A stretch of DNA of 64,000 nt from a virus. Location of the stretch: positions 39,266 through 103,265 of the IMG/VR virus record IMGVR_UViG_3300037164_000059. One strand, given 5' to 3'. Below the pieces are notes generated by a model that was not told the DNA's origin, did no database searches, and was given only the letters and a program-made list of their open reading frames with translations. This document shows, piece by piece, positions 1 through 64,000 of this stretch. The position numbers were made by a program, and so were the translations under genes. Numbering within the stretch: position 1 is the stretch's first letter; each line of letters opens with the position of its first letter.

Positions 1-274
1 AATCAGCTTTTGTAATTAATAATCCTGATTGTCTTCCCCAATATCCGGTTTCAATACAAATATTGCCACTAATACTACCCATTTTATCAAATTTACATTC
101 AATTGTTTTTTGTTTTTCTGCAAAGTTACCATTAAAAAGTATAATATCATAATAACTATATTCTTCTTTTTTCATATTTTTATATGCAAGAGGAAATAAT
201 TTTTCATTTAAATCTTTTAAACAAAAATCCTCAAATTCAAATCCCATTCTTGATGATTCTTTCCAATCAGCCAT
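1..274 (-). CDS. PD-(D/E)XK nuclease-like protein (3' end cut by window)
   Basis: The reading frame opens at an ATG at 274 and runs off the left edge of the window with no stop, giving 91 visible residues. It begins MADWKESSRMGFEFEDF, then has a short strand YYDIILFN followed about 15 residues later by TIECKFDK. A D...ExK arrangement after an N-terminal helix with E residues is typical of the PD-(D/E)XK (restriction endonuclease-like) fold; here D would be the one in YYDI and ExK is ECK. The gene starts one base downstream of the end of the 2H phosphoesterase gene, so the two are probably cotranscribed. The substrate cannot be told. The fold call rests on a single motif in a truncated protein. 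Confidence 0.55.
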   Translation of the reverse strand, partial: MADWKESSRMGFEFEDFCLKDLNEKLFPLAYKNMKKEEYSYYDIILFNGNFAEKQKTIECKFDKMGSISGNICIETGYWGRQSGLLITKAD

Positions 275-275
275 G

Positions 276-659
276 TTATTTATATTCTACTTCAGTTACT
301 TTACCTGTCACAAATATAGGTCTTTTTAATGGTTGCCAATTAATTAATTTATTTGACATCATTGGTTTACCACCATTTGCTCGATTAACAGCCATTGTTA
401 TATGTGCTTTAGCATTATGCGTTTCAAAACCACTGACACCAACAGCCATTACTTTATCATCTATAGCGAATTCATTAACACTTAATCGTACTGGTAATCC
501 TAAATATTTTTCAAGTTCTGGGTCAATTTCACCCATGTTTATTGTCATATGGTCACAAATTATTTTCCAATCATTAGGAATTATTGAACTAAAACGTTCA
601 ATAAGTCGTTGTTTTGACCTATCATCAAGAACGACTGCACTATAAGATATGTTATTCAT
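276..659 (-). CDS. 2H phosphoesterase-like protein (RNA end processing)
   Basis: A 127-residue protein with two HxT motifs, HMT at residues 37-39 and HIT at 86-88, each followed by a hydrophobic strand. That pair is the signature of the 2H phosphoesterase superfamily, whose members open 2',3'-cyclic phosphates or ligate RNA ends (for example the cyclic phosphodiesterase domain of fungal tRNA ligase). The length is short for the superfamily but holds the two repeat halves. It starts at an ATG whose A overlaps the end of the next gene upstream (659). Its neighbours include a CCA-type nucleotidyltransferase fusion, so an RNA repair or modification role is plausible, but the substrate is inference. 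Confidence 0.65.
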   Translation of the reverse strand: MNNISYSAVVLDDRSKQRLIERFSSIIPNDWKIICDHMTINMGEIDPELEKYLGLPVRLSVNEFAIDDKVMAVGVSGFETHNAKAHITMAVNRANGGKPMMSNKLINWQPLKRPIFVTGKVTEVEYK

Positions 660-1315
660 TAATATGTAAATTTTGTTAAAACATTATAATTTTTGTTTAA
701 TGCTTTTAATGCTATTTCAACTTCTTTAAAGCATTCATTAATACCACCACCACATATTACTAATTTACCTGAAAATTTTTTTAAATAATCCATTAAGTCT
801 GGTATATTAATACAATCTTGTGCTGGTTCTAAAAGGTCACGAACAACACTTGTATCATAATCATATTGTCGCATAAATCCATTCCACATTTCTTCATCAA
901 TATCACGACTATCATTAATATTGTGTTGAATCATATATTTAACAAGATTAACTGTTTCATCTTCTTCAGCACCTTCATCCATACAGGTTCTAAAAAAAGC
1001 ATAACCTTTATCTAAGTATTTGATAACCTGTAAATTATCTTCTTCCAATCCATTTTCTAACAACCACATTTTATAATCATTTTCACTTATCATACCTAAT
1101 GTATCAGCACCATTATATAATAAAGTAATTGAATTCATGTTATAAATATTTTCATTAATAAATTTTGTAAATTGATAAATATTAAAAGTAAAACCTTTTT
1201 CATATTCTGGTTGAATATCAACAGAAATTAAATTAGCGTTTTGAACAAGATTAATTCCAGAATCTTCCAATAATTTATTACGTTGCTGTTCTTTAATTAT
1301 AATTTCTCTTTTCAT
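659..1315 (-). CDS. isochorismatase-fold (cysteine hydrolase-like) protein, tentative
   Basis: A 218-residue protein. Residues near 30 read LISVDIQPEYEKGF, resembling the N-terminal strand with an Asp of cysteine hydrolases of the isochorismatase/nicotinamidase family. Near the C-terminus is LVICGGGINECFKEVEIAL, resembling the strand-turn carrying the nucleophilic Cys (usually G..T..CV..TA). The middle third is acidic and helical and does not match a family I know. If the fold is right it would hydrolyse an amide or ester; phage relatives may be inactive because the Lys and second Asp are not obvious. It overlaps the downstream 2H gene by one base and is probably translated with it. Confidence 0.35.
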   Translation of the reverse strand: MKREIIIKEQQRNKLLEDSGINLVQNANLISVDIQPEYEKGFTFNIYQFTKFINENIYNMNSITLLYNGADTLGMISENDYKMWLLENGLEEDNLQVIKYLDKGYAFFRTCMDEGAEEDETVNLVKYMIQHNINDSRDIDEEMWNGFMRQYDYDTSVVRDLLEPAQDCINIPDLMDYLKKFSGKLVICGGGINECFKEVEIALKALNKNYNVLTKFTY

Positions 1316-1345
1316 TTAGTTAAAATTTCTTTTATGAAGATGTTT

Positions 1346-4300
1346 TTAAGCATAAAATATTTTATTTTTAATTGGTATTGCTTGCGGAGAATCCATAATA
1401 TCTTCACCATTTATATATAATTCTTCAATTTTTAATGATGTATTTTTAAATAATGTTATTTCTTTTTCATCTTCGCCAAGAGCCAAATCCATATTAGCAT
1501 ATATTGTATTAGTCCAATCAATATTGTCTTCTTTCACAGATGTTTTTATTATTGCTTTATTATATTTTTTACTATCTCCCCAATGTGCTTCAGCAGCATT
1601 TTCTTCCCAAGACCAATAAATACCTAAATGTTTTCCTTGTGTACCAATATGATAAATCCAATTATCATCAACTGTCATTTCTCTCCAAATATCAATAGTA
1701 TCATTTGGTTTTATTTTTTCTTTTATTTTATCTATTACATCATCATATTTATATTTTAATTCCCATATAAACCATTCTTTAAAATCTTCATTTTGTTCAA
1801 TAACTTCCTTATCTTCATCCTCCAAATTATTTTCATATTTATAATATTCAATATATCTTTCATAATTATCACTACGTTTCACATCTTTTATATATTGCGG
1901 TGTTATTATATTATCTGAAGTTATTGAATCAATTGGTGTTTCATTTAAAACATCATTATCTGTAAGTTTCCATAATAATTTATGTTTTAATTTTTCATTA
2001 TGGCTAAAATCTTCATAATTATTTTGTAAAAATTCTAATACTGATGCTTCATTTGGGTCTGAATATTCTGCTCTTCCTCTTCCACTTTCAGTATTCCATA
2101 TATCATATTCTTTAGCAAAGAAATTAATATCAACTATTTTATTGTTTACAACATATTTACCATCACCAACTTCATGATATTCTTCAGTAAGATTAATAGG
2201 CATACTACCATATTTAATAAGACCATAATATTCTAAATAAAAATCATATTGTGGATTTTTTCTTTTTGTTGCACGTAATATTTCAATTGATGTTTCTTTT
2301 TGGTCTTCACCTCTTTGAATAAATTCTTCACCCGAATCACTCAATCCAAAATTATTAGAATCACTTACTCTTTGTAATACTTGATAATTGAAATTATTAT
2401 ATACATATTCGGTAATTCCTAATATATCTGCCATATCTGCATGATTAAAAGCACCATCAGATTGTGCAACAAATAAGTTTCCATCACTATCAGCAATTGC
2501 TCTAACATTTTTATCAAAATTAGTTAACGATTTTGGATTCTTAAAAAATAAATCACCCTCTTCACTAATTGCATATGGTTTTTCTTTATTTTTTTCTATA
2601 CCACCCATTGCTTTAACATCCATTGCAGTATTTGAATCAGGAACATTAAAAGTTTTTTCTGCATATTTATCTGCAACACCTTCTTGTTTTATTGATTTAT
2701 TTTTTTGACTTGTCAAATTTAATAAATCATCTCGATTATTCCTAACATTATTTGAATATACCTTTAACAATAATGATTTTAACATATCACCAATCTCTTT
2801 ACCTTTTAATCCAAATTGAATTAAATCATTGCCATTAATTGCTAGTTCACCAACTGCTTTTGGATATTTGCCTTGTAATAATTCTTGTGCTGCGGTTTCA
2901 ATTACACTAGGTATTATTTGGCTTTGAAGTGATTGTGGTGATGTTACATACATATTATGCACAACTGTTCGTGCTTCAATTAAATTAGTTGCTTCACCAC
3001 TATCAAATGCCATTTCAAGTGCTTTAATTTCCTTATAAGTATCAATATCACCCTTTAAATTATTTTTATAAAATTCTGCAGGATTTGGTAATAATCGTAT
3101 TAATAAATAAATAAACTCACCTATTGTTTTAACTTCTTCAAATGGACTTCTATCAATTGTTGATTGTTTTAAATCAAAATTAAAAATTTGTTGAAATAAA
3201 CCAGTGTCTTTAAGTAGTTGTATACCAATACGTTTGTCACCTTTTTTTAAAATTTTATCGAACTCAATTAATATTCTTTCTGGCGGAATTTCTTTAATAC
3301 GACTTGCATTATCTTTAATCATTTGCATTGTTTGTGGTTCAATTGTAAAATCAAAACGACTTGCAAACCCTATCATTCGCATCATACGTAATGGGTCATC
3401 TGAAAATGCCTGTGGATTTGCAGCAGAAATTTGTTTATTTTTTATATCTTCCAATCCACCGAGTGGGTCAATAAATTTACCTGAATTAATATTAATTGCC
3501 ATTGCATTCAGCTTTGCGTCACGTCTCGTCAAATCATCTTCAATTGGAAGATTTTCATCACTCTGAACATCAAAACCATGATAACCACCTTCACCATTTG
3601 GTTTTTCTTTACGTGGTAACGCTATATCATAATCAGTACCATCTTTATCAATAAATTTTATAACACCAAATGATTTGCCAACAACATCAACTTTACCAAA
3701 TTTTTGTAATTGCGATATTAATAAATCAATTGATGTGTTTCTAACAATTAAATCAATATCTTTATTGGGTTTGTTAAGTACCAAATCTCTCACAACCCCA
3801 CCAACAGCATAAATTTCAGACCCTAAGTCATTTATAAGTGATTGAATAAATGGTTTTTGTTTTAAATTATTTACAAATTCAGTAATTTTATTATTTGGTT
3901 GTATATTGTTTTCGCACATATTCTCTGCAATATTTATTGAATCTAAATCAAAAACTACTTTAGCTGGAAATGATGAAATTCCTAATTCTCGTAATGCATC
4001 AAATCTATGACCACCTTCTAAAACATATGAACCATCTTCATCAATAACAACAATTAGTGGACTAATTTCTTTATTATATTCAATCTGTTTTGCTAATTTT
4101 TTTGTTTTTTGTTCTTCATCAGGAGAATAATATTTTAAATCTCCCATTTGTGGAAATGAATTGAATGAAACTTCTCTAATTCCATTAAGTATTTCATAAT
4201 TTGTTAATGATGCTTCAATTGAATTCATGTTTGGAACATCATTTCGAATTATTAATCCATTAATATTATTTCCATTTATTATTGGAAATTCATGATTTAA

Positions 4301-4408
4301 TGTTTCATAACTAAAATTTTGTGCATTACTGATAACAGATTCATTAATTTGTTTTCTCATATAATTTTCAAATAATATTATTTCACTATTAATAATGTCT
4401 ATTAGCAT
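1346..4408 (-). CDS. Polyvalent fusion: ParB-like domain, CCA-type tRNA nucleotidyltransferase, ADP-ribosyltransferase-like C-terminus
   Basis: A 1020-residue fusion, numbered from the ATG at 4408. Residues about 89-153 resemble a ParB/Srx-like domain (SPLIVVIDEDGSYVLEGGHR). Residues about 200-410 are a class II poly(A) polymerase/CCA-adding head and neck: YAVGGVVRDLVLNKPNKDID with the DxD pair, RRDAKLNAMAIN, DPLRMMRMIGFASRF and PPERILIEFDKIL. The last ~130 residues contain a strand LGIYWSWEENAAEAHW and later GEDEKEITL, an ExE that suggests an ADP-ribosyltransferase fold. A GTATTTATA promoter motif sits just upstream of 4408 (4421-4429), which is why I prefer this ATG over an upstream TTG. 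The N-terminus ends in INE at residues 21-23, like the leaders of other virion proteins here. Multi-enzyme fusions of this kind are known as polyvalent proteins and are usually packaged and injected. ParB and transferase calls are firm, the ART call moderate. Confidence 0.7.
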   Translation of the reverse strand: MLIDIINSEIILFENYMRKQINESVISNAQNFSYETLNHEFPIINGNNINGLIIRNDVPNMNSIEASLTNYEILNGIREVSFNSFPQMGDLKYYSPDEEQKTKKLAKQIEYNKEISPLIVVIDEDGSYVLEGGHRFDALRELGISSFPAKVVFDLDSINIAENMCENNIQPNNKITEFVNNLKQKPFIQSLINDLGSEIYAVGGVVRDLVLNKPNKDIDLIVRNTSIDLLISQLQKFGKVDVVGKSFGVIKFIDKDGTDYDIALPRKEKPNGEGGYHGFDVQSDENLPIEDDLTRRDAKLNAMAININSGKFIDPLGGLEDIKNKQISAANPQAFSDDPLRMMRMIGFASRFDFTIEPQTMQMIKDNASRIKEIPPERILIEFDKILKKGDKRIGIQLLKDTGLFQQIFNFDLKQSTIDRSPFEEVKTIGEFIYLLIRLLPNPAEFYKNNLKGDIDTYKEIKALEMAFDSGEATNLIEARTVVHNMYVTSPQSLQSQIIPSVIETAAQELLQGKYPKAVGELAINGNDLIQFGLKGKEIGDMLKSLLLKVYSNNVRNNRDDLLNLTSQKNKSIKQEGVADKYAEKTFNVPDSNTAMDVKAMGGIEKNKEKPYAISEEGDLFFKNPKSLTNFDKNVRAIADSDGNLFVAQSDGAFNHADMADILGITEYVYNNFNYQVLQRVSDSNNFGLSDSGEEFIQRGEDQKETSIEILRATKRKNPQYDFYLEYYGLIKYGSMPINLTEEYHEVGDGKYVVNNKIVDINFFAKEYDIWNTESGRGRAEYSDPNEASVLEFLQNNYEDFSHNEKLKHKLLWKLTDNDVLNETPIDSITSDNIITPQYIKDVKRSDNYERYIEYYKYENNLEDEDKEVIEQNEDFKEWFIWELKYKYDDVIDKIKEKIKPNDTIDIWREMTVDDNWIYHIGTQGKHLGIYWSWEENAAEAHWGDSKKYNKAIIKTSVKEDNIDWTNTIYANMDLALGEDEKEITLFKNTSLKIEELYINGEDIMDSPQAIPIKNKIFYA

Positions 4409-4420
4409 AAAAATCTTTAA

Positions 4421-4429
4421 TATAAATAC
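4421..4429 (-). promoter_or_regulatory. GTATTTATA promoter motif
   Basis: On the minus strand TTGTATTTATATTAAAG lies about 12 bases before the ATG at 4408 of the polyvalent fusion. It matches the motif repeated before many genes in this window. Confidence 0.55.
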
Positions 4430-4498
4430 AATAAAAAAAATCAATATTTAAAATTTTAAATAAAATTTTGTCCATCATAATAAAATATTAATTATTGT

Positions 4499-4508
4499 AG
4501 TATTTATA
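4499..4508 (+). promoter_or_regulatory. AGTATTTATA promoter motif, plus strand
   Basis: TAGTATTTATATA reads on the plus strand 66 bases before the ATG at 4575 of the plus-strand LAGLIDADG endonuclease. Its orientation follows the gene, which argues that the motif is a directional promoter. Confidence 0.5.
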
Positions 4509-4574
4509 TACATTAGAAGAAGATTTAAATTTTTTCCGTAATTATATGTTCTATTTTTAATAAAAAACAAATGT

Positions 4575-5579
4575 ATGAAAAATTATGATATAAACGAAAT
4601 TGCAAATTTATATTTTATAAAAAAATACTCATTAGAAAAAATAGGAAAACTCATGCACGTACAGCCAAAAAAAATTAGCAATTTATTAAAGATAAATGGA
4701 TATGTTTTAGATAATAGGTCTCATGATGGTAATAGTAGAAGATATTATGTTGATAAAAATTTTTTTAAAAAAATTGATAATAAAAATAAAGCATATGTAT
4801 TAGGATTAATTATTTCAGATGGTTGCATTTATAAAAATGCAATTACATTCACATCTAAAGATATTGAGTTGGTTGAAATCTTAAAGAGAGAACTTAAATC
4901 CGAACATAAATTAGCAACATATAATGTTTTTGATAAAAGAACAAATAAATATTATTTAAGAAATTCATTATCAATTCCATCTAAAGAAATTATTAATGAT
5001 TTAAATAATTTGGGTGTTTTTTCTAAGAAATCCTTTGATTGTCAAATGCCAAATATACCTGAAGAATATTTTTGGCATTTTGTTAGAGGTATTTTTGATG
5101 GTGATGGAACAATATTTAAAGCAACATCAAATAAGGAAGGATGTTTATATTTTTCAATTATTGGGTCGGAAAATTTATTGACAGAAATAAAAAATAAATT
5201 TAATTTAGTGGGAATATCTAATACAAAAATAATTAATACTGATTATAAATCAAACAATGGACATCTTATTAGAATTAATTACCATTCATTTCATGATGTT
5301 AATATATTAAAAAATAAAATATATTGTGATTCTGAAGACTTAAGGTTATCAAGAAAATATGATTTATTTCAAACACTAAGAGAATATAAAAAAGGTAATT
5401 TTGACCACACAAAACAATTACGACAAATAAAAATGTATGATTTAAATAATAATTTTATTAAACATTTTAATAATTTTCATGAAGTAAAAAAAGAAACAGG
5501 ATTATCATATAAATCAATTCATAGAGTTGCGATGGGTATTAGAAAAAACACCAAAAAATATATATTTAAATATATTTAA
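4575..5579 (+). CDS. LAGLIDADG homing endonuclease
   Basis: A 334-residue free-standing endonuclease. An N-terminal helix-turn-helix-like stretch (residues ~1-45) is followed by two LAGLIDADG helices, YVLGLIISDGCIY near residue 75 and FVRGIFDGDGTIF near 168, which make a monomeric two-motif enzyme that cuts a long asymmetric site. The C-terminal ~55 residues (QIKMYDLNNNFIKHF... ending KYIFKYI) match a NUMOD1-type DNA-binding module. It is one of only two plus-strand genes. Its stop TAA overlaps the stop of the convergent kinase-like gene in a shared TTAA. A plus-oriented GTATTTATA motif lies upstream. Confidence 0.9.
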   Translation: MKNYDINEIANLYFIKKYSLEKIGKLMHVQPKKISNLLKINGYVLDNRSHDGNSRRYYVDKNFFKKIDNKNKAYVLGLIISDGCIYKNAITFTSKDIELVEILKRELKSEHKLATYNVFDKRTNKYYLRNSLSIPSKEIINDLNNLGVFSKKSFDCQMPNIPEEYFWHFVRGIFDGDGTIFKATSNKEGCLYFSIIGSENLLTEIKNKFNLVGISNTKIINTDYKSNNGHLIRINYHSFHDVNILKNKIYCDSEDLRLSRKYDLFQTLREYKKGNFDHTKQLRQIKMYDLNNNFIKHFNNFHEVKKETGLSYKSIHRVAMGIRKNTKKYIFKYI

Positions 5580-8500
5580 TTTATTTTTTTCTTGTGTTCT
5601 CTTGCATAATTATTTACAAACTTATTATATATATTTTCACTTATTTTATGATTCATACCGCTTTTTACTTTTTTTCTAAATTCTACTTCTGCTTTATTGG
5701 CAATTTCATGTGCACCATCTTTGCCACTATCGTCATTACTATACTTTAAGCCATAATATTTCATTAAATGTCTTTCTAGCGTTTCATGTAAAAGTATTGC
5801 ACCTAAATCATCAGGTTTAATTAAAAATACATCATCAATCCAAATTTCGTCTTCAGGAATATATTTAGCATATTTTTGCTCTTTCTTTGGTAAATCCAAA
5901 TCAACGTAATGATGTCCACCGTCAACATATTCATCGAACGAATTTTTTCTCACATGGTCACCATTAATTGCATATACTTTATAGTCATCTTCTTGAAATA
6001 AGAACAATTTATCTAATCCATGTATTTTATTGTCTTTTTCAATTTGCTTTTCAAAATCCTTAAATGATTGTTCATTAAGATTATTATTTTTCATTAAAAC
6101 TAAATAACCACCATCACCATCTTCAGCAATAATTTCGCCAGTTAAATCAAATTCATCAATATCTGAAAAATCATTTTCATTTGAATATCTTGTAGCATCT
6201 TCAAATGTTTTTGTAACCCAGACAATATTATTAGCAGGATATTTATTCAATTCAGCTAATTTTTCTTCAGGTATATTCATTTCTTCATTACCAAGTTCAT
6301 CTCTTTCAAACCTAACAACATCTCCAGCAGATGTACCTTTTTTTTGTGAAAATAAACTATCTACCCGATATGCTTTACCAATATAATTAACATTTTCATT
6401 AATTGTTTTAATATCAAGATTATTAATATCACCTTGATTACAAGCTACACTTGTATTTCCCAAACCACCTAATCTACATTTCTTTTTTACTGTAACAGCT
6501 TGTGCTCCTTTCATAAATGATTTTTTTCCAATTTCATCAAGAGCAAATTTATCTTGTGTTGCATCACCTACAACATGATGATATTCTAAATCTTCTTTTA
6601 CACTTTCTGGAGTTGTTGGTACGTTATTATCTGTAACTGGAGATGTATCATTATTTTCATATGGTGGAAAATTATCCTGTCCAATACTATTTGGTGTTGA
6701 GAATTTTGAAGTTCCATCTTCAGTTATTTTTATATTTTCTGCACCATTCGGTTGTAAGTAACCATTACTAAATCCCACATCAAAAAATGCAATTACTCCA
6801 TTTTTTTTATATCCTAAATTAGTATAATTAAAATAATCCAAACTTTCAACTCCATATTGTTTTGCTTCTTCAGCAATTCTTAATATAGAATAAAAAAATT
6901 CAGCATCTTCTGGATTTTTTGACATATATCCATCAATTTTTTTTGTATCTATGTCCCCATATCCATTTATATAATAATCAATAATATCATAAAGTCTGAG
7001 ATTAAATATTTTTCCAAAAATAAAATCAATTCTTTCTTTAAGTCTTTTAAATTTTTGTGGGTCTGTTTTTAATTTTTCCAAAACAATTGCATATGTTTTA
7101 GAAATATATGTATTTTTTGAATCGATTGTAAATACATTATATGGTTGTGCTATATATTTTAATGGTTTATTTATAAGTTTTAAATTTTCTGCTGCTTCAC
7201 TATTATCTGCAGTTATTTTTAAAATTTTATCATCACCAATATCATAAGCAACACCATATTCACCAGCATCAATAAATTTTGGTTCGTTATATCCTCTTAT
7301 TTTAGCAATTTGTTTTGCGATATTATCTGCAATATTTCTATTATATTTTTCATCTAATATTTCTTCGTTTTCAGGTAAAAATATAATATTTGCATCTCCC
7401 AAATCAGGTTCATTAACGCCATAATAATCACCAACATCAAAAAATTTTAAAATACCATCCTCATATCCAAGATTTTTGGGATTACTATAATCATCTGATT
7501 TAATATTATAACTCAACAGTTCTTTTTTTATTTCAAATAATTCTATTAACCAATCATATGCTTGTTGTCTTTCAATATTAGAAATATTTACTTCAGGTTT
7601 TTCTGTAAGTATATTTTTTGCCAAATTAACTAAATTATTATAATCAAAACGTTTTTTCATTATAATATAGAAATCAACTGTCGTCATATCATTTGGCATA
7701 ATAGTATCTATTATTTCAACATTTCGAACAAATTGTTGAACTGGTTTGTCAATAATATTACGTTCAATTATTCCAAAAAATGATTTATTTTTTTCAGTAT
7801 CAACTATTTTATATATATTGTAAACAATTGCAATATGTATTGGTTTTACTCTTATTAATTTAGCTGCAGCATCTGCTTCACTAATATCAGTAGTAAGTTT
7901 TAAAATCTTTGTATCTCCAATATCAAATACATGACCACCAGTACTACCTGCCATATATTCTATAGTTTTTATTCCTAATTTTTCTGCAATTGAATTTGCT
8001 AATTGAATTGCATAATTTTTATCAAATACGATGTCTTGAACTTGTGGTACTTCATGTTTAATATCTTCATTTATAACATATTCTTCACTACTAAGTGGTT
8101 CTCTATCATAATAATTTTGTGAAATAAGATATTTTTGAAGTTCTAATAAATTATTATAAAATTTTTTCTTATCATCAACATGATTTAATGTTTCCTTAAG
8201 ATTATTTACACATTCATGAAAATTATCTACAAGTTGTGGCATATTTTTTATAGGCTTATTTGGATATATGCTTCTTCTTATAATAAATTCTTTAAATTCT
8301 TCATTTATTACACCATCGCCATCACCTACACCATATGGCATTAATGCCCACATTCCATGTCTTTGGTCTTGTCCAACGTTACCTATATCGGAAAGAATAT
8401 CATCATTACCATTAGCAAAATTATACAATTCATACATGTGATATTTTTGTTTTTTTTGAGGACTATAATGAGTATCATATACTTCATCATTAAGACCATA

Positions 8501-9067
8501 ATCAGTTAATACAATTGTGGGTTGACCATCATGAAGTACTTCACCATAAGAACTTGGTCTACTTAAATCACCAACATTTATTGAATAATTTGCAACAAAA
8601 TCAATTAAATCAATAACAAATTCATTATTATCTAATTGATTTTTAATATTTTCATCTTGTCCAAATATTGGTCTACCACCTCTATTTTCAGATTCATAGT
8701 TTCTTAAATAATAAAATAAATCGCTAAGACTTGGAATACCAGTTAATTCTTTGATTCTCTTTTCACCCACCTTTTTTACTTTTTCCGCAATCAACCAACT
8801 ATCATCATCTGCATTGTCATAAATAATTGTAACAATATGTTGTGTATCTCTATAATATCCAATATTGGCTTCGGCTTCATTTTGTGCAATACCTTTTTGA
8901 TTTTTTGCTAATTTTAATACTTTCTGACCATCAATATCATAAACAATTCTACCACTACCACTACCAATTCTTGATAGATGTTCATTAGCATATTGTATTC
9001 TACTTGCAAATGATTTTATGTTAAGAAATTCCGTTAAGAAATTCTGTTTAAATTCATCGTATGTCAT
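5576..9067 (-). CDS. Large protein with three tandem kinase-like domains, probable virion-borne effector
   Basis: A 1163-residue protein with three repeats of a kinase N-lobe pattern: RIGSGSGRIVYDIDGQKVLK (residues 33-52), GSTGGHVFDIGDTKILKLT (~365-385) and AGEYGVAYDIGDDKILKIT (~600-620). Each has a glycine loop, a Lys strand and a following helix with Glu. Each is followed some 150-200 residues later by a DFG-like element: LTDYG, KFFDVG, AFFDVG. No HRD motif is clear, so activity is uncertain. The C-terminal third has a possible ADP-ribosyltransferase-like segment (NNIVWVTKTFEDATRYSN) and ends with a motif LLHETLERHLM...AHEIANKAE seen in phage polyvalent proteins. It is preceded by a weak version of the promoter motif (CTATTTATGA). 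Confidence 0.6.
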   Translation of the reverse strand: MTYDEFKQNFLTEFLNIKSFASRIQYANEHLSRIGSGSGRIVYDIDGQKVLKLAKNQKGIAQNEAEANIGYYRDTQHIVTIIYDNADDDSWLIAEKVKKVGEKRIKELTGIPSLSDLFYYLRNYESENRGGRPIFGQDENIKNQLDNNEFVIDLIDFVANYSINVGDLSRPSSYGEVLHDGQPTIVLTDYGLNDEVYDTHYSPQKKQKYHMYELYNFANGNDDILSDIGNVGQDQRHGMWALMPYGVGDGDGVINEEFKEFIIRRSIYPNKPIKNMPQLVDNFHECVNNLKETLNHVDDKKKFYNNLLELQKYLISQNYYDREPLSSEEYVINEDIKHEVPQVQDIVFDKNYAIQLANSIAEKLGIKTIEYMAGSTGGHVFDIGDTKILKLTTDISEADAAAKLIRVKPIHIAIVYNIYKIVDTEKNKSFFGIIERNIIDKPVQQFVRNVEIIDTIMPNDMTTVDFYIIMKKRFDYNNLVNLAKNILTEKPEVNISNIERQQAYDWLIELFEIKKELLSYNIKSDDYSNPKNLGYEDGILKFFDVGDYYGVNEPDLGDANIIFLPENEEILDEKYNRNIADNIAKQIAKIRGYNEPKFIDAGEYGVAYDIGDDKILKITADNSEAAENLKLINKPLKYIAQPYNVFTIDSKNTYISKTYAIVLEKLKTDPQKFKRLKERIDFIFGKIFNLRLYDIIDYYINGYGDIDTKKIDGYMSKNPEDAEFFYSILRIAEEAKQYGVESLDYFNYTNLGYKKNGVIAFFDVGFSNGYLQPNGAENIKITEDGTSKFSTPNSIGQDNFPPYENNDTSPVTDNNVPTTPESVKEDLEYHHVVGDATQDKFALDEIGKKSFMKGAQAVTVKKKCRLGGLGNTSVACNQGDINNLDIKTINENVNYIGKAYRVDSLFSQKKGTSAGDVVRFERDELGNEEMNIPEEKLAELNKYPANNIVWVTKTFEDATRYSNENDFSDIDEFDLTGEIIAEDGDGGYLVLMKNNNLNEQSFKDFEKQIEKDNKIHGLDKLFLFQEDDYKVYAINGDHVRKNSFDEYVDGGHHYVDLDLPKKEQKYAKYIPEDEIWIDDVFLIKPDDLGAILLHETLERHLMKYYGLKYSNDDSGKDGAHEIANKAEVEFRKKVKSGMNHKISENIYNKFVNNYAREHKKKIN

Positions 9068-9137
9068 TTTTGAATATAAGTATATTCATAAATAGTTAAG
9101 TTTTTAATGAATTTTATAAAAATAATGAATTTATATG

Positions 9138-9851
9138 TTATTTTACTGTTTTTGCTTTACTCTTTGCTTGTATTTCTCGAATAGTTTCGTATACAAGTGT
9201 TTTTATCATTTCACGATTTTCCTGTAAAACTTCTTTAATTCTTTCAACTGCATACATTTCAATGATTGTACCTTTAATTGCTTCTTCTACAACAGGACCA
9301 AAATTATCTATTAGATAATTATCAACAATTTTCTTTACATTCTCAACCAAATAACCTTCATTAATTTGCATTGGTTGTCCAGAATTTGGATTGTAAGATG
9401 ATATTCCAGTATTCATACCCTTATTCGATACTATTCCTGCAGATATTGCTTCAGCAAGTGTTTGTTTTCTTTTATTTTCAAGGTCTTTATATAATAATTC
9501 ATCTCTTTCCGGTGACATATCAACTGCTTCATGTATAACTGGATGTTGTTGCGGACGTTGTTGTTGTGGATGTTGTTGTTGTGGATGTTGTGGTTCAACA
9601 GTTTCATTAATCGGTAGTCTTGTTGTTTCTTTTTTCTTTACAGCCACTTGATTATCAACAATTTTAACTAAATTACTTGATGCTGTATCTCTACCAGTTT
9701 TTAAAGATTCTATTAATCCATATAAAAATGTATCTCTTGGTGATGCTCCGAATTGATTCTGTTCACCCATACCATCAGGTGCTATATTTTTCTCTTTTCT
9801 ACGACTTGCTATTTCGGTTTTAAGTTTATTTAAATCAGGTTTTGTTGCCAT
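9138..9851 (-). CDS. Unrecognised protein with His/Pro/Gln-rich repeat, probable virion component
   Basis: A 237-residue protein I do not recognise. The N-terminal ~75 residues are basic and helical. Residues ~87-105 are a low-complexity run of HPQQQ units. The C-terminal half is helical with KKIVDNYLIDNF and a coiled-coil-like tail (ERIKEVLQENREMIKTLV) ending in lysines. A strong GTATTTATA motif at 9874-9882 stands before the ATG, as for several virion-type genes. It follows the WYL-like gene on the same strand. A structural or scaffold role is a guess from context only. Confidence 0.5.
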   Translation of the reverse strand: MATKPDLNKLKTEIASRRKEKNIAPDGMGEQNQFGASPRDTFLYGLIESLKTGRDTASSNLVKIVDNQVAVKKKETTRLPINETVEPQHPQQQHPQQQRPQQHPVIHEAVDMSPERDELLYKDLENKRKQTLAEAISAGIVSNKGMNTGISSYNPNSGQPMQINEGYLVENVKKIVDNYLIDNFGPVVEEAIKGTIIEMYAVERIKEVLQENREMIKTLVYETIREIQAKSKAKTVK

Positions 9852-9873
9852 TTTATAAAATTTTATATTTTTT

Positions 9874-9882
9874 TATAAATAC
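9874..9882 (-). promoter_or_regulatory. GTATTTATA promoter motif
   Basis: Minus strand AAAGTATTTATAAAAAA, 22 bases before the ATG at 9851. Confidence 0.55.
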
Positions 9883-9883
9883 T

Positions 9884-10831
9884 TTATTGTTTGAAAAAAG
9901 TTTTTCTTTGAACAAGATTTTTTTCATTTTCTTTAACCATTGTAGGTGTTTTATTTATATTTGGTTGTTTTTTCATGACCGAATCTTTTTGTTGTTTAAT
10001 GAAACTTTGTTCTGCAGGTACGGTTGTTTTTGTTGTTCTAACCAATTTATCATAAAGATTTGTTAATTTTCCAACAATTGCTTCTGGTGGAAGTTTATCT
10101 TTTTGAGCAATATCAACAAGATGAAAATCTCCTTTTTTATCAATAGCAACTAAATATCTATCAGGTGATTTTTTCATAACTCTTTTAGCCACATCATATA
10201 AATTTTGAATATCTTTTGCTGTTGCATCTCTTTTTTGCTTACCAGCATTATAAAATTTCTTAAATTTATTTGTTTGTGTATCAAATTGTGATTTATCTAC
10301 TTTTGCTGCAACAACTGAAGGTGCTGCAACCTTACCTAAACCTTTTGTTTGTACTGATTTTGGCTCTTTTGGTGAAACGGAAGCAATAATATTTGTCATT
10401 TGTTTATCGTTTTGATTATATAATGGTGGAATCATTACATTACCATCTTCATCAACAAAACGTTTTCCTGTTGGATATGCTGAACTAATTTTGTCTACAA
10501 GAAATAATCTCCAACCAGCTTTTTCTTTACCATCATTATCTCTATGGTATTCATGGTCAATTCTTTTTCTTGGACTATCTGCTCTAAGACTATCACTTTT
10601 ACCTTTATCTTGCCATGCCCTCAAAACTTTATTACCTGCAGTACTTGTACCTAATACAAATGGTCGTATTGTTCGATAACCTCTTTCAATTGTATTATCA
10701 CCAGCATAATAAATATAAATATACTCATGATTTTGAATTGCATTGACAATATCATTCTCACCGACACCTTCTTTTAAAAGATGACGAAAATTTTTAATAT
10801 TATTGAATAATATTTTAATTTCAGTTAACAT
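9884..10831 (-). CDS. WYL-like domain protein
   Basis: A 315-residue protein starting at the ATG at 10831; an upstream in-frame TTG is less likely. Residues ~30-115 resemble the WYL/SH3-like beta domain of phages: YIYIYYAGDNTIERGYRTI, then RPFVLGTSTAGNKVLRAW and GWRLFLVDKI. WYL domains bind nucleic acid or small ligands in bacterial regulators, but stand-alone phage versions are often virion-associated and uncharacterised. The rest is basic, helical and low in complexity, ending in a Gln/Lys/Asn-rich tail. The N-terminal leader contains LLKE near residue 19-21, a possible prohead protease site. The gene begins five bases after the stop of the small Cys-rich gene. Confidence 0.55.
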   Translation of the reverse strand: MLTEIKILFNNIKNFRHLLKEGVGENDIVNAIQNHEYIYIYYAGDNTIERGYRTIRPFVLGTSTAGNKVLRAWQDKGKSDSLRADSPRKRIDHEYHRDNDGKEKAGWRLFLVDKISSAYPTGKRFVDEDGNVMIPPLYNQNDKQMTNIIASVSPKEPKSVQTKGLGKVAAPSVVAAKVDKSQFDTQTNKFKKFYNAGKQKRDATAKDIQNLYDVAKRVMKKSPDRYLVAIDKKGDFHLVDIAQKDKLPPEAIVGKLTNLYDKLVRTTKTTVPAEQSFIKQQKDSVMKKQPNINKTPTMVKENEKNLVQRKTFFKQ

Positions 10832-10836
10832 TATAA

Positions 10837-11118
10837 TTATGCTGTTGCTGAACAATATTCGTGTCCCGGAATATAACGTTTACTGTTTTTTGCAATTGAA
10901 CAAGTTCTATCTGCAATATCTTCATTAGTACCAATTGGAGCACCCGGTGTTTGTGGGTCTCTACCTTTACAATCGCCATCAGAAATTGTGTCTGGACTTC
11001 CTGCACAATATTCTTTAGCACAAGTATAACGACCTGAATTCCTAACAAGATTTTCATCTCTAAAACTTGCACTATTTACTAATAGTCTACTACTATTATC
11101 ACATGTAATATCTGCCAT
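10837..11118 (-). CDS. Small cysteine-rich protein, unknown function
   Basis: A 93-residue protein with six cysteines (residues 6, 33, 38, 50, 72, 89), many Gly/Ser/Asp residues and no hydrophobic segment. It is too short and too unusual for me to name. The cysteines sit in short motifs such as YTCAKEYC and HEYCSATA, which might bind a metal or form disulfides in the virion. It has its own promoter motif (11151-11159) and is followed closely by the WYL-like gene, so the two may be cotranscribed. Confidence 0.55.
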   Translation of the reverse strand: MADITCDNSSRLLVNSASFRDENLVRNSGRYTCAKEYCAGSPDTISDGDCKGRDPQTPGAPIGTNEDIADRTCSIAKNSKRYIPGHEYCSATA

Positions 11119-11150
11119 TTTTTATGTTTTAATTTTTTATTATTATTTAC

Positions 11151-11159
11151 TATAAATAG
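11151..11159 (-). promoter_or_regulatory. CTATTTATA variant of promoter motif
   Basis: Minus strand GAACTATTTATAGTAAAT, about 32 bases before the ATG at 11118. It differs from the consensus by C for G at the first position. Confidence 0.4.
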
Positions 11160-11171
11160 TTCTAAACTAAA

Positions 11172-11954
11172 TTATTTTTCATCTTCATATGACTTAAACA
11201 CAAGTGTAATATATTCTATTAAATGAGGTACAATATCTAAATATTTCATTTCAGAAACACTATACCAACCATATTTTGTATTTTCATCATTTAATTTAAC
11301 ATCTGTTTCTTCACCAGTATATCTACAAGCAAATACATGTTCAATACTATCAGTATGTCTTTGAATACTAAATGTTTTTATAAATTTTTTAATTTCTAAT
11401 TTAGTTTCTTCAAGAATTTCTCTTTCAATCGCTTGTTGTGGTTTTTCACCCTTTTTAATTTCACCGCCAACTAATGACCATTTATTTGGCATCCAAATTT
11501 TACTATCATCTGCTCTTTTAAGTAATAAAATTTTGTTATTATTATTAACAATTACTGCAACTGCGTTTTTTTTTAATTCTTTCTTTTCTTCATTTAACCT
11601 TGGTGTTTGATATGGCATTAATTCTGAATTAGGATTTGTTGTCATATCTTGTTTAATTTTTTTTGACCTTTCAATACTTGCACGGTCTTGATTTAATGTT
11701 GTTTCAATAAAATTTTTCATTAAATCACCGCCAGCAAGTGCGTATTGTATTTTATCTCCAGTTTGTGGATTAAAATAATCAAAAAAATTCTTTAATCTTT
11801 TTAATGCTTGATATGTCAAAACACCGTTTTTAAGTATAAAATTAGCTCGTTTTAGACCATCTGTATCTGAAGTGGATGCTTTTGCTATCTCAATACTTTT
11901 AAGTATATTTTGAGGTATATAATATTGTTTATTTAGTAATTCTTGATTTGCCAT
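11172..11954 (-). CDS. Nudix hydrolase fused to a phage-specific N-terminal domain
   Basis: A 260-residue protein. Residues ~130-250 are a Nudix hydrolase: the Nudix box runs from GGEIKKGEKPQQAIERE to ILEET around residues 163-184 and fits GX5EX7REUXEEXGU apart from the last Gly, so the metal-binding glutamates are present. Such enzymes hydrolyse nucleoside diphosphates linked to another group. Residues 1-125 form a separate helical domain (YIPQNILKSIEIAKA, FFDYFNPQTGDKIQYALAGG) that I have no name for. Its ATG overlaps the last base of the upstream homing endonuclease gene. The fusion could direct the hydrolase to the virion or to a phage protein; the substrate is unknown. Confidence 0.8.
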   Translation of the reverse strand: MANQELLNKQYYIPQNILKSIEIAKASTSDTDGLKRANFILKNGVLTYQALKRLKNFFDYFNPQTGDKIQYALAGGDLMKNFIETTLNQDRASIERSKKIKQDMTTNPNSELMPYQTPRLNEEKKELKKNAVAVIVNNNNKILLLKRADDSKIWMPNKWSLVGGEIKKGEKPQQAIEREILEETKLEIKKFIKTFSIQRHTDSIEHVFACRYTGEETDVKLNDENTKYGWYSVSEMKYLDIVPHLIEYITLVFKSYEDEK

Positions 11955-13195
11955 TATGATGTCATTATATTAACTGTAGATTTATTTATTATTCTTATCA
12001 TATCTTTAATTTTATCACAAGTAATATTAATTTGATTATCAATATCTTTCAAAAATTCTTTTTCATTAATTCTTATAATATGACAATTGTGTTTTTCCTT
12101 AAGATAATTTTCACGTATAATATCTCTTTCTTTACATTTTATTTTATTATGATTAATTTCATCCCATTCAATACATATATTATATTTCTCAATATAACCA
12201 TCCACCCAATATCTTATAAATTTTTTCTCACCGCCATTTAATGCATGTTGAATTGGTAAACCTAGCTTTTCGGAAATCATATCTAAATAAATTATTGAAT
12301 TCGCATTATATGATGGAACACGTTTTTTCCAAATTTCACCATATCTTTCAATCATAGTATTTACAATTTTTTCTGAAACCAATTTATTTTGTGAGGGATA
12401 TTCAACACCAAATCTTTCTAAACTCGTTTTTTTTATTTTATCTTTAATCTCTAAAGAAGAATTTGGATTCTTCACACCATATCTTTTCAAATTTGTTTTA
12501 TTTGCCTTTTCTTTAACATTTTTATTCAATAATGAACATTCAACACCATATTTAATTAAATTAGTTCTTTTAATTTTTTCTTTGGTATCAGATGATTGTA
12601 AATTATATTCAACACCAAATTTTTTCAAACATGTTTGTTTTTTCTTTTCTTTAATTTTGGCAGATTGTGAATTATGTTCAACACCAAATTTTAATAAATT
12701 GGTTTGTTTTATTTTATTTTTAGTATCTTTACACAATAAATTTGTTGTTGTGCCAAATTTTTTCAAACATGTTTGTTTTCTCTTTTCTCTAACTTCTGCT
12801 AATTGTGATTGATGCTCAACACCATGTTTTTCGAAAAATAATTTTTTTCTTTTTTCTTGTACTTCTAGTGATTGTAATGGATTTTCAACGCCATATTTTT
12901 TCAAATAACCTTGTTTTATTCTATTTTTAATATCCTCATCAGAACCTTTACATTTTACTGAACAATGCGTAGTATAACCTCTATTAAATTTTATAAATTT
13001 AACTAAATTACCACACTTACATTTCGGTAATTCAGATATATTATTTAGATAATTAAATAACATTTGTCCCCAATTTGTTATCTTAAAATTTTTGTTAAAT
13101 TCTATTATGTTATTAAGTTCATTAGGAAATTCAGTTCTTATTTGCGAAATTCCTTTATAACCACCATCTAAAAAATTTAAAAAATTATTATTCAT
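11954..13195 (-). CDS. Homing endonuclease with tandem DNA-binding repeats and Vsr-like PD-(D/E)XK domain
   Basis: A 413-residue protein. Residues ~55-85 hold a Cys cluster (PKCKCGN...HCSVKC), likely a zinc finger. Residues ~95-290 are about eight repeats of the form KKYGVENPLQSLEVQEKRKK, which resemble the repeated DNA-contact modules of phage homing endonucleases. The C-terminal ~110 residues contain WVDGYIEKYNICIEWDE, ERDIIRENYL and HIIRINEKEFL, a Vsr/EDxHD-like PD-(D/E)XK nuclease core. The C-terminal part is nearly the same in the gene at 17902-19038. It sits between the Nudix gene and an unknown gene and overlaps the latter by eight bases. Confidence 0.85.
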   Translation of the reverse strand: MNNNFLNFLDGGYKGISQIRTEFPNELNNIIEFNKNFKITNWGQMLFNYLNNISELPKCKCGNLVKFIKFNRGYTTHCSVKCKGSDEDIKNRIKQGYLKKYGVENPLQSLEVQEKRKKLFFEKHGVEHQSQLAEVREKRKQTCLKKFGTTTNLLCKDTKNKIKQTNLLKFGVEHNSQSAKIKEKKKQTCLKKFGVEYNLQSSDTKEKIKRTNLIKYGVECSLLNKNVKEKANKTNLKRYGVKNPNSSLEIKDKIKKTSLERFGVEYPSQNKLVSEKIVNTMIERYGEIWKKRVPSYNANSIIYLDMISEKLGLPIQHALNGGEKKFIRYWVDGYIEKYNICIEWDEINHNKIKCKERDIIRENYLKEKHNCHIIRINEKEFLKDIDNQINITCDKIKDMIRIINKSTVNIMTS

Positions 13196-13826
13196 TTTTT
13201 CTTTCTAATAAATTTATTAATTTGTCAATATCTTTTTTATCAAGTTTATTAATTAAACCCGCAACTTTTTGAAGTTTTTTGTCTTTAATTTCTTCATCTT
13301 CTGATTTCTTTGACATTTCATCTTCAGATTTTTTATTAACAAGTTTGTCTTCTTCTACTTTCGATTCAGTAATTGAATTCACCTCATCAATTGGTTCTTT
13401 AAATGCTTTTTCAAAATGTGGTTCCATTAATTTAATTATTTTTTTGGACCATTCTATATCTGCTTTCTGACATTCCTCTGAATGTCCACCTTCACTTGCT
13501 TTTCTATAATCACTTTTTAATTTATTTGGATTTTTATAAAAATATTGTAAATCCTTCATATATTTTTCATGAACAAGTTCAGCCAAATCTTTTAATAATT
13601 CTATTTGACTATCATTTTCTTTTCCTTCCATGAATGGTAGTAAGGAAAAACCTAGGCGACCTAAGAAATCATATCTAAAGGGTTGCGTACCAATTTTAGA
13701 ATTATAGTCTGTAGTATTATTAGCTTGACTTTCTAAATCACTGCCATTTGTAGGTATATCGTTCTTACCAATTAACTCACCATTCGAATCAATTATTTCG
13801 AGTAAGTCTTTCTTTTTTAATTTCAT
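13188..13826 (-). CDS. Acidic protein of unknown function
   Basis: A 212-residue protein I do not recognise. Residues ~45-70 (GTQPFRYDFLGRLGFSLLPF) look like a folded core. Residues ~85-145 are helical with WSKKIIKLMEPHFEKAF. The C-terminal ~60 residues are a highly charged Glu/Lys/Ser stretch, probably a coiled coil (KSEDEMSKKSEDEEIKDKK). A good GTATTTATA motif at 13841-13849 stands before the start. The end of the gene overlaps the following homing endonuclease by eight bases, so the endonuclease may have inserted at its 3' end. A virion or scaffold role is possible but unsupported. Confidence 0.5.
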   Translation of the reverse strand: MKLKKKDLLEIIDSNGELIGKNDIPTNGSDLESQANNTTDYNSKIGTQPFRYDFLGRLGFSLLPFMEGKENDSQIELLKDLAELVHEKYMKDLQYFYKNPNKLKSDYRKASEGGHSEECQKADIEWSKKIIKLMEPHFEKAFKEPIDEVNSITESKVEEDKLVNKKSEDEMSKKSEDEEIKDKKLQKVAGLINKLDKKDIDKLINLLERKNE

Positions 13827-13840
13827 ATAATTAATTTAAA

Positions 13841-13849
13841 TATAAATAC
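13841..13849 (-). promoter_or_regulatory. GTATTTATA promoter motif
   Basis: Minus strand AGAGTATTTATATTTAAA, 14 bases before the ATG at 13826. Confidence 0.55.
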
Positions 13850-13857
13850 TCTTTATA

Positions 13858-16800
13858 TTAAGATTCACCATCATCAACATCTAAAAATTCTGCTGCTTCT
13901 TCCTCACCATTTTCATGTTTTTCAATAACAAAATCTTCAAATGCTTCATCAGAATGTTCCATTTCAGCAAATACCCATTCCATAGTTTTATCTAATGGAA
14001 TTTCGTATTTTTGTTTGAATTCTGCAAACGCAGTCATTCTAAATTTTCTTTCTTTTTCTAAAAACAATTCTCTATCACTTTTAGTTGCCAATTCAGTAAT
14101 TTTTAATTCTTGAAGTTTCTTTTGATGTTCTTCTCTTTGTTTGTCAAGTTCAAGTTCAATTTGACTTTTAGGAATATCAACATTACTTCTGATTATTTGA
14201 ATATAAACACCATTATACAAACCAACATGATAATCACAACCATCTTTTACAAGTACTAAATCGCCTTCTTTATATTCATCATTTATTGATTTGATTCTTG
14301 GCTTATTACTTATTGTCATTTTTTCATTAAGATAAATTAATGCATTATCATATATTTCATAATGAACGCAATATTCTTCATTCATTTTAAAACCATTCCA
14401 AATCTTTCTTGGGTCATATCCGGTTTTATTCCAGAAATCAACTTCAAGGTCTTCCAAATGCATTGATTCATCAAAATTATCCGAATCAAAATTTCTTAAT
14501 ACTAATTCATCAAGTAATGGACTAAAATCTGCTTTTATTAAATTATCTTCTTTATCCATTTTAACTAATATTTTTTTCTGAACATCTGGTGCAAATCCAA
14601 CCAAAAGTGTTTCAACTCTTTTATTAAAAGCATCGAGATATTTCGCATAATTATAAACCCCTGTCATATTTGGATTTTGTTGAAGGTCTTCATTATTAAT
14701 TAATGTGGCACAATATCTTTCTTCACCAGTAATTTTATCAATAATTTTACGTGAATCTCCATGAGATTTTTTATATCCACTATTTACATAATATACCACG
14801 CTATCTAATTCAGGTTCTGCTGGCATGTAATTAGCAATTAACTTCATTTTATCATCAATAGTGGGTTCTTTTTTTAATTTTTCAAGATTAAGACTATCTT
14901 TATGCTTTTCAAAAAGTTCTTCTCCAATTTTTTCACGTTTTTCAATTAATAATTCCATATGTGCTTGCATGCCCTTTTCTCTACCATTTTTATCATCACC
15001 TCTTTTTTTATAAGCACTTAAAGTTTTTTTAATTTTACTCTTACTTGCAATTTTCTTTAAAGGAATTCTCATATAACGAATATCATCAGCATAATCATAA
15101 TAATACTTTACAAATTCTTTACCTTGACCATGAAGAATCATTTTTAATCCCTCATCAATAAATTCTTCAATATATTCAGGCATTACTTTAGACTTGATAG
15201 TATTACCAGTTAATTTAATTTTTTCTTTCATTTCACCAGTTTTCTTATCTTTAGCCATTGAAAGTGTACCATAATTAATACGTGAAAGATTTAAACAAGA
15301 AATACTTTTGCCATCGTTATCTATGCTTATATAATTAGTTTTATTTGATGTATTACTTTGAAACTCTTCCTTATTATATTTTTCAATAAGTGCATCAATA
15401 CCTACTTTATCATCATACTTCCACATTTCTTCAATTGTACCATCGTAATCCATTATTCCTTCAATTGCTCCATTTAAACTAATATTAGTTCTTTCAGGAT
15501 ATTGAAAATTAATACCATCAGTAACCGCAAGTAATGCAATACAACCATATTTACTAAACCAATTAATTGCATGTCTTAAATGAATTCTACCCACACAAGT
15601 AATTCTTGCTGCACAAACATTATCTGACCAGTTAAATGAAATATTCGAACCCAATGCACCAAATAATGAATTATTTAAAATCTTAATAGGTAATTGTTTG
15701 ACTTTAGACATTGCAACATCTGCTGCAGTAAGTTCATTATTAATATATTTCACATGTATTTCAGGGTCAATTTGTCTTAACAATTCAACTTCTTCCTTAT
15801 CCAATTTAGTACTATTTGCCAATTTTTTGTAAATATTACGAGTAGTTGTAAGATAAAGTAATAATTTTTTCATAACACCTGTAATATCAAAAATTGGAAA
15901 TACTCCTTCTGTTAATTGAATCATAGGATAAAGACTGGCATAATCAATTTTAATAATACGTTTTGAATATCCTGTTTTATAACATCTTGCTAAACCACCA
16001 CTAAATTTTTCATATTTATCTGATTGAGGTATTGCCAAATCATTTTCATAACTCCACGCAGTCATAAGCAAATTCCATATTGCTGCAGTACCCATTGTAC
16101 AAATACGTTGATATGTAGTAGGTACTATTTTAGCAAGCATAAATGATGATTGATTATATAATTCATCGACTTGTTCTGTTTCCCACAAGTCATCAAGAAG
16201 ATATTGTTTTACAAGTTTCTTACCACCAATAAATATAATTAAATTTTTTGGAAGTGCTTCTATTTTAAACCAATCTATAAAACCCTTACATTCATCAAGA
16301 TATGTCTTTTTTAATACTTTATATTGTTCATCATCAAAATTGGTTTTATTAATTTGAAGTTTGTATAAATTTCTTGATACTTCCTGATATTCATCAGGTA
16401 CTTGAACATAATTATTTTTTTCATCGATAAGAAATATTTTATTTTCATTATAATATTTACCAATTGAATTATCTTCTCCTTCGATATATGTTCTATTCTG
16501 TCTTGCCAATTTTTCAAACTTTGCAATATATTTTAATCCTGTTGATTTTAAATCAGAATTTACTGCTGCAGTTCGTTTTGCAGCATGTAATGTATCAATA
16601 ATTGAATATCCCCACATTTCTGTAGCAGTATATTTGTCAGCAGTGTTACCATACTTAACAGAAACATTACCTCTTCTTTTTAATTGTATTCCTTCTTTAA
16701 GTCCGGTAGGTACTTCAGTTAAATCCATTTTTAATAATTTTGCTCTACCTAGAATAAAGTCAAAATCGAATGTTTCAGAATTATGTCCTAAAATAACTGC

Positions 16801-17529
16801 TGGATGTAAATGATTAATTAAATTAAAAAAATCTTGAATTAGTCGAATTTCAGATTCATCATCATTTGTTTTATCTACTTCCAGAATTGTTTCAAAACCA
16901 CGATTATCTCTAACCCCAATTGCAAATACTCTGGCAATTTGATAACGTAAACCAGTGGTTTCAATATCAAATGTTAATTTATGAACATTTTTATATTCTT
17001 CATATCCTTTATAAAGTCTTGTTTGTGTTGAAATAAAAAATTGTTCAGTTGTTCTTGGTGCATAAAACAAATCCCTATATAAATAAATTGGTTCACCTTT
17101 TTTATCTTTAACTATCTGGTCATTATCATCAATTAATTTTTCATATGGGTCAATACCACCATCTTTAAAATAATTTCTAATATCATTATATGACCTACTA
17201 CTGGTTATTTTATAACAATAACCTTCCACTAATCTTTTTTGATTACCAGTTTTTAATGGAATAATAGTAATTCCATATTTAATTTTTTTACTTTCAATAT
17301 ATTGTTCAGATTGACCTTCATATAATTTCTTTACTTTTGATAAATCTTTCATATAAAGAAATGGAATATATTTAATGTTTTCTATTCTTGATTCTTTATT
17401 TGGTTCATGTATTATGCATTGGGCAATATTTGTTCTTGGGTCGGTTTCAACATTAACTAAATATTTTAAATCATTATTATAACCTTCAAGAAATCCTTTA
17501 ATTTCACCCAATATGTTTTGTTTATTCAT
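13858..17529 (-). CDS. 43: Family B DNA polymerase (T4 gp43-like)
   Basis: The 1223-residue replicative polymerase. The 3'-5' exonuclease has FDIETTG (residues ~187-193), GHNSETFDFDF (~248-258) and YSIIDTLHAAK (~308-318). The polymerase domain has motif A KIDYASLYPMI (~527-537), motif B LPIKILNNSLFGALGSN (~613-629) and motif C LLAVTDGINF (~666-675). It is longer than T4 gp43 (898 residues), mainly through insertions in palm and thumb and a C-terminal extension that is acidic and coiled. Motif C is unusual: the expected D-T-D-S reads V-T-D-G, so one Asp is replaced by Val while the catalytic Asp remains. The start ATG lies nine bases after the end of the small upstream gene, suggesting cotranscription. 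Confidence 0.95.
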   Translation of the reverse strand: MNKQNILGEIKGFLEGYNNDLKYLVNVETDPRTNIAQCIIHEPNKESRIENIKYIPFLYMKDLSKVKKLYEGQSEQYIESKKIKYGITIIPLKTGNQKRLVEGYCYKITSSRSYNDIRNYFKDGGIDPYEKLIDDNDQIVKDKKGEPIYLYRDLFYAPRTTEQFFISTQTRLYKGYEEYKNVHKLTFDIETTGLRYQIARVFAIGVRDNRGFETILEVDKTNDDESEIRLIQDFFNLINHLHPAVILGHNSETFDFDFILGRAKLLKMDLTEVPTGLKEGIQLKRRGNVSVKYGNTADKYTATEMWGYSIIDTLHAAKRTAAVNSDLKSTGLKYIAKFEKLARQNRTYIEGEDNSIGKYYNENKIFLIDEKNNYVQVPDEYQEVSRNLYKLQINKTNFDDEQYKVLKKTYLDECKGFIDWFKIEALPKNLIIFIGGKKLVKQYLLDDLWETEQVDELYNQSSFMLAKIVPTTYQRICTMGTAAIWNLLMTAWSYENDLAIPQSDKYEKFSGGLARCYKTGYSKRIIKIDYASLYPMIQLTEGVFPIFDITGVMKKLLLYLTTTRNIYKKLANSTKLDKEEVELLRQIDPEIHVKYINNELTAADVAMSKVKQLPIKILNNSLFGALGSNISFNWSDNVCAARITCVGRIHLRHAINWFSKYGCIALLAVTDGINFQYPERTNISLNGAIEGIMDYDGTIEEMWKYDDKVGIDALIEKYNKEEFQSNTSNKTNYISIDNDGKSISCLNLSRINYGTLSMAKDKKTGEMKEKIKLTGNTIKSKVMPEYIEEFIDEGLKMILHGQGKEFVKYYYDYADDIRYMRIPLKKIASKSKIKKTLSAYKKRGDDKNGREKGMQAHMELLIEKREKIGEELFEKHKDSLNLEKLKKEPTIDDKMKLIANYMPAEPELDSVVYYVNSGYKKSHGDSRKIIDKITGEERYCATLINNEDLQQNPNMTGVYNYAKYLDAFNKRVETLLVGFAPDVQKKILVKMDKEDNLIKADFSPLLDELVLRNFDSDNFDESMHLEDLEVDFWNKTGYDPRKIWNGFKMNEEYCVHYEIYDNALIYLNEKMTISNKPRIKSINDEYKEGDLVLVKDGCDYHVGLYNGVYIQIIRSNVDIPKSQIELELDKQREEHQKKLQELKITELATKSDRELFLEKERKFRMTAFAEFKQKYEIPLDKTMEWVFAEMEHSDEAFEDFVIEKHENGEEEAAEFLDVDDGES

Positions 17530-17537
17530 TTTTAATG

Positions 17538-17900
17538 TTATTTATTTAACGTAACATATTTCAACGTTTTAGTTTTGTTATTAAAAGTATATATTTTATC
17601 ACCATATTTATATTTATTGTCTTTCATTACCATGCTGGGATTTTCCATTAAAATACCTATACTCCAAAGACTTGTTGGTAAATTATTTGCAATAAATTTA
17701 TAATACTCTTTAGATTTTTTTATCTTAAAATCTAAATAAATTAAATCACCTTCATTTTTTAAATAAGGTTTAAAGATTTCAATGAAAATATTGTGAATTT
17801 CTTCCTTTATATTATCATCAGATATATTAGCATTTGATAATAACATATTTAATAAAACATCTCGAATTGGATTCATATTCCAAGTATAAAGTGTAGCCAT
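17538..17900 (-). CDS. Small protein of unknown function upstream of DNA polymerase
   Basis: A 120-residue protein I do not recognise. It is predicted soluble, with a helical first half (NPIRDVLLNMLLSNANI) and a second half of beta strands (YKYGDKIYTFNNKTKTLKYV). It lies eight bases upstream of the polymerase gene and one base downstream of a homing endonuclease, in one transcription direction, so it is probably expressed with the polymerase. No catalytic motif is visible. Confidence 0.6.
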   Translation of the reverse strand: MATLYTWNMNPIRDVLLNMLLSNANISDDNIKEEIHNIFIEIFKPYLKNEGDLIYLDFKIKKSKEYYKFIANNLPTSLWSIGILMENPSMVMKDNKYKYGDKIYTFNNKTKTLKYVTLNK

Positions 17901-17901
17901 G

Positions 17902-19038
17902 TTATATGGTTGTATTAATTAAATTTATAATATTATTTATTTTATTACAAACAATGTTAATTTGATTGTCAATATCTTTAAGAAATTCTTTTTCATTAAT
18001 TCTTATAATATGACAATTGTGCTTTTCTTTAAGAAAATTTTCTCTAATTAAATCACGTTCTTTTTGTTTTGTTTCGTTATGACTAATTTCATCCCATTCA
18101 ATACAAATATTATATTTTTCAATATATCCATCAACCCAATATCTTATAAATTTCTTTTCACCGCCATTTAATGCATGTTGTATTGGTAAACCCAATTTTT
18201 CTGAAATTATATCTAAATAAATTATTGAATTTGCATTATATTTGGGAGCGTGTTTTAGCCATAATTCACCATATCTTTCAATCATTGTGTTTTTTGCTTT
18301 TTCAGAATATTTTTTATTCATAGTAATATTTTCAACACCGTATTTTTTAAGATTGGTTTGTTTTATCTTTTCTCTTACTTCTTTATTTTGTAGCGTATAT
18401 TCACAGCCATATCTTTTTAAATTAGTTTGTTTTGTTTTTTCTTTAATTTCATTAGAATTAACTGGATTTTTATATCCATATCTTTCCAAATTGGTTTTTT
18501 CTGATTTTTCTTTAAATTCTTTAGTATTAAAAAAGTAATTAACACCATATTTTTTCAAATCATTTTGTTTTTTCTTTTCTTTAATTATATTAGATTGTGA
18601 ATTATGTTTACAACCAAATTTTTTTATAGTCGTTTCTTTTATTTTATTTTTGGTGTCTTCACATAATAAATTTGTTGTAACACCAAATTTTTTTAAACAC
18701 GTTTGTCTTGTTTTTTGTTTAATTTCATCTGAATTAACTGGATTTTTATATCCATATTTTTTTAAATTTGTTTCATAATATTTATTAATTGAACATTTGT
18801 CTGAACATCCGTAATAACCACCAGATTTAATATTTTTATTATAAACCTTATATGTTAAATATTTTTCTTTTCCACATATATCACATTTAACATGAACCAT
18901 ACAATGACTTCCATTTTTTAAATCAGAAACTTTAATTAAAATTTTATTATTAATTTTTGTAAAAACATAACCTTTATTTTGATAATATTTTTTATTACTT
19001 GCATGCCATATTGTTTCAACAAATTCATCCAATATCAT
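17902..19038 (-). CDS. Homing endonuclease with tandem repeats and Vsr-like PD-(D/E)XK domain (second copy)
   Basis: A 378-residue relative of the gene at 11954-13195. A zinc-finger-like Cys cluster CDICGKEK...GCSDKC lies at residues ~50-85. It is followed by about seven repeats of the form KKFGVTTNLLCEDTKNKIK at residues ~90-260. The C-terminal nuclease domain (WVDGYIEKYNICIEWDE, ERDLIRENFLKEKHNCHI) is nearly identical in protein and largely in DNA to the first copy. The N-terminal zinc region differs. The near-identical C-termini and divergent N-termini suggest recent duplication or recombination between the copies. It lies between the ribbon-helix-helix gene and the gene before DNA polymerase. 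Confidence 0.85.
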   Translation of the reverse strand: MILDEFVETIWHASNKKYYQNKGYVFTKINNKILIKVSDLKNGSHCMVHVKCDICGKEKYLTYKVYNKNIKSGGYYGCSDKCSINKYYETNLKKYGYKNPVNSDEIKQKTRQTCLKKFGVTTNLLCEDTKNKIKETTIKKFGCKHNSQSNIIKEKKKQNDLKKYGVNYFFNTKEFKEKSEKTNLERYGYKNPVNSNEIKEKTKQTNLKRYGCEYTLQNKEVREKIKQTNLKKYGVENITMNKKYSEKAKNTMIERYGELWLKHAPKYNANSIIYLDIISEKLGLPIQHALNGGEKKFIRYWVDGYIEKYNICIEWDEISHNETKQKERDLIRENFLKEKHNCHIIRINEKEFLKDIDNQINIVCNKINNIINLINTTI

Positions 19039-19059
19039 TTCATATTTATTAACATAGTA

Positions 19060-19224
19060 TTATTTTTTTATTTCAATTTTACCTTCAATATCTTTTTCCA
19101 TGAAAAACCTTAATCTTTTGGAAAGTGATAAGCCATTGTCATCACAAAATTTTTTATATTTTTCAGATAAAACTTTCGATATTTTAATCGTAATTGTATC
19201 AACTAATATTTTTTCTCTTTTCAT
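19060..19224 (-). CDS. Small ribbon-helix-helix-like protein
   Basis: A 54-residue reading frame from the ATG at 19224 to a TAA at 19060. The protein begins MKREKILVDTITIKISKVLS and continues EKYKKFCDDNGLSLSKRLRF. A short beta strand (TITIKI) followed by two helices separated by a DNGLS turn is the layout of a ribbon-helix-helix DNA-binding protein such as Arc or CopG. It has a strong GTATTTATA motif 20 bases upstream. A role as a transcription factor is inferred from the fold only. Confidence 0.65.
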   Translation of the reverse strand: MKREKILVDTITIKISKVLSEKYKKFCDDNGLSLSKRLRFFMEKDIEGKIEIKK

Positions 19225-19243
19225 ATTACTACTTATCTTTATA

Positions 19244-19252
19244 TATAAATAC
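19244..19252 (-). promoter_or_regulatory. GTATTTATA promoter motif
   Basis: Minus strand AAAAGTATTTATATATAAAG, 19 bases before the ATG at 19224. It is the nearest promoter-like site upstream of the DNA polymerase gene as well. Confidence 0.55.
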
Positions 19253-19272
19253 TTTTAATTTTTAAAATAATT

Positions 19273-21066
19273 CTATTTTTTATGTTTATTTTTAATAATT
19301 TCGATTAAATCATTAATAATACTTTGATTAATGTCTGATTCGGATTTTTTCCCATCAATTACCATTGAAAGTTCTTGATGTTTCTTTTCACATAAATCGA
19401 AAACGTATTCATCTATAGTATCTTTATATACAAAAAAATATGCATTAACTGCATTGCGCTGATTTATGCGATAAATTCGAAAAACTATCTGGTCCATATC
19501 AGAAGGTGTCCACGGTACTGTAATAATACCAATCTTATTTGCTGCTGTTAATGTAAGTCCTTCAGAAATTGTACTTTGAGAACCCAATAATAATTTGGTT
19601 TTTCCATTTTCATCTTGAAAATCTCTAACAATTTCGGCTCTTTCAGTATCAGAAACATCTCCAATATGAAGTTTTGATATTTCAGGATATTTATCATGTA
19701 ATTCATGTAAACTTTTTTTGAAAAAATCTACAATTACTAATTTATCGCCACATTCTAAAATTGAATCTATTAATTCTCTCACACTATTTGTTTTCAAATG
19801 ACTAGTATATTCTCGTAACTTACTTAATATTGCTAATGGATGTATGATTTTTTTATCATTAAACTCATTAATTGTTCCATCTTCTAATTCATAATATATT
19901 TCATATTCTTTAGGTGTCATTTCAAGAACTATTTTTTGTACTGTTTTCTCTGGCAAATCGAGAAGCATTTCTTCAAGTTTTTTTCTGTATGTAAATGGGC
20001 TTATTTTATTAAATAATTCTTCGAATTTTGTTAAACTAATATCTGTTTCCCAACCAAAGCCATCAATATTATACGACATTCCACAATAAATTTTATAAAA
20101 TTTATCTTTTGTTGGAAATTCTAATGGTGAAATTTGATGTAACACGCTATATAACTGATATGCGTGCGATTTTGCTGGAGTCCCGGACATAAAAATTTTT
20201 GATATTTTTCCATCATTAAAAATATCGTCTTTAAATAATCTTTTAAACGCTTTATACGTATTTGTTGAGGTTGAAGAAATACGATGACACTCATCTGCAA
20301 TTAAACAATCTATTTTACCTATATTTAATTTATCAAACTTATCTTTTACCTTATTAAAATCAGATGAATTAAAATAATCATAATTGAAGATAATGTATTT
20401 ACTATTTTCAATATTACACGTATTTTTTTTACCAACAATAAAAACTTGTGAATTGTTTGAAAATTTTTTTACTTCATTTAAGTAATTGTATTTCAATGAG
20501 TTGGGTGTTATAACAATTACTTTTTTAAAATCATTCATTTCTACATAACCTATTGAGATTAAAGTTTTTCCTGAACCCATCCCTAGAGCTAATAATGCAT
20601 TTCTTACTACATTTAAAAACATTATTCCTACAACTTGATGTTTAAATAATGTTATATTTGGTTTTAAATTTTTTTGTACAACATCTATATATTTTTCATA
20701 AGTTTCTTCTAATTCTTGCTTGTATTTAACCCAAAATTCTTTCTTAATATTTAATTCGGCAATAAATTTACGTTTCTCTGCTTCAGCAATTTCAAGTTTT
20801 TGTATTTGTTGAATGAAAATATTTCGACTATCATCATTACCAAAGTCAAAATGAATTTTATTTGAACCTTTATATTTTTTGATTAAAGAAAATAATGACA
20901 TTGTAGTTACTTCCCATACCATCATACCAGCATTCCATTTACGAGTTTCTTCAGGTAATGATTTAAGATTATTTATTAATCCTTCATTATATTGAAACCT
21001 AAGATAATATGCTTGTCTTTTAGAAATTCTTTCACAACAAACTATGAATGGGGGTAGTGATTGCAT
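19273..21066 (-). CDS. SNF2-family helicase with HARP-like N-terminus
   Basis: A 597-residue superfamily 2 helicase. The N-terminus (AYYLRFQYNEGLINNLK, RKWNAGMMVWEV) resembles the HARP domain of SMARCAL1-type annealing helicases. Motif I is GMGSGKT (~162-168), motif II ADECHR (~257-262), motif III MSGTPAKS, motif V SEGLTLTAANK and motif VI DQIVFRIYRINQRN, which is of SNF2 type. In T4 the comparable role of fork regression and recombination is played by UvsW. I start the gene at the ATG at 21066 because a TTG-N19-TATCTTTG promoter ends at 21088, downstream of the alternative TTG start. It is followed downstream by the ribbon-helix-helix gene. Confidence 0.88.
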   Translation of the reverse strand: MQSLPPFIVCCERISKRQAYYLRFQYNEGLINNLKSLPEETRKWNAGMMVWEVTTMSLFSLIKKYKGSNKIHFDFGNDDSRNIFIQQIQKLEIAEAEKRKFIAELNIKKEFWVKYKQELEETYEKYIDVVQKNLKPNITLFKHQVVGIMFLNVVRNALLALGMGSGKTLISIGYVEMNDFKKVIVITPNSLKYNYLNEVKKFSNNSQVFIVGKKNTCNIENSKYIIFNYDYFNSSDFNKVKDKFDKLNIGKIDCLIADECHRISSTSTNTYKAFKRLFKDDIFNDGKISKIFMSGTPAKSHAYQLYSVLHQISPLEFPTKDKFYKIYCGMSYNIDGFGWETDISLTKFEELFNKISPFTYRKKLEEMLLDLPEKTVQKIVLEMTPKEYEIYYELEDGTINEFNDKKIIHPLAILSKLREYTSHLKTNSVRELIDSILECGDKLVIVDFFKKSLHELHDKYPEISKLHIGDVSDTERAEIVRDFQDENGKTKLLLGSQSTISEGLTLTAANKIGIITVPWTPSDMDQIVFRIYRINQRNAVNAYFFVYKDTIDEYVFDLCEKKHQELSMVIDGKKSESDINQSIINDLIEIIKNKHKK

Positions 21067-21087
21067 ATAACTTTTTGACTTTACATG

Positions 21088-21117
21088 CAAAGATAATTAA
21101 AAAAATTTAAATGTCAA
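21088..21117 (-). promoter_or_regulatory. Bacteroidota-type promoter
   Basis: On the minus strand TTG (21117-21115), a 19-base spacer, then TATCTTTG (21095-21088), fitting the host consensus TTTG-N19/21-TAnnTTTG. It lies 21 bases before the helicase ATG at 21066. Confidence 0.65.
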
Positions 21118-21125
21118 TTAATATT

Positions 21126-21548
21126 TTAAATTACTGTGGTTTTTGTAATACTATTAGATATTATAACATTTATATATCCATTAACAGGTAATGTTATTTT
21201 ACCGCAACCGCCCTCATTTCCAGATGAAATAAAGTCTAATTTAAATTCCATTTTATAATTACCTGCTTTTCTTGTATCTCTTAACTTAAACCTATATGTT
21301 AATGTATATTTTTCTTCTGCAGGAAAATCTGGTCTATCATTATTAACAACAAGATTTGCTGGTGCGTTAGCAATTCGATATAATCCATTTTCATCAATCA
21401 TTGATACAGTAACTGCAACATTTTCTAACATATCTGCAGTAATATCATATTGTTCTAATGTATGTTGAATTAATGGATATTTTAATTCAGGAAGTGTGCT
21501 ATCTTTCTTAATAAAAAAATTATTAATATTAAATGTTGAATAGTCCAT
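21126..21548 (-). CDS. BppU-like baseplate/fibre attachment protein, tentative
   Basis: A 140-residue all-beta protein. The pattern KKDSTLPELKYPLIQ, then ADMLENVAVTVSMIDENG, YTLTYRFKLRDTRKAGNYK and LPVNGYINVII follows that of the N-terminal domain of phage baseplate upper protein BppU (a beta-sandwich that anchors receptor-binding proteins). It is the last gene of the fibre block on this strand, two bases after the holin-like gene. The match is to a pattern of alternating strands and a few residues, so the family is moderate. Confidence 0.5.
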   Translation of the reverse strand: MDYSTFNINNFFIKKDSTLPELKYPLIQHTLEQYDITADMLENVAVTVSMIDENGLYRIANAPANLVVNNDRPDFPAEEKYTLTYRFKLRDTRKAGNYKMEFKLDFISSGNEGGCGKITLPVNGYINVIISNSITKTTVI

Positions 21549-21550
21549 TT

Positions 21551-21862
21551 TTATTTATCAGTTTTAGTACTACTATCAGTATTGTCTATATTATTTATTT
21601 TATTATCTATCAACTTACCGTCATTTTCAATTGTTTTCGCTTTGTTTTTACCATAAATAACACTACCTAAAAATAATGAATTAGCACCAATTACTGCTGC
21701 AATTTCAACTCCAGTATATTTAATAATATGAATTGCGAACTTTATATCTATAGTAAGTAATCCAGTTAATGTAGTTAATGCAGTTAATATAAATATTAAT
21801 CTCATACTACTTTCAGAACCACTACCTCTAAAAAAATTTGCAATAAAATTAGTTAATTTCAT
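21551..21862 (-). CDS. Two-transmembrane protein, holin-like
   Basis: A 103-residue membrane protein with hydrophobic segments at ~21-39 (MRLIFILTALTTLTGLLTI) and ~51-71 (GVEIAAVIGANSLFLGSVIY), a short amphipathic link, and a charged Lys/Asp/Asn-rich tail. Size, two helices and a polar C-terminus fit a class II holin. It lies next to the fibre block, where lysis genes are common, but no endolysin is visible beside it. A GTATTTATA motif at 21878-21886 precedes it. Other small membrane proteins would look the same. Confidence 0.45.
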   Translation of the reverse strand: MKLTNFIANFFRGSGSESSMRLIFILTALTTLTGLLTIDIKFAIHIIKYTGVEIAAVIGANSLFLGSVIYGKNKAKTIENDGKLIDNKINNIDNTDSSTKTDK

Positions 21863-21877
21863 GATTATATTTTTAAT

Positions 21878-21886
21878 TATAAATAC
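21878..21886 (-). promoter_or_regulatory. GTATTTATA promoter motif
   Basis: Minus strand TTAGTATTTATAATTAAA, about 16 bases before the ATG at 21862. Confidence 0.55.
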
Positions 21887-21898
21887 TAATATTTTATT

Positions 21899-22570
21899 TT
21901 AAAAAAATGAAACTTCACAATAAGTAATAACAATTTTTCCACTTGCTCCTGTACCACCAATTGATGTTCCACCCGTATATGCTCTAATAGCACCAGCACC
22001 TCCACCACCCGGAGCAGTACCCGGATAACCATTTGAACTAGGTAATGTTATAGTACCATTTCCACCTGCACCACCACCAGCTACTCCTCCAGTACCACCT
22101 GAAGCCATAATTGCGTTTCCACCAGCATTTTTATTTCCAGCAGCACCGCCACCTCCACCACCTCTTGGAGCACCAAGAATACCACCCGGATAACTATTTG
22201 CACCATTTCCACCATTATATTTTATAGTTCCTGTACCACTACTTGCTTGTCCACCTTGTGTACCTCCCGTACTATCAAGTATTACTCCTGTACCACCTTT
22301 TGCAACAACAGTAGTAACATTAAAACTACTATCACCACCATTTATACCTGCAGCACCACCACTTCCAACTATAATAGTATAACCAGAACCGGGAATAACA
22401 TTAACAAAACCACTTGAATATGCACCACCACCTGCTCCACCACCACCATATGTAATAGTTGTCTTTGTTGCACCACCACCACCAGCACCCCAACATTCAA
22501 CTCTTATTTGTGTTAGATATAATGGACATGTCCAAATAAAAGTACCTGATGTATTATATGTTATAACCAT
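21899..22570 (-). CDS. Glycine-rich adhesin
   Basis: A 223-residue protein. It begins MVITYNTSGTFIWTCPLYLT and QIRVECWGAGGGG, then is dominated by glycine runs (GGGGAGGGAYSSG, GGGGGGAAGNKN, GGGAGGNGTI). This is the glycine-rich domain common in Bacteroidota surface and phage proteins, and glycine-rich adhesins sit at fibre tips in T4 relatives (gp38). It ends two bases before the large fibre gene and is cotranscribed with it. Tip adhesin or fibre-assembly protein is inferred from composition and position. Confidence 0.7.
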   Translation of the reverse strand: MVITYNTSGTFIWTCPLYLTQIRVECWGAGGGGATKTTITYGGGGAGGGAYSSGFVNVIPGSGYTIIVGSGGAAGINGGDSSFNVTTVVAKGGTGVILDSTGGTQGGQASSGTGTIKYNGGNGANSYPGGILGAPRGGGGGGAAGNKNAGGNAIMASGGTGGVAGGGAGGNGTITLPSSNGYPGTAPGGGGAGAIRAYTGGTSIGGTGASGKIVITYCEVSFF

Positions 22571-22572
22571 TA

Positions 22573-25500
22573 TTATATATTTAATCCTACTAAATAACCA
22601 TCATAAGTATTACTTGATGTACTAAAGAAACCCAATACATCACGTTTACTTGCTGTTGTTGTTAATATTGGAGCAGTACCACCTGCCCATCTAATTGTAC
22701 TAAACCAAGTAACTGTACGTCCACCAACACCATCTTGTGTAATATGTACAAAAAATTTTAATCCGTTTGTTGCGTTAGATACTGCAATTGTTATATTTCC
22801 TGCTGGCATTGTAATTTGATGATTCATTACCCTTGCATCAATAGTAACAGTAGCACCTGTACCGGGTGTATAACCACTATAACTTATTAATGATATTTTA
22901 TTTGTATCACTTGGATGTACATGGTCTTGTCTTGACCAATATGTTGAACTACCACTTGTTGCTGTACTATCCATTAATGGAAGTGCAGTACTACCTTGTT
23001 TGATATACCATGCTGTTGTTGCAATACAAGTACTATTATTATTTACTGCAGGAGTAGGAGCGAATGCACTTGTTCCACCAGAAATCAATGGACTTTTTAT
23101 ACATGATGTACCGCAAACAATAGGTGAACATACTCTTGTACTACCTGTTATTATTGGTGAACATATATAAGTACTTGCATTAATATTACCAGTTACAGAT
23201 AAAGTACTACCATTAAAAGTCATATTAGGTTGTGAACATATACAACTCATATTAACATATGTACCAACACCATTAGCAGTAGTACCTACCCAACAGAAAG
23301 GAACTGATGCTGCTTGATTACACCAACAACCTGTTCCATCTGCTGCCGAAGTTAAAACTTTTCCTATACCAGCACCTGTTTTTATTCTAATAACTGATGT
23401 TATCATACAAGTTGAACCTGATATAATAGCACCACTTACACATGAAGTACCACATACTATTGGAGAACATACTCTTGTTGAACCTGTTATTATAGTTCCT
23501 TTTACTGTACCTGTTGAACATAATAATGCTGTTTGAACACATGAAGTACCACATACTATTGGAGAACATACTCTTGTTGAACCTGTTATTATAGTTCCTT
23601 TTAATGTACCACTCATTGTACCACCACTTGTAAATAATTTACTTGTATCACTTGGATGTGTATGGTCTTGTTTTGCCCATAATGTTGAAGTACCAACTGT
23701 AGCAGTACCATCCATTAAAGGCATTGCTGTTGCACATTGACCAATATACCATGCACTATTTATTACACAATTACTATTATCATTTGTTGCTGGTGTACAT
23801 ACATTAACTACACCTGTAAATGTCACGCCACTTATATTTGCTTTTTTATTTAATATTGCATTTGTTGTTCCAGTATAACCACTTACAAATGACTTTGAAG
23901 CAAAAGTATTAGGTGCTGTTGTTCCAGTATAACCACTTACAAATGACTTTGAAGCAAAAGTATTAGGTGCTGTTATTCCAGTATAACCACTTACAAATGA
24001 TTTACTTGCATATGTTGCAGGTGCTGTTGTACCAGTATATGTTTGATATATACTTGTATTTAATTTACTTGTTAAAGTAGTACTAAGTGTACCACTATTA
24101 ACATTTACATTAAAACTATTACCTGACCAACAAATACTGTTTCCTGCAAGACTTGAACCATTTAAATTAATAACACCAGTACTATATTGTAAACCAATTC
24201 CTGCAATGGCTGAATTTACATATAAACCACTTACATCACTACATAAACTTGAATTGCTTGCTAATTTAACTGCAATATTATAGTTTCCACCTACTGATGT
24301 AACACAAATACCATTACCACTAACAGTACCTTGGGTAGAATTGAATAATACAAATGTTAAAGGTGTAATTCCAATATAAATTGGGTTAGGTGTTGTGAGA
24401 ATCCATGAAGTATTTTTATTGGTTGCACCACTGATAACTGACATATAAGCACCTGAAACAACATCACCAAAAACTGAGCCATTAAAATCTGATGCACGAC
24501 CCCAATTGGTTGTTGATGCGGTATAAACACCATTTGTAGCACCACTTGCTTGATTTTTAACTAAAACTCTCATACCTATGGTAAGTTGAACACCACCAAT
24601 TATTGTTAAACCTGAAAGTGTTACAGGACCTGTTGTTGCTACTTCAACAGCAGCATGTACTTGTAAACCTGTTGCAACTGTATCAACATATGCTCTTGAA
24701 ACCAAAGAATTTGAACTGAAAGTACTACTATAATCATTATTATATTCAAAACCTCTTGGTATTGCTCTACTATCAGTAATTGTTACTTGAGTATTACTTA
24801 ATTGAAAACGTATTGCTTCTGTACCATCACTTGTCATACCTTTTATAGAAATAGTACCACCACTGCTATAAAATTCCATACCACAACCATTTTTATCATA
24901 TATTTGAGCACCACATGAACTTGCAATATTAATTCTTCTACTTTGTAAACAAAAATCTTGATTTCCACAAATTATTATTGGTGCAGTTAATATACCACCA
25001 AGGCAAATATTATGATTATCATATTTACAAATACCATTTGTTGCGCCAGTAATTACTTTAACGATTGCTGGTTGTGTACTACCAGTATATGCATTAAAAT
25101 CACATGTTTTGAATAAAGTGTTGTTATTAGTACCACCGGAATTTAATATAAAATTACATAAATTTATATTATTTAAACAAGTACTTACTGGTAATTCTGG
25201 ATTTCCAGTAAATATTGGACTTTCAAGAGATGAGAATGTTTTTCTTATTGTACTACCAGTTATAGTAAAATAAAAATTATAACCATCAAATTCAACTGCC
25301 CCCACTTCTGGACTACTAAGTAATGAACCACTTGTAAATTTAAGTGGTGCATTTGTTATAGTACCTGCTTTCAAATGTATAACAGCAGTTGGTACTATGC
25401 CAAAACCTGTGTTTCCAACAGCAGTAATTCTTACCTTTTCAGTCGGAACTGAATTAGTTGCAGTGTTAAATAATATATCACCATTATATGAACCAAGTAA

Positions 25501-27750
25501 ACCATTACCTGTATATTGTGATATAATTGAGTTTACTGTTGCACCAGTATTAGCAATACGTGCTCTGAACCAAACGTGTCCAATTTCGTCACCATTTTGT
25601 ACTCCACATACTGAACATAAAGTACCTCTCGTCTTAACAATTGCTAAACCAGTACCAATCGCATCATTTGAACTTAATTTTATTCTTAAATCAGCAGCAT
25701 TAGCATTATTGGAATCCATTTCAATAAGACTCTGACTACCAACAGCAACATCAAGAAAATTTGCTTCATTGATTTGAAATTTATTTAGTCTTGTTATTAC
25801 GCCACCACCAATATTTACACGACCTAAACTATCAACATACATATGTGGAACAGTATCATTTGGTGAAGACATTATTGCAAATCTATAATTACCACCACGA
25901 GCAAAACTATTTGCAATAGGAGCAATGATTGGATTTGTTGTTGTTCTTATTCGTATCCAATATAAATAATTTTCATCTCCCGGTAAGTCAGACAAATCAT
26001 CTTGAATCCAATTTGTCATTAATGTACTATCCCATGATAATGAACCACTTTGTGTTAAATTTTTTGTACAATCTATATAATTATTATTAAAATTATTAAT
26101 ATCAACCCACATACTACCTGTCCAATATTCTGTAACTAAAATAATACCTGAAGCAATATTTAACATATTTACATAGATACTATCTATTTTAACTTGTGTT
26201 CCAAAATAAATAGCATTAACAGTAGTACCAGAATTAAATATAATAACATCACCACCTAAAGTACTACTATTTGCTTCTGCAGTTATATTATTATAAATAA
26301 TAGGATTTGCAGTATAATCTAATGTTTGTTGAACATCAGTAAAACCAACAGTTGATACAACAAAAGTTCCAATTGGTAATTGTCCAAAAGCGGCAAAAAT
26401 AAATGTTGTTCCTAAACCATGTCCAGTAATATTTTTAAATTGAACTGTAATACCAGCATAAATTAATGTTGCACCAGTTGTACAACCGCTACTTATTGAC
26501 CAAGCACTAAAAGTTTGTCCTTGGTCAATACTTATTTTCCATCTAAAAGTATCTGTTGTACCAGTAATACTATCAATTTCAAACTCAAAAATACTTATAT
26601 AATTTCGAGTATATATTCCACCAATCGATATATCATTTGGACCACCTATTACTAATGCAGCATGACTATTCATAATATTACTTGGGCTATTGACACCAAA
26701 TCTACCAGTTTCTGAAATCACTATTGGACTATTATTATCGTCAATATTATAAAGATACCAAAATTTTGCATTTTCATCTCTATAAGTTTCTGCAAGCCAT
26801 TTAGCAACGCCATTTTCTGCCCATTGAACATTTTTATCAACATCTAAAGAACCGTCTATAATAAGCGCATTAGTTTCAGTACCAATTAAATCACCAATAG
26901 TATCTATTCCATATGCATGTACAAGACCTTTTGGTGTTATTGTTCCAAAACCAGTTAATCCACTTATTGTATTTATTGTAATAATTGGCGTTATACCATC
27001 TGCTTTATTAATTGTAATGGCAGATACTGTGTCACCAGTTGGTCTAATTTTACTTGAAACTAAACCCCCATTAAAACTACTTTCAATATTTGTACTAGCA
27101 TTAATTTCAGTAACTTGTTGCAAACCTGTTGAACCAGTATAATTATTAATTTGAGTCTTATTGTAATAATTTGTAGGTAATGTAGTACCAGTAAAGTTAT
27201 TAAAATTAATTATATTTAATTTAGTTCCAATTAATGTATTTGTTTTACCAGTATAGCTATTAATTTGTGCTTTATTATAATAAAATGTTGGTAATGTAGT
27301 ACCCGTAAAGTTATTAAAAACACTGACATCTACTTTAGTATTTAAATCAGTAAGATACGCTAAAGTACCATCCGAATTTTGAATAGTTAAATTTCTAAAA
27401 TTATTTGTACTAATACCTGATGTAATAAACATTACACCTTTAGCATTATCTACACTATCATATATTTGAAAATTATTTGATTTAAAATAATCAGGTGTAT
27501 CACCAAGAAATTTCCAACTACTACCATTACTAAAATAAAATCCAGATGATTTTCTATTAGCAACATAAGTGCCACTACCACTTCTAACAACATAAATTTT
27601 ACCACTTGACGTACCTGCAGCAGGTAAATCTGTATATAAATTTACTTGTGGATATGTTGAACCTGTTGTTGGTGTACTTCCGCTACCACTGAAATTACCA
27701 TTAAATAAAAATATGTTTCCAGATAACAAATCTACTGTGAAAGTTGCCAT
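22573..27750 (-). CDS. Large tail fibre protein
   Basis: A 1725-residue fibre subunit starting at the ATG at 27750, just after a GTATTTATA motif. The N-terminus (VNLYTDLPAAGTSSGKIYVV) and long Ser/Thr/Gly/Asn-rich beta regions are typical of trimeric fibres. Internal repeats occur: SKSFVSGYTGTTAPNTFA three to four times, TGSTRVCSPIVCGTSC four times, and two copies of a motif ending QDHTHPSDT or QDHVHPSDT, which is common in tail fibres. Cysteine content is high for a phage fibre. The C-terminal ~90 residues form a distinct beta domain (MPAGNITIAVSNATNGLKFF, WFSTIRWAGGTAPIL) with no visible intramolecular chaperone. Confidence 0.85.
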   Translation of the reverse strand: MATFTVDLLSGNIFLFNGNFSGSGSTPTTGSTYPQVNLYTDLPAAGTSSGKIYVVRSGSGTYVANRKSSGFYFSNGSSWKFLGDTPDYFKSNNFQIYDSVDNAKGVMFITSGISTNNFRNLTIQNSDGTLAYLTDLNTKVDVSVFNNFTGTTLPTFYYNKAQINSYTGKTNTLIGTKLNIINFNNFTGTTLPTNYYNKTQINNYTGSTGLQQVTEINASTNIESSFNGGLVSSKIRPTGDTVSAITINKADGITPIITINTISGLTGFGTITPKGLVHAYGIDTIGDLIGTETNALIIDGSLDVDKNVQWAENGVAKWLAETYRDENAKFWYLYNIDDNNSPIVISETGRFGVNSPSNIMNSHAALVIGGPNDISIGGIYTRNYISIFEFEIDSITGTTDTFRWKISIDQGQTFSAWSISSGCTTGATLIYAGITVQFKNITGHGLGTTFIFAAFGQLPIGTFVVSTVGFTDVQQTLDYTANPIIYNNITAEANSSTLGGDVIIFNSGTTVNAIYFGTQVKIDSIYVNMLNIASGIILVTEYWTGSMWVDINNFNNNYIDCTKNLTQSGSLSWDSTLMTNWIQDDLSDLPGDENYLYWIRIRTTTNPIIAPIANSFARGGNYRFAIMSSPNDTVPHMYVDSLGRVNIGGGVITRLNKFQINEANFLDVAVGSQSLIEMDSNNANAADLRIKLSSNDAIGTGLAIVKTRGTLCSVCGVQNGDEIGHVWFRARIANTGATVNSIISQYTGNGLLGSYNGDILFNTATNSVPTEKVRITAVGNTGFGIVPTAVIHLKAGTITNAPLKFTSGSLLSSPEVGAVEFDGYNFYFTITGSTIRKTFSSLESPIFTGNPELPVSTCLNNINLCNFILNSGGTNNNTLFKTCDFNAYTGSTQPAIVKVITGATNGICKYDNHNICLGGILTAPIIICGNQDFCLQSRRINIASSCGAQIYDKNGCGMEFYSSGGTISIKGMTSDGTEAIRFQLSNTQVTITDSRAIPRGFEYNNDYSSTFSSNSLVSRAYVDTVATGLQVHAAVEVATTGPVTLSGLTIIGGVQLTIGMRVLVKNQASGATNGVYTASTTNWGRASDFNGSVFGDVVSGAYMSVISGATNKNTSWILTTPNPIYIGITPLTFVLFNSTQGTVSGNGICVTSVGGNYNIAVKLASNSSLCSDVSGLYVNSAIAGIGLQYSTGVINLNGSSLAGNSICWSGNSFNVNVNSGTLSTTLTSKLNTSIYQTYTGTTAPATYASKSFVSGYTGITAPNTFASKSFVSGYTGTTAPNTFASKSFVSGYTGTTNAILNKKANISGVTFTGVVNVCTPATNDNSNCVINSAWYIGQCATAMPLMDGTATVGTSTLWAKQDHTHPSDTSKLFTSGGTMSGTLKGTIITGSTRVCSPIVCGTSCVQTALLCSTGTVKGTIITGSTRVCSPIVCGTSCVSGAIISGSTCMITSVIRIKTGAGIGKVLTSAADGTGCWCNQAASVPFCWVGTTANGVGTYVNMSCICSQPNMTFNGSTLSVTGNINASTYICSPIITGSTRVCSPIVCGTSCIKSPLISGGTSAFAPTPAVNNNSTCIATTAWYIKQGSTALPLMDSTATSGSSTYWSRQDHVHPSDTNKISLISYSGYTPGTGATVTIDARVMNHQITMPAGNITIAVSNATNGLKFFVHITQDGVGGRTVTWFSTIRWAGGTAPILTTTASKRDVLGFFSTSSNTYDGYLVGLNI
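23095..23610 (-). repeat. Imperfect direct repeats inside the tail fibre gene
   Basis: A unit of about 60-100 bases coding for TGSTRVCSPIVCGTSC recurs four times, with long identical DNA stretches between copies near 23430-23490 and 23530-23595. Such repeats allow fibre length to change by recombination. Confidence 0.75.
23860..24030 (-). repeat. Tandem repeats inside the tail fibre gene
   Basis: A 57-base unit coding for SGYTGTTAPNTFASKSFV is repeated at least three times with near-identical DNA. Confidence 0.75.
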
Positions 27751-27764
27751 TATAATATCTTTTT

Positions 27765-27773
27765 TATAAATAC
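27765..27773 (-). promoter_or_regulatory. GTATTTATA promoter motif
   Basis: Minus strand TTAGTATTTATAAAAAAG, 14 bases before the ATG at 27750 of the large fibre gene. It supports that ATG over in-frame upstream codons. Confidence 0.6.
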
Positions 27774-27838
27774 TAAATAGATTTAAATTGGCTTTTGTTT
27801 TTGCCAAAATAAAAATGATTATTGTATTATATATAATC

Positions 27839-28087
27839 TTATGCCGAATATGTGAAACCAAATCTACAATCCCAAGCAAAACCAAATTCTTGAGAACCAT
27901 TTGGAAAACCTATGCTCCATTCACTACCTGATTTACAAATTCTTTTTATTTTCCAAGTATCTTTACTTATGTCTTTACTATTTGCTGAAACACCAATATA
28001 AATTTCATTTGATGATACTTCATCAATCAACATTGGTGATTCAATATTAGAAGGTAATTGAATGCTAAAATCTAATCCTTGTGCCAT
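27839..28087 (-). CDS. Small virion-associated protein, unknown role
   Basis: An 82-residue beta-rich protein. The pattern NEIYIGVSANSK, DTWKIKRICKSG and FAWDCRFGFTYSA (strand, WKIKRI, WD.R..YTY-like ending) recalls a small protein found beside neck and tail genes in many phages; I do not know a name for it. It is soluble, with no signal. It has its own promoter motif at 28101-28109 and lies between the glycosyltransferase and the large fibre gene. Confidence 0.6.
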   Translation of the reverse strand: MAQGLDFSIQLPSNIESPMLIDEVSSNEIYIGVSANSKDISKDTWKIKRICKSGSEWSIGFPNGSQEFGFAWDCRFGFTYSA

Positions 28088-28100
28088 AATTTTATTTTAA

Positions 28101-28109
28101 TATAAATAC
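28101..28109 (-). promoter_or_regulatory. GTATTTATA promoter motif
   Basis: Minus strand CAAGTATTTATATTAAAA, 13 bases before the ATG at 28087. Confidence 0.55.
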
Positions 28110-28140
28110 TTGAATTGTTACAACAAAATTCAATTCTAAT

Positions 28141-29052
28141 TTACTTTTGTTTATTAACTGCTTCAATAATTTTATTTATATCTAATACATTTACCGTATC
28201 AAGAGGAAACTGCTGTATCTGTCCTGCGATATCGAATTGGTCAAGATAACTAAATTTATTTAATTCTCTTACATAATTTGCACTTGGTATAACATTAATG
28301 TTTTCAGCATAACCAAAAACTTCTGGTTTATTTCCAATCCATACAACAGTACTTTGTAAATCCAAAGCTGCTGCTACATGCTGAGCAAAACTATCGATAA
28401 ATAATCTTTTAGTACTTAATGGAAATACTGCATATAATTCTCTATGTGGTAAATTAAGTTGTTCCACTCCTTGAAGAACTGGTTGTTCTGGAGATTTAAT
28501 ATGTAAAATCCTATATGATTTATTGAAATAATTTACAAGTTTTTGAGCAATTTCAATTGGCATATCTCTATACCAAGATTTTTTTGAATATTGTCCTTGT
28601 GGAGAACCACCATGTGTTTGTAATAACATAATTGGTCTATTATCCGGTTTTATTTTATCTTTAGCAATTTCAATTTCTCTTGGATTTAAATATATTTTTG
28701 GTTTATATCCATCATAAGGAATATTAAACATATCACACCAAGATTGTGTAAGATGTTTTCTTTGAAGAATATGGTCTTCACTATGATAAACTTCATGTCT
28801 GAAAATTTTAGTTGTTGGTCGAATAAAATCTGAAAAAAAGTACTGCATTTGACCAAAAGTATAAAATCTAAAAACGTCTGGATTATAAAAATAAGGTCCG
28901 TCCCATGCACAAACAACCACAATTTTATATTCAGGATATGCTTTTTTTATTGCTCTTATTAAAGCACTAGACATTATACATTTACCATGACCACCTTCAA
29001 CATGTACAATTGCAAATTTATCATCATCTTTTATTTTGTCATCTATTATCAT
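28141..29052 (-). CDS. Glycosyltransferase family 9-like protein
   Basis: A 303-residue protein with a GT-B layout like ADP-heptose transferases (GT9). The N-terminus has FAIVHVEGGHGKCIMSSAL followed by IRAIKKAYPEYKIVVVCAW, the usual first Rossmann unit. The C-terminal half has MLLQTHGGSPQGQ, a helix-strand IAQKLVNYFNKSYRILHI, and LFIDSFAQHVAAALDLQSTV like the donor-binding SFGTH-type region. It lies inside the fibre block, suggesting sugar addition to fibre proteins or to host surface glycan. The acceptor is unknown. The promoter motif at 29097-29105 lies 45 bases upstream. Confidence 0.8.
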   Translation of the reverse strand: MIIDDKIKDDDKFAIVHVEGGHGKCIMSSALIRAIKKAYPEYKIVVVCAWDGPYFYNPDVFRFYTFGQMQYFFSDFIRPTTKIFRHEVYHSEDHILQRKHLTQSWCDMFNIPYDGYKPKIYLNPREIEIAKDKIKPDNRPIMLLQTHGGSPQGQYSKKSWYRDMPIEIAQKLVNYFNKSYRILHIKSPEQPVLQGVEQLNLPHRELYAVFPLSTKRLFIDSFAQHVAAALDLQSTVVWIGNKPEVFGYAENINVIPSANYVRELNKFSYLDQFDIAGQIQQFPLDTVNVLDINKIIEAVNKQK

Positions 29053-29096
29053 AAATTTTCTTATTTATCATACTATTATAATTTTTTATAATATTT

Positions 29097-29105
29097 TATA
29101 AATAC
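29097..29105 (-). promoter_or_regulatory. GTATTTATA promoter motif
   Basis: Minus strand TTAGTATTTATAAAATAT, about 44 bases before the ATG at 29052 of the glycosyltransferase. Confidence 0.5.
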
Positions 29106-29145
29106 TAAAATATTTATAAAAAGTTAATAATATTAAAAATATTTT

Positions 29146-31896
29146 TTATGGATTATCTAATTGTTTCCAACCACCACCATTATAGAAATATAAATGATTA
29201 TCTGTGCAACAAGTAAATATTGTACCTAGTGTTGGATTTGCTGGTGTTGTTGTTGGTGTTAAATTTAATATGTTATTTATTGTAACAGTACAACCAGTAA
29301 CATTACCACAAATTATATTACCTATGGAAATTGAACAATTAATTGTTGATATACCACCAAGCATTGCTATTGAACAATCGCTACATGAAATACTATCACA
29401 ACCAATTGCTACTGAATATTTACCACACGTACGACTATCAGCCATTGCTACTGAATAACAACCATCTGCTTGACCACCAGCCATTGCTACAGAACTATAA
29501 CCACCTGCAACACCACTTGCCATTCCTACTGAATATGTTGCACTACCATATGTACTACTACCAGCTATTGCTATTGAACAAATACTACATGCAATACTAT
29601 CAATCATTGCTATTGAACCACAACAATATGTAATGCTACCCACACCAATCGCTACAGAACAAGTTGCACCAGTATCAGTATAACCATTAATCATTGCCAC
29701 TGAATTACAACCAAATGTAGTTCCACCAATCATTGCTATTGAATTTATTGCTCCAGTTTGTGTTGTTCCATTAATCATTGCCACTGAATTACAACCAAAT
29801 GTAGTTCCACCAATCATTGCTATTGAACAATCGCTACAAACAATTCCATTAATCATTCCCACTGAATTAATTCCATATGTTTGACTACAAACCATTGCTA
29901 CTGAAAAACAACCAACTGCATGAGCACAAACCATTCCTACTGAAAAACAATTATTTGCTTGACCACCAGCCATTGCTACTGAATATGTTGCACCGCTTTG
30001 CGTTGCACCTAAAGCCATTGCTACTGAATTAATTCCGTTTGTTTGACCACCAGCCATTGCTACGGATTCATCACTAAAAGTAACACTTTCAGTATTCATT
30101 GCAATTGAGTTAATTCCGTTTGTGTAACCACAAGCCATTGCAACTGAATTAATTCCGTTTGTGCAACCACAAGCCATTGCAACTGAATTACAACAATTTG
30201 AAATACTACCATTCATTGCTACTGAACATTCAGCACAAGTTAAACCACCAGTCATTGCTACTGAATTACAAGCCCAAGTACTACTATTAATACCAATTGC
30301 AATAGAACAATCAGCACAAGTAATACCACCAAGCATTGCTACTGAATTAATACAATTTGTCTGACCACTAACCATTGCTACTGAATTAAAACCATTAGTA
30401 GTACCACCAGCCATTGCTACTGAAGAACAAGCATTAGTAAAACCATTAACCATTGCTACTGAATTATCACAAAATGTAATACCACCAGCCATTGCTACTG
30501 TATTACATCCAATACATGTAATACTATTACATCCAATAGCTACTGAATTACTACCAAAAGTAGTACCACCAGCCATTGCTACTGAAAAATAACCGCATGC
30601 TTGACCACAAGCCATTGCTACTGAACAATCAGAATATGTAATACCACAAACCATTGCTACTGAATTAAAACCACATACAGCAGTTCCACTAGCCATTGCT
30701 ACTGAATTTGTTGCACCACTACAAGTAATACCACCAGCCATTGCTATTGAATTAATACCATATGTAGTTCCATCATTCATTGCTATTGAACAATCTCCAT
30801 ATGCTTCTCCAATCATTGATATTGAACAACAACCATGTGTTGCACCAATCATTGCTACTGACATACAACCAAATGCAGCACCACTAGCCATTGCTACTGA
30901 ATTTGTTGCACCAGTGTCTGTAAAACCATTAGCAATTGCCACTGAATTACAACCATGTGTTGCACCAACAGCCATTGCTACTGAATTACAACCATAAGTA
31001 ATAGCATTACCAATTGCTATTGAATTAATACCACAAGCAGTACCATTAGCCATTGCTATTGAATAATCAGCACAAGTATAACCACCAGCCATTGCTACAG
31101 AATTTGTTGCACCACTATAAGTAGTACTACCACCAGCCATTGCTACTGAACCACAACCTAATGCTTGACTTCCATTATTAATTTGTAATGCATCTATTGT
31201 GTGGCAATAAATTAAACCTGTACTACCACTTAATATATTATTTTTATTGAATATTATTTGTGTATCACTTGAACAAATATTAGTTCCACCAGTACTACCA
31301 GAAATTACACTAATAACATAACCTTTGTCAACTAATGAACGATTAGTATAATTTACGCTATAATCACAATAATATTCAATACCTTTAAAACTACCAATAT
31401 CGCTACAAACTGTAATACCTGTTGGTATTATAGTTATTGCACTTCTTGAACCACTTCTTGCACCAATAAACACTTTATTATTACATGCTAAAATACAATC
31501 TCTTGTTACAGAAAAATATCCACCATTAAAATTAGCAGGATTACCTTGACCAACAGTTAATGTTATTTGGGAATTAAGTGGTAATGATATTAATGTATCA
31601 CCAGTTAATATACCACCTAACGATACTATATTACCATTTTTTGCTAAACCATTATTTGCACATAAAGTTGTACCACTGGCATTTTTAATTACCAAATTAC
31701 CATCATTAGTACCTGTTTGATACCAATATTCAGTATTAAGTATATTTACTGTTAAACCACTATATCTTTGTGATTGAGGAATGTCAGCATTAACTGCTGC
31801 AACACTCACATATGGATAATTACAAGAATTTAAATATCTTGAATCAATTGGATTTCCAACATTAATCTTTAAATTATCATTTAATTGTATTGCCAT
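29146..31896 (-). CDS. Tail fibre with about 46 YadA-head-like repeats
   Basis: A 916-residue fibre. Residues 1-75 are a fibre attachment module shared with the protein at 35330-37297 (MAIQLNDNLKINVGNPIDSR, RYSGLTVNI, DGNLVIK). Residues ~240-860 consist of about 46 repeats of ~14 residues, such as NSVAMAGGQTNGI, matching the SVAIG..S.A.G..N pattern of the left-handed beta-roll heads of YadA-type trimeric adhesins. Met or Ile fills the core position and a Cys occurs in a lateral position of most repeats. The C-terminal ~45 residues are a separate small domain (LGTIFTCCTDNHLYFYNGGG). It is probably a trimeric host-binding shaft. Confidence 0.85.
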   Translation of the reverse strand: MAIQLNDNLKINVGNPIDSRYLNSCNYPYVSVAAVNADIPQSQRYSGLTVNILNTEYWYQTGTNDGNLVIKNASGTTLCANNGLAKNGNIVSLGGILTGDTLISLPLNSQITLTVGQGNPANFNGGYFSVTRDCILACNNKVFIGARSGSRSAITIIPTGITVCSDIGSFKGIEYYCDYSVNYTNRSLVDKGYVISVISGSTGGTNICSSDTQIIFNKNNILSGSTGLIYCHTIDALQINNGSQALGCGSVAMAGGSTTYSGATNSVAMAGGYTCADYSIAMANGTACGINSIAIGNAITYGCNSVAMAVGATHGCNSVAIANGFTDTGATNSVAMASGAAFGCMSVAMIGATHGCCSISMIGEAYGDCSIAMNDGTTYGINSIAMAGGITCSGATNSVAMASGTAVCGFNSVAMVCGITYSDCSVAMACGQACGYFSVAMAGGTTFGSNSVAIGCNSITCIGCNTVAMAGGITFCDNSVAMVNGFTNACSSVAMAGGTTNGFNSVAMVSGQTNCINSVAMLGGITCADCSIAIGINSSTWACNSVAMTGGLTCAECSVAMNGSISNCCNSVAMACGCTNGINSVAMACGYTNGINSIAMNTESVTFSDESVAMAGGQTNGINSVAMALGATQSGATYSVAMAGGQANNCFSVGMVCAHAVGCFSVAMVCSQTYGINSVGMINGIVCSDCSIAMIGGTTFGCNSVAMINGTTQTGAINSIAMIGGTTFGCNSVAMINGYTDTGATCSVAIGVGSITYCCGSIAMIDSIACSICSIAIAGSSTYGSATYSVGMASGVAGGYSSVAMAGGQADGCYSVAMADSRTCGKYSVAIGCDSISCSDCSIAMLGGISTINCSISIGNIICGNVTGCTVTINNILNLTPTTTPANPTLGTIFTCCTDNHLYFYNGGGWKQLDNP
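29430..31150 (-). repeat. Coding tandem repeats of ~42 bases (YadA-like)
   Basis: A unit containing GCCATTGCTACTGAATT on the plus strand recurs about 46 times at intervals near 42 bases with variable intervening codons. It encodes the beta-roll repeats of the fibre protein. Confidence 0.85.
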
Positions 31897-31915
31897 TTTT
31901 TTATATTTTTATTTA

Positions 31916-32992
31916 TTAACTTATTAACATTGATGATGTTACACATGTTTGTTTATTACTAATATAAACTTTATAACTTTGTCCTGACCAACAAACTGTT
32001 GTAACACTAGTTATATTAGATGATGGAAATAAATTACATGCAGGACTAATACCGCCACCAATAGAACCATTATTAAGTGCAGTTATACACCAACATGTTT
32101 TATCTGTATTTGATGCTGGATATGCAAACCACAAATAATCATCACTACCACTATTAAAATTAATACTAATAGAACTTGATGAACTTGCAACAATTTTAGT
32201 TCCACCACCTACCATAGCACTTGTTGCTGTTGGACGATTTGCTCCCGCAGCACCGGGACAAGTACATTTACCCCAAAAATATGGATAAATACCTGTTAAT
32301 GATGCTGTTTGTTGTGTTGTATCACCAGCAGAAAGAGGTGAACCATAATTACCACCTGCACTATTTTTTGGCTGAACACCAGCACAATATGTTACACATG
32401 AACACCATGTTTGTGTACCCGCAGAAATAACATAAGAAGCAGCACATTTAGTTACACTTAATGCAGTGCATGCATAATTTCCAGTAACACCAACACCATT
32501 ATATTTATAACAACATGCACCATTACTTATTTTATTACATGTTGCTGTATATTGTGGATTAATACATCCTTGATTTAATGTAGTTATTACGCATAATGTT
32601 GAAATACTACAACCAACTTCAAAAGTTCCTGAAGGATTTAAAGAAATTGAACTTGATGGATTAGTTAAAACTGGATTTAAAGTAGGAACTAATATTTCTT
32701 TTAGTATTTCGTTTGATGTTTTACCAGTTAAAATTGTTCCAACATCAATACCACCGACACATACTGAAGTAGGACTTGCTAATTTATAAACAGTACTACC
32801 AGTAGCACCACTTGCTTGAAGGTCGACATATCTTTTATCAACAACTTGTGTATTTCCAGTAAAATCAGGATGTATTTGATATCTTAAATCACCAACTGTT
32901 GCAACTTGAGTTTTACCACTTAATACTAATGAACTATTTTGAGTTTGTTCAACATGTTGATTTGTTAATTTAATTTTTGTATTAAATGCCAT
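31916..32992 (-). CDS. Cysteine-rich fibre/adhesin protein (shared GG-domain family)
   Basis: A 358-residue protein. The N-terminal ~100 residues are a short shaft (TNQHVEQTQNSSLVLSGKTQ, VDKRYVDLQA). Then comes a module with VCVGGIDVGTILTGKTSNEI and LKEILVPTLNPVLTNPSSSI, FEVGCSISTL and CINPQYTATC. This module recurs in the proteins at 35330-37297 and 37300-38415, so the three are paralogues in that domain. The rest is beta-rich and unusually rich in Cys (over 20). It is probably a fibre or fibre-tip component. The start follows an imperfect CTATTTATTA motif. Confidence 0.65.
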   Translation of the reverse strand: MAFNTKIKLTNQHVEQTQNSSLVLSGKTQVATVGDLRYQIHPDFTGNTQVVDKRYVDLQASGATGSTVYKLASPTSVCVGGIDVGTILTGKTSNEILKEILVPTLNPVLTNPSSSISLNPSGTFEVGCSISTLCVITTLNQGCINPQYTATCNKISNGACCYKYNGVGVTGNYACTALSVTKCAASYVISAGTQTWCSCVTYCAGVQPKNSAGGNYGSPLSAGDTTQQTASLTGIYPYFWGKCTCPGAAGANRPTATSAMVGGGTKIVASSSSSISINFNSGSDDYLWFAYPASNTDKTCWCITALNNGSIGGGISPACNLFPSSNITSVTTVCWSGQSYKVYISNKQTCVTSSMLIS

Positions 32993-33084
32993 AATTTTAT
33001 TTATTATATATTATAATTTTATTTTTCTTTTAATAATAAATAGTTTTTTTATTCTTAATTATTTAACTATTTAAATATTATTCG

Positions 33085-35319
33085 TTAGTTAACAAAAGCA
33101 ATTGCACTCCAAAAAATTCCATTATATACAAATGTTATTGAACCATAATCAGTATTAATTGTAGAATAACCACCATTGTTAATACATGTTCCATTACCAT
33201 TAATTGTTATTGGGTCTGCTAACGCATTTCCACAAATGTCGACAATTGTTATTTTTTGAGTGTAATTACAAACAACAACTGGTAATGATGGTAAAAATAT
33301 TGGATGTGATGAAACACCAGATACAGCAATAATATCATCGCAACTATATGTATAATAATTTTGATTTAATGTACAATAATAACCATTAAGTTTTATCTTA
33401 ACAAGATTTGAAGTACCGCTTATTTGTTCATCAACATATTCTTTATCAGGAATCCAACGTGGATTATTATTACAATAATTACCGCCATATGTTAAACCAC
33501 TATTACCAAGATTAACTATTTTTAATGCACTTGAACATTTATTTGTAAATGTAATTCCAGTATTATAGATATTAATATTACTTCCATTTGAAAGATTTAT
33601 ACAATGATACATGCCAATATTTACACTATTACCAGATAATCCCCATTGTGCACTACTTCCATTTTGAGAACATATATTAAATTTTGAATCTGAATATATA
33701 GTATTTAAACTAAAATCTGCAAGTCCATAAATATTTGTACTATCTGATTGTAAACGCAAACTATTATTACATAAATTAATAGTAGTAACACCAGTTAAAT
33801 TACCACCAAGTTTAACTTGTCGTCCTTGTTTTGTTAAACCATTTGTTGCACCAGTTAGTGCTGAATTAAGTATTGTTTGAATTGTATTATCAAGACAAAC
33901 ATTATGACTATCGTATTTACAAACACCATTTGTTGCACCAGTAACTGAAGTATTTAATGTGTTTTGTGTAATTGTAGTAAGACAAACATTATGACTATCG
34001 TATTTACATATACCATTTGTAGCACCTGTTAATACTGAATTAAAAACAGTACCATCAAGACAAATATTATGATTATCATATTTACAAATGCCATTTGTTG
34101 CACCAGTAACTGAAATATTTAATATGTTTTGTGTAATTGTACTGAGACAAGCATCATGACAACTATATTTTGTTAATCCACCAGTTACACCCGTTAATGT
34201 AGAATTAAGTATTGTTTGAATTGTATTATCGAGACAAACATTATGACTATCGTATTTACAAACACCATTTGTTGCACCAGTAATTGTAACAGCAAGTATA
34301 TCTTGTGTTGCATCATTAAGACTAATAATATGTGTTGTACCTGAAGTTGTAACAGTAATTCCTGTTCCTGCTTTAACATCAGTAACATGATTAAAATAAA
34401 CAAATAATAATGGAGTAGTGTCAACAATTATAGGGTCATCCGTTGCTAATACCCATGAAGTATTTTTATTTGTATCACCACTTAAAACCCATGCATATGA
34501 ACCAGAAACTACTTCACCACTTGGTGTACCATCGAAATCTATTGCACGTGTCCACGTACTTGCACTTGCAATCCAAATACCATTTGTTTTACCACTTGGT
34601 ATAAATGGTATTTGATTTTTTATTAAAACTCTATCACCATTTAAAAGTATAATACCATCAATTGTTGATAATCCACTGAAAGGATATGTTAAATTTGTTG
34701 TAGTAGCTACTTTAACTACTTGTTTAGGTTTTAAACCAGTAACTATTTCATCCGCATATTGTTTAGTTATAAGAGAACGATTAGTGAAATAACTTTCATA
34801 ATCACCACCATATTTTATACCACCATTGTCTTCATAAGAAAATGAACCACCTGAAAATAAAAAAAGTAAACCAACATTATCAATACCAAAAATAGTTGTT
34901 AAACCACTTGTAGATACTTGAAAATCGGTGAGATTTGATAAACTTATATTATGTAAACCAATACCATTAATTGTTGTTCCACTTAAAAGATTACCACCTA
35001 ATGCAACTGTTGTTCCACTATTTGCAAGATGTAAACCATTTGTTGCACCAGTTAATGTACCACTTCCACTTCCAACTTTTATCCAACTACTTGTTGAAGT
35101 ATAGTTGTTAGCATCACATAAATAGAATAATCCTCTATTTACACCTGAAGCAACTGAAACTACTGCACCATCATAAAGCCAAACACTACCACTTCCACAC
35201 CATGTTGCAGGTAATGTTAGGTCAGCATATGTACCAACTAATTGTTTTGCATCGATAGGTGCTTTTAAAAGACCTTCGAAATTTGCTGCAAAATTAAATG
35301 TACCTATATTTCTTGACAT
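33085..35319 (-). CDS. Tail fibre protein with TGATNGxCKYDxHN repeats
   Basis: A 744-residue fibre. The N-terminus TFNFAANFEGLLKAPIDAKQ resembles an attachment segment common in Bacteroidota phage fibres. Residues ~340-530 contain five to six repeats of about 30 residues of the form TGATNGVCKYDSHNVCLD followed by a helix-like TIQTILNS. A related segment occurs in the large fibre at 22573-27750 (TGATNGICKYDNHNICLGG), so fibre modules have been exchanged. The C-terminal domain is a beta module (HPIFLPSLPVVVCNYTQKIT). It ends 92 bases before the Cys-rich gene. Confidence 0.8.
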   Translation of the reverse strand: MSRNIGTFNFAANFEGLLKAPIDAKQLVGTYADLTLPATWCGSGSVWLYDGAVVSVASGVNRGLFYLCDANNYTSTSSWIKVGSGSGTLTGATNGLHLANSGTTVALGGNLLSGTTINGIGLHNISLSNLTDFQVSTSGLTTIFGIDNVGLLFLFSGGSFSYEDNGGIKYGGDYESYFTNRSLITKQYADEIVTGLKPKQVVKVATTTNLTYPFSGLSTIDGIILLNGDRVLIKNQIPFIPSGKTNGIWIASASTWTRAIDFDGTPSGEVVSGSYAWVLSGDTNKNTSWVLATDDPIIVDTTPLLFVYFNHVTDVKAGTGITVTTSGTTHIISLNDATQDILAVTITGATNGVCKYDSHNVCLDNTIQTILNSTLTGVTGGLTKYSCHDACLSTITQNILNISVTGATNGICKYDNHNICLDGTVFNSVLTGATNGICKYDSHNVCLTTITQNTLNTSVTGATNGVCKYDSHNVCLDNTIQTILNSALTGATNGLTKQGRQVKLGGNLTGVTTINLCNNSLRLQSDSTNIYGLADFSLNTIYSDSKFNICSQNGSSAQWGLSGNSVNIGMYHCINLSNGSNINIYNTGITFTNKCSSALKIVNLGNSGLTYGGNYCNNNPRWIPDKEYVDEQISGTSNLVKIKLNGYYCTLNQNYYTYSCDDIIAVSGVSSHPIFLPSLPVVVCNYTQKITIVDICGNALADPITINGNGTCINNGGYSTINTDYGSITFVYNGIFWSAIAFVN
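33835..34285 (-). repeat. Direct repeats inside the fibre gene
   Basis: A unit of about 90 bases coding for TGATNGVCKYDSHNVCLD occurs about five times with long identical stretches (for example near 33890, 33990 and 34240). It is a likely site of in-frame expansion or contraction. Confidence 0.75.
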
Positions 35320-35329
35320 ATTTTATATT

Positions 35330-37297
35330 TTAAAAAACTAATCTTATGCATACTGCGCTTCTATCAACACCATTATATGTATATCTACAATAACCAATTG
35401 AATTTCCTTGTATTGTTTCTGATGATGTGCTACAATTCCATAATGCTAATGAACTTCCTTGTGAACCACCCGGATATTCCCATTGTGCTGAAACAGTATT
35501 ATATTGTTGAACACCTACTAATGGTCTATTAGTTGGTGTACTGAGCCAAGCACATGGAATTTCAAATTTTTGTTTATTTGGACTACTATCTGAAACTAAA
35601 TTCATTTGAACATTATTTGCTGTGGTCATATCTACTAATGATTGTTTAGTTAAAACAGTAATACTTGAAGTTGTTCCAAAAAGAGGATAAACACCTACAA
35701 TTGAACTGTTTGCAGCACTTGTACAACCTGCTGATAGTGCTGTACAATATTGTGTACCTTTACTACCTAAAGCAGGACTACCTGCATCATAACAAGTACA
35801 AACTCCCCAACTTTGTGAACTTATTATAACACTATAACTTGGATTTGTTTGTATTGCAGGTGATGATGCACAACTCTGAAAACCAGAAGGCATTCCACAA
35901 CCAGTAAAACAATATGAAATTGCACAACCACTTCGTTTATCTGAACTACTACAATATTGTGGATTAATACAACCTCTATTAAATGTTCCAGTAACTGTTT
36001 GAGAAAGACTACAACCAATTTCATATAATCCTGAAGCAGTTAATCCAATTCCAATTGAAGGTGCTGTAATTGTACCACATAATTCTGGAACTAAAATTTC
36101 TGCTAATATTTGATTTGCTGTTAAACCTGTTAATGTTGAACCAGCAGGTAAACCACCAACAGTACATACTGAAGGTGAACCATATGTATATTTTTCACTA
36201 CCAGTACCACCACTTGAATATATTACAACTGTACTACCACTTTGAATTACTGTGGTATTACCACTACCTTTAAGACTTCTAAATAATAATGAAGCACCAA
36301 CTTTAGTACTATAAATACCAGTACCAATACCAATATTAGCACCTATTGTTGTACCACCACTACTTGAAGATATGAGAATTGTACCACCATTATTTGTTAC
36401 AGTAGTACCACCTGTTCCAAGAATACTCCTGAATTGTAATGTATTTCCAGTTACACCAGTATAAATACCAATACCAATACCAAGATTTTGACCTCTTGTT
36501 AATGATGAACCTGAAAAATATATAAAGCTATCATCGTTTGTTATTTTAATAACACCCGGATTTTTTGATTTTATTGTTCTAAATCTAAGTTCATTATATC
36601 GTATATTATTAAACACTGGATTACCTACTGTAATTGTTACACCTGTATTTAAACTACCATATGCTGTAACTAAAACAGAACCATTATATGTACTTCCACT
36701 CCATGTTGCATTTGTAAATCCACTACCAGTATATCCAATAATTGGAACATAATTTCCAATATATGAAGTAATATCAACACTACTTAATTGCCATGCATTT
36801 AAACCTTGGTCAAATAACCATGAAACTGTTCTTGCAGAATTTATATATGCACGTCTAAGTGCCCCATGATATGTTGGTGTACCAAGTCTTACAATTCCTG
36901 AACTATCTCTATAATAATTATTATATTCAGAATAATAATTACCAATATATGAACCAAAACCAGCACCACTTAAATTAAGTGTTTGTATACCTGTTTTTCC
37001 GCTAAAAAATCCAATATTTGTTGCACCAGTTATTGCATTAATAATATTAACTGTTCCACCCGTAACTGTTTTTAATATCAAATTACCATCAGCAACACCA
37101 TTTTTAAACCAATAATCAACATTATTAATGTTGACTGTTAATCCAATATATCTTTCACTTGAAGGAATTATTGCAATTACCTCTGTTGTTGCGGAATATG
37201 GCAATGGACTACCACCAACTGTTCTTTCACTTAAATATCGTTTATCAATTGGTGCAGGTGCTGAAACTTTTATATTTGTATTTAATTGTGTTGCCAT
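35330..37297 (-). CDS. Fibre protein with attachment module and Cys-rich GG-domain
   Basis: A 655-residue protein joining two modules. Residues 1-80 (NTNIKVSAPAPIDKRYLSE, SSERYIGLTVNINN, DGNLILK) match the N-terminus of the YadA-like fibre. Residues ~385-500 (VCTVGGLPAGSTLTGLTANQ, ILAEILVPEL, EIGCSLSQTV, RGCINPQYC) match the domain in the 31916 and 37300 genes. Between them lie repeats such as IGIGIYTGVTGNTLQFR and IGTGIYSTKVGASLLFR. The C-terminal third has a cysteine-containing beta domain. It starts three bases after the gene at 37300 ends and is cotranscribed with it. Confidence 0.75.
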   Translation of the reverse strand: MATQLNTNIKVSAPAPIDKRYLSERTVGGSPLPYSATTEVIAIIPSSERYIGLTVNINNVDYWFKNGVADGNLILKTVTGGTVNIINAITGATNIGFFSGKTGIQTLNLSGAGFGSYIGNYYSEYNNYYRDSSGIVRLGTPTYHGALRRAYINSARTVSWLFDQGLNAWQLSSVDITSYIGNYVPIIGYTGSGFTNATWSGSTYNGSVLVTAYGSLNTGVTITVGNPVFNNIRYNELRFRTIKSKNPGVIKITNDDSFIYFSGSSLTRGQNLGIGIGIYTGVTGNTLQFRSILGTGGTTVTNNGGTILISSSSGGTTIGANIGIGTGIYSTKVGASLLFRSLKGSGNTTVIQSGSTVVIYSSGGTGSEKYTYGSPSVCTVGGLPAGSTLTGLTANQILAEILVPELCGTITAPSIGIGLTASGLYEIGCSLSQTVTGTFNRGCINPQYCSSSDKRSGCAISYCFTGCGMPSGFQSCASSPAIQTNPSYSVIISSQSWGVCTCYDAGSPALGSKGTQYCTALSAGCTSAANSSIVGVYPLFGTTSSITVLTKQSLVDMTTANNVQMNLVSDSSPNKQKFEIPCAWLSTPTNRPLVGVQQYNTVSAQWEYPGGSQGSSLALWNCSTSSETIQGNSIGYCRYTYNGVDRSAVCIRLVF

Positions 37298-37299
37298 GT

Positions 37300-38415
37300 T
37301 TAACTATTTTTAAATGTTATATTATAAGGAGTACCACCAGCTATTGTACTTGTTGGATAATTACTAATGTAAAATTTATAATTTACTCCTGACCAACAAG
37401 AACTTGGAGAATTTACTGATACTGTTGTTGGTGCATTAAATAATCCACCCGGTATTGATTCTGTATTTGTTGTTGGTGCATTTGAACCTTCCCACTTAGT
37501 TTTTGTTGTTGATGTTGCGGGAGTTGCAAGCCAAATATATTTGCTTGTAACATTATAATTTACTATGACATTACTACTACTATCAATTACACATTTAGTA
37601 CCTGTTGTAAGTAATGCTGAACCAGCAGTAGGAACACTTACACTATTTCCATAAAAATATGGATATATACCACAAACAACAGCACATGATGAAATTGTAT
37701 CTGCAGAACATGTACAACCTGTCATTAAATTTCCATCACTTTTTGTAGGTGCTATTCCTGCAGTATAATCAACAACACCAAATGCAGTATTATTACCAGA
37801 TGATATTGTTATACTTGGCATTATGCATGTATTAGTTATTCCCGAATATTGATTACCACCCATATCTGTAAAAACATAACAATCAGCAACGCCTGTTCTA
37901 TATTGAGTACCACCACAATATACGGGAAATACACTACCCCTGTCAAAATTTATTGTTCCAGTAAATGCAATACTACAACCTATTTCAAAAATTGTTGTTG
38001 TTGGTGATAATGAAAGTGAACTACTTGGCGATATTAATGTAGGATAAAGTACTGGTGCAACCATCATTTCAATTATACATGATAATTGACAACCTATAAT
38101 AGGAGTATTAATATCTAATCCACCAACAGAACATGTTGTAGGTGATGCACCATTATATATTGTCGAACCACCTGATGCAGATGATTGTGCTAATGATATT
38201 GTTTTTGTAGTATCACAATATGTTAAAACATATCCATCTGTTGAAAATGATGCACCACTTGCAGTAAGTAATACATTAGTTGGAATTGGATTACCATCAG
38301 TAAGTGTTAAACCAGATACAGATGCTATTTGAGTCTGACCTTCTAAGGTTAGTGTACTTCCACTTAATTGCTTAAATTGAGTATTCTCTAAGTTTGGTCT
38401 TGCGAAAAATGGCAT
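37300..38415 (-). CDS. Fibre/adhesin protein of the GG-domain family
   Basis: A 371-residue protein. A short N-terminal shaft (LENTQFKQLSGSTLTLEGQ) is like that of the gene at 31916 (VEQTQNSSLVLSGKTQ). The GG-domain follows (TTCSVGGLDINTPIIGCQ, IIEMMVAPVLYPTLI, FEIGCSIAFT). The C-terminal part ends SCWSGVNYKFYISNYPT, matching VCWSGQSYKVYISNKQT in the 31916 protein. So the two genes are full-length paralogues that have diverged. It is the first fibre-type gene after the homing endonuclease at 38417. Confidence 0.7.
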   Translation of the reverse strand: MPFFARPNLENTQFKQLSGSTLTLEGQTQIASVSGLTLTDGNPIPTNVLLTASGASFSTDGYVLTYCDTTKTISLAQSSASGGSTIYNGASPTTCSVGGLDINTPIIGCQLSCIIEMMVAPVLYPTLISPSSSLSLSPTTTIFEIGCSIAFTGTINFDRGSVFPVYCGGTQYRTGVADCYVFTDMGGNQYSGITNTCIMPSITISSGNNTAFGVVDYTAGIAPTKSDGNLMTGCTCSADTISSCAVVCGIYPYFYGNSVSVPTAGSALLTTGTKCVIDSSSNVIVNYNVTSKYIWLATPATSTTKTKWEGSNAPTTNTESIPGGLFNAPTTVSVNSPSSCWSGVNYKFYISNYPTSTIAGGTPYNITFKNS

Positions 38416-38416
38416 G

Positions 38417-39145
38417 TCATTTTGTATTTATTAAAATACTTATATTATTTTTTAATATTTCTGAAAGATTTTTCTTTTCAGTATATGGAATACGCAATAA
38501 TTTAATATTATTGTTTAATGCATATTCTGTTTTTAATTTATCGTTTAATTTAGTTTTTTCAAATTTTATATTACCGCCAAAATGTTTAAAAATTTTATGG
38601 TGTTGTTCACCATCATATTCAATTAATAAATTTTGATTTGGCAAATAAAAATCAAAAAATAATTTATATTTATTATTTTTACAATCATCAAATTTTTTTT
38701 GATATTCAAATAAAACATTATTTTCTTTTAAATATTTTATAATATTTTCTTCGCCTTTCGAATTTTTACAAATAGGACAACCTTGACTACACAAATGAGC
38801 ATTAGGTTTTTGTAAAAATTCACCATGTTTTTTACAAATTATATTTATCTTTTTATGTGCATTAACATATTTTACTAATGAATAATTATACTTATTATCA
38901 TGTATAATATTTGCCTTTTCAATAAATTCCTCTATCGTTGATTTTTTACTTGGATGTGAACACTTTGAACAACCATGACCATCTAAATGGTCAAATGGTA
39001 TTTGCTCAAATATTCCATGTTTTGAACAAACTATTTTAATTTTATTTCTATTACCCGTATATTCAACCAAAGAATAATCATAAATATTATTATGTATTTT
39101 ATTTGCTTTTTCAATAAATTCTAATGTAGTTAATTTATTTTTCAT
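38417..39145 (-). CDS. Homing endonuclease with DUF723-like repeats and Vsr-like nuclease domain
   Basis: A 242-residue protein. Two repeats of ~60 residues (FIEKANKIHNNIYDYSLVEY, then KIKIVCSKHGIFEQIP, and C.KC at the end) each carry His/Cys that could bind zinc. The C-terminal ~110 residues have FFDFYLPNQNLLIEYDGEQH and LLRIPY, a PD-(D/E)XK core of the Vsr-like type with D and ExDGxQH. The gene at 54529-55632 is a larger relative with four repeats. It lies one base from the fibre gene at 37300-38415, at the boundary between fibre genes and a hairpin. Confidence 0.85.
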   Translation of the reverse strand: MKNKLTTLEFIEKANKIHNNIYDYSLVEYTGNRNKIKIVCSKHGIFEQIPFDHLDGHGCSKCSHPSKKSTIEEFIEKANIIHDNKYNYSLVKYVNAHKKINIICKKHGEFLQKPNAHLCSQGCPICKNSKGEENIIKYLKENNVLFEYQKKFDDCKNNKYKLFFDFYLPNQNLLIEYDGEQHHKIFKHFGGNIKFEKTKLNDKLKTEYALNNNIKLLRIPYTEKKNLSEILKNNISILINTK

Positions 39146-39181
39146 AATCTTTGTAACTATATGACCGTACCCCTAATTACC

Positions 39182-39207
39182 AAAACTGAAGTTTTTGCTT
39201 CAGTTTT
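39182..39207. terminator. Stem-loop upstream of homing endonuclease
   Basis: A 10-base stem AAAACTGAAG / CTTCAGTTTT with a six-base loop. It stands 37 bases before the ATG at 39145. It may terminate transcription or mask the start region. Confidence 0.5.
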
Positions 39208-39212
39208 ATTTA

Positions 39213-39222
39213 TAATAAATAC
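39213..39222 (-). promoter_or_regulatory. GTATTTATTA promoter motif
   Basis: Minus strand TTGTATTTATTATAAATAAA, in a nearly palindromic form, upstream of the hairpin and the endonuclease gene at 38417-39145. Confidence 0.45.
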
Positions 39223-39260
39223 AATTAATTTAATTTAAAATCGAGATATATGTAAAATAA

Positions 39261-39289
39261 AAAACCCGTAAGAATTTCTTACGGGTTTT
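39261..39289 (-). terminator. Rho-independent terminator
   Basis: Perfect stem AAAACCCGTAAGAA / TTCTTACGGGTTTT followed on the minus strand by TTTTTTATTTT. It lies 18 bases after the stop of the ARPP-1-like gene and ends the KilA-N/TROVE operon. Confidence 0.85.
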
Positions 39290-39307
39290 AAATAAATAAT
39301 TTAAATT

Positions 39308-40414
39308 TTATAAAGTAAATTTTTCTTGCTTTCTAGCTTTTTTTCTCAATTCGTTAACTTCTCTATAAGCATTAGGGTCAAATTTTTCTCTTTTAACTAT
39401 ACTTACAAGATGATTAAATTCATTTTCAGTAATCACTTGACCAACATAACTATTATTAGTTTCTTTTAAAACATAAGATTTTGGTGCTTTTGCAAAAGTT
39501 GATTGTCCTTCTGTATCAAGAGTTGCATCAAAAGTAAGTTCAAGTAGTTCTTGAATCTTTTCCTGAACATTAGCTGTCATATTCTGTTTTGTTTTCTTTA
39601 ATGCTTTTTCAAGTAAATCAACAATATTTTCTTGATGAGTTTTTTTCATTTCATTATATGTTGAAGTAAATTCTTTTCCAGAACTTTTCTTCTTAATTTC
39701 AGAAATGATAGCCAAAGAACCATAACAGTCACGAATCATCAAATCCCATACCTGTTCAGCATATGTGAATGAAGGAAATTTGTCTATTGCAACAATTTCA
39801 CCATCTATTAAAACAATAATACCAATAAGATTACGTGGACGTTCAAAATGTGCAATAAACTGTTCAAGTTTCTTATCATATTTTTCGAAATATACATTCA
39901 AGTAATTACCTGTACCAGATTGAGTATCACTACCCAATTTCTGAATAGCAGGATAAATTCTTGAATAACCACCTGTTTGTCCAATTGTATCAAATAACAT
40001 TTCACGCATTGATACGGGTATCATACGAAATTCATTAGTTCCACAAAAATAACCTGTTTGTCCACCTTGTACACAACCTGCATCATGATAAGTGGTATTT
40101 GCATATTTTTCCAAATAACCCGCCTTTATCATACCATGATTTTGAGCACTTTGTTTAGTCATAACAGCCATTTGAGTAGGTACAATAACTTCTTTATTTT
40201 CTTTATTAGTAAAACTAATTTGACCATAAGTTTGATTACCTGCTTGAAGCGAAGTTAATGGATTCGCAAATCTAGTATCCAATGAGTTTTCTTCATCAGT
40301 TGTCAATGTTATTATTGACATATTCATAATAGATTGAATAATAATATTTCCATTTGAATCTTTATGTGGTCTACATCCCTTTAAAAGTTCAGTAAATTCT
40401 CTTTGATTATTCAT
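39308..40414 (-). CDS. ARPP-1-like domain protein linked to the TROVE-like gene
   Basis: A 368-residue protein. The N-terminal ~190 residues contain VPTQMAVMTKQSAQNHGM and AGCVQGGQTGYFCGTNEF. Residues ~195-235 read GIIVLIDGEIVAIDKFPSFT and AEQVWDLMIRDCYGSLAI, a pattern like the C-terminal part of ARPP-1 domains (a family named for association with ADP-ribosylglycohydrolase and rhodanese/phosphatase genes). The C-terminal ~130 residues are a charged, helical extension. I know no biochemical activity. It is the last gene of the operon KilA-N, TROVE-like, HNH, ARPP-1-like; its start overlaps the HNH gene by four bases. The family name is tentative. Confidence 0.45.
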   Translation of the reverse strand: MNNQREFTELLKGCRPHKDSNGNIIIQSIMNMSIITLTTDEENSLDTRFANPLTSLQAGNQTYGQISFTNKENKEVIVPTQMAVMTKQSAQNHGMIKAGYLEKYANTTYHDAGCVQGGQTGYFCGTNEFRMIPVSMREMLFDTIGQTGGYSRIYPAIQKLGSDTQSGTGNYLNVYFEKYDKKLEQFIAHFERPRNLIGIIVLIDGEIVAIDKFPSFTYAEQVWDLMIRDCYGSLAIISEIKKKSSGKEFTSTYNEMKKTHQENIVDLLEKALKKTKQNMTANVQEKIQELLELTFDATLDTEGQSTFAKAPKSYVLKETNNSYVGQVITENEFNHLVSIVKREKFDPNAYREVNELRKKARKQEKFTL

Positions 40415-40977
40415 AATTTTTTAATTTTAATGTTATTAATTTTACATTCGTTTAAATATGCCTCATATGCTAATTTTTCATTCGAATATCTACCAATATA
40501 TTTAATCTTTCCATTAATTGTAATTCTACTAACCCAAGGATTAGTTTTATCGTTTGGAGAAAATGAAACTCCAATATAATTAGAACTACTTTTCATTTTC
40601 TGTCTTGCATGATGAGTATTTTCTCTTGCAGTACACCATTCTAAATTATTTAATATATTATCTTTTTTATTACCATTTTTATGATTAATTTGTTTATAAT
40701 TAAATGGATTTAAAAGAAATGCATTTGCTACTAATTTATGTACTAAATATGCTTTATTAATACCTTTCTTACCTAATGAAACCATTAAATATCCACCATT
40801 TATTTGATATGTATTTTTCAATGAACCTTTTAATTTTCGTTTAACACCCATTTTATTTATCACAAATCTATCAACACTTCTTAATCTACCAAAATTACTT
40901 ATTTGATAATATCCTTCATAATCAATAACATCCTTCCATTTTTCAAATAAAAATAATTTTAATTTATCAAGTATCAT
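40411..40977 (-). CDS. HNH homing endonuclease (NUMOD4, HNH, AP2)
   Basis: A 188-residue endonuclease. Residues ~12-60 are a NUMOD4 module (KWKDVIDYEGYYQISNFGRL). Residues ~75-125 are an HNH nuclease (HKLVANAFL, QINHKNGNKKDNILNNLEWC, ENTHHA). The C-terminal ~55 residues are an AP2-like DNA-binding domain (YIGVSFSPNDKTNPW, GRYSNEKLAYEAYL). It sits between the TROVE-like and ARPP-1-like genes without breaking either, overlapping the second by four bases. Confidence 0.9.
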   Translation of the reverse strand: MILDKLKLFLFEKWKDVIDYEGYYQISNFGRLRSVDRFVINKMGVKRKLKGSLKNTYQINGGYLMVSLGKKGINKAYLVHKLVANAFLLNPFNYKQINHKNGNKKDNILNNLEWCTARENTHHARQKMKSSSNYIGVSFSPNDKTNPWVSRITINGKIKYIGRYSNEKLAYEAYLNECKINNIKIKKL

Positions 40978-40985
40978 ACAAATTA

Positions 40986-42620
40986 TTAATCGTTTATATT
41001 AATTTTTTTAATTCTTTTAACAGGTGCTGCTTCAAGAGCCAATACCTGATTTTCCAACCAACGTTTTGTATCAATTTCAAGCAATCTTGCATTGATTTGA
41101 GGCTGTAATGCGACTGGATTATTTATTGCCATTGTGACAACACCTTCACCCAATTTTCTTACATTAGCACCCATTTCAGCACTTGTAATTGGTGATATTT
41201 GGAACATTGGAATATTCCTACCACTTTCTGCTTTCCAAATTGAAATAACTTCATTAGTCAATCCATCATAAGCATTTTCATAACCATCTGTTAAAATAAA
41301 AATTGCATCATATGGTTTTAAAGAATTTTCTTCTTTTAACAAATCAATAAATGATGTTGCCAAATCAGTAATTTCACCTCTAGTATTTACTCTGTTAGAT
41401 TCTTTTGCTGAAGCAGTTAGAACCAATGCAGTAAAATCTGCAATAGCCATTGGTGTATTTTTTGATTCATTTTTATCACCAGTCATAGATACACTTTTAT
41501 CGACAATAACACCAATATTCTGGTAAAAGAATCCCTGAATTTTTTTCTTTTGTGCAAGTTTTACAATTGCTGACCTAATTTCGTCAGTAAAACCATTTTC
41601 ATAACCAGTTTTGTAAAGTGCAAGAAAATCAGTTGCTTTTTCCAAATCAACAGTTTTTTCAACACCCAACTTTGCAGTTGATTTGGTTTGACGAACCTGC
41701 TGATTTACAGAAGTAACTTCAACATTCTTACGAATAAGTGCTTTTGTTGCTTCTTTCTGAATATCAGTTGACCACATTGAATGATATTGTGGATGTTTTA
41801 CACTTGAAATTAAACCAAGTAAAACTTCTTCTGGTACATTTTTAATACCAGTAATATCAATTTTTGCTTTCTGATATTCACTTAAAAGAGGAAATTCAGT
41901 TGCATTATATGCTACGCCACTATCTTTTTTAAATAAAAATAATAACAATTTGAATGCTTTAATTGAATCACCATTGAAATATTTCAATATACATTCATTT
42001 ACAATACTCATTTCTTTTTCACTTCCAAGCAAAGTTGCTCCATTAATATTTATTTGTTTTTGAGCAATTGAAAGTAATATTGATGTTTTCTTAACACCAT
42101 ATGCATGCCTAAGTACTTCAGCAATTTTATTACGATATTTCATTGAATAGAATTCAAGATTTGCTTGACCCCAAATAAAACCAAGCATAATTTTTCTTGT
42201 TCTTTCATTGTTTACTTTTTCATTCTTCAAATCAATGAAAAGACGTAATACATATGGTAAACCATTTTCGCCAAGATTGTTTAATGCAGAAAGTACTGCC
42301 TTATCACTTAAACCATTATCATACCAATCAATTGGATTAACAATATTACATGCTCCACCCCTTAAAGTATTTTTGAATTCATTCAAAAGTACTTCAGAAA
42401 CAAATCTACCAGTAGCTCCTTTTTGACTTGCTATAATCAATGGGAGTTCCTTTGAAAGTTTATACAGGTTCTTTATTTGACCCTGAATTGCTTTCATTTG
42501 TTCGTCTTTACTGTGATAGTAAGTTGCTGAACTTTTACTACCAGATGCAATAGTAAGACCATCAATTAATGATTGCTTAACTGTTGCCAACATTTTCTGT
42601 GTTAATACCAAATTTTCCAT
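40986..42620 (-). CDS. TROVE/Ro60-like protein with C-terminal vWA domain
   Basis: A 544-residue protein starting at the ATG at 42620. Residues ~1-350 are all helical, consistent with HEAT-like repeats of the TROVE domain (LPYVLRLFIDLKNEKV, YRNKIAEVLRHAYGVKK, VPEEVLLGLISSVKH). Residues ~365-535 are a von Willebrand A domain: NIGVIVDKSVSMTG carries the MIDAS DxSxS, and FILTDGYENAYDG the later Asp. Helical ring plus vWA is the layout of Ro60/Rsr, which binds Y RNAs and misfolded RNA. The helical part has no motif I can pin to Ro60, so a related vWA family is possible. A noncoding RNA locus lies 0.9 kb upstream, beyond the KilA-N gene. Confidence 0.5.
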   Translation of the reverse strand: MENLVLTQKMLATVKQSLIDGLTIASGSKSSATYYHSKDEQMKAIQGQIKNLYKLSKELPLIIASQKGATGRFVSEVLLNEFKNTLRGGACNIVNPIDWYDNGLSDKAVLSALNNLGENGLPYVLRLFIDLKNEKVNNERTRKIMLGFIWGQANLEFYSMKYRNKIAEVLRHAYGVKKTSILLSIAQKQININGATLLGSEKEMSIVNECILKYFNGDSIKAFKLLLFLFKKDSGVAYNATEFPLLSEYQKAKIDITGIKNVPEEVLLGLISSVKHPQYHSMWSTDIQKEATKALIRKNVEVTSVNQQVRQTKSTAKLGVEKTVDLEKATDFLALYKTGYENGFTDEIRSAIVKLAQKKKIQGFFYQNIGVIVDKSVSMTGDKNESKNTPMAIADFTALVLTASAKESNRVNTRGEITDLATSFIDLLKEENSLKPYDAIFILTDGYENAYDGLTNEVISIWKAESGRNIPMFQISPITSAEMGANVRKLGEGVVTMAINNPVALQPQINARLLEIDTKRWLENQVLALEAAPVKRIKKININD

Positions 42621-42630
42621 AATATATAAT

Positions 42631-43461
42631 TTATTTATTAAGTGCAAGTTGAATTTTCTTTGATTTTTCAACAAAATCACGTAATCTATTTGTTACATTT
42701 TTACTCATTTCATCAGTAAGATGACCACCCTTTGCCATAAGCATTGTTTCAGCAACTACCGCAATACCTTCTAATATTATTGCTTGGTCATGTTGCATTT
42801 CATCAATCCTCATTTTCAGTTCCAAATAATCCTCAGAAACATTTTGTTCAGGATAAAACGCTTGATTTAACCATTTTAATCCTTCTTCACCAACCATAAT
42901 ACGTTTTATATATTTGTTACTTTCTAATGGTTCGCATGTAAAATAACCTTTATTAATAAATTCTGGAAAAGGTTTATTATGTTCATCAAGAATTCCTCTC
43001 AAACGTAATTGTTCATAAATTTTATATCTTCCGGTCTTACAATTACTATTATTCTTCAAAACATTTGTTGCTTCACTTAAAGAAAAAACAATTTTTCTTA
43101 TTTTTTCTTGTGTTGCAGTAATTCCATATTTGAACAACTCTTTTATTCTGTCATTACACCAAAAATAAAATTCTGGTGAAAGCCACTGTGCAAAAATTAA
43201 AGCAATATCTTCATGTATCCAAGTTCCTTGTGCAGATTTATCATTACCACCCTGCCTAATCATCACTAAATCAGCCGTATTGATATTCTTCAACTCGGCA
43301 TATTTAGCAATAATTCTTTGTGCAGTATCAGTTTTTAACCAAAAATTTGGTTTAACATCAAAAAGATTTGCCATTTCCGTGGCATTTATCATAACATTAC
43401 TGCCTGTGAGAAATGAAATTTCATTTCCTTCAAATTCAAATTTTTTAATTTCTTCTTTCAT
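42631..43461 (-). CDS. KilA-N domain regulator
   Basis: A 276-residue protein. Residues ~1-115 are a KilA-N domain (MINATEMANLF, KPNFWLKTDTAQRI, GTWIHEDIALIFAQWLSPEF), a DNA-binding fold related to APSES factors. The C-terminal half is helical and resembles an antirepressor-type tail (GRYKIYEQLRLRGILDE, EEGLKWLNQAFYPE). It is the first gene of the operon, driven by a host-type promoter at 43514-43544, and ends 11 bases before the TROVE-like gene. An early regulatory role is likely. Confidence 0.85.
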   Translation of the reverse strand: MKEEIKKFEFEGNEISFLTGSNVMINATEMANLFDVKPNFWLKTDTAQRIIAKYAELKNINTADLVMIRQGGNDKSAQGTWIHEDIALIFAQWLSPEFYFWCNDRIKELFKYGITATQEKIRKIVFSLSEATNVLKNNSNCKTGRYKIYEQLRLRGILDEHNKPFPEFINKGYFTCEPLESNKYIKRIMVGEEGLKWLNQAFYPEQNVSEDYLELKMRIDEMQHDQAIILEGIAVVAETMLMAKGGHLTDEMSKNVTNRLRDFVEKSKKIQLALNK

Positions 43462-43513
43462 GATATTTTAAATTGAATTTTTATATTATCAAAATCTAAT
43501 TAATTTTTGATGC

Positions 43514-43544
43514 CAAATATATAAAAAGTTTATTTAAAATCCAA
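43514..43544 (-). promoter_or_regulatory. Bacteroidota-type promoter of the KilA-N operon
   Basis: Minus strand TTG (43544-43542), 20-base spacer, TATATTTG (43521-43514). It is an exact fit to TTG-N19/20-TAnnTTTG, 53 bases before the ATG at 43461. Confidence 0.7.
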
Positions 43545-43570
43545 CTATTATACCAAAAGAATATCAAAAT

Positions 43571-43631
43571 ATTACAAAAAACAAAAAAATGGGCAAGTAT
43601 TGATTAATTTCTTAATCAAATCCCCGCCCAT
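43571..43631 (-). terminator. Terminator of the noncoding RNA locus
   Basis: On the minus strand an outer stem ATGGGC / GCCCAT encloses an inner stem TGATTAA / TTAATCA capped by a GAAA tetraloop. It is followed directly by TTTTTTTGTTTTTTG. It ends transcription from the RNA locus just before the KilA-N promoter. Confidence 0.85.
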
Positions 43632-43663
43632 TTCTATTTTAGAAAAACACTTCTTTCAAATAA

Positions 43664-43757
43664 GAGAAGAAGTTTAGTTGTAATTTGGTAAGTTTGTCCC
43701 CTCTCTCACGAAGGGGATTTCATTTTTACAATTTACTGTATTCACAACAAGTTCTTC
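43664..43757 (-). ncRNA. Structured RNA C, candidate Ro-associated RNA
   Basis: On the minus strand the ends pair (GAAGAA at 43757-43752 with TTCTTC at 43671-43666). Inside are GTGAATACAG (43745-43736), ATTG, an A-rich stretch and a hairpin TCCCCT / AGGGGA (43717-43712 with 43702-43697). The order of elements is the same as in RNA B at 44270-44358. No reading frame of note overlaps it. Expression and processing are inferred. Confidence 0.45.
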
Positions 43758-43869
43758 AGTATTCCTTTTTTAGAAAAAAAAGCACTTCTGCTCGAAAAAC
43801 CATTTTTAACCAATTAAATGTTAGGTGATATAATTTGTTTTTGTAAAAAACTCTGATATCAACAACTAA

Positions 43870-43977
43870 AAACTTGCGGGTTTAATTTGTTATTATTAAC
43901 AACTTTTTACCGCTTTATAACTTAGGGAACAATTTTAAAGTATTTGTTGTTTTTGTTTTGCAAGTTTAACTGACTTG
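43870..43977 (-). ncRNA. Possible structured RNA segment
   Basis: A perfect 8-base long-range pairing AAACTTGC / GCAAGTTT (43967-43960 with 43877-43870) encloses about 80 bases. These include a hairpin TTGTTA / TAACAA at 43887-43902. A competing 5-base stem with a 7-base loop, CAAGT-CAGTTAA-ACTTG, lies at 43961-43977. It is a weak candidate, supported only by pairing. Confidence 0.25.
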
Positions 43978-44009
43978 TGACTTAACCAGCTTGTCTAATT
44001 ATTCAATTT

Positions 44010-44082
44010 TGGCGAATAATGATGGACTCGAACCATCGAAATTACTGTAAACACTTTACGTTTTCCCTTTGTACTATTATGC
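44010..44082 (-). tRNA. tRNA-like RNA with encoded CCA but no normal anticodon loop
   Basis: A 73-base element on the minus strand. GCATAAT at the 5' end pairs with ATTATTC (one mismatch), followed by GCCA. The T arm is perfect (GATGG-TTCGAGT-CCATC). A D-like arm TAC...GTA has GGG in its loop. Between the D and T arms only about 19 bases remain (short by about four), and they do not form a 5-base stem with a 7-base loop; instead they contain GTGTTTACAG. So it is a decayed tRNA or a tRNA mimic rather than a working tRNA. Confidence 0.4.
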
Positions 44083-44106
44083 AATTATATATCGCATTTA
44101 AATTTG

Positions 44107-44243
44107 TGGGGAGAGCAGGATTTGAACCTGCACATCATTGTTTTAACGACAATTGCTTTACCTTTTACTGAAAATACAATCAGTTCTCTCTGTTAAGAGA
44201 GCAGTGAGATAGTATTTTTTGTTTTTTATTTTGCTATCTCCCC
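44107..44243 (-). tRNA. tRNA-like RNA with ~70-base insertion in the D loop
   Basis: On the minus strand GGGGAGA (44243-44237) pairs perfectly with TCTCCCC (44114-44108), followed by A. The T arm is GCAGG-TTCAAAT-CCTGC. The anticodon-like arm is ATTGT-CGTTAAA-ACAAT. GC just after the acceptor and GGTAAAGC before the anticodon arm fit a D arm, but about 70 bases lie between them. These bases hold hairpins (GAGATAG / CTATCTC, CTCTCT / AGAGAG) and the shared element GTATTTTCAG. Position 33 is G instead of T, so the anticodon (GTT or TTA by register) is not certain. Confidence 0.45.
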
Positions 44244-44269
44244 ATATATTTTAAAGAACTTTAAAAATT

Positions 44270-44358
44270 AGAAGAAATTTGTTAGTATTGTTTTTCTGCC
44301 GTCACTCATGGACGGCATACATTATTTTTCAACTGCTGTAAACACTATCAGTTCTTCT
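44270..44358 (-). ncRNA. Structured RNA B, candidate Ro-associated RNA
   Basis: On the minus strand AGAAGAA (44358-44352) pairs perfectly with TTCTTCT (44276-44270). Inside are CTGATAGTGTTTACAGCAG, TTG, an A-rich stretch and a GC-rich hairpin TGCCGTC / GACGGCA (44317-44311 with 44303-44297). A second, overlapping 10-base pairing ACGGCATACA / TGTATGCCGT (44419-44410 with 44321-44312) would extend the structure upstream and compete with the hairpin. It shares its element order with RNA C. Confidence 0.45.
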
Positions 44359-44435
44359 CATTTTGATTAAGTTGGCGCAGTCTTCTTTTGTGACTTACTT
44401 TCAACGGAGTGTATGCCGTGACCTCTTAATCTTTG

Positions 44436-44507
44436 TAGCGGGAGAGGGACTTGAACCCCCGACCTTTTGGTTATGAGCCAAACGAGATGCCTCTTCTCCA
44501 CCCCGCA
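44436..44507 (-). tRNA. tRNA-Met (CAT)
   Basis: On the minus strand: acceptor TGCGGGG with TCCCGCT (six pairs, one mismatch at the first), anticodon arm TTTGG-CTCATAA-CCAAA, T arm GGGGG-TTCAAGT-CCCTC with a small mismatch, discriminator A. CCA is not encoded. CAT could also be an Ile tRNA with a modified C. It is the first RNA after the host-type promoter at 44555-44586. Confidence 0.85.
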
Positions 44508-44554
44508 ATATACTTTTTAATCTTTTTAAAGAACGTTATATCATTTTGACGATG

Positions 44555-44586
44555 CAAATCTATAACACATTTTTTAATTGTGCAAG
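44555..44586 (-). promoter_or_regulatory. Bacteroidota-type promoter of the noncoding RNA locus
   Basis: Minus strand CTTG (44586-44583), 20-base spacer, TAGATTTG (44562-44555). It lies 48 bases before the tRNA-Met and drives the whole RNA locus toward the terminator at 43571-43631. A GTATTTATT motif lies further upstream at 44630-44638. Confidence 0.7.
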
Positions 44587-44678
44587 TTTTTTTCAAAAAA
44601 AATAAAAAATATTTTACAACGTCTGGAAAAATAAATACGTAGAAATTTCAAAAAAGTTATTGTTTTTTATAAAATATT

Positions 44679-47600
44679 TTAATCATCTTTTATAACTCTC
44701 TGATTTTGACGTGCTTTATTTAAAATATTAAATACATTTTTTTCATTTTCTTGTGGCTCATCAGGGTCAATTAATAATTTATTTTCCAATTCTTTTATAT
44801 TAATATTTTTATTTGTTCTTTCAATTAATGGTTTTATTGTTAAATTTTCTTCTTTAATCTCACGATTTTTTTCAACAATATTATTATCAATTTCTTTAAC
44901 AAAAACTCCCGGTGGAACAAATTTAGTTAAATCTAATGATTTTTTAATATCTTCTAATTTTACTTCTGGTTGATTAATAATTTCATTAATTGTACTACCT
45001 GATTCACCATTCCATTCAAATGGTTCTTTTTTTTCATCCCTTTTTATTTGTTCTTCATGAAATATTACTTCAGGATGAATTATTTCTTCATTTAATTCTT
45101 CAACCACACCATTAATTTCCAGTATTGCTTCGTTGGCAATATCAATTATTTGTTTAATTTCATTTTGATTTAAATCTATTCTTGTAGTACTAATATGAAT
45201 ATTTTCTATTTGTTTAACAGGAACACCATGTATCTCACCTTCAATCTCTCTTCTCATTTGTTCAATAAAATCACTACTTTCAGCTTTAATCGGTTCGGTC
45301 TTAACAATAGGTTCTTCTTTTTTTACAATAGGTTCGTCAGTATTTGTTTTTATTACAGTTTCATTTTCTTTTACTGTATTTTGTTCAATTTCAAATTCAG
45401 AATTGTTTTGCAATAATCTATTAATTTCAGTAGAAGATAAATTTACAACATCAACAGCATTTTTAGAATCTTCAGCAAGTTGACTAACAACAACATGCAT
45501 TTTATTTGCAGTACTTTCAACTTTATTTACATCATTTTCATCGTAATGTTTCAGTTTATTCTTTACAGGATATTTTGAGTCAGTTATAATAATTTGCATT
45601 GTATCATTATTAAAAATACAATCTTCAAATGTTTGTCCATCTTTTGCAAATCTTGCTTTAAGAATACTAATATTAGCAAAATTTGCATCTTGTTGTGCTG
45701 GTGTTTTAGCAACTGACATAAAAAAATGTGCTTTTTGAATTCTTTTAATATTGCCACCTGTTTGTTGTGCTCCAACAATTGCAGCACCAAAACCAGAACG
45801 ATTAGTTTGAATTGCTGACCATGCAGGTATATCAAAATCTGAAGCAAGTGCTTCAAAAGATTTTACTATTTGTAATTCAGCTTCATTTCTATCTGGTGAT
45901 TTTTTATGAGATTCAAGGCAATCAAGATAATCTATTACAAGTATATCAAATTTAAAACCATATTTTTTTTGATATCCTATCATCCAATTTTTAATATCCA
46001 ACATTGTAGTATTTTCCTGACTAAATTGTTTAATCAAAAGTCTACCTTTTCCTTCTAATGATTCTGCTTTTTCTGTTGCAATTTTAAAAACTCTTGCATT
46101 TTCATCCTCATCATCAAGTTTACTTAATGCAGATTTTGCCCAAATAGTATAATGTTTACGTTTAATCTGTTCTTTTGTATCTTCAATTATAATTTGTGCA
46201 ACATTTTTTTCTTGTTCATAAGCAGTATTAGCAATAATTGTAAGTGCAGTAGTATTATGTGTTAAAATATAATCATCAATTATATATAAATGGTCATTAT
46301 TTTCAACATATATACATGTTGCATCTTCTTCATGTGAATATTCAATATTTTTTATAAATTTATTATATTCATATTTATCACGAATTACAATTCTATCAAG
46401 TTTGGTAGGTAAAGTACATGGTTTAATACCATTGTTTGGAAAACTTATGGTTAAACAATAATTTTTTTTACCTAAAACTTTTACACCATTTTTATTATAC
46501 GATTTAATTTTTTCGTTAATTCTACATGTTCCACCCAATGATAATACTAATTCTCGAACATTTTTTGATAATTCTTTTGAAACTGTAGAATAAATAATTG
46601 AATGATTTTTACCAACACCACCATCTGAATCAATTAAACCTTGTAATAATTTTTCTCTATATTCGATACAATTATATAAATAAATATTAGGAATAAATTT
46701 ATTAGTTGAATCAGTACCATATAAATTAAGTTCTGTTTCTAAAACATTTCTCGAATTTATTAATGATATTCGATATAATTTTTTATAATTTTCTTTTCTT
46801 CCTTCATATTCATGAACAATAACATTTTTTTCAAGATTACATATTTTATCAACAATAAATAAATCTGATGTTATAATGTGTGGTTGATTTTTTCTTGTTA
46901 AACATCCATCACCCAATAATACCCCCATTATATAAGGGTCAATTTTAACCTCTAATTTATTAAATTGAATTGGTAATACATTAGGTAATCTATAATTTAA
47001 ATTATTTTTTATTTTAATATCTTCCATAATTTCAGACGTTTTTAATATCTGAAATGTATGGTCAGGAATACTTAATGTTTTACCATTTATATTAGTTTTT
47101 TGATTTCTTTGTTTAAATGAATTAACTGCCCATAAATGTTCTACATCACAATAAGATATTGTTTGGTCTGAAAAAGTAACTTTATATATTTTTCTTTTAC
47201 CTTGTGGATATACTGCTAATATTTTTTGTTTTTTTCCGTCACTACCAAAAATATAATCATTAACTTTTAATGTACCATTTTCAACCCAACCATTTGGTGT
47301 TAATACTTTATGGCTATTTGGCAAGGCTTTTCCTACACCTGATGGTGTTAATATTAAACCAATTTCACCTTTACCAAGACCACCACCAGTCAATGAATCT
47401 ATTACACCAATTCCAGTAGGTATTGGTTGTCTAAATTCTTTTCTTAATGCTTTTTCAATACCTTCTATTACTTCTTCACAATCATCTTCATCCTCACCAA
47501 TATGTGTAATTTTTTGAAATTTTTCTTCAATTGCTGCAATAACATATTTACTTTTAATTTCACCATTTTTTACTTTATCAATAATACCTTCAGCTAATTT

Positions 47601-47999
47601 ACGATATTCTTGTTGTTTAATAAAAGAATTTGTAGATTTTTGTATAACATCTCCATCATAAAGCATTTGTTTATTAATAATTCTTTCATTCCAAAGTTCA
47701 ATACGTTTAATTACAGCAAATAATGATTCTTCTTCAATTACATTATTTGGAGTTTTATATTTATTAATTGCTTGATGAATACTTTGATTTTGAAGATTTG
47801 GAACTTTCTGAAATTCTTTAAAATATTCTAAAATAATTAAAAATAATCTTCTAAGATTTGGGTCATCAAAATATTCAATTGCTATATCTGGAATTATTTT
47901 TTCTGCAAACTCTGGTTCAACTAACAACTGCCACATAAGATGTTGTTGAAATTCAGGACCTAAATATGATGATAATGTATTTTCTGTTATATCTGCCAT
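44679..47999 (-). CDS. 41: Replicative DnaB-like helicase (T4 gp41-like) with intein
   Basis: A 1106-residue precursor. Residues 1-224 hold the N-terminal helical domain and the start of the RecA-like core (IPTGIGVIDSLTGGGLGKGE, LTPSGVGK). Residues 225-582 are an intein that interrupts the P-loop. The host protein resumes TTALTIIANTAY, restoring GVGKTT. Later motifs are ILVIDYLDCL (Walker B), QTNRSGFG and KARFAKDGQT. The C-terminal ~250 residues are acidic, low in complexity and not part of the helicase core. The spliced product (748 residues) is longer than T4 gp41 (475) because of this tail. It unwinds the fork with gp43 and gp32. Confidence 0.92.
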   Translation of the reverse strand: MADITENTLSSYLGPEFQQHLMWQLLVEPEFAEKIIPDIAIEYFDDPNLRRLFLIILEYFKEFQKVPNLQNQSIHQAINKYKTPNNVIEEESLFAVIKRIELWNERIINKQMLYDGDVIQKSTNSFIKQQEYRKLAEGIIDKVKNGEIKSKYVIAAIEEKFQKITHIGEDEDDCEEVIEGIEKALRKEFRQPIPTGIGVIDSLTGGGLGKGEIGLILTPSGVGKALPNSHKVLTPNGWVENGTLKVNDYIFGSDGKKQKILAVYPQGKRKIYKVTFSDQTISYCDVEHLWAVNSFKQRNQKTNINGKTLSIPDHTFQILKTSEIMEDIKIKNNLNYRLPNVLPIQFNKLEVKIDPYIMGVLLGDGCLTRKNQPHIITSDLFIVDKICNLEKNVIVHEYEGRKENYKKLYRISLINSRNVLETELNLYGTDSTNKFIPNIYLYNCIEYREKLLQGLIDSDGGVGKNHSIIYSTVSKELSKNVRELVLSLGGTCRINEKIKSYNKNGVKVLGKKNYCLTISFPNNGIKPCTLPTKLDRIVIRDKYEYNKFIKNIEYSHEEDATCIYVENNDHLYIIDDYILTHNTTALTIIANTAYEQEKNVAQIIIEDTKEQIKRKHYTIWAKSALSKLDDEDENARVFKIATEKAESLEGKGRLLIKQFSQENTTMLDIKNWMIGYQKKYGFKFDILVIDYLDCLESHKKSPDRNEAELQIVKSFEALASDFDIPAWSAIQTNRSGFGAAIVGAQQTGGNIKRIQKAHFFMSVAKTPAQQDANFANISILKARFAKDGQTFEDCIFNNDTMQIIITDSKYPVKNKLKHYDENDVNKVESTANKMHVVVSQLAEDSKNAVDVVNLSSTEINRLLQNNSEFEIEQNTVKENETVIKTNTDEPIVKKEEPIVKTEPIKAESSDFIEQMRREIEGEIHGVPVKQIENIHISTTRIDLNQNEIKQIIDIANEAILEINGVVEELNEEIIHPEVIFHEEQIKRDEKKEPFEWNGESGSTINEIINQPEVKLEDIKKSLDLTKFVPPGVFVKEIDNNIVEKNREIKEENLTIKPLIERTNKNINIKELENKLLIDPDEPQENEKNVFNILNKARQNQRVIKDD
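46254..47327 (-). mobile_element. Class 3 intein with LAGLIDADG domain in the gp41 P-loop
   Basis: A 358-residue intein from Ala (residue 225 of the precursor, ALPNSHKVLTPNGW) to HN before Thr+1 (YILTHN-TT). The first residue is Ala, not Cys or Ser. The block B Trp (EHLW), block F Cys (TCIYVENNDHLY) and block G Thr (ILTHN) form the WCT triad of class 3 inteins, which start splicing from the block F Cys. Two LAGLIDADG helices (YIMGVLLGDGCLT and LLQGLIDSDGGVG) make it a mobile element. Confidence 0.88.
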
Positions 48000-48069
48000 T
48001 TTAAAATATGTGTGTGAAAAATCATTACAATTTTAATAAAAAATAGTAATAATAATATTATTTTTCTAT

Positions 48070-48612
48070 TTAGTTTCGTCTAATTTTTTTTAATATTTCT
48101 TCTCTTTTAGAAATAGAAAATTCTCTGATTTGATTAATTGATAAGCCACCCAAATTAATTAAATCATAATCATCCCACATATTTTTAATGTCATTCTTTT
48201 TTATTTTATCAAAAATAGTATCAGCAATTTCAATAACTGCATCTGTTAAATCAAATGACCATCTTGCCACAGGATTAAATCCATCAACATAAAATAATCG
48301 TTCAACAATTGGATTACTGTTTATATAAAAACCGATTTTACATTCAACTCCTTTAATTGTTTTTTCTTCAATTTGTTGTACAATAGGTTTTGGATTATAA
48401 TGTGTATCGACTTTATCACTAATAACGTAATAATTTCGTTTTGATAAAGTTTTTTGTAATTTTGTTATTGCACGTGGAAGAATATCTCTAATATCAATTG
48501 AATATCTCGTAAATGGATTAAATTTATCTGCATTAAATGCTTTTTCACATAACAAAATATTTTCTTGATATAATGAAAATCTAAATTCGTTATTATTTTC
48601 TTTTTCGCTCAT
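48070..48612 (-). CDS. Protein of unknown function with an internal duplication
   Basis: A 180-residue protein between helicase gp41 and RNase H. Two halves repeat a pattern: residues ~10-50 NILLCEKAFNADKFNPFTRY followed by SIDIRDIL, and residues ~95-130 NPIVERLFYVDGFNPVARW followed by SFDLTDAV. The last 45 residues are helical and basic. It is preceded by a host-type promoter with TATATTTG at 48652-48645. Placement suggests a replication accessory role, but I see no loader or primase motif. Confidence 0.6.
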   Translation of the reverse strand: MSEKENNNEFRFSLYQENILLCEKAFNADKFNPFTRYSIDIRDILPRAITKLQKTLSKRNYYVISDKVDTHYNPKPIVQQIEEKTIKGVECKIGFYINSNPIVERLFYVDGFNPVARWSFDLTDAVIEIADTIFDKIKKNDIKNMWDDYDLINLGGLSINQIREFSISKREEILKKIRRN

Positions 48613-48644
48613 TTTGATTATTTTTAAATTGTTAATAACTATGA

Positions 48645-48652
48645 CAAATATA
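48645..48652 (-). promoter_or_regulatory. Bacteroidota-type -7 element
   Basis: Minus strand TATATTTG, 33 bases before the ATG at 48612. The -33 region (CTTT about 20 bases upstream) is weaker than in the other host-type promoters. Confidence 0.5.
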
Positions 48653-48681
48653 GTGTGAATCTACTAAAAGTAAAAGACTTT

Positions 48682-49740
48682 TTATAAATTACCACGATTA
48701 TTTTTTATATACTCTGTAAATAATTGCTTTTCATTCATAATAACTGTATAAAATGGTTCAACATATTGAACAAATGTACTACCATACACTGATAAGAACT
48801 GGTCTTCATTCATCATTTTAAGTAAATTTGTGCTTCCTCGACCTTCTGGAGATAATGGTATTTCTAATTGTTTTAATTCTTCAATTGCTTGTTCATTAAG
48901 CATTGGTTCTCTTAAATTAACTAGTTGAAAATTTGTTTTTAATCTTTCAACACCTTCTGGACTTATTAATTTTTCTAATGCTTTTAATGGTTTCTTTTTA
49001 TTGGCAATTCGTTCTTTATTTATTTCATCTGCTCTTCTACAAATTTCCCTAACACTAATATGTTTGAATTTCAATTCAGGAAAATGTTCTAATAATGTTT
49101 TTTCACCAATACCTTCAATACCTTTAATATTATCGGCATCATCACCACATATTATTTTTAAAACAAGTGCATTCGAATAATGATGATTAAAATGCATTAA
49201 ATAATTAGAACGAGTTACTGGTTGGTCAATGTTTGGAAATATTATTGTAATATTTAAATCCAATAATTGAGCGAAATCCCTGTCATTAGAATATAGGTGA
49301 ATGGATTCGAGATTATTATGTTGTAAACAGTATGCAGCAATCAGGTCATCAGCCTCTACCTCAACTACTTCAATCTGTCTGAGAAACAATTCCTCGACAT
49401 ATGCTTGTACTCTTTTTCTTTGTTTTAATATTGATTCTTCCTTCTCCCTTTCTCTACGAATTTCAACATCACTCATTTCAATTTTTTCATACCAATTTTT
49501 GCTTTTTCTATTAGATTTATAGTTAGTATCTATTTGGTGGCGCATAATCCCACCCATTTCTCCGTCCCAGCATATAATGACCTTTGTTATCATATGGTTT
49601 TTAATTAATTTACGTGTTGTAGTTAAAAATTGATAAACTGCTCCAAAATGTCCAAAATTAGAAGTATATATATCTTTAGCTCCATGATATGAGCGTTGAA
49701 GTAAATATGACCCATCAATTAATAATGTGCGTATTTTCAT
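48682..49740 (-). CDS. rnh: RNase H / 5'-3' exonuclease (FEN-like, T4 Rnh)
   Basis: A 352-residue flap-type nuclease that removes RNA primers. Acidic metal ligands are visible in order: TLLIDGSYL (D9), IICWDGEMGG, VEVEADDLIAAYC and SNDRDFAQLL, then GDDADNIKGIEGIGEKT, the helix-hairpin-helix that binds DNA behind the active site. Length is close to T4 Rnh (305 residues). Its ATG overlaps the end of the upstream GIY-YIG endonuclease by four bases. It is part of the replication block with gp41, UvsX and gp32. Confidence 0.9.
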   Translation of the reverse strand: MKIRTLLIDGSYLLQRSYHGAKDIYTSNFGHFGAVYQFLTTTRKLIKNHMITKVIICWDGEMGGIMRHQIDTNYKSNRKSKNWYEKIEMSDVEIRREREKEESILKQRKRVQAYVEELFLRQIEVVEVEADDLIAAYCLQHNNLESIHLYSNDRDFAQLLDLNITIIFPNIDQPVTRSNYLMHFNHHYSNALVLKIICGDDADNIKGIEGIGEKTLLEHFPELKFKHISVREICRRADEINKERIANKKKPLKALEKLISPEGVERLKTNFQLVNLREPMLNEQAIEELKQLEIPLSPEGRGSTNLLKMMNEDQFLSVYGSTFVQYVEPFYTVIMNEKQLFTEYIKNNRGNL

Positions 49741-50510
49741 ACTTCAATTAATTTCAAATTTTGACATATTTCACCCAACCAATTATTTTTACATGCAATT
49801 CTATATGCGCAAGTAAATTCTTTTTCAAAGTCTCTCATTTTTGTAAAATTTTTTGCAAATTCAATTATATTTTCTTTAGTCCAAAATAATGTTGGATATC
49901 TTTTTTTATAATTCAACATTGGGTATATAATATCTCTCCATCCATTATCTCTTATTTTTAAATATAATGCGTTATTCTTTTTCATTAAATCTCCAACCGA
50001 TTTATATTCAATTATTATTGATTTAACATAATCTAAATCATCATATTTGTGCTTTTTACCTGTCCACCCAATAGAACCAGTTTTTGCTCGATTTAATATG
50101 TCCCAACCATTATTTTTATATTTATTAAGATATTCTTCTTCTAATTTAATTGCTAGTTCTACTTCGACATAATCAGTTAATTGTTTATATATTGGAATAT
50201 AACTCGTTTTATTAATATAACTTGTTACAGTATCACCACTTTTATTCATTCTTTTTATTTGCCTTTGTTCCATGAAATATGTTAAACCTATATATACCGA
50301 ATGACTTTCAATAAATTCAACAGCATATATACATCTATAATGTGCATTATTTAGTGGTTTCATGTGTAAACAAATATCATTAATATATTTATATCTCTTT
50401 GCTGCATTATATGCACACGAATCAAACAATCTAAAATCACGTTTATTATTATATTTTAATGCTTCTTCTTTACATTTTTCTTTAGTCCAATATCCTCTAG
50501 GTTTTCTCAT
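49737..50510 (-). CDS. GIY-YIG homing endonuclease
   Basis: A 257-residue endonuclease starting at the ATG at 50510. Residues ~60-150 are a GIY-YIG-type nuclease with a divergent signature (CIYAVEFIESHSVYIGLTYF, then R/K-rich QRQIKRM and a later Glu in KLEEEYLNKY). Both flanks carry repeated DNA-binding segments (YWTKEKCKEEALKYNNKRDF, LFWTKENIIEFAKNFTKMRD). The gene lies between uvsX and rnh and begins right after the uvsX terminator. A second relative is at 59747-60514. Confidence 0.82.
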   Translation of the reverse strand: MRKPRGYWTKEKCKEEALKYNNKRDFRLFDSCAYNAAKRYKYINDICLHMKPLNNAHYRCIYAVEFIESHSVYIGLTYFMEQRQIKRMNKSGDTVTSYINKTSYIPIYKQLTDYVEVELAIKLEEEYLNKYKNNGWDILNRAKTGSIGWTGKKHKYDDLDYVKSIIIEYKSVGDLMKKNNALYLKIRDNGWRDIIYPMLNYKKRYPTLFWTKENIIEFAKNFTKMRDFEKEFTCAYRIACKNNWLGEICQNLKLIEV

Positions 50511-50525
50511 AATAAAAAAAATAAA

Positions 50526-50558
50526 AAATCTTTGGTTAAATTTATTAACCAAAGATTT
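50526..50558 (-). terminator. Terminator after uvsX
   Basis: Perfect 14-base stem AAATCTTTGGTTAA / TTAACCAAAGATTT with a five-base loop, followed on the minus strand by TTTTATTTTTTTTATT. It ends five bases after the uvsX stop and 15 bases before the GIY-YIG ATG. Confidence 0.85.
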
Positions 50559-50563
50559 AAATA

Positions 50564-51667
50564 TTATTCAGCTTTTTCTATAATATCAAATACTACTTTT
50601 CCATCAGTATTTTCAATACGTTCACCTGTGCCAATATCATCAACATTTAAATCATCATTACCAAATAAATTACGAAAATATAATATATTTTTCTTTTTAT
50701 ATTCTTCAACACCTTCAGGAGTTATAAATCCTTGTGGTACTGAAATTATTGACCCTTCCATCGAAATACCACCAAGCGGTCCATCTATTTGATTTTTTAA
50801 TACATTAACTTTTACTGACACACCATATGATATTTCACGTTTTTTTGAAATAGCTGTAATTTTCTTAACACCTTTTGACACAATACCACCAAAATAATAC
50901 TGCAATCGAGGCGTGTATTCCCATGTACGTCCACCTTTCATAGTAATTGAATTATTCATTGCATCACGACCAATTTTCTGAACAACAAATACTGTATTTG
51001 TATATTGTTTTGTTGCTTTCCTACTATTTGGAATAACATCATTAAATAAATACATAAATTCTTTTTCATACGCACCTGCATTCCAAAAATTGGAATCTGA
51101 TTCATTTTTTTCTGCAGCATTAATTGTTTTATTGCAATTCAACGTACCAATTGAGTCAATTGCAAATGCTAAATCAAATGGTAAATTACCATCGCTTTGT
51201 TCACGTAATAAGAAACGAACACAATTCGCTAAATCTTCAATTGAAGCATAATTTCTATTTTTATCTAAAACTCTTCCAAAATGTTCTAACAGATATTCAT
51301 TATCAATAAAAATATGTTCTTTATCCCAATCAAAACCCATTGTAGTTAATCGATATTTACTTAAGTTATTTTCTAAATCAATTATTATTGGAAGCAATCC
51401 CATTTTTTGTGCATTAACAATACCTAACGCTACTGCAGTGGATTTTCCGCTATTAGAAAATCCGCAACATGCTGATACGTAGCCCTTTGGGAAGCCCGGA
51501 ATTCCAGTTACCTCCTCCATAGCATCATCAATTTTTATCCATTGTAGTGGTTTATCTGGAATATCTTCAACTCCTACCTTCTTTTTAAAATTTTCAAGAC
51601 TAAATGTTTTTTTTGCAGTCGGTTTTCTTACCTCATTTGAAGGTACTTCAATTTCATTTTTTTTCAT
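50564..51667 (-). CDS. uvsX: UvsX recombinase (RecA-like)
   Basis: A 367-residue strand-exchange protein. Walker A GFSNSGKST (residues 69-77), Walker B LAFAIDSIGTL, and the L1/L2 region (VFVVQKIGRDAMNN, ITMKGGRTWEYTPRLQYYF) follow the UvsX/RecA order. A C-terminal acidic stretch (NDDLNVDDIGTGE) is typical. Length is close to T4 UvsX (391). It follows gp32 after a terminator and precedes the GIY-YIG and rnh genes. It acts on gp32-coated DNA in recombination-dependent replication. Confidence 0.92.
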   Translation of the reverse strand: MKKNEIEVPSNEVRKPTAKKTFSLENFKKKVGVEDIPDKPLQWIKIDDAMEEVTGIPGFPKGYVSACCGFSNSGKSTAVALGIVNAQKMGLLPIIIDLENNLSKYRLTTMGFDWDKEHIFIDNEYLLEHFGRVLDKNRNYASIEDLANCVRFLLREQSDGNLPFDLAFAIDSIGTLNCNKTINAAEKNESDSNFWNAGAYEKEFMYLFNDVIPNSRKATKQYTNTVFVVQKIGRDAMNNSITMKGGRTWEYTPRLQYYFGGIVSKGVKKITAISKKREISYGVSVKVNVLKNQIDGPLGGISMEGSIISVPQGFITPEGVEEYKKKNILYFRNLFGNDDLNVDDIGTGERIENTDGKVVFDIIEKAE

Positions 51668-51694
51668 AAATTTTTAATTTTTTTAAAATAGATT

Positions 51695-51724
51695 AAAAAA
51701 GGGGAAATAAAAATTCCCCTTTTA
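51695..51724 (-). terminator. Terminator after gene 32
   Basis: Stem AAAAGGGGAA / TTCCCCTTTT (extended by A-T pairs) with a short AT loop, followed on the minus strand by TTTTTTAATC. It lies 16 bases after the gene 32 stop. Confidence 0.85.
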
Positions 51725-51740
51725 TTTAATTAATTACTTT

Positions 51741-52961
51741 TTAAAAAGGAAGGTCGTCATAATCTGGACTACCTGATTGATTTTCTTCTGCAGTAATGAC
51801 ATTTTCTGCGGTTTCTGCAAGTATTTCCTTACCTAAATCAGTAGCATCATCTTCAAATGTACCGACTTTTGATTCAGTAATATTACTTATAGTAACTCTT
51901 GGATATTCATCATCTAAATCTGAAGCATATTCAAAGTTTTCTTCATTTGCATCAAGATTACGAGTACGAGTATTAGCTGCTTCTTCCAAGTCAGGACGAC
52001 CCGGAAATACCCAATGTTTATTATTTGCATCAGTATCATCCCAATAAGGACTTGTACCGTTAGCCACTGCTTCAAGAAATTCATATGGTGGCATTCCGGG
52101 TGCTTGTTTTGGTTTAAATACATCTCTCCATGTTATATCATCTTCAAGCCATGCTCTCATAATCAATGGGTCATTATTTAATAATGATTTACCTTTTGCT
52201 GTGATTGCAGAAATTGCTTTATAAATATAACCATTGAATTCACTATCAGTCATAGTTAAACTTAAATCAGTACCATTATTCTGGTCGGAAAAATCTGCTT
52301 GATGATTTGACATATAATCTTCCAGAATTGGAAGAAGTTTGTCAAGAGTACCCTGATTTTTGTAGTTGTGTTTAAATCTCCAAAATTTAACACCATCTTT
52401 TTCAGCACCTTTATCAATTCCACGAACAATATAAAATTTCTTGGCTTCCCATTTAATGGCTTCCTTATAAATTTCATCATTCTTAGCTTTGATTGCTTTT
52501 TGTGCATCATTCATATTTTCCTTTTTAATTCCTTTTAAGGATTGGTCTTGTTTTGCAAGCCATTTTTTATGTCTTACACAAAGAGGACATGGCGCAGGTA
52601 CAAGAATAGGATTACCAGTTGCTTGGTCGATTAATGGCTTATTATCTGCTCCCAATTTAGGAACTTTAGGGTCATTATGAGCAGGACAGTAAATTACCGT
52701 TCCATGTTTCTTTTTTCCACCAGCAGCATTAGTAGTAACAACATGAAAAAATGCTTCTTCAATATGTTTTTTATTGGGTTTTGGGGGAAGAATTCTGAAG
52801 ATTTCTTTTGCTTTACGTGGTACAAAGTACTTTGCTAAAAGGTCTTCACGTGATTTTCTTTTGTTTGTTTGAGATTGTTTTTTCTGATAATCAGAAAACA
52901 TTTTTTTTAAATCTGACAAATTACCACCTTGGGCATTTGTCGTTGAATTTTGATTTTCCAT
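51741..52961 (-). CDS. 32: Single-strand DNA-binding protein (T4 gp32-like)
   Basis: A 406-residue protein. Near the N-terminus TNKRKSREDL resembles the LAST motif of gp32 that mediates cooperativity. The core has a zinc-binding set (VIYCPAHNDP...APCPLCVRHKKW) as in gp32's OB-fold. The C-terminus is acidic and ends DYDDLPF, like the tip of bacterial SSB. It is longer than T4 gp32 (301). It has both a host-type promoter (53014-53044) and an overlapping GTATTTATG motif, so it may be expressed through infection. Confidence 0.9.
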   Translation of the reverse strand: MENQNSTTNAQGGNLSDLKKMFSDYQKKQSQTNKRKSREDLLAKYFVPRKAKEIFRILPPKPNKKHIEEAFFHVVTTNAAGGKKKHGTVIYCPAHNDPKVPKLGADNKPLIDQATGNPILVPAPCPLCVRHKKWLAKQDQSLKGIKKENMNDAQKAIKAKNDEIYKEAIKWEAKKFYIVRGIDKGAEKDGVKFWRFKHNYKNQGTLDKLLPILEDYMSNHQADFSDQNNGTDLSLTMTDSEFNGYIYKAISAITAKGKSLLNNDPLIMRAWLEDDITWRDVFKPKQAPGMPPYEFLEAVANGTSPYWDDTDANNKHWVFPGRPDLEEAANTRTRNLDANEENFEYASDLDDEYPRVTISNITESKVGTFEDDATDLGKEILAETAENVITAEENQSGSPDYDDLPF

Positions 52962-53013
52962 TTCAATTTTAAATTACAGTAAAGTTATTTTTTCAATTAT
53001 AAAAATTGCAATA

Positions 53014-53044
53014 CAAATATATTTCACATTTTACATAAATACAA
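53014..53044 (-). promoter_or_regulatory. Bacteroidota-type promoter of gene 32, overlapping a GTATTTATG motif
   Basis: Minus strand TTG (53044-53042), 20-base spacer, TATATTTG (53021-53014). The -33 element overlaps TTGTATTTATG (53044-53034), a variant of the phage motif. Confidence 0.7.
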
Positions 53045-53072
53045 GGATTTTTAAAAATAAACCTTTTATATT

Positions 53073-54488
53073 TTATACATTAGTTAAATTATTAGAAACT
53101 ATTGTAAAAGAAAGTGTTTGTTTATTTTCATAATAATTACCATTTTTTAATCTTATTTGTAAATGATAATCTTGAGGTATTAACCATGATGTATCAAGAT
53201 TAAATTCATAACCAGTATTTGTTCTATTTACCGATGTAAATGGTATTACATCAATTTCATATTTATTAGCTATTGTAGTAAATAATCTATATTCAATATC
53301 TAAAGGTAAGAAATTATTTTGATTTGGATATAATTCTTTTATTGTTAATTTTATTTTTTTTACTACACCTGAAATAATATTTTCTCTTTCACCAATTCCC
53401 CAAAAATAAAAGAAATAATTATCAAATTGAATTTGATTTGATTGGTCAAATGTATAATATTTATCAGGAGATATTAAATAAAATTCTCCAACATGTTCAC
53501 TTTGTCTACTGTTTATTGTAACAGTCCACACATCTTTAAATAATACAGCATCTGGATAATTTTGTGAATCAACAAAATATGTTATTTTATAAATACCTTT
53601 ACCCACATTAACAATTGATGTTCCACTTAATATATCAATTAAATTATCTTCATTATCATATATATTGACTTTATTTACTATAATATCTTGTGAAAATGCA
53701 CCAATATTTATATATAAGTACAAATCATTACTTTTATCTAAATAAAAATAATTTCTATCATCAGTAATGGTATCATCAATAATAGTTTCAACATATGGTT
53801 CATACCAAGTATTAGTATTTTTTGCATGAAAAGCAACCGCTTCTCTATATGCTGTTTCTTGTGATTCAAGATTATTTGGAAATTTAAGACCAAGACCATA
53901 TGAAGAACCAGTAAATGCAGATGTTCCAGTATAACCAGTACCAAATAATCTTTGATTTATATAATTAGTAATATCAATATCAAGACTTTCATTTCCTTTT
54001 TCAAATCTTTCAGTAGCTATTGTTTGAGTTACACCACTAATATATGCACCAGAATTTATCCATAAAGTATTTGTTCTTGCTGAATACCAATTTGATGCTT
54101 CAATAATTGGTACAGCAATTACTGTATCATCATATATAAAATCATAACCACTACCTTCATCCCAATCTTGATTAATATTAAACAAATTTAAATCAAAACT
54201 ACTTGCTCTATTAATTGCTTGTGTATATGATTTTTGTCCAAGATATTGCGAAGCATAACTAATTGTATTAGTCATATGTAATATGTGTTTCACAATTCTA
54301 TTTGGATTAATAAGACCATCAGTAATTCTATTATGTAATTCAGTTAAGTCAATATCAAAAATAAATCGACTAACCTGTTTATTAGATGTACCATATGATA
54401 CTTCTGTAACAGGATTCTGCGAGTTATTGGTCTTATTATTAGTAATAAGAGTTGTGTTCTTTTTAAAATAACTTCTAAATATCGACAT
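53073..54488 (-). CDS. Probable virion protein, unknown role
   Basis: A 471-residue protein. An N-terminal helical part (TELHNRITDGLINPNRIVKH, ILHMTNTISYASQYL) precedes a mostly beta C-terminal half with Ig-like spacing (DDRNYFYLDKSNDLYLYINI, VWTVTINSRQSEHVGEFYLI, YHLQIRLKNGNYYE). I do not recognise the family; beta-rich C-terminus and the strong phage promoter motif (54514-54522) fit a baseplate or head decoration protein. It lies upstream of gene 32 on the same strand. Confidence 0.5.
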   Translation of the reverse strand: MSIFRSYFKKNTTLITNNKTNNSQNPVTEVSYGTSNKQVSRFIFDIDLTELHNRITDGLINPNRIVKHILHMTNTISYASQYLGQKSYTQAINRASSFDLNLFNINQDWDEGSGYDFIYDDTVIAVPIIEASNWYSARTNTLWINSGAYISGVTQTIATERFEKGNESLDIDITNYINQRLFGTGYTGTSAFTGSSYGLGLKFPNNLESQETAYREAVAFHAKNTNTWYEPYVETIIDDTITDDRNYFYLDKSNDLYLYINIGAFSQDIIVNKVNIYDNEDNLIDILSGTSIVNVGKGIYKITYFVDSQNYPDAVLFKDVWTVTINSRQSEHVGEFYLISPDKYYTFDQSNQIQFDNYFFYFWGIGERENIISGVVKKIKLTIKELYPNQNNFLPLDIEYRLFTTIANKYEIDVIPFTSVNRTNTGYEFNLDTSWLIPQDYHLQIRLKNGNYYENKQTLSFTIVSNNLTNV

Positions 54489-54505
54489 CTTTTTAATTTA
54501 TTATT

Positions 54506-54522
54506 GTATTTATTATAAATAC
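54506..54522. promoter_or_regulatory. Palindromic divergent promoter motif
   Basis: GTATTTAT-T-ATAAATAC is a perfect 8-base inverted repeat, so the motif reads toward both the virion gene starting at 54488 on the minus strand and the plus-strand endonuclease starting at 54529. Confidence 0.55.
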
Positions 54523-54528
54523 TAAAAC

Positions 54529-55632
54529 ATGAAATATAATACAGAAACATTTATTGAAAAAGCTAAAGAAATTCATGGCGATAAATATGACTATTCTTTA
54601 TCGGAATATAAAAAAAATCATTTAAATGTATCAATTATTTGTAAAAAGCATGGAGTTTTTAAACAGATACCTGCTAATCATACAAGAAAAACTAATCCAC
54701 ATGGTTGCCCTAATTGTGCGAGTAATAAAAAATTAACAACCAAAACATTTATTGAAAAAGCTAAAGAAATTCATGGCGATAAATATGACTATTCTTTAGT
54801 TAAATATATTGGCGCACATGATATTATAAAAATTATTTGTCTTAAACATGGAATTTTTGAACAAAAAGCATTTGCCCATTTGCAAAATTATGGGTGTCAA
54901 ATTTGTGGAAATAATAAAAAATTAACAAAAGAAATATTCATTAAAAAAGCTAAAGAAATTCATGGCGATAAATATGACTATTCTTTATCGGAATATAAAA
55001 ATAGTCACACTAAAATAAAAATAATATGTCCCAAACATGGAATTTTTGAACAAAAGCCAAATAATCATTTATCAAAACAAGATTGTTATAAATGTGGAGA
55101 AATTATTAGAAGCAATAATAAAATTTTAAAAGCTAAAAATAGTTTTATTGAAAAAGCTAAGAAAACGCATGGTGATAAATATGACTATTCTTTAGTTAAA
55201 TATATAAACTGTAGGTCTAAAATAAAAATTATTTGTCTTAAACATGGAATTTTTAAACAATCACCGCATTCACATATAAATAATCATGGATGTCCTGATT
55301 GTTATATTTCAAAGGGTGAATTTAAAATTAAAGAAATTTTAAATAATAAAAATATTAATTTTATATTTCAAAAATCATTTGATAATTGTAAAAATGAAAA
55401 TAATAAAAAATTAAAATTTGATTTTTATTTACCAAAACAAAATATTTTAATTGAATATGATGGAAAACAACATTATGAACCTATTGAATATTTTGGTGGC
55501 TTGAGTTCTTTTAAAATTACAAATGAATATGATAATATTAAAAATAATTATGCTAAAAATAATAATATTAAATTAATAAGAATACCATATTATAAATATA
55601 AAATTATTAATAAAATATTAAATTTTTTATGA
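54529..55632 (+). CDS. Homing endonuclease with four DUF723-like repeats and Vsr-like nuclease domain
   Basis: A 367-residue plus-strand gene. Four repeats of ~62 residues (TFIEKAKEIHGDKYDYSLSE, KIKIICPKHGIFEQKP, ending H..C) occupy residues 1-255, with stretches of identical DNA between repeats. The C-terminal ~110 residues form a Vsr-like PD-(D/E)XK domain (KLKFDFYLPKQNILIEYDGK, QHYEPIEYFGG, IKLIRIPYYK). It is a longer relative of the gene at 38417-39145. It lies between two minus-strand virion genes, next to a bidirectional promoter motif. Confidence 0.85.
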   Translation: MKYNTETFIEKAKEIHGDKYDYSLSEYKKNHLNVSIICKKHGVFKQIPANHTRKTNPHGCPNCASNKKLTTKTFIEKAKEIHGDKYDYSLVKYIGAHDIIKIICLKHGIFEQKAFAHLQNYGCQICGNNKKLTKEIFIKKAKEIHGDKYDYSLSEYKNSHTKIKIICPKHGIFEQKPNNHLSKQDCYKCGEIIRSNNKILKAKNSFIEKAKKTHGDKYDYSLVKYINCRSKIKIICLKHGIFKQSPHSHINNHGCPDCYISKGEFKIKEILNNKNINFIFQKSFDNCKNENNKKLKFDFYLPKQNILIEYDGKQHYEPIEYFGGLSSFKITNEYDNIKNNYAKNNNIKLIRIPYYKYKIINKILNFL

Positions 55633-55637
55633 AAACA

Positions 55638-55665
55638 ATAAAGACTACTATTAAGTAGTCTTTAT
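55638..55665. terminator. Bidirectional terminator between convergent genes
   Basis: Perfect 12-base stem ATAAAGACTACT / AGTAGTCTTTAT with loop ATTA, followed on the plus strand by TTTTTTA. It lies five bases after the endonuclease stop and just before the stop of the convergent lipoprotein gene. Confidence 0.85.
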
Positions 55666-55669
55666 TTTT

Positions 55670-55891
55670 TTATTCAAAAACAATTATTTCTTGTTTCCTG
55701 TGCTGCTTTTTATGTTTTGAAACATCCTTATGAATTTTATTTACGGTTTTAGAATAATTTTTACGTGCTGTATATTGTGATGTATTTTTTTTTGAATGAC
55801 ATCCAATTAATAAAAATACAAATAATATAATTAATATAATATTAAGTATTTTTATATTTATTCCAAAGTTCAAAAAATTCTTCTTTTTCAT
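55670..55891 (-). CDS. Small lipoprotein, possible outer-membrane spanin
   Basis: A 73-residue protein. A basic start (MKKKNFLNF) is followed by a hydrophobic stretch ILNIILIILFVFLLIGC, with LIGC as a lipobox, and then a polar Lys/His-rich tail (KKNTSQYTARKNYSK). Signal peptidase II would leave a 43-residue lipoprotein. Small phage lipoproteins are often outer-membrane spanins of the lysis system. Its first 50 bases overlap the end of the acidic virion gene in another frame. The lipoprotein call is good, the spanin role a guess. Confidence 0.65.
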   Translation of the reverse strand: MKKKNFLNFGINIKILNIILIILFVFLLIGCHSKKNTSQYTARKNYSKTVNKIHKDVSKHKKQHRKQEIIVFE

Positions 55892-58223
55892 TATCTTTTA
55901 AAGAATTAAAATCTTTTTTTTGATATTCTTGATATTTTTTCAAACTATCGGCATTTTCTGCTTCAACATTTGAATTTGAACCGACCACTGATTTTGCACT
56001 ACTTGCACCAATAATATTTTCTTCTACTTTAATACCACGTTTAGCTAATATTTCTCTTGCTTCTTCTTTTGTCATTCCACCCATAACATTAGCCATAGCA
56101 CCCGGCATTTTTATTGTCTTTTTTGCAATTTGAATTTGATGCCACGTTGCTGGGTCTTTTTGCTTTAATTCACTTTCACTATCTTCTTTAATTGTAAGGG
56201 CTTTAGGAGTTTCATCATCTCCAATATTATCTCCAACATTTTTTGGTTCATATCCAAGCAAAACATCAGTCATTTCTTTATCATCTGGTTCATTATTAAA
56301 TTTTTTTGCAAATTCAACTGGTGAACCCATGTCCATATCTGGATTTGTTAAACCATTTTCTTCATTTCCTTCTTCAGCATCTTTTGCTGCTTCAGCTTGT
56401 GCAGAATCTTGTGGAGTATCTTTAACAGTATAATATTCAGGATTTTCAGTAAGATGGTCTAATACAATTTCAATTGCAACTAATGGGTCATCAGTATGTT
56501 CTTTTTCAACTTCCAAACCCTTTGTTACTTGGTCTGGGTCAAATTCAAGTAGAGATTTACCATCACCCTTACCACCTTGAATAATTTCACCTTGTTCTTC
56601 TTTTTCTTTTGCAAGTTGTTCAATATTTGGTTCTTCATTATCAAATGACTGATGTGACATTTGTTCATCATCTTCATTTAACTTCGATAAATCATATTGT
56701 AAACCAATATAACCAATACTTGAATTCCATGACATAATATAACCATCTTTTTCATAAGTTTGGTCACCAGTGCCATGTCCTAATTCTTGACTACCTTGAT
56801 GTTCTCCGGGATAATGCCATTGTTTTAAATATTCTAATGCAGCATCTTTACCTTTTGTACTAAGTATTTCCAAAGGTTGATATGCTTCATCACCTTGTAA
56901 AAAAACAATATCTTCATATTTATCTTGGTCAGTACTTTCACTAACACCAGTTTTAATTTTTAATTTTTTTATTTTATGTTTTTTTTTCGGTTTTGGATAT
57001 TTTGTTATTGTTTTAATTTCTTTTGGAATACCCATTTCTTCTGGATAATCTGTTTCATTTAATTTTGCTAAACTCGCATTATATATTTCCAATGCCACGT
57101 TTTTAACCATTGCAATATAATCTTCTTTTGATGTTTGAAATTTTTTAGCACCTAATTGCATATCAATATATGTTTCAGCATTATTAATTATTATTTTTTT
57201 CTTTTCTGGACTTAATTGTTGTTCATAAGTTCTTGAAAGTAAATTTGTTGCATCTAAATTTTCTAAAAATGGTTCAGCCATACTTGGATAAACTCTTTTC
57301 TTTCCAGCAGCCATATGACTTTCAGGGTCTGGTTTTTCTAAAGCAGGTGGATTTATTTTATCAATTTCTGCCAATATTTGATTTACTGTTGGTGCAGAAA
57401 CACCTTTTGCAATCAAATTATCATATGCTTGCATAATTATTTTTTCCTTTTCTGGAGAAATTGGTTCATCGGGTTCTGATGGTTTAATATTATCTGGATT
57501 AACAATATCTGGTTCATCATCAGTAGAAATATCTGTATCACTATAATCTGGTGGCAAATCCAAAACATCTCCTTCAGGTTGTTCTTCTTCAGGATTATAT
57601 TCCTGTATTTCACTTACATATTTTTCCAATTCAGGTGAATTAACTCTTACTTCAGGATTTGTTGGTTTTTCATCTGCATATGCTTTAAGTATTTGCATTC
57701 CTTCTCTATTTTTAGCACCAAATGGATAAGAATCAATTTTTTTTATAGCTTCTTCATAAAGTTCATCAACTTCAGGTTGTTCAGATTCAACATCAACAAA
57801 TTCACTAACAATATCAACTAATTCTTGACCATGTTGAGCATTAAATTGTTTCAATGCATTTACATCCATTTCAATAGTTTGACCACCACCTTTTGTATTA
57901 AATGTGAAACCATCTAATTGTGCTGAATCAACATTAAATACCCCATCTTGTTCACTTTGACTTGAAGTAACTTTGAATTTGAAATTTACATTATTACCAC
58001 CTTTATCAGTGCCAATTATTTCAACAAAACTTTCATCACCACTAACTTGATTATTTGTATGTTGAATATTTAATTGATTGTTTTTTAATTCTTGAAATGC
58101 ATTTTCAAGAACTGAATTTGAATTATTGTTTTGTACAATTTCTTCATTCAATTGTATTTTATTAACCCTTTGGTACATTTCAAGAAATCTTTCTTTACTA
58201 CCAACTTGCGTAAGTATTTTCAT
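55842..58223 (-). CDS. Acidic virion protein with capsid-targeting-like leader
   Basis: A 793-residue acidic protein, rich in Glu/Asp/Pro and low in complexity for long stretches. Residues 1-27 (MKILTQVGSKERFLEMYQRV, then NKIQLNE) match the leader of the metallopeptidase gene at 58235-58687 position by position and end in LNE. The middle has a helical unit repeated twice (SPEKEKIIMQAYDNLIAKGV, SPEKKKIIINNAETYIDMQL). A compact domain lies near residues 460-530 (LEILSTKGKDAALEYLKQW, IMSWNSSIGYIGLQYDLSKL). Function unknown; an internal head or scaffold-type protein fits composition and leader. Confidence 0.6.
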   Translation of the reverse strand: MKILTQVGSKERFLEMYQRVNKIQLNEEIVQNNNSNSVLENAFQELKNNQLNIQHTNNQVSGDESFVEIIGTDKGGNNVNFKFKVTSSQSEQDGVFNVDSAQLDGFTFNTKGGGQTIEMDVNALKQFNAQHGQELVDIVSEFVDVESEQPEVDELYEEAIKKIDSYPFGAKNREGMQILKAYADEKPTNPEVRVNSPELEKYVSEIQEYNPEEEQPEGDVLDLPPDYSDTDISTDDEPDIVNPDNIKPSEPDEPISPEKEKIIMQAYDNLIAKGVSAPTVNQILAEIDKINPPALEKPDPESHMAAGKKRVYPSMAEPFLENLDATNLLSRTYEQQLSPEKKKIIINNAETYIDMQLGAKKFQTSKEDYIAMVKNVALEIYNASLAKLNETDYPEEMGIPKEIKTITKYPKPKKKHKIKKLKIKTGVSESTDQDKYEDIVFLQGDEAYQPLEILSTKGKDAALEYLKQWHYPGEHQGSQELGHGTGDQTYEKDGYIMSWNSSIGYIGLQYDLSKLNEDDEQMSHQSFDNEEPNIEQLAKEKEEQGEIIQGGKGDGKSLLEFDPDQVTKGLEVEKEHTDDPLVAIEIVLDHLTENPEYYTVKDTPQDSAQAEAAKDAEEGNEENGLTNPDMDMGSPVEFAKKFNNEPDDKEMTDVLLGYEPKNVGDNIGDDETPKALTIKEDSESELKQKDPATWHQIQIAKKTIKMPGAMANVMGGMTKEEAREILAKRGIKVEENIIGASSAKSVVGSNSNVEAENADSLKKYQEYQKKDFNSLKDNEKEEFFELWNKYKNT

Positions 58224-58234
58224 ATTAAATATTT

Positions 58235-58687
58235 TTATTCAAAAATTATTGAATTCATTTTACCGAATTCTCTCATTAATGCACCTGCAAGTGCATTCGC
58301 TTCATTTTCTTCAGGACTACCAGTATCATTTGAACTTGAAGTTAATCTTCCATCTAAATATTGTCTATAATGTATTAACTCATGCACTAATGTTCTCAAA
58401 ATATCTGCTAAATTTCTATTAGCAATAACAATTCTAATTTTTTTTATCTCTGGTGTATTCTTTCCAAAAGAATGCATTTCTTGTGCTTCTTTTTCATCAT
58501 TAGATAACACAATTTCTGGTAAATCTTTATCTAATTTTAATTTTTTATCAACAAATTTAATAAAGTCATTAATTATTGCTATTCTTTTTTCTTTAGGAAG
58601 CAATGCTTCATTCAATCCCATTCGACCAACTTTTTGCATCATTTCAAAAAGTCTATCCTTTGAGCCATATTGATGAAAAATTCTCAT
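58235..58687 (-). CDS. Predicted zinc metallopeptidase with capsid-targeting-like leader
   Basis: A 150-residue protein. The first 27 residues (MRIFHQYGSKDRLFEMMQKV, then GRMGLNE) form the shared leader ending in LNE. The rest contains LRTLVHELIHYRQYLDG, with the HExxH zinc motif, and downstream SPEENEANALAGALMRE, where a Glu would be the third ligand, as in gluzincin or SprT/ImmA-like peptidases. If the leader is cut by a prohead protease, a small active peptidase would be packaged. It ends 11 bases before the acidic virion gene. The target is unknown. Confidence 0.75.
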   Translation of the reverse strand: MRIFHQYGSKDRLFEMMQKVGRMGLNEALLPKEKRIAIINDFIKFVDKKLKLDKDLPEIVLSNDEKEAQEMHSFGKNTPEIKKIRIVIANRNLADILRTLVHELIHYRQYLDGRLTSSSNDTGSPEENEANALAGALMREFGKMNSIIFE

Positions 58688-58689
58688 TA

Positions 58690-59412
58690 TTAAATCATGT
58701 CATTAAAACTATTTTGCACATCTGTTTTAGACTTTTGTGGCAAATCATCAAAATCTGCAACAAATGTACCATCAGGTAATTCTTTTATACCCTTTTCCAT
58801 TTCCTGATTACGTTTTTCATTAAACCAATTTCCCGACCAAAAATCATTTAAATTAAAATAATATGGATAACTTACATTGGTTTTGTTCATTAACTTTTCA
58901 GAATTAGTTGGTTCTCGAACTTCCTGAACATCTGCATTAAGTGCTTCTAATTTAGTATTTATACCTTGAACAACATTATTCAAACCTTCTAATTGGTCAT
59001 GAATACTTTTCATGGCTTCAATATTGTGTTTTATAATTTCATTTTGAACGTCATTAACCTGATTATCAGGTTCAGGAGCACCCATTGGATTCGCCATAAG
59101 GTCTGAGGGTTCACCAGTCATAGGTTCTGCTGGAATTTCACCACTATCACCACCTGTTTTATCAAAAGCAGGTATTGGTGCATCAGTACCAATAGGTTGG
59201 TCATTTGAAGGTGCTGGAGGTTGTTCTCCACCACCCGGTTTTTCTGCATCTTCTTGTTCACCAGCTTCATTTGTTAATATAGGAACTTTATCAAATTCCT
59301 CATTACTACTAACTAATGGACGATATTTAGGGGATTCGTTGATTTTATAATCAACACGATAGTTAATCTTTCTTATTTCTTCTGAAAGATTAATTAAATT
59401 TTCATTTTTCAT
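58690..59412 (-). CDS. Virion-type protein with Pro/Gly-rich region and coiled coil
   Basis: A 240-residue protein. Its N-terminus (MKNENLINLSEEIRKINYRV, then DYKINE) resembles the shared leader and ends in INE at residues 24-26. A Pro/Gly/Glu-rich stretch (residues ~50-115) is followed by a coiled coil (DQLEGLNNVVQGINTKLEAL) and a C-terminal segment VSYPYYFNLNDFWSGNWFNE. I do not recognise the family. It lies directly upstream of the metallopeptidase gene. Confidence 0.55.
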   Translation of the reverse strand: MKNENLINLSEEIRKINYRVDYKINESPKYRPLVSSNEEFDKVPILTNEAGEQEDAEKPGGGEQPPAPSNDQPIGTDAPIPAFDKTGGDSGEIPAEPMTGEPSDLMANPMGAPEPDNQVNDVQNEIIKHNIEAMKSIHDQLEGLNNVVQGINTKLEALNADVQEVREPTNSEKLMNKTNVSYPYYFNLNDFWSGNWFNEKRNQEMEKGIKELPDGTFVADFDDLPQKSKTDVQNSFNDMI

Positions 59413-59426
59413 TTTAATGAATATTT

Positions 59427-59621
59427 TTAATATACTTCTCTAAGTAATTGTCTTCCATCCGATGTAACGAACTGTTTATCAATACGTTCAATAATAAGAC
59501 CGTCTCTTTCATCGAGAACAACTTTTTTAATCTTATCAAGTTTTGCTTTTTCTTCTAATTCTTCATCAGTTTTAAGAGTTTCAACAAAATCTTCAAGTGC
59601 TTTTTCTACTTTATTTTCCAT
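59427..59621 (-). CDS. Small helical protein, unknown function
   Basis: A 64-residue, acidic then basic helical protein (KVEKALEDFVETLKTDEELE, LDKIKKVVLDERDGLIIERI) ending in QLLREVY. No motif is recognised. A GTATTTATT motif at 59638-59647 stands before it, and it is the first gene of the run of virion-type genes 59621 to 55670. Confidence 0.6.
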   Translation of the reverse strand: MENKVEKALEDFVETLKTDEELEEKAKLDKIKKVVLDERDGLIIERIDKQFVTSDGRQLLREVY

Positions 59622-59637
59622 AGTACTTATTTTTTAA

Positions 59638-59647
59638 TAATAAATAC
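59638..59647 (-). promoter_or_regulatory. GTATTTATTA promoter motif
   Basis: Minus strand ATAGTATTTATTATTAAA, 16 bases before the ATG at 59621. Confidence 0.5.
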
Positions 59648-59746
59648 TATCTTATAATCATTTTGACAATATCACAACAAGATATCTTTTAAGAAGAGTA
59701 AAATTTGGGAATATTTTATAATTCAAATTCACATTTCTTGATTTTA

Positions 59747-60514
59747 TTAAAAAGAACTACCACCAATACCGCCAGTTTTATTTCTATTTAATGGTATCCA
59801 ACCCTCTAATATATATTTTTTAAGAAAATCTCCCTCTAATTTAATTGCCTCATTAACTGAAATATAATTCGTCAATTGTTTTCTAATTGGTATTATTCCG
59901 GTTTTTCTTATATGTATTGTAACACTATCTTTTTCATCAGAATTTCTATTATATTCTCTTTTAATTAAATTATATGTTAACCCAACATAAACATGATTAT
60001 CAGAAAATTCATATGAATATATACATCTTTTATATTTACTTCCAATTGGAATCATATGTTGACAAATTTCGTCAAGCCATTTGTTTTTTAACGAAATATA
60101 ATATACGTGAGGCGACTTTTTTATAAATTCTGTTTTTGTGTTATATTGTAATGCTCTTTGTTTACAATTTTTTATATTATTCCAATATCCATTCGGTAAT
60201 TTTTTAAATTGCATGTGCTGACAAATTTCATCAAGCCATCTATGATTTTTTGCTGCCTCATATGCCTTCTTATCATTTTTTTGAAATTCTATTCGAGAAT
60301 TATATTTCTTTGCATTTTTTTTACATTTATTTATACTCCATTTAATAGCAGAATAATATGGTTTTTTCATATGACTACATCCAATATTCAATAAATTATT
60401 TTTTCTCAATATCTCATATGCTCTTGAAGATTTTTTATAAAAATCGTTTCTATTATTATATTTTTTTACTTCCAATAATGAAGAATCAACATCCCACTTT
60501 TTATATTTTTTCAT
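59747..60514 (-). CDS. GIY-YIG homing endonuclease (second)
   Basis: A 255-residue endonuclease. Three N-terminal DNA-binding repeats (VKKYNNRNDFYKKSSRAYEI, AKKYNSRIEFQKNDKKAYEA, ALQYNTKTEFIKKSPHVYYI) are joined to a C-terminal GIY-YIG-type domain (RCIYSYEFSDNHVYVGLTYN, LIKREYNR, AIKLEGDFLKKYI). The gene at 49737-50510 has the same parts in a different order. Its ATG comes four bases after a strong terminator-like hairpin with a U run. Confidence 0.82.
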   Translation of the reverse strand: MKKYKKWDVDSSLLEVKKYNNRNDFYKKSSRAYEILRKNNLLNIGCSHMKKPYYSAIKWSINKCKKNAKKYNSRIEFQKNDKKAYEAAKNHRWLDEICQHMQFKKLPNGYWNNIKNCKQRALQYNTKTEFIKKSPHVYYISLKNKWLDEICQHMIPIGSKYKRCIYSYEFSDNHVYVGLTYNLIKREYNRNSDEKDSVTIHIRKTGIIPIRKQLTNYISVNEAIKLEGDFLKKYILEGWIPLNRNKTGGIGGSSF

Positions 60515-60550
60515 AAAAAAACCGTTAGTTTAAATAAATACTAACGGTTT
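60515..60550 (-). terminator. Terminator directly before a GIY-YIG start codon
   Basis: Perfect 11-base stem AAACCGTTAGT / ACTAACGGTTT followed on the minus strand by TTTTTTT and then the ATG at 60514. It serves the upstream gene (60571-61221) and could limit expression of the endonuclease. Confidence 0.8.
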
Positions 60551-60570
60551 ATAAATTTTTTAATTTATTT

Positions 60571-61221
60571 TTATATTATTATTACAATATACCTTTTTAA
60601 TAATTCAAAGTTTGGAAAAATTTTATAATATTTTTCGTATATCGAACCATCTATATCACATATACAACTATAATTCTCTGAATTACCGTTAAATGTTAGT
60701 TTTTCAATTTCTATTATTAATTTATCAACATCAAATTTAAAAAATCGATACATATCAAAATTAAGACCATATATTTTTTTATCGCATAAAATATATAACA
60801 TACTATTTTTTAAAAAATAATATTTGTCAATACTTTTAGGAATAACATCAATTATGTCTTGAACATCTTTTAATTGAAAGAAAACGGGGTCTAAATTAAC
60901 ATAAGAATATTTTGGTGTAAAATAAAATTGTGGTGCAAAATTTACAAAAGAATCAACTCCTTTAACATGTGATGCTTTACCTTCCTCAAAATTACATTCC
61001 CAATATAATTCATTGGTTATGATTCTTTTCTTAAGAATATCTGCATTTTGAATTATTAAATTATCGGGATTACAGGCTTTCATAAATGACCAACCCACAT
61101 ATAATGTTGGCATGGTTTTGTCTAATGTATCATATATAATAGATTCATTATAATAATTTACATATTCAACCCTTGTATGATTTACTAATTCTTTTTCAAA
61201 AATAACATTAGCAATTTTCAT
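60571..61221 (-). CDS. Protein of unknown function in glycan cluster
   Basis: A 216-residue alpha/beta protein. Segments such as MPTLYVGWSFMKACNPDNLI, LYWECNFEEGKASHVKGVDS and FVNFAPQFYF look like a conserved core that I have seen in large myophages without a name. The C-terminal part is a plain helical/strand segment (KLIIEIEKLTFNGNSENYSC). It has a promoter motif at 61237-61246 and is followed by a terminator. Neighbours are a HAD phosphatase and methyltransferases. Confidence 0.55.
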   Translation of the reverse strand: MKIANVIFEKELVNHTRVEYVNYYNESIIYDTLDKTMPTLYVGWSFMKACNPDNLIIQNADILKKRIITNELYWECNFEEGKASHVKGVDSFVNFAPQFYFTPKYSYVNLDPVFFQLKDVQDIIDVIPKSIDKYYFLKNSMLYILCDKKIYGLNFDMYRFFKFDVDKLIIEIEKLTFNGNSENYSCICDIDGSIYEKYYKIFPNFELLKRYIVIII

Positions 61222-61236
61222 ATTCTATTTTTTTAA

Positions 61237-61246
61237 TAATAAATAC
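61237..61246 (-). promoter_or_regulatory. GTATTTATTA promoter motif
   Basis: Minus strand AAAGTATTTATTATTAAA, 15 bases before the ATG at 61221. Confidence 0.5.
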
Positions 61247-61259
61247 TTTAATAAAATAT

Positions 61260-61547
61260 TCATAATTCTTCAATTCTTTTACTTTTATCATCAATTAATA
61301 AATCATAAGCGGGTTTTGAATTCATAATGACATCATGAAATTTGCAACCCCAAACAGTTAATTGTTGACCAGTTAGTTCTGACCAATCAATACCTGTGTT
61401 TTTACCTCTGGAAGTCCAGTAGACAATAATATTACCTTCATCATAAAGTTTATTAATTTTATCTATATTCTCTTTAATTGGTTTGGCATTCATATAACCG
61501 CCTTTGGTATCACATATTGTGCCATCAACATCTACATAAATTAACAT
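61260..61547 (-). CDS. HAD-family phosphatase (small)
   Basis: A 95-residue minimal HAD hydrolase. MLIYVDVDGTICD is motif I (DxDGT), NIIVYWTSRGKN is motif II (strand ending in TSR), and the C-terminal YDLLIDDKSKRIEEL has the acidic motif IV. It lacks a cap domain, so it would act on a protein or an open small substrate such as a sugar phosphate. It lies three bases before the methyltransferase gene end and is cotranscribed with the glycan cluster. Confidence 0.8.
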   Translation of the reverse strand: MLIYVDVDGTICDTKGGYMNAKPIKENIDKINKLYDEGNIIVYWTSRGKNTGIDWSELTGQQLTVWGCKFHDVIMNSKPAYDLLIDDKSKRIEEL

Positions 61548-61549
61548 AC

Positions 61550-62113
61550 TTAATTATATTTACTATCTAATTTAATTATTAATCTTTTTTTATTTGACCT
61601 AACATCTGGCATGTAAAAATAACTAATAATTCTATTTTTCAATACATCTAATATATTTTTTTCATTTATTCCTGTCCATGATACTTGAGAATCAACAAAT
61701 TCAAACAAATCAGCATCATCAATAATTATTAAACCATCATTAATATATTTTTCCTCAATAATTATTAATTCTTCTATTAATGGAACATCTTTATCCCCCT
61801 TACCAGTAGTACCTGCCGAATAATGCCCATCTAAAAAAAATATAATTCGTTTATCATTAAATCTATTAATTAATTTAGGCATTTCTACAACTGAATCACC
61901 CCAAATTATTTCAATTTTATTTTCATTAATAAATCTTTCCTTTGATACTTTATAAAGATTTTCAACAATTTCTATTGAAACTAATTGTTGAAATTCCGAT
62001 TTAATATTATTAATGGTATCGCCTATTAATGTACCTGTTTCAAGAAATAAATCAAAATCATTTTTAGATTTATTTATCATTAGAAATATTTCATTTAATT
62101 CATGTAATTGCAT
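61550..62113 (-). CDS. SAM-dependent methyltransferase-like protein
   Basis: A 187-residue protein starting at the ATG at 62113. LFLETGTLIGDTINNI is the Gly-rich motif I, VSIEIVENLYKV carries the acidic residue of motif II, and IIFFLDGHYSAG with GLIIIDDAD follows, as in the class I methyltransferase_24/FkbM-like group that acts on sugars. It is one base from the second methyltransferase gene. Substrate unknown; the flanking glycosyltransferases suggest a glycan. Confidence 0.7.
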   Translation of the reverse strand: MQLHELNEIFLMINKSKNDFDLFLETGTLIGDTINNIKSEFQQLVSIEIVENLYKVSKERFINENKIEIIWGDSVVEMPKLINRFNDKRIIFFLDGHYSAGTTGKGDKDVPLIEELIIIEEKYINDGLIIIDDADLFEFVDSQVSWTGINEKNILDVLKNRIISYFYMPDVRSNKKRLIIKLDSKYN

Positions 62114-62114
62114 C

Positions 62115-62699
62115 TCAATTATTATATTTTTGATTTTTATCAATTATTATAAAATAATCATACTGTCCCATTTGTATATCCAATTCTTTTGTTCTAATTT
62201 TTTGAATTGATATTGCATATGGCTTTGCCATCTCAATAAATTCATGAATATCTTTATAACCAATTGATATAGAATCTGACCAAAAATTACAATGACCTTC
62301 CGGTAGTGGGGCAGAATCATTATATGATTGTTCAAAAGGAATTGTAATAATTAATCTCTTTCTTGTTAATGTCAATAAATTCATAAATGCTTCCTTATAA
62401 TTAATTAAATGTTCTAAAACTTCAGAACATATTACACTTTCAGCATTTTGAATTGGAAATGAATTGAGATTAAATATATTACTGTGATAGTAATTTAATA
62501 TGGAAAAATATTCTTCCATATTTTTTCTAAACTTTTCTGCTGTTTGATAATCTGTCGAATATACTTTATAATTCATTTTAATTAGATGATAATCAATTTT
62601 ACAATCACCGCATCCAACAGTTAATACTTCTTTTTCAGTATTATATATTGGTAATGCATCTATTATTGAAACATGTCGTATATCTAATATTGGTATCAT
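62115..62699 (-). CDS. SAM-dependent methyltransferase (class I)
   Basis: A 194-residue protein. Motif I is VLTVGCGDCKIDYHL, followed by VYSTDYQTAEKF with the acidic residue of motif II, and SVICSEVLEHLINYKEAF, the usual SEVLEH segment of UbiE/Coq5-like methyltransferases. C-terminal KRLIITIPFEQ forms strand 5. It overlaps the GT9-like gene by four bases (ATGA type), indicating translational coupling. Confidence 0.8.
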   Translation of the reverse strand: MIPILDIRHVSIIDALPIYNTEKEVLTVGCGDCKIDYHLIKMNYKVYSTDYQTAEKFRKNMEEYFSILNYYHSNIFNLNSFPIQNAESVICSEVLEHLINYKEAFMNLLTLTRKRLIITIPFEQSYNDSAPLPEGHCNFWSDSISIGYKDIHEFIEMAKPYAISIQKIRTKELDIQMGQYDYFIIIDKNQKYNN

Positions 62700-63460
62700 A
62701 TGTTTGGTATTGAATAATTTACATTCTCTGTTATTTTATTATTTAGATTTCTTACTCTATTATATACATCAACACCTCTTCCAAAATAAACAAAATCAAT
62801 ATTTTTATCTAATCCACTACATGCATGATAAAAAACTGAATCTGGAATACAAACTGCAGATGCTCTACGTAATATTTCAAATTGAATATTAATATTGTAT
62901 TCATCATATTTAAAAGTTTTACCAATTTCGATAAAATATTTTAAATTCTTTTCTTTTCTCAACCATTTTTCACCAAATCCATTAGGTAAATCTTTAGTAA
63001 CACCTGCACCAGTTGTTGTTTGTATAAAACCAAACGGATTTAATCCAACATATTTATTAATAATTTCATTAGTAATCTTTTTTTCTTCATCAGAAATAAA
63101 TATATCAATATGTGTCGATTCTAAAGTCAATCCAAGTAATCCTGCATTTTTAAATATCTTATGTATTGGTGGTGGTTGATTTAAAAATATTGAAATTAAA
63201 TCATTTTGTGCTGCAATTATTTCTCCAGCTTTTTCTACTTCAACGAAACCAATATTTGCATTATCATAATCATTCCAAGGGTCTTGTACATAAAATATTT
63301 TATCCACATATGGATTATTTGCAAAAATTTTAGAAGATTCAAATCTTTTCATTATTGCAACATTAACCCTTGTATTATTTTTTCTATACCATTCTCTTAA
63401 TGATGGAGTTAGCATCAAACAATCCCCCAAACCATGTGGATATGTTATTAAAATATTCAT
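62696..63460 (-). CDS. Glycosyltransferase family 9-like protein (second)
   Basis: A 254-residue GT-B protein. NILITYPHGLGDCLMLTPSL is the heptosyltransferase N-terminal signature, and FEILRRASAVCIPDSVFYHA near the C-terminus fits the donor-binding region. It is short for the family (about 350) and may lack part of the second domain. It overlaps the methyltransferase gene downstream and the partial glycosyltransferase upstream by four bases each, so the three form one operon. Confidence 0.8.
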   Translation of the reverse strand: MNILITYPHGLGDCLMLTPSLREWYRKNNTRVNVAIMKRFESSKIFANNPYVDKIFYVQDPWNDYDNANIGFVEVEKAGEIIAAQNDLISIFLNQPPPIHKIFKNAGLLGLTLESTHIDIFISDEEKKITNEIINKYVGLNPFGFIQTTTGAGVTKDLPNGFGEKWLRKEKNLKYFIEIGKTFKYDEYNINIQFEILRRASAVCIPDSVFYHACSGLDKNIDFVYFGRGVDVYNRVRNLNNKITENVNYSIPNI

Positions 63461-64000
63461 TTTTTATATTTATTAAGTAATTCATCATCTATTGCACAAA
63501 TTAGATGTTTTTTATTTTCATAATCTTTATAATTAAACCATCCTTTTTCATAAATATTTAATTGTATTGTCAAATCAACCATCTTATGACAAATTACTAT
63601 AGAATTATCATTTTTACTTTCTTGCATATTATTAATTTCAAAATCCCATGCAGTATAATTCGGTTTTAACATTTTTTTAAAATATTCTGTTCTCCAAATT
63701 GATGGTTTCAATGTTGTTCTGTAGTCCATTTCTTTATGAAGTGATAATGAACTATTAGTAAATTGTGAAGAACCAATTAACATGTTATTTGGAAGTGCAC
63801 CAAGAATATATTTATCAAATCGTTTTTTTTCTATTTCTGCTTCATCAAATACATTAAACAATTTTTCAATTTCTGTTGGTCTAATAAAAAATAAATCATC
63901 TAATAATATACAAACAAATTCACTTTTAATTTTATCAAAATATGGTATAAGTGCATTTGTCCAATAACTTCCAAAATTATTTTGGTCGCCCAATGAATGA
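63457..64000 (-). CDS. Glycosyltransferase-like protein (5' end cut by window)
   Basis: The frame is open to the right edge, so the first residues are missing; 181 complete codons are visible before the stop. The visible N-terminal part HSLGDQNNFGSYWTNALIPY, then CILLDDLFFIRPTEIEKL, has the strand plus DD of GT-A-type capsular/LPS glycosyltransferases. The C-terminal part (EYFKKMLKPNYTAWDFEINN) has the WDFE-like segment of that group. It heads the visible part of the glycan operon. Confidence 0.65.
   Translation of the reverse strand, partial: HSLGDQNNFGSYWTNALIPYFDKIKSEFVCILLDDLFFIRPTEIEKLFNVFDEAEIEKKRFDKYILGALPNNMLIGSSQFTNSSLSLHKEMDYRTTLKPSIWRTEYFKKMLKPNYTAWDFEINNMQESKNDNSIVICHKMVDLTIQLNIYEKGWFNYKDYENKKHLICAIDDELLNKYKK

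What the first reader, a model, noticed from the sequence alone, without database searches (positions are those of the whole stretch)
40986..44586. Ro60/TROVE-like gene close to a locus of small structured and tRNA-like RNAs
A protein with helical repeats and a MIDAS-bearing vWA domain (DKSVS, TDG), the layout of Ro60/Rsr, lies 0.9 kb from a noncoding locus with its own host-type promoter (44555-44586) and terminator (43571-43631). The locus carries a tRNA-Met, two tRNA-like RNAs and two similar structured RNAs. Known: Ro60 binds Y RNAs, and bacterial Y RNAs (YrlA) have tRNA-like modules and lie near rsr genes. Inference: the phage encodes its own Ro ribonucleoprotein that may steer host RNA decay or quality control.
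Basis: partly seen in the sequence, partly recalled or inferred. Interest (0 to 1): 0.85.

Follow-up and report, generated by a model that had tools for sequence, protein, structure and literature searches.

The report
Phage Ro60 with tRNA-mimic Y RNAs
A family of large bacterial viruses carries its own version of the RNA-holding protein Ro60 next to a battery of small RNAs shaped like tRNAs, an RNA-protein machine that may manipulate or decoy the host's RNA-cutting enzymes.

Summary
Confirmed and extended. The 544-aa protein (40986-42620, -) has the Ro60 fold: all 13 Foldseek PDB hits at E<=1e-3 are Ro60/Rsr/TROVE chains, aligned over about residues 16-516. Pfam's TROVE profile does not see it. 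The noncoding locus, behind a host-type promoter (44555-44585), holds a tRNA-Met and four RNAs sharing one two-part stem. In relatives this stem carries tRNA-shaped heads in three topologies: A, unpermuted cloverleaf (not in this window); B, circularly permuted, the YrlA order plus an anticodon arm (43925-44067); C, stem inserted in the D loop (44104-44243). Two simple stem-loops (D1, D2) complete the set. Covariation is strong for A, B and C. In 18 viral records all 13 strong B hits and all 17 strong C hits lie beside the Ro60-like gene. Bacteroidota TROVE genes have YrlA-like RNAs nearby that the phage model partly recognises. Anticodon triplets vary while the loop frame persists. ARPP-1 follows the protein gene in 60 of 62 loci. 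Best reading: a phage Ro60-Y RNA particle; binding and function (decoy or nuclease tether) are inferred.

The parts
44555..44585 (-). Bacteroidota-type promoter of the RNA array (TTG-N20-TAnnTTTG)
   Evidence: same pattern within 330 nt upstream of type A in 22 of 26 relatives, 0.66 expected
44435..44507 (-). tRNA-Met (CAT), first RNA of the array in this phage
   Evidence: a tRNA-Met in 37 of 46 relatives scanned
44270..44358 (-). D1: stem-loop with the shared two-part stem, no tRNA head
   Evidence: (R1 30.7 bits, E 0.0024), alignment of 22
44104..44243 (-). Type C RNA: tRNA-shaped, shared stem inserted in the D loop; a mutually exclusive 5' helix also covaries
   Evidence: 153 bits, E 6.8e-33; the window copy is in the training set
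43925..44067 (-). Type B RNA: circularly permuted tRNA mimic on the shared stem (YrlA topology plus an anticodon arm)
   Evidence: (152.3 bits, E 1.6e-28; window copy in the training set)
43666..43757 (-). D2: second stem-loop with the shared stem
   Evidence: alignment of 19; fold
43580..43631 (-). terminator-like hairpin with T run ending the array
   Evidence: fold; not listed by the simple scan
42631..43461 (-). KilA-N domain gene, a variable insertion between array and Ro60-like gene
   Evidence: PF04383 E 1.4e-19
40986..42620 (-). Ro60-like protein, 544 aa: helical repeats plus MIDAS vWA
40411..40977 (-). HNH/NUMOD4 homing endonuclease gene between the Ro60-like and ARPP-1 genes
39308..40414 (-). 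ARPP-1 (PF20208) protein, the conserved partner gene
   Evidence: E 9.4e-12; within 900 nt after the Ro60-like gene in 60 of 62 distinct loci

Best explanation
The locus encodes a phage Ro60-Y RNA particle. A host-type promoter precedes an array of small RNAs that share one two-part stem (lower helix, asymmetric internal loop with 5' AACT, upper helix, then CAG). This stem is the inferred grip for the ring-shaped Ro60-like protein. The other end of the main RNAs is a tRNA-shaped head: cloverleaf on the stem (A), circularly permuted (B, YrlA type) or with the stem in the D loop (C). Shown here: the predicted fold of the protein, the architecture and covariation of the RNAs, and their placement beside the gene. 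Inferred: that the protein binds the stems and that the heads present a tRNA surface to a host factor. My preferred function is sequestration: the heads imitate tRNAs, complete with an anticodon loop that the bacterial YrlA RNAs seen here lack, and occupy host enzymes that recognise, modify or cut tRNAs, with ARPP-1 acting in the same pathway. I give the particle itself about 0.8 and the decoy function about 0.4.
For: Fold: 13 of 13 Foldseek PDB hits at E<=1e-3 are Ro60/Rsr/TROVE; top ten structural alignments likewise. MIDAS D, S, S, D invariant in 19 of 19 diverse members. RNA covariation: A 95.9% of cells paired, 87 cells changed on both sides against 18.0+-5.7 in shuffles; B 98.5%, 222 against 62.7+-7.0; C 96.5%, 97 against 26.9+-4.7; no shuffle of 500 reached these two measures, and slid structures pair 38-56%. 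Placement: in 18 viral records 13 of 13 B hits of 60 bits or more and 17 of 17 C hits of 55 bits or more lie in the locus of the gene. Reach: 14 of 22 distant or MAG loci, outside the training sets, have an A, B or C RNA. YrlA link. Anticodon and promoter patterns.
Against: No expression or binding data exist. The TROVE profile misses the protein, and profile-profile comparison with real TROVE proteins is not significant (E 0.009, probability 4%, though in register at the MIDAS). The model is good, not excellent (pLDDT 79.8, pTM 0.70); whole-chain TM-scores are 0.30-0.44, and mostly helical models can reach Z near 14 by chance (note). 8 of 22 distant loci show no clear RNA. One covariation measure for type C (further pair types) was reached by 101 of 500 shuffles, and RNAalifold did not recover the acceptor stem of type A. 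The Rfam YrlA alignment matches the T-acceptor-D core but not the basal stem. A free anticodon triplet may simply be unconstrained.
Confidence: 0.8

Rival explanations
1. RYPER-like machine: as in Deinococcus, the Ro60-like protein is tethered by the Y RNAs to a host 3'-5' exonuclease such as PNPase, and the phage redirects it to structured host RNA. The anticodon is then only structural.
For: Closest known precedent: passages of PMC8394870 and PMC7790460 describe the YrlA basal stem binding Rsr and the tRNA-like domain binding PNPase. Type B has that topology.
Against: The clearest folds of bacterial YrlA-like RNAs (L152, L157, L163) have no anticodon arm, while phage types A, B and C have one, with a canonical loop frame in A. 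Several heads of different topology per phage are not needed for one tether.
Confidence: 0.35
2. The tRNA-shaped RNAs are real phage tRNAs (some permuted and later processed) used in translation, and the Ro60-like gene is an unrelated neighbour.
For: ARAGORN calls a tRNA in the type A position in 25 of 46 relatives. In type B the acceptor strand is followed by NCCA in 27 of 42, as a processed permuted tRNA would need. Phages often carry tRNAs.
Against: 18 different triplets in 26 type A RNAs at one syntenic position, including stop-type TTA and TCA. NCCA is missing in 15 of 42 type B, 8 of these with a loop of 5 nt or less closing the acceptor stem, and in 25 of 29 type C. The outer stem covaries. 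Strong hits were found nowhere else in 18 records.
Confidence: 0.07
3. The protein is a vWA protein with an unrelated helical domain and the RNAs belong to another phage process (for example regulation of the neighbouring replication genes).
For: No TROVE profile hit; weak profile-profile score.
Against: 397-408 residues over both domains align to Ro60, against 116-163 for the vWA-only rows; YrlA topology of type B beside it.
Confidence: 0.08

Closest known systems
Ro60 / Rsr (TROVE proteins; PDB 1yvp, 2i91, 2nvo; Thermus phage phiLo Ro60, 9l5y)
   Same: Helical repeat part followed by a MIDAS vWA, aligned over about 400 residues; gene beside Y RNA-like genes
   Different: 12-15% identity, not seen by PF05731; paired with ARPP-1, an association not mentioned in the main text of the ARPP paper PMC9503650 (0 occurrences of TROVE or Ro60)
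YrlA (Rfam RF02553), the bacterial Y RNA
   Same: Type B: two-part basal stem, then T arm, acceptor hairpin, UA, D arm; beside a Ro60-type gene
   Different: Type B adds an anticodon arm; types A and C hold the tRNA shape in other topologies; D types have no head; several RNAs per locus; the window gets no RF02553 match
Jumbo-phage TROVE proteins
   Same: A small subset of jumbo phages is said to have a ROT/TROVE protein, with a tRNA-like partner mentioned for cellular systems (PMC7824862, passage); Vibrio phage pir03 ORF 64 (PMC7765460, passages)
   Different: The passages seen describe no RNA array and no RNA topologies like those found here

Membership tests
Ro60/TROVE | helical-repeat ring plus C-terminal vWA fold | tested here: met
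   on a predicted model:
Ro60/TROVE | MIDAS metal site in the vWA domain | tested here: met
   D374, S376, S378, D445 invariant in 19 of 19; T or S at position 418 in the rows of that alignment
Ro60/TROVE | match to the Pfam TROVE profile PF05731 | tested here: not met
   no match at E<=10 in the own record; of 18 relatives' records two matched, neither at the gene of this family; 0 of 19 members. I therefore call it Ro60-like by fold, not a PF05731 member
Ro60/TROVE | binding of Y RNA and misfolded RNA | not testable with these tools
   needs biochemistry
YrlA | basal stem from the RNA's two ends with an internal loop | tested here: met
   types A and B; in type C the stem is internal
YrlA | permuted tRNA-like order T arm, acceptor hairpin, D arm | tested here: met
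   type B only; types A and C differ
YrlA | Rfam RF02553 gathering score 69 | tested here: not met
   window no match at E<=10, L008 none at E<=5; L097 26.6 bits. RNAs beside 11 of 13 TROVE loci score 24-40, so the cut-off does not discriminate here
YrlA | tRNA-like head binds PNPase | not testable with these tools
   needs biochemistry
functional tRNA | conserved anticodon and an open acceptor end with CCA | tested here: not met
   variable triplets in A and B; acceptor closed by the stem (A) or a loop (B); NCCA present in 27 of 42 B and 4 of 29 C

The most novel reading that the evidence does not exclude
Large phages turned one Ro60-binding stem into a cassette and grafted it onto a tRNA at three different places (acceptor end, variable loop, D loop), making a set of tRNA decoys with changeable anticodons held by a phage Ro60 ring, with ARPP-1 as enzymatic partner: a counter-defence particle against host tRNA-cutting systems.
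Probability: 0.35. Interest if true: 0.93.

Novelty: new variant of a known kind. Interest (0 to 1): 0.85.

Why it matters
What bacterial and phage Ro60-Y RNA particles do is an open question. This family gives many natural variants of one design: same stem, three tRNA topologies, changing anticodons, a fixed partner gene. That makes it testable what the stem binds, what the tRNA head is for, and whether phages use tRNA mimics against tRNA-cleaving defences. It also shows a Ro60-like clade that the standard profile misses.

Tried and rejected
Rejected: real tRNAs (variable triplets, closed acceptor ends, strong hits only at this locus). Rejected: chance folding (slid and shuffled controls). 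Rejected: KilA-N as a fixed part of the system.

Led nowhere: PHROGs, PADLOC and PDB sequence searches with the Ro60-like protein; Rfam on the window beyond tRNA; RF02553 on the own record; profile-profile comparison with TROVE (E 0.009 and 0.008, probability 4-5%). A three-term search for the ARPP name gave nothing; other terms found it. Literature searches listed no paper that, from listings and the passages read, describes these RNAs; the library lacks most subscription papers, and the Ro60/Y RNA review asked for (PMC10870794) is not held. Only passages were read of PMC7824862, PMC9503650, PMC7790460, PMC7765460, PMC11208441 and PMC8394870.

Limits of counts. Models R1-R3 were built from close relatives, so hits there are by construction. 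Of the 59 searched sources 37 are close (some near-duplicates, such as L029/L034 and L130/L131) and 22 distant or MAG. B at 60 bits or more: 34 of 37 and 4 of 22. A at 58 bits or more over the full model: 32 of 37 and 13 of 22; among those 13 the minimum-energy folds of L089, L090 and L096 show the lower but not the upper helix. C at 55 bits or more: 33 of 37 and 5 of 22. R2 hits of tRNA length reach 57 bits. Searches scored at most 150 candidates per record, and one search did not list a 58-bit B hit that one search found in L095, so 'nowhere else' means 'not among those scored'. Off-array R1 hits of full model length existed at 32-48 bits; the three I fetched overlap genes that ARAGORN calls as ordinary tRNAs, two of them tandem pairs. 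Rows dropped: type A alignment took 26 of the 52 pattern hits (the rest are type B, distant or L130/L131 copies); type B 42 of 43 (a near-identical copy left out); type C 29 of 49 (left out: two type A, variants, distant and further copies); one search left out 15 loci cut short and identical proteins. Anticodon counts use 26 of 26 (A), 42 of 42 (B) and 27 of 29 (C) arms of 17 nt.

Full report
OBSERVATION. The gene 40986-42620 (-) encodes 544 aa with a helical N-terminal part and a vWA domain. The noncoding stretch between the dnaB gene (44679-47999) and the KilA-N gene (42631-43461) has a Bacteroidota-type promoter at 44585-44555 and ends with a hairpin and T run near 43620-43580. The window lies in a 103,265-base viral record; the same protein is found at 100% identity in other contigs, one of 348,923 bases.

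PROTEIN. Pfam, PHROGs, PADLOC and PDB sequence searches give nothing convincing, and the TROVE profile does not match. An AlphaFold2 model from an alignment of 40 relatives (pLDDT 79.8, pTM 0.70) matches Ro60: all 13 Foldseek hits at E<=1e-3 are Ro60/Rsr/TROVE, the best at 1e-6, the first other fold at 7.7e-3; TM-scores over the query length are 0.30-0.44. Structural alignment puts ten Ro60/Rsr/TROVE entries first (Z 15.1-12.7, 397-408 residues, rmsd 5.1-5.9, 12-15% identity) ahead of vWA-only rows of 116-163 residues. Since mostly helical models can reach Z 14 by chance, the weight lies in the unbroken list of one family and the two-domain coverage. Profile-profile comparison with 11 real TROVE proteins is weak (E 0.009, probability 4%) but in register at the MIDAS. 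Among viral models one of the five hits at E<=1e-3 is named a TROVE protein.

PARTNER GENE. ARPP-1 lies within 900 nt after the Ro60-like gene in 60 of 62 distinct loci that reach 700 nt beyond it; in 49 of the 60 its reading frame (stop to stop) begins within 30 nt of the end of the other. The two exceptions, L085 and L086, are bacterial MAG contigs. In PMC9503650 (passages) ARPP is described as a probable enzyme with a conserved cysteine and glutamine, proposed to act on ribose; in the 60 copies here one C column is invariant and several Q columns are kept in 56-59. That paper's main text has no occurrence of TROVE or Ro60.

RNA TYPES. Relatives revealed the array. Type A: outer stem closed on a full cloverleaf; 26 sequences, 36 pairs, 95.9% of cells paired, 87 cells changed on both sides against 18.0+-5.7; RNAalifold unaided recovers the outer stem and the D, anticodon and T arms, not the acceptor stem. 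Type B: stem, T arm, acceptor hairpin, D arm, anticodon arm, stem; 42 sequences, 34 pairs, 98.5% paired, 222 such cells against 62.7+-7.0, all seven acceptor pairs and all five anticodon-stem pairs with two-sided change. Type C: tRNA with the stem in its D loop; 29 sequences, 34 pairs, 96.5% paired, 97 cells against 26.9+-4.7, though 101 of 500 shuffles reached its count of further pair types. Shuffles ignore relatedness; slid controls (38-56% paired) keep it. D1 and D2 are stem-loops with the same stem (pairs not counted). The window has tRNA-Met, D1, C, B and D2, no type A.

A SECOND FOLD IN TYPE C. The 5' acceptor strand can also pair with the region of the inserted stem's 5' side; this helix is paired in 94.1% of cells with 7 two-sided changes against 1.2+-1.0. 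Type C may switch between two folds, or pass through one during transcription.

LINK TO THE GENE. In 18 viral records (about 115-429 kb; completeness not stated) every B hit of 60 bits or more (13 of 13) and every C hit of 55 bits or more (17 of 17) lies within the fetched locus of the Ro60-like gene. Each search scored at most 150 candidates a record. Weaker hits elsewhere reach 48 bits (R1) and 53 bits (R3); three of the longer R1 ones were fetched and overlap ordinary tRNA genes. In distant phages and MAG loci, outside the training sets, 14 of 22 have at least one A, B or C RNA, with different stem sequences that in most still pair. L078, L080-L083, L085, L086 and L088 show none clearly; L080 holds only about 0.6 kb upstream of the gene.

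LINK TO YrlA. Rfam YrlA aligns to the type B RNA of L097 (26.6 bits; E 0.18 in 61 kb, 4.5e-4 for the stretch alone). The match covers the T-acceptor-D core; its basal stem is partly deleted and partly laid on the anticodon arm. The other four loci gave no YrlA match, nor did the window or L008. TROVE genes found by the Pfam profile in 20 of 296 genomes of the phylum of L080 (a Chitinophagales MAG) give a control: 11 of 13 loci searched (12, plus L150) have RF02553 matches at E<=1, all below the gathering score, and the phage model R1 hits 7 of the 13 at E<=0.012, mostly over its permuted core. The clearest folds (L152, L157, L163) show T arm, acceptor hairpin and D arm without an anticodon arm. 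So type B is YrlA's topology plus an anticodon arm; A and C are other topologies.

ANTICODONS. In type A, U33 is kept in 23 of 26, A37 and A38 in 25 of 26 each, while 34-36 show 18 different triplets. In type B there are 14 triplets in 42, with U33 in 28, A37 in 36 and A38 in 39. In type C TGA prevails (19 of 27). In type B 27 of 42 acceptor strands are followed by NCCA, in type C 4 of 29. A kept loop frame with a free triplet argues against decoding one codon. It fits a decoy whose target changes, or a triplet that does not matter.

MECHANISM. Shown: predicted fold, RNA architecture, placement, promoter pattern. Inferred from Ro60 biology (PMC8394870 and PMC7790460, passages): the stem is held by the Ro60-like ring and the tRNA head faces an effector. 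PMC7790460 itself suggests that the YrlA tRNA-like domain might competitively inhibit an anticodon nuclease. The phage RNAs have the anticodon arm that such a decoy would need; hence my preference for sequestration, with an exonuclease tether as close rival.

NOVELTY. Phage Ro60/TROVE proteins are known (9l5y; PMC7824862 and PMC7765460 passages), and YrlA is known. New, as far as the searches can tell: a Ro60-like clade missed by the TROVE profile, its pairing with ARPP-1, and an array of Y RNA-like molecules in three tRNA topologies with variable anticodons.

Noticed in passing
window 44104-44243 (-): Type C RNA has a mutually exclusive alternative helix involving the 5' acceptor strand that also covaries: a possible two-state RNA.
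   Followed up: partly
window 43758-43924 (-): About 170 nt between type B and D2 with no RNA assigned, although within the array.
   Followed up: no
window 44679-47999 (-): DnaB-type helicase gene with an in-frame insertion that matches LAGLIDADG/homing endonuclease domains, probably an intein.
   Followed up: no
L152-L163: YrlA-like RNAs near TROVE genes score below Rfam's gathering cut-off and would be missed in annotation.
   Followed up: partly
L085, L086: Two bacterial MAG contigs carry a distant relative of the Ro60-like gene without ARPP-1 and without a clear RNA array.
   Followed up: no
L160:698-779, L150:2526-2615 and 2736-2822: Flavo-1 RNA matches (RF01705) within 3.3-kb loci around TROVE genes.
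   Followed up: no
window 40411-40977 (-): An HNH homing endonuclease gene sits between the Ro60-like and ARPP-1 genes, whose frames are within 30 nt of each other in 49 of 60 loci.
   Followed up: partly
window 35330-38415 (-): Two long Gly/Ser/Thr-rich ORFs with many cysteines, possibly surface or tail proteins.
   Followed up: no
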